From NCBI GenBank assembly GCA_903970295.1, contig CAJCHQ010001016.1, forward strand, positions 1-9,535: DNA of 9,535 bases, read 5' to 3'. Shown piece after piece: positions 1 through 9,535 of this stretch; position 1 is the first letter of the stretch; each line of letters opens with the position of its first letter. Source of the stretch: Bryobacterales bacterium. Its GTDB lineage: Bacteria > Cyanobacteriota > Vampirovibrionia > Obscuribacterales > Obscuribacteraceae. The notes under the pieces were generated by a model, which did not search any database, had not been told where the DNA came from, and saw nothing but the letters and a program-made list of their open reading frames with translations. The translations under genes were made by a program, and so were the position numbers.

Positions 1-2
1 AC

Positions 3-317
3 GCCGGACTGACCGCGATCGAGACCAACAACGACCTGGTCAACCCCGCCTCTGTGACCGGCGCTGCCGCCCGCTCAATCGTCGAAGACGCCTTCGCTAT
101 AGGGCTGAAGTTCGAAGATGCGCTGGGCAAACCAGAAGATCGTATCGCTCGCAAACTCGAAAACGATCGCCTGCTCAACGCCAGAATCGCTCAACTGGGT
201 CTGGGAGACGTGCTCGCCACCAACGCAGGCGCCAATCCAGAAGCGTATTTACCTCGGACGAAGACGCAAACCGCTCTGACCGGCGATGCGGCAGCCGAAA
301 TTGAGCCCGAAGGCTGA
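3..317 (+). CDS. 3' end of an unrecognised gene (partial)
   Basis: The frame is open from the left edge to a TGA at 315-317, giving 104 visible C-terminal residues. A GTG at 54 could be read as a start, but no SD precedes it and the frame continues upstream with normal-looking codons, so the true start is probably outside the window. The visible part is soluble, mixed in charge and probably helical (a long run of Ala, Glu, Leu and Arg around nt 60-200), ending in a Thr/Ala-rich tail that looks disordered. I see no transmembrane segment, Cys cluster or known motif, and I do not recognise the family. The next gene starts 29 nt downstream with its own SD, so this is probably a member of the same operon upstream of the conjugation genes. 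Confidence 0.75.
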   Translation, partial: AGLTAIETNNDLVNPASVTGAAARSIVEDAFAIGLKFEDALGKPEDRIARKLENDRLLNARIAQLGLGDVLATNAGANPEAYLPRTKTQTALTGDAAAEIEPEG

Positions 318-346
318 CCTAAACTGCAACGGAAGGACGGCAGACT

Positions 347-2707
347 ATGACAAAGCAAAGGGCGCATAATTCGGTAGCGAGCGCGTCGCAAGCACCGACA
401 GCGCCCGTTCACCGCACACTCAAGCACGCCTTCTCAACGCAAACGGTGTTGAAACACAAAGCCGTGTCTCATACCGCGCACACGGTTATGGCGCCTAGCC
501 ACAACTTGATCCTGGTAAGTGCATTTACCGGCGCGACCTTGCTGATAGTGATCGCCAGTCTGGTTTTCTGGCGGCTCAACCATAGCCAGTTGCTAGAATC
601 CACATACACGAACCTGAAACGCCGCTGGTTGAAAGAATTGATGAGCACTGCCAGTCTTGAGCAAAAGCTGCGCAGTACAAATCACTCAATCGATTCAGCA
701 TCCTCGCAATTTGCAGGCGCCACGGCGACTTTTTACTCGCAGGCTGCAGCCACCTGGTCTGGGTGGCTGCAGCATAGAGAAGAATGTGAGGCGGCGCTGG
801 CTTCTGCACAAACACTCTTCCACAAACACCTGCATCGCGAGTGGTGGCAAACGTCGCTCAAACACCTCGAATCGGCAATTGCAATCTTGACGACCGGCAC
901 AGCCAGACTGCTTGAAACACAAGGGCCCGAAGCAGCCAGCGCCGAAGCGGACTTAAAACGTTTCAATCTGGCCTGCCAGATCGCCAATGGCGTTAGCTGT
1001 GAGATCGAAAACAAGCTCTCGGGCACCGAGAATGAAAGTCTAGACACAGCGATGAAGAAATTGCACAAAGCGCAATTGCCAATCGCTCCCTATCTCGAGA
1101 GAATCGAGCAAATTCGGTCGCAAGCTAAGATCATCTCACAACAAGTACTGAGCGACCCACTAACTGAGCATGACAACGTTTGTCGCGCGTGGCACCAGAC
1201 AGTTGATGCACTTGTGCGAGAACTTCTTCGTGCCCTGACGATGAAAGTCCAACTCGAGTCTGCCCAGACGCAGTTCCAAGCGGTGCAAACGCGCCTGGCA
1301 GATCTGCGCAATACAGCAGTTGATGTCGGGTTCCCTGGCGCAGAGTCCATCGGCAACTTTACGTTGAGCGAAGCACCATGCCAGCCCGATCCAATTGCTG
1401 CCACTGTCAGCGACCTCCTAGCACACTTGCATCAACTCCTGTGTGCCGGTCGATTGGCAGCCTTCGACTCAGAGTTTACCCCAGTTCCCGACATCATTGG
1501 CTCGCTGACGCCGATGATCGACCAGGCACTGGCGGACAAAGCTCAGGTCGACGAAGTGATGACTGCAATCATCTCTCAATCGACTGCCGCCGATTTACAA
1601 GCCGATCAAAGCGATCGCCAGCAAATCCTCGATCTCTACATCCGGCAGGAATGGGCGAAAGCACACGCCGCCGCAGAAATTCTCAGGCTGTCACACGAAC
1701 AACGGCAGCACGCTCGCAAACAAGTCGAACAATTGGCTCAACAACTAGCCCTCATCGACAGCGAAATCAAAACGCAACCCACCTGTTGGCGCGTTTCGGC
1801 GGCTGTCGATGAGACCCTGGCGATGGTCACGCAACAGTCAATTTCACTCAGCCATGCAGCCAGCCGAGGAAGCGGCGATTGGCCTGCACTTGCCAGTGCG
1901 GCCACTGACCTGTCGGCACAAATCCAGGGCGAACATACCACGTCGCTCAGGCAACGTCTGCAAGCCGAGCTCTCGGCATACGACCAGGCGCTGAACAAAG
2001 TGTCGGAGTTGAGCGAACTCAAGTCTGATCTAATCGCCAAAATCAAGGACGGTTGGGGCGGAAAGCCAGCGAGCGAGCATCTCGACGAGGACAAATGCCA
2101 CTGGATAAGTACGATCATCGAGCAGCTCGCCGTGCCCAAGCAAAATTGGCTAAAACTGGCAGAAACAAGCGCGCAAGCAATCTTGAGCCTGGCACCAGCA
2201 GCGATACTAATCGGAGAGGAGATCGCACTCAGTCGAGAAACGCAGGAACAGCTAAGGTCGTGCCAATCGATCAGCGCTCGGTGTAAAAAAAGTCCTTACA
2301 CACGCACCATCGCCGGCGTGCAGTACGGCGATAAATTGATCTGCCCCACCCATGAAGCCGATGCACACCTTGCCAGGGCAGTGAACTTCTGGGAGGCGCG
2401 CCTATATGAAAGCGCTTTGGCAGCGATCAAAGAAGCCCGGCTCGCACTTGCTCGAGTGCACTTGCAATGTTGGTGGCTCTGCTTTCAAATGCTCAGCACT
2501 AGCAGCGACTCGTGCGTTCGAGACTTTCTCTGGAGTCAGGGTTATGAGCCGGGCATGTTCGAGCAATGGAGCGGGGAGCTTCTGCAAAAGGCCCAAAACG
2601 GAGCTATCTACGAAGCCCCACAGATCTTTTGCAACCACTCTTTGCAAAAGGCCAAACCTTTGCCCATCGAGCTACCGCCTGTGAGCGATTACAACCTCGC
2701 GCTCTGA
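347..2707 (+). CDS. Membrane-anchored helical (coiled-coil-like) protein, unknown function
   Basis: This 786-residue protein starts at an ATG preceded by an AAGGA site at 333-337. Residues 1-53 are basic and lack Asp and Glu. Residues 54-75 form one strongly hydrophobic transmembrane segment. The remaining ~700 residues are almost entirely helix-forming, rich in Gln, Glu, Ala, Leu and Lys, with recurrent Trp residues, and resemble coiled-coil or spectrin-like bundles. The layout resembles EzrA-type proteins, but this is analogy of architecture, not homology. Near the C-terminus, C639, C646, C666 and H669 form a C-x6-C-x19-C-x2-H arrangement that could bind zinc; a helical-hairpin segment resembling a TPR unit follows (about 675-705). 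The protein ends in Asn-Leu-Ala-Leu, a possible PDZ ligand. Topology is uncertain: the basic N-terminus suggests it is cytoplasmic, which would put the bulk outside. Only 20 nt separate it from the E2 gene, so it is probably a scaffold, sensor or target for the conjugation system. That role is inference. Confidence 0.85.
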   Translation: MTKQRAHNSVASASQAPTAPVHRTLKHAFSTQTVLKHKAVSHTAHTVMAPSHNLILVSAFTGATLLIVIASLVFWRLNHSQLLESTYTNLKRRWLKELMSTASLEQKLRSTNHSIDSASSQFAGATATFYSQAAATWSGWLQHREECEAALASAQTLFHKHLHREWWQTSLKHLESAIAILTTGTARLLETQGPEAASAEADLKRFNLACQIANGVSCEIENKLSGTENESLDTAMKKLHKAQLPIAPYLERIEQIRSQAKIISQQVLSDPLTEHDNVCRAWHQTVDALVRELLRALTMKVQLESAQTQFQAVQTRLADLRNTAVDVGFPGAESIGNFTLSEAPCQPDPIAATVSDLLAHLHQLLCAGRLAAFDSEFTPVPDIIGSLTPMIDQALADKAQVDEVMTAIISQSTAADLQADQSDRQQILDLYIRQEWAKAHAAAEILRLSHEQRQHARKQVEQLAQQLALIDSEIKTQPTCWRVSAAVDETLAMVTQQSISLSHAASRGSGDWPALASAATDLSAQIQGEHTTSLRQRLQAELSAYDQALNKVSELSELKSDLIAKIKDGWGGKPASEHLDEDKCHWISTIIEQLAVPKQNWLKLAETSAQAILSLAPAAILIGEEIALSRETQEQLRSCQSISARCKKSPYTRTIAGVQYGDKLICPTHEADAHLARAVNFWEARLYESALAAIKEARLALARVHLQCWWLCFQMLSTSSDSCVRDFLWSQGYEPGMFEQWSGELLQKAQNGAIYEAPQIFCNHSLQKAKPLPIELPPVSDYNLAL

Positions 2708-2714
2708 GCACCAA

Positions 2715-2720
2715 AGGAGG
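2715..2720 (+). promoter_or_regulatory. Strong ribosome binding site setting the E2 gene start
   Basis: AGGAGG lies within the longer AAAGGAGGTGG and is 7 nt before the ATG at 2728. This is the best SD in the window. It fixes the start at 2728, rather than an in-frame ATG at 2566 that would run 142 nt inside the preceding gene and add 54 residues with no domain character. Its strength suggests efficient reinitiation after the upstream stop at 2705-2707. Confidence 0.85.
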
Positions 2721-2727
2721 TGGTCGA

Positions 2728-4692
2728 ATGAGTTGCCTTTTTTTGCCTAAGATGGACCCCGAGCGAATCGCCCTGCTACGAGCCGCAAACATGACTTGCA
2801 TGGATTTCTCACTTGGCGATCTGGAAGGCGTGCTGATCGAAGAAGCCCAGCTACCAGAGGTGATGAATTTGGTCAATGTTCGAGCTCTAACACAATCAGA
2901 CTCGGGTTATGAAGGGATCAAAACCCTCGACGTCGAGTACGGAAAGTTGCTGCCAAAACTGACCGACGACCACGTGGCGACCGTGATTCCAGACTTGCCC
3001 GGCATATGGCCAGGTGTCTCACGCCCGGCTCAAGGGTTGGTGGCCTTGCTGCAGCGTGATGTGGTGCTCCATTATCCACGCAGAACAGCTTCACCCATCG
3101 ACGACGGGCGCTTTCATGTGCACATTTATAGCTCGCCTGCTGGTCACACACATGCGCCACCGCCGGAGCGCATTTGGGGCGTGCCTGTTGAATGTCTCGA
3201 TCTCGCCTGGCGCGGATCAAGTCACGGCATCAGTTTGAGAGATGAGACGACGGGTTATGAGGTCGCCGAATTGATCGGTCAGAACAACCTTTATGTCCAT
3301 CACGATTTGCTCAAGCATCGTGGCACCATTTACGAAGAAGAGATTTTGCGCAAGCTTCTCGAGCGCGTAATCGTGCATCTCGAAATACCGGCCGCCAGAC
3401 TGCGCCTCTACAAACGCAATCTCTTCATCGACGAGAGTTCGGCGGCAACAGCTCGCGTGATGAATAGTGTTGCGGCGACAAACGATCATGCCGAGAAAGT
3501 TAAAGCGCTCAGAAGCGAAATCGCCAAGCGCACTCGCGAAGCCCTGCAGATCGAGCAAAACCTTCTGCGCAATGATTCATTCAGCCCAGAAGTGTTTGCC
3601 GGCGAATACGAAAGTCTTGTGGCCCTGCCGCAAGTGACCGAAGTGCAGGTGGCAAGCGAACACATAATCGTCTATACAGTTGTGCTCAACTGCCGTGACG
3701 ACAGAACAAACAGACAGCACGAAATCGGTGCTTTCAGAATCATGTTGCCGATCAATGGAAGCGCGCCCCTCTGGTTCAATATGACGCGTCTGGTGAGTGG
3801 ATGGAAAGCAGCTCAGCAGGCTCCTCATGTCTGGAACGATGGTAGTGCCTGCCTGGGAAACACCGAGGACCTCTTCAAAGCGCTCTTAGGACAGCGTCAA
3901 TACGCTCTGGCTGCACAGTTGGCGATCGAGTTTGTGGAATCAGCGAACACCGCAGACGCAGCTGGCAAATTGGTCACCAATTGGCCGTTGGTTAACTCGG
4001 TGCAAGATCAAAGCACCGCGGTCAGCCCAACTGCCACAACCAGTGAGGCATACTCTCAAAACCGGCAACGTTACATCGATGCTTGCGCCTCTCGCGTCGA
4101 CGACCTGGTGCAGCAGGCACGTGAACGCGTGACTGCTTACCGCTCAAGCCTGGAGAGACTGCAGAGTGAATTGGTTTATCACTCTCGAGCTGCCTCTTTT
4201 AGGCATCGTCAAACAACCAATAAATTGGCGGTTGATCGTGATGAGTTGGCTCGCCAGTTCGATCAACTGTTAGCTGTAGCGAAAGTAGAGGATGTCGACA
4301 TCCGAGAAGGCAAACTTCTAATCCGCACTGAAACTCTAGTGGCGCGCGATCAGGGCAGTGGCAAGTGCCACCAGATAGGAACCTTTCTGATCCAAATTGA
4401 CCTAAGCGGTCAAGGCGACTGCGTGCACTGGACTAATCTCAACTCCGTCATCAACGCCTGCAGGGCTCAGCAGCAGGCACCCAACGTCTGGGCCAGCGGC
4501 AGAGCCTGTTTGACAGACAATCACTCGGTGTTCGTCGAGCTGATTGCCAAAATGCAGATAGCGACCGTCGCCCGTCTGGCGATCCAGTTTATCGAACAGG
4601 TGGATACCCGCGCACTGCCAGGACAGTACCTCAATAGTTGGCCGGAACTCCCCGCTACGAAAGAAGGAGACGATGTCGCAAACATTCTTTAG
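2728..4692 (+). CDS. Tandem E2-like (UBC-fold) ubiquitin-conjugating protein with novel N-terminal domain
   Basis: The 654-residue product probably carries activated Ubl as a thioester from the E1 to a target. Residues 1-235 form an unrecognised domain with His residues 130, 132, 140 and 142. Two duplicated modules follow, each a coiled-coil-like helix (about 252-282 and 450-490) plus an E2-like domain (about 285-421 and 500-641). The first E2 core has APHVWNDGSACLG with Cys375; the second has APNVWASGRACL with Cys594. Both align with the canonical E2 motif HPN-x4-G-x-x-C-L, including the position 8 residues before Cys, which is His in the first and Asn in the second. The modules also share IG-x-F before the core, LAI-x-F-E after it and a terminal SWP/NWP. 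An ordinary E2 is about 150 residues with one Cys, so a tandem E2 is unusual. The C-terminus ends in Asn-Ile-Leu. The 3' end overlaps the JAMM gene by 20 nt. E2 assignment is strong; conjugating activity is inferred. Confidence 0.85.
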   Translation: MSCLFLPKMDPERIALLRAANMTCMDFSLGDLEGVLIEEAQLPEVMNLVNVRALTQSDSGYEGIKTLDVEYGKLLPKLTDDHVATVIPDLPGIWPGVSRPAQGLVALLQRDVVLHYPRRTASPIDDGRFHVHIYSSPAGHTHAPPPERIWGVPVECLDLAWRGSSHGISLRDETTGYEVAELIGQNNLYVHHDLLKHRGTIYEEEILRKLLERVIVHLEIPAARLRLYKRNLFIDESSAATARVMNSVAATNDHAEKVKALRSEIAKRTREALQIEQNLLRNDSFSPEVFAGEYESLVALPQVTEVQVASEHIIVYTVVLNCRDDRTNRQHEIGAFRIMLPINGSAPLWFNMTRLVSGWKAAQQAPHVWNDGSACLGNTEDLFKALLGQRQYALAAQLAIEFVESANTADAAGKLVTNWPLVNSVQDQSTAVSPTATTSEAYSQNRQRYIDACASRVDDLVQQARERVTAYRSSLERLQSELVYHSRAASFRHRQTTNKLAVDRDELARQFDQLLAVAKVEDVDIREGKLLIRTETLVARDQGSGKCHQIGTFLIQIDLSGQGDCVHWTNLNSVINACRAQQQAPNVWASGRACLTDNHSVFVELIAKMQIATVARLAIQFIEQVDTRALPGQYLNSWPELPATKEGDDVANIL

Positions 4693-5908
4693 TCCACACC
4701 TTTTCCGCAAGGACGTCAGATTTCTTCCCGGACACGAGCCCAGAAAACCGAAAGTGATCCTCTCTCGACAGGCTTACTCGATGATCTGGCTGTATGTACA
4801 CCTTGCCCGTCAGGAAGTCGGTTGGCTAGGCACCGCCAGCGAAACCGCGGATGGCGATTTTCGCATCGAAAAGGTGATGCTTATCGACCAAGAAGTGACC
4901 GGCGTCGAAACTCAACTGTCGATCGATGGTCTAACCGAGTTTGGCATGGAGCTGATCGACAAGGGTGACGCCGGCATCGAAGAGTGGAACAAACTACGTT
5001 TTTGGGGCCACTCTCATGTCCATATGGGCACCAGTCCTTCACACACAGATGAGAGTACGATGCTGACTTTTCAGCATCCAACTTTCGGTCATCCCTGGTT
5101 CATTCGCGGCATCTTCAACAAAAGGGGTCGGGCCGAATTTACCCTGTTCATGTACGACCAGGGTTTGAAATTCGAAGACGTCGAATGGCAGGTCGAAGGG
5201 CTTTCAGAAAAAGAGCAGACGGAGCAGATTGCTTTAGAAGACACCACAGACAAAAGCGAAAGCGCAGCCGAAGCCGCACTCGATTCAGCCGCCGAAAAAC
5301 AAGAAGTTCGTTCGAAACACCCCCTATCACCCGATCTGACCCACGAAATAATCGCCGCCGCCAAAACCGAGTTTGCGCAGAAGGTACGCGAGCGTCAATA
5401 TTTCTATCGGCCTTTCGGTCAATTCGGCGCGCTGCTTGGTTCGCCCGATCAACAACGGTCACCTGGAGAAGACACGCCGACCAGCACGACGAGCGTCTTC
5501 GGTGGCATTGGGGTGTTGCTTGTGCCGGGCAAAATCGACAATCAGCAAACCGTAGTCGAAAGCGTCGCCAAAGGTGGTCCAGCAGAAAAAGCGGGAATCA
5601 AGCCAGGCGACGTCTTGCTGATCATCGACGGTCGCGAGCTGAGAATCTTTCCTGGCGCGCCAGATAAGCTGAAAGGAGAAGTCGGTACAACCGTGTCAGT
5701 GACAGTCGATCGCCGCGGTGAGATTTTCGAATTCACCGTCACGCGCGAAGAGATAGGCAATGTCACTCCGGTAGTCGGTGATGACGCGGTCAATGATTGT
5801 GCGCCCAAGCAGCCCTCAGCCAAAGCCCGTCCCACACTCTGGGATCGAATATTCTTCAACGAGAGCAGTCAACGGACAGACAACAGATCAGACAACAGAA
5901 AGGAATAA
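4673..5908 (+). CDS. JAMM/MPN metallopeptidase fused to a PDZ domain (deubiquitinase-like)
   Basis: This 411-residue protein has a JAB/MPN domain at about residues 25-175. Glu48 lies in QEVGWLG, and residues 113-126 give a perfect H-x-H-x7-S-x2-D motif (His113, His115, Ser123, Asp126), so all zinc ligands and catalytic residues are present. The family hydrolyses isopeptide or peptide bonds after Ubl C-termini, so the likely role is Ubl maturation or deconjugation. An acidic, Ala/Glu/Lys-rich linker (about 178-275) leads to a PDZ domain at 276-360, with a GGIGVLL carboxylate-binding loop and AEKAGIKPGDVLLIIDG, resembling PDZ domains of Ctp and HtrA proteases. No serine protease domain is present. 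The polar tail after 365 looks disordered. The start ATG at 4673 has AAGGAG at 4664-4669, a short 3-nt spacer, and lies inside the end of the E2 gene, suggesting coupled translation. JAMM and PDZ assignments are strong; substrates are inferred. Confidence 0.92.
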   Translation: MSQTFFSPHLFRKDVRFLPGHEPRKPKVILSRQAYSMIWLYVHLARQEVGWLGTASETADGDFRIEKVMLIDQEVTGVETQLSIDGLTEFGMELIDKGDAGIEEWNKLRFWGHSHVHMGTSPSHTDESTMLTFQHPTFGHPWFIRGIFNKRGRAEFTLFMYDQGLKFEDVEWQVEGLSEKEQTEQIALEDTTDKSESAAEAALDSAAEKQEVRSKHPLSPDLTHEIIAAAKTEFAQKVRERQYFYRPFGQFGALLGSPDQQRSPGEDTPTSTTSVFGGIGVLLVPGKIDNQQTVVESVAKGGPAEKAGIKPGDVLLIIDGRELRIFPGAPDKLKGEVGTTVSVTVDRRGEIFEFTVTREEIGNVTPVVGDDAVNDCAPKQPSAKARPTLWDRIFFNESSQRTDNRSDNRKE

Positions 5909-5914
5909 CCAAAC

Positions 5915-6607
5915 ATGGTCGATCCACTTCGTCACATCGAAGTATTCTCGCCAGACGCTTTTGGTGAACGTCGTATCGACGTCATCGGAGCAGGCGCCAC
6001 AGGTTCCAAGGTCGTACTCAGTCTAGCAAAACTAGGCATCCAAAACATCCATGTGTGGGATTTCGACATCGTCGAAGCACACAACATCGCCAATCAAGTC
6101 TATGGCAATGACGACGTTGGCCAACTTAAAGTCGAAGCTCTTAAGCAGCTGGTGCTCCGTCAAACCGGCACGCAGATTACAACTCACGCCGAGCGCGTCG
6201 ACGGAAGCCAAGAACTAGGTTGCGTGGTCTTTTTGCTCACAGACACGATGGCTTCGCGCAAAGAGATCTTCGAGCAAGGATTGCTCTTTCAACTGCGCAC
6301 CAAATTGGTGATCGAAACGCGCATGGGTGCTGACTCCGGTCGCATCTATGCATTCAATCCATCTCAGCTACCGGAGGTCAACGAAGAAAGCGGCTGGCAG
6401 AGCACACTCTACAGCGATGATGTGGCAGCGGCTTCGGCGTGTGGCGCTTCAATCTCTGTTGGACCGACCGCCGGCATTGTCGCCGAATTGGCCGTCTGGC
6501 AACTGATTCGCTGGTTCGCTATCGAACAAGGTGCAGCCGACCAATTGGACCACGAAGTGATCTTCAGCCTGCGTCCACTGCTTTTCCTGAACAATCGCTT
6601 CGAGTAG
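5915..6607 (+). CDS. Minimal E1-like (ThiF/MoeB-type) Ubl-activating enzyme
   Basis: This 230-residue protein has a Rossmann-type adenylation fold. GAGATG at 25-30 is the nucleotide-binding loop, Asp49 and Asp51 follow strand 2, Asn57 and Gln61 match the N-x3-Q part of the E1 motif, Lys72 matches the conserved Lys, and LLTDT around Asp110 fits the conserved Asp near the ATP site. Position 60, usually Arg in NLNRQ, is Asn here. Cys176 in ACGASISVGP aligns by eye with the ThiF Cys184 region and is the candidate thioester residue. The CxxC zinc pairs of MoeB and ThiF are absent. It would adenylate the C-terminal Gly of the Ubl protein downstream and pass it to the E2. At 230 residues it is shorter than MoeB/ThiF-type enzymes and far shorter than eukaryotic E1s, and has no visible Ubl-fold domain for E2 recruitment. 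It starts 6 nt after the JAMM gene, with AAAGGA around 5899-5904. Confidence 0.92.
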   Translation: MVDPLRHIEVFSPDAFGERRIDVIGAGATGSKVVLSLAKLGIQNIHVWDFDIVEAHNIANQVYGNDDVGQLKVEALKQLVLRQTGTQITTHAERVDGSQELGCVVFLLTDTMASRKEIFEQGLLFQLRTKLVIETRMGADSGRIYAFNPSQLPEVNEESGWQSTLYSDDVAAASACGASISVGPTAGIVAELAVWQLIRWFAIEQGAADQLDHEVIFSLRPLLFLNNRFE

Positions 6608-6688
6608 CACGGCTAATACTCACGCCGCACGGACACCGCATCTGTCAAAGTTTCCACATTCTCCTCACCGAATAAAGAAAGGCTCGCC

Positions 6689-7195
6689 ATGGAATCCAAA
6701 GTAGACATCTCCTCGCTACCCAAACTCACAATTAACACCGACCCGCTGCCGGAAACTTCCAAACGACGCATTAGCTCCGTGCGCGTTGCATTGATGCCCG
6801 GTCAAATCAGAACGATCCAAATCGAAACACCCACGACCGTCGCCTGTGTGCTCAACGATGCCGGTCTGGAAGTTCCTCCCGGTTATCAAATCCGCGTTAG
6901 CAAGCAGATCGCCAATCTGTCGAGCGTGGTCGCCGACGGGCAAGATGTTCTCCTGATCAGACCGGTCAAGGGCAACGGCGGACTAATCGCCATTCGTGTC
7001 GCGTTGATGCCGGGACTGATAAAAACGGTCCAGGTTGAAGCACCGGCCACCGTCAGCAGCGCGCTGCAAGCTGCCGGTCTGCAAGTACCTCCCGGTTATC
7101 AAATCCGGGTTAGCAAGCAGATCGCCAATCTATCCACTCCCGTTTTAGAAGGGCAAGACGTGCTTTTGATTCGGCCAGTCAAAGGTAACGGGTAA
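6689..7195 (+). CDS. Tandem ubiquitin-like protein, two ThiS/MoaD-like beta-grasp domains
   Basis: This 168-residue protein has a flexible 30-residue N-terminal extension and two homologous domains, about 31-97 and 102-168, with a period of 71 residues. Each runs from RVALMPG through a Thr/Ala-rich helix, the block PPGYQIRVSKQIANLS, then DGQDVLLIRPVKGNG or EGQDVLLIRPVKGNG. The strand-helix-strand order, the GQDV-hydrophobic strand and the Gly-rich end match ThiS/MoaD-type beta-grasp proteins, whose GDxV segment precedes a terminal Gly-Gly. The second domain ends in Gly-Asn-Gly at the stop, a terminal Gly ready for adenylation without processing. The first ends Gly-Asn-Gly-Gly before the next domain. 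Two fused Ubl domains recall ISG15 and the BilA proteins. The start at 6689 has AAAGAAAGG at 6674-6682. It lies 81 nt after the E1 gene, the largest gap in the cassette, and shows no clear promoter there. It is the presumed modifier of the system. Confidence 0.85.
   Translation: MESKVDISSLPKLTINTDPLPETSKRRISSVRVALMPGQIRTIQIETPTTVACVLNDAGLEVPPGYQIRVSKQIANLSSVVADGQDVLLIRPVKGNGGLIAIRVALMPGLIKTVQVEAPATVSSALQAAGLQVPPGYQIRVSKQIANLSTPVLEGQDVLLIRPVKGNG
6779..7192 (+). repeat. Tandem 213-nt coding repeat (two Ubl domains)
   Basis: The two copies (6779-6979 and 6992-7192) are offset by 213 nt. DNA similarity is uneven. The segments 6875-6921 and 7088-7134 differ at only two of 47 positions (6895 versus 7108, 6919 versus 7132), while the first half of each copy is more diverged. 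This indicates domain duplication, with a recent conversion event or strong constraint in the second half. Confidence 0.9.
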
Positions 7196-7222
7196 CACAC
7201 CACCAGCAGTATCAAGCCAAGA

Positions 7223-7259
7223 TGGAACAGTCAGCGGTAGGGTCCGACTGACTGTTCCA
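7223..7259 (+). terminator. Hairpin after the Ubl gene, possible terminator
   Basis: TGGAACAGTCAG (7223-7234) and CTGACTGTTCCA (7248-7259) are perfect 12-bp complementary arms around a 13-nt loop. Within the loop CGG at 7235-7237 and CCG at 7244-7246 could extend the stem past one bulged base. No T-run follows, so it is not a classical intrinsic terminator. It could stabilise the 3' end of the conjugation transcript, attenuate, or be a protein site. It lies 28 nt after the Ubl stop and 51 nt before the next gene. Confidence 0.6.
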
Positions 7260-7310
7260 CACTCAAGCAAACGATATCGAAGCGAGCCAGTTTCTCGCAG
7301 AAGGAGCCAA

Positions 7311-7985
7311 ATGAAAGAACATAGGCAGGGCCCCATTGCCAGATTAACGGTAGTCTCGGTTGAAACAGATCTGGCGGAACCGGTGGTCACAGAAACGCAG
7401 GTGCTGAATGGCCGGCAAACAAGCATCGTTCTTGCGACTTTGCACGAGACCTACCCGGCTAAAACTTTACTTCCGGTAGCAACAGCAAGTTTGCTCGCCG
7501 GCTTCTTGCTGCACGGACTGCCGCTTATCGGTAGCTTTTTCGGGGCTGTGTTATGGCAAGTGCTTTTTTTAGCAGTCGTACGCGGCCTACCGAACTATTG
7601 GGTGGCGCGGGTGTTCGGCTACAAAAAGCACAGTGTTATCGCCCGCTTCGCTCTTGCCGCAGCTGAAATCGTAATCATGGCCGGCCTAGCGCTTTTGTTC
7701 GGCACAGTGATTGCTTCGTTCATGGGTCTAAGCACGTGGTCTGGTGTTATTCATTTCAGCGGTCTCACGCTCGGCACGCCTCTGAAATTGGCGGCGATCG
7801 CCTTCGCCTTCCAAGCGATATACAACTATCTAGCCTTGCCTCTATCGGCAAAACTGACACATGCATTATTGCCGACACTCAGCGTCCTGATCGCGCGCGT
7901 ACCAATACTAGGTGCTCTGGCAGAAAAACTGCAGTCGCGCTTTGCCGTTCAAAAAAGGGACAGAAAGAATCGTCGATATCTTTAG
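7311..7985 (+). CDS. Multi-pass membrane protein, unknown function
   Basis: The 224-residue protein starts at an ATG with AAGGAG at 7301-7306. Residues 1-48 are polar. Hydrophobic stretches follow at about 52-69, 72-90, 110-137, 158-178 and 183-203, so four or five transmembrane helices are likely. A basic loop (Arg100 to His107) sits between the second and third, and the tail is strongly basic (Arg/Lys from 210 on), which suggests a cytoplasmic C-terminus. I do not recognise the family and see no catalytic motif. It follows the conjugation cassette after a hairpin, so it may be a membrane effector or partner of the system or belong to a separate transcript. Neither is shown by the sequence. 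The next start lies 67 nt after its stop. Confidence 0.8.
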   Translation: MKEHRQGPIARLTVVSVETDLAEPVVTETQVLNGRQTSIVLATLHETYPAKTLLPVATASLLAGFLLHGLPLIGSFFGAVLWQVLFLAVVRGLPNYWVARVFGYKKHSVIARFALAAAEIVIMAGLALLFGTVIASFMGLSTWSGVIHFSGLTLGTPLKLAAIAFAFQAIYNYLALPLSAKLTHALLPTLSVLIARVPILGALAEKLQSRFAVQKRDRKNRRYL

Positions 7986-8035
7986 CCTCATCTCTTCGAA
8001 AAGGAACGCAACTCAACGCTACAAACTCATCACTC

Positions 8036-8044
8036 AGAAAGAGG
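8036..8044 (+). promoter_or_regulatory. Ribosome binding site deciding a GTG start at 8053
   Basis: AGAAAGAGG lies 8 nt before GTG at 8053. The in-frame ATG at 7912 would overlap the preceding gene by 74 nt and add 47 polar residues, and it has no SD. The site favours the shorter product. Confidence 0.5.
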
Positions 8045-8052
8045 CACCACTC

Positions 8053-8376
8053 GTGGTATCTATCGCATCACTTAACACTAAGCGACTCTTCAAAGGCGCC
8101 TTCTGGTTTACCGGGCTGTTCGTCGCCGCGATCTCTTTTATCAGCTTCCTCGTCTATCTGTCACAGCTGACAGACAACATTTACGTGCCGGGTTTTATAC
8201 TCGACGCCTCGAGCTTCATCGGAGCTTTTGCCGGACTGCTGACCTCACAGCAGTTAAAGCCGAAGGGGAACAAAACTTTTCACCGCAACGAGTTCATCGC
8301 TCTCGGCGCCTCCTCGGATTTGCCGGCGATATTGCCATCTGGCATCCAAGCATGGGTCAATCCTTACAAGCGGTGA
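8053..8376 (+). CDS. Small membrane protein, possibly the first part of a frameshifted gene
   Basis: From GTG 8053 the product is 107 residues. Two hydrophobic segments (about 16-37 and 45-64) are joined by a short polar turn, and a polar basic stretch follows. The start rests on the SD at 8036-8044. I do not recognise the family. Its last ~21 residues (after Gly-Ala-Ser near nt 8312) are Pro-rich and less protein-like. Reading the -1 frame from that point instead gives LGFAGDIAIWHPSMGQS and runs directly into the hydrophobic ORF downstream. A single missing C in the CCTCCTC stretch near 8308-8314 would explain this. So this may be the N-terminal half of one longer membrane protein, broken by mutation or sequencing error. 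If intact as it stands, it overlaps the next ORF by 25 nt. Confidence 0.55.
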   Translation: MVSIASLNTKRLFKGAFWFTGLFVAAISFISFLVYLSQLTDNIYVPGFILDASSFIGAFAGLLTSQQLKPKGNKTFHRNEFIALGASSDLPAILPSGIQAWVNPYKR

Positions 8377-8693
8377 TAACCGGTTTCATCATCTTGCTCC
8401 GGAGCCTCGGCGCATTTTATGGCGCCGGCTATCTAGGTGGGGCTGTGCTCTCTGCCGGCTCCTTCCTTAAAGATAAACGTGTTCATGACGAGCAGGAAGC
8501 CCAAACTAAAAAGGCGGCGGCAGAAAAGGCGGCGGCAGAAAAGCCGACGGACCAAAGCAAGTCGAAGACTGCAAACGCACCCAAGCAAGATCTGGGGCTT
8601 TATGTCCTGGTACCAGAAGTTTCCGGTCAAAACGTTGCCGCCGCAGATGCAAGTTTGCGCCCGCCCGAATCGAGCGTTGCCGACACATGGTGA
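8352..8693 (+). CDS. Small membrane protein with charged tail, possibly the second part of a frameshifted gene
   Basis: The 113-residue ORF starts at ATG 8352. A GTG at 8373 overlaps the previous stop as GTGA and is an equally possible coupled start. Neither has a good SD. Residues 5-40 are hydrophobic and Gly-rich, followed by a charged Lys/Glu/Ala linker with two copies of an AAAEK unit. The end contains VPEVSGQNVAAADASL, which faintly resembles the start of a PASTA domain but stops too early to be complete. I do not recognise the family. The frame is open well upstream of 8352 and reads naturally from about 8313, which together with the missing SD supports fusion with the preceding ORF. 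Confidence 0.5.
   Translation: MGQSLQAVITGFIILLRSLGAFYGAGYLGGAVLSAGSFLKDKRVHDEQEAQTKKAAAEKAAAEKPTDQSKSKTANAPKQDLGLYVLVPEVSGQNVAAADASLRPPESSVADTW
8511..8540 (+). repeat. Two tandem copies of a 15-bp coding repeat
   Basis: AAGGCGGCGGCAGAA occurs twice back to back (8511-8525 and 8526-8540), encoding a repeated Lys-Ala-Ala-Ala-Glu unit in a charged helical linker. Such repeats expand or contract by replication slippage. Confidence 0.9.
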
Positions 8694-8840
8694 GTTCCTC
8701 GCGGACATAGTTGCCTGAAACGAACGCAAGATCGAATTACCCATTTCGCACTAACACAGCTACAAAGGAAAACCGATTGGCTCTGATCAATCTGACCATA
8801 ACTAATCACTGACCACTAAAAGGCAACTACCTGCAAACAA

Positions 8841-8877
8841 GCAACGGGTCAGGGTAAGCACTACTCTGACCCGTTGC
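8841..8877 (+). terminator. Hairpin ending the membrane-gene segment, probable terminator
   Basis: GCAACGGGTCAG (8841-8852) and CTGACCCGTTGC (8866-8877) are perfect 12-bp arms with a 13-nt loop. A T-rich stretch follows only at 8898-8914, about 20 nt later, so it is not a textbook intrinsic terminator. Its position after the last + strand ORF and the stable GC-containing stem support a role in termination or 3'-end protection. Confidence 0.65.
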
Positions 8878-9069
8878 CGCCAGTAACCATCTAAAAGTTT
8901 GCCTTTTTCCTTTTGCCCGTTATTTTCCGAAAATGATTTTTTATAGCTAAAACGCGAGCAAAAAAGCAAAAATCAATCAGAATATAGCGCAGACGGATTC
9001 ATGTATGCTTGCGACGTGCGGAAGTCACCCCCGGCGCGACTTCTCAATTCGTTTCATTCTGGACGGAAA

Positions 9070-9120
9070 TTGACTAAATTAATGGTGTAATCTACCAACG
9101 TGACTAACATTGACTTACCT
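9070..9120 (+). promoter_or_regulatory. Putative promoter/operator region with repeated TGACT motifs
   Basis: TGACTAA occurs at 9071 and 9101, and TGACTTA at 9111, spaced 30 and 10 nt, so all are on about the same helical face. Two are preceded by T, giving TTGACT, a good -35-like hexamer. TGTAAT at 9086-9091 matches five of six -10 positions but is only 10 nt from the first TTGACT, so no properly spaced promoter pair is obvious. The region could combine promoter and regulator sites for the gene at 9143. Confidence 0.3.
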
Positions 9121-9142
9121 GAACGCTTACCCGGGCAAAATA

Positions 9143-9535
9143 ATGAGCGCAACAAAAACTCTTTCACTCACACTCTGCCTCTTACTAGCTGGCAGCATCG
9201 GTCACGCCGATGAAATGCAGTTCCAGCGCATTCGTACATTCGACCCAGTGCGAGGATTGGTACCAGGGAATGGGACCAGCTCACTCATGGCGCCAAAGCT
9301 GCCGCCATCGGCTGGACCAGCCATGCCGAGCGCAGCTCCAGATTTTCAACGCCCGACGAAAACCAACGCTAGCCCCTCTGTTTATACCCCCGCCGACACG
9401 GATCCCGATCAAGACTCAACAGCACCAGAGACTAAAGATAAACCTCCGGCCAACGGACTTCTCGCTCCCACCAAACCCGCTCCAACTAGCTTCAGTGCAC
9501 CCGCTTCTTCCAACTTCAGCGCGCCCACCAACTCC
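9143..9535 (+). CDS. Secreted Pro/Ser/Ala-rich protein (5' part, runs off window)
   Basis: The frame is open for 131 codons from ATG 9143 to the right edge. Residues 1-22 form a typical signal peptide: a short N-region with one Lys, a hydrophobic core around LTLCLLLAG, and an SIGHA-DE cleavage site, so the protein is exported. The core Cys is not in a convincing lipobox. The mature part is low-complexity, rich in Pro, Ser, Ala and Thr, with two FSAP units near the end, and looks disordered or cell-wall/periplasm spanning. I recognise no domain, and the C-terminal part is missing. No clear SD precedes the ATG (a TTG at 9110 is the only other in-frame start). The gene lies after the second hairpin and a long non-coding stretch, so it is probably a separate transcription unit unrelated to the conjugation operon. 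Confidence 0.75.
   Translation, partial: MSATKTLSLTLCLLLAGSIGHADEMQFQRIRTFDPVRGLVPGNGTSSLMAPKLPPSAGPAMPSAAPDFQRPTKTNASPSVYTPADTDPDQDSTAPETKDKPPANGLLAPTKPAPTSFSAPASSNFSAPTNS

What the first reader, a model, noticed from the sequence alone, without database searches (positions are those of the whole stretch)
2728..7195. Complete ubiquitin-like conjugation cassette in an unusual layout
Four consecutive genes encode tandem E2, JAMM-PDZ, minimal E1 and tandem Ubl. The family motifs are directly visible: two E2 Cys cores, a perfect JAMM motif, the E1 GxGxxG/DxD/Cys and Gly-ended beta-grasp repeats. Bil-type operons run Ubl, E2, E1, DUB, use one E2 domain and lack PDZ. Here the order is E2, JAMM, E1, Ubl, with a membrane scaffold gene 20 nt upstream. 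This looks like a distinct or rarely described variant of bacterial ubiquitin-like systems, possibly antiphage.
Basis: partly seen in the sequence, partly recalled or inferred. Interest (0 to 1): 0.9.

Follow-up and report, generated by a model that had tools for sequence, protein, structure and literature searches.

The report
Bacterial ubiquitin-like tagging operon, membrane branch
An uncultured relative of cyanobacteria carries a compact set of genes that look able to attach a ubiquitin-like protein to other proteins and remove it again, and in sister copies this set sits next to a protein-unfolding machine, hinting at a bacterial parallel to how our own cells mark proteins.

Summary
The cassette is real. 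Window 347-7195 encodes, on one strand, a membrane protein, an E2-type protein, a JAMM protease, a small E1 enzyme and a tandem ubiquitin-like protein (Ubl). Predicted structures support a UBC fold around Cys375 and two beta-grasp domains. In the genomes searched the family appears only in uncultured Obscuribacterales (17 of 53 genomes of the order). Corrections: the second E2 domain is degenerate in most relatives (His and Cys both kept in 3 of 27, against 39 of 39 for the first), so the protein reads as an E2 with a built-in pseudo-E2; the PDZ is private to this copy (1 of 15 scanned). Sister cassettes run Ubl-E2-pseudoE2-JAMM-E1, and in 10 of 10 loci where the next gene is visible it is a ClpB-like Hsp100 unfoldase without the ClpP-docking loop. 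The window belongs to a separate branch (E1 tree 99/97), led by the membrane gene, with Ubl last. All 25 Ubl units found end in Gly-Asn, not Gly-Gly, often with extra tails, suggesting precursor trimming. Nothing found points to phage defence specifically. Verdict: new variant of a known kind with an unusual unfoldase link.

The parts
347..2707 (+). Membrane protein (786 aa): one strong N-terminal transmembrane segment (residues 55-73; a borderline second peak at 611-629), long remainder probably helical and cytoplasmic (inference), invariant DY near the C-terminus in 6 of 6 aligned
   Evidence: five full-length homologues in the order all lie directly upstream of an E2 gene
2728..4692 (+). 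E2-type protein (654 aa): N-terminal module, catalytic UBC domain, long helix, degenerate second UBC-like domain
3580..3990 (+). First UBC (E2) domain, residues 285-421, with H367 and C375 (His and Cys in 39 of 39 first-type core units)
4237..4638 (+). Second, degenerate UBC-like domain (pseudo-E2), residues 504-637; keeps C594 but has N586 in place of the His
   Evidence: same order of helices and strands
4673..5908 (+). JAMM metalloprotease; E48, H113, H115, S123, D126 invariant in the 15 aligned; motif present in 16 of 16 found
   Evidence: weak PADLOC JAB matches, best 0.0034
5501..5740 (+). PDZ domain in the C-terminal part of the JAMM protein; found only in this copy (1 of 15 scanned)
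5915..6607 (+). E1-like adenylating enzyme (230 aa): GxGAxGS loop, DxD, LLTD, invariant C176 (SACG)
6689..7195 (+). Tandem ubiquitin-like protein (168 aa), two beta-grasp units each ending RPVKGN
7223..7259 (+). Perfect 12-bp inverted repeat (13-nt loop) after the Ubl gene, possible end of the operon (no T run)

Best explanation
The five genes 347-7195 form a self-contained ubiquitin-like protein conjugation and removal system of uncultured Obscuribacterales. Most likely course: the JAMM protease trims the Ubl precursor near its Gly-Asn end; the E1 adenylates the new C-terminus with ATP and passes it to a cysteine (C176 is the candidate); the Ubl moves to C375 of the E2; the fused pseudo-E2, acting like a UEV partner (Mms2 beside Ubc13, recalled), positions a Ubl or the target; the Ubl is joined to target proteins; and JAMM can cut it off again. 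In this branch the membrane protein is proposed to hold the machinery at the membrane, and the PDZ of this copy's JAMM may add a tether. In the sister branch the same machinery is paired with a dedicated Hsp100 unfoldase, so the likely role of the family is tag-guided extraction or remodelling of proteins (quality control). SHOWN: genes, predicted fold of the first E2 domain and of the Ubls, invariant candidate catalytic residues, degeneration of the second E2 domain in most relatives, Hsp100 linkage in the sister branch. INFERRED: conjugation itself, trimming, membrane recruitment, role of the pseudo-E2, remodelling role.
Confidence: 0.68

Rival explanations
1. It is an antiphage system of the Bil kind: the Ubl is attached to phage structural proteins or to an immune protein during infection.
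For: Bil and type II CBASS use related parts; sister cassettes share the Ubl, E2, DUB, E1 order of BilABCD as described in PMC11354881 (passages); the tandem Ubl model resembles ISG15. One sister locus (L056) has a Fic gene that PADLOC calls SoFic.
Against: PADLOC matches for the six window genes scanned are generic E1-E2 and weak JAB profiles plus two chance-level hits (LmuB 0.1, Cas3d 0.047). Of 10 selected flanking or neighbouring proteins, 8 had no PADLOC match; the other two are the Hsp100 (AAA profiles) and the Fic. Three closely related genomes (L046-L048) share five flanking gene clusters, which suggests stable inheritance. No relative confirmed in viral contigs. BilB's CEHH motif and BilD's two-domain E1 are absent.
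Confidence: 0.17
2. It is a sulfur-carrier or cofactor pathway: E1 and Ubl deliver sulfur, JAMM processes the carrier, and the E2-like protein is a scaffold.
For: Ubl best matches Pfam ThiS and E1 matches ThiF; Iyer 2006 lists ThiS/MoaD-JAB-E1 sulfur operons (PMC1779556, passages).
Against: No rhodanese, cysteine synthase or other sulfur gene among the 10 neighbours scanned with Pfam, two of which are the Hsp100 (other neighbours were not annotated); E2 His/Cys in 39 of 39; Gly-Asn instead of Gly-Gly; tandem Ubls in 4 of the 16 locus proteins with a Ubl unit.
Confidence: 0.07
3. The cassette conjugates the Ubl mainly to itself or the membrane protein to build an assembly (filament or scaffold) rather than a tag.
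For: Tandem and triple Ubls; membrane protein with a long, probably helical part, one relative of which has a weak EzrA hit (2.6e-4, below cut-off); Ubl precursors with long helical tails.
Against: A JAMM lies beside the E1 in 16 of 16 loci with an E1; sister branch tied to an unfoldase.
Confidence: 0.08

Closest known systems
Bil (bacterial ISG15-like, BilABCD)
   Same: Ubl, E2, JAMM DUB and E1 in one operon; tandem Ubl; sister cassettes share the order Ubl-E2-JAMM-E1 if the Bil letters follow gene order (PMC11354881, passages)
   Different: E1 here is a 230-aa single adenylation domain; no CEHH motif in the E2; second E2-like domain present; Gly-Asn end; membrane protein or Hsp100 attached
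Iyer 2006 operon types 6a-6e (PMC1779556; section 14 read in full; table and other passages); 6e is the polyUbl, inactive-E2 type
   Same: 6e: polyUbl plus an inactive E2-like domain, E1 and JAB
   Different: E1 and JAMM are separate proteins here; an E2 with catalytic residues is present; no Hsp100 or such membrane partner is described for the five types in the text seen
Bub (bacterial ubiquitination-like; PMC13373217, passages)
   Same: Bacterial operon family with predicted ubiquitination parts
   Different: Primary papers not held, so not compared part by part
Eukaryotic Ubc13-Mms2 (E2 plus UEV) and Cdc48/p97 (both recalled)
   Same: E2 paired with an inactive one; Ubl system paired with an AAA+ unfoldase
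   Different: Fused in one chain in the window; Hsp100 rather than Cdc48; no sequence kinship shown

Membership tests
Bacterial Ubl conjugation operon (general) | Ubl + E1-like + E2-like + JAB/JAMM in one gene cluster | tested here: met
E2 (UBC) superfamily | UBC fold around the active site | tested here: met
   [not shown]
E2 (UBC) superfamily | Catalytic Cys | tested here: met
   C375; Cys in 39 of 39 first-type core units
E2 (UBC) superfamily | HPN Asn before the Cys (recalled) | tested here: not met
   His (H367) 8 residues before the Cys, 39 of 39
Bil | E1 (BilD) with inactive plus active adenylation domains and Cys domain (PMC11354881) | tested here: not met
   E1 is 230 aa with one ThiF domain
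Bil | BilB CEHH motif: Cys, then Glu at +6, His at +8 and +13 (spacing from residue numbers in PMC11354881) | tested here: not met
   after C375 the residues are LGNTEDLFKALLG; +6 D, +8 F, +13 G
Bil | Two Ubl domains in BilA | tested here: met
   window; relatives have 1 to 3 units
Iyer type 6e | JAB (or a replacement domain) fused to E1 | tested here: not met
   separate genes
Iyer type 6d | E2 without upstream His but with an absolutely conserved downstream His | tested here: not met
   upstream His in 39 of 39
Named antiphage system | Match to a specific PADLOC or NCBIfam defence model | tested here: not met
   E1: the 25 PADLOC rows shown of 31 are all E1-E2; JAMM: weak JAB; NCBIfam 6A-MBL cap2_3 at 51.5 bits against a cut-off of 320
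ClpP-partner Clp ATPase (sister cassettes' Hsp100) | [LIV]G[FL] docking loop (recalled) | tested here: not met
   absent in 10 of 10 (8 by pattern; L049 and L052 read in the alignment); present in 2 of 7 other Hsp100 loops found in these genomes

The most novel reading that the evidence does not exclude
Obscuribacterales evolved a bacterial ubiquitin-unfoldase pathway: a Ubl with a Gly-Asn end is attached by an E1 and a paired E2/pseudo-E2, reversed by JAMM, and read by its own Hsp100 segregase (a Cdc48/p97-like role) in the cytoplasmic branch, or acts at the membrane in the window's branch. A bolder sub-claim is that Asn, not Gly, is the activated end, as in MccB's adenylation of a C-terminal Asn (recalled); MccB is also the best PDB match of the E1 profile (2.4e-8, ahead of ThiF at 8.4e-7).
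Probability: 0.33. Interest if true: 0.92.

Novelty: new variant of a known kind. Interest (0 to 1): 0.74.

Why it matters
[quoted passage not shown] Here the gene neighbourhood ties such a system to an Hsp100 unfoldase in 10 of 10 sister cassettes where the next gene is visible, and those Hsp100 proteins form a clade of their own. That would make the question 'did bacteria couple ubiquitin-like tags to protein unfolding?' directly testable with six proteins in a test tube. The E2/pseudo-E2 pair and the Gly-Asn end would each inform how ubiquitin chemistry diversified.

Tried and rejected

Limits: no whole genome is held for the window, so its host is inferred from relatives. Gene maps use longest open frames, so gaps are approximate. 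Of 16 JAMM and 16 E1 found, 15 and 14 went into the alignments; motifs of all 16 were checked. L063 was put in the membrane branch by its E1-Ubl order and tree place; its contig starts near the JAMM start. L001 ends after E1. In the trees the 'Hsp100 branch' label was also given to L053, L055, L057 and L058, where no Hsp100 is visible. L059 repeats L004 and was dropped; L060 gave no E2 core; near-identical rows such as L004/P0016 and L047/L048 remain. The first/second core split was by length and position. Ubl alignment A2 includes one non-Ubl row (L054:1571-2401), which drew 6 of the 10 new hits; the other 4 hold a Ubl unit. Protein searches scored only the 7994 and 7998 candidates sharing most words. 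Searches scored at most 4 candidates per genome on samples. So restriction to the order holds only for what was searched. E2 rows were assigned by title and chain length; one (2h2y) spans both cores.

Papers: only the passages or sections named were seen; Burroughs 2011, Gong 2025, Ye 2026 and Chambers 2024 are not held. Novelty rests on searches and is not proof of absence in print.

Full report
WHAT IS THERE. The window holds five consecutive + strand genes: a membrane protein (347-2707), an E2-type protein (2728-4692), a JAMM protein (4673-5908), a ThiF/E1-type enzyme (5915-6607) and a tandem ubiquitin-like protein (6689-7195). The E2 gene is read from the ATG at 2728, which follows AAAGGAGG, 20 nt past the membrane gene. 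E2 and JAMM overlap by 20 nt, E1 follows JAMM by 6 nt and the Ubl gene follows E1 by 81 nt. A perfect 12-bp inverted repeat at 7223-7259 lies after the Ubl stop and may end the operon. Codon-position GC of the five genes is alike (about 0.6/0.4/0.6).

THE SECOND E2 DOMAIN IS MOSTLY DEGENERATE. I aligned 66 core units from 60 family proteins. Of 39 first-type units, 39 have the His and the Cys (H367, C375 in the window). Of 27 second-type units, 3 have both (L001, L004, L049), 15 keep the Cys and 4 keep the His. The window keeps C594 but has N586. In the Hsp100-branch loci and in L003 and L004 the two domains are separate genes, E2a and E2b.

FAMILY AND DISTRIBUTION. A protein search with the window E2 gave 17 relatives and with the Ubl one. 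A profile search from the Ubl alignment gave 10 more, of which 4 hold a Ubl unit and 6 are helical proteins drawn in by one non-Ubl row (sequences). The genome scan found four loci, titled Obscuribacterales (2) or Melainabacteria (2). Within the order of that genome 17 of 53 genomes match, the two Melainabacteria genomes among them; in a class sample 17 of 382, the same 17; in a phylum sample 1 of 386, the reference genome itself. The window is therefore most likely from this order, although its genome is not held.

GENE ORDER. I fetched 20 stretches and mapped the genes. The common form is Ubl-E2a-E2b-JAMM-E1. In the 10 such loci whose contig continues past E1 (L044, L045, L046, L047, L048, L049, L050, L052, L056, L062; one per genome; L062 starts in E2a, so its Ubl is not seen), the next gene encodes a two-AAA Clp/Hsp100 protein, about 29 to 201 nt away. 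They include two sets of three close relatives (L046-L048; L044, L056, L062). Five scanned have ClpB as best NCBIfam model (810-911 bits, cut-off 1232). None of the 10 has the ClpP-docking tripeptide, which 2 of 7 other Hsp100 loops from these genomes show. A tree of these 10 and 15 other Hsp100 proteins from the genomes searched puts the 10 on one side of a branch with support 100/99. One locus, L051, runs Ubl-JAMM-E1-E2a-E2b with no such Hsp100 in the 14 kb fetched. The window form, membrane gene-E2(fused)-JAMM-E1-Ubl, is matched by L054 (plus an extra gene after the Ubl) and, as far as the contigs reach, by L001, L002 and L063; no Hsp100 is seen next to them. L003 and L004 have membrane gene-E2a-E2b only; the genome of L004 carries a full Hsp100-type cassette (L056), and that of L003 what look like two contig halves of one (L057, L062). 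In trees the two branches separate: E1 4 against 11 rows, support 99/97; E2 6 against 15 rows, 100/99 (with a warning about long branches). Some rows were labelled by gene order without a visible Hsp100 or membrane gene (see Tried and rejected).

THE MEMBRANE PROTEIN. One strong transmembrane segment at residues 55-73 and a borderline peak at 611-629; no Pfam family above cut-off. The five full-length homologues found in the order lie directly upstream of an E2 gene. A partial relative in G021 is cut by its contig end; a weaker one of 838 aa in G033 (L072) is followed by an unrelated gene, not an E2. In all, 22 of 53 genomes have some match, mostly longer proteins; the one of these scanned has a weak EzrA hit of 2.6e-4, below cut-off. 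A membrane scaffold is an inference.

THE GLY-ASN END. The 25 distinct Ubl units found by pattern (21 in 16 locus proteins, 4 more in P0020 and P0022-P0024; P0021 repeats L054) carry [LM]L[LFI][RK]xxxGN, and no Ubl protein found lacks it. After GN come nothing, 1-4 residues, a linker into another Ubl, or a helical extension of about 168 aa. Variable tails after a fixed end are what ubiquitin precursors look like (recalled), so trimming is likely, and JAMM is the candidate. Whether the cut leaves Gly or Asn at the end is open.

HOW IT LIKELY WORKS. See Best explanation. Shown: parts, predicted folds, conserved residues, linkage. Inferred: trimming, activation, transfer, conjugation, membrane recruitment. 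The Hsp100 link gives the most specific lead to function, protein remodelling or quality control, but it belongs to the sister branch.

COMPARISON WITH KNOWN SYSTEMS. Iyer and colleagues (PMC1779556; section 14 read in full, other passages) describe five bacterial types, 6a-6e. In what I saw, none has separate E1 and JAMM with an E2 plus a second, degenerate E2, an Hsp100 or this membrane protein. Bil is closest in gene content, and sister cassettes share its Ubl, E2, DUB, E1 order as lettered (PMC11354881, passages), but the two-domain E1 and the CEHH motif are not met. Bub operons are described as putative immune pathways that have not been shown to protect against phage (PMC13373217, passages); the primary papers were not available. 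I therefore file this as a new variant of bacterial ubiquitin-like conjugation operons, not as Bil or Bub.

VERDICT. Observation confirmed; interpretation partly supported. Antiphage function is possible but has no specific support here.

Noticed in passing
L044, L045, L046, L047, L048, L049, L050, L052, L056, L062: Dedicated ClpB-like Hsp100 directly downstream of E1 in sister cassettes, without a ClpP-docking loop, forming a clade of its own.
   Followed up: yes
L054:1568-2401 and proteins P0025-P0029: Helical proteins whose start resembles the N-terminal module of the E2 proteins and whose tail resembles that of the long Ubl precursors; unknown role, next to the Ubl gene in L054.
   Followed up: partly
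[not shown]
   Followed up: partly
L044:4925-7672, L057:1-2130, L058:6581-9359: Second E2a-E2b pairs; in L044 and L057 upstream of a full or partial cassette, in L058 at a contig end.
   Followed up: no
L056:12549-13895: Fic-domain protein (PADLOC SoFic) directly after the Hsp100 in one locus.
   Followed up: no
L078 (G012): Hsp100 of the same general kind, 56% identical, in a genome without an E2 match; it branches outside the cassette clade.
   Followed up: partly
window 7311-8693: Small membrane proteins downstream of the inverted repeat, no family match above cut-off; probably a separate unit.
   Followed up: partly
window 2693-2704: The membrane protein of the window ends in NLAL, which could suit a PDZ ligand (recalled rule); the only PDZ-bearing JAMM found is in the same operon.
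   Followed up: no
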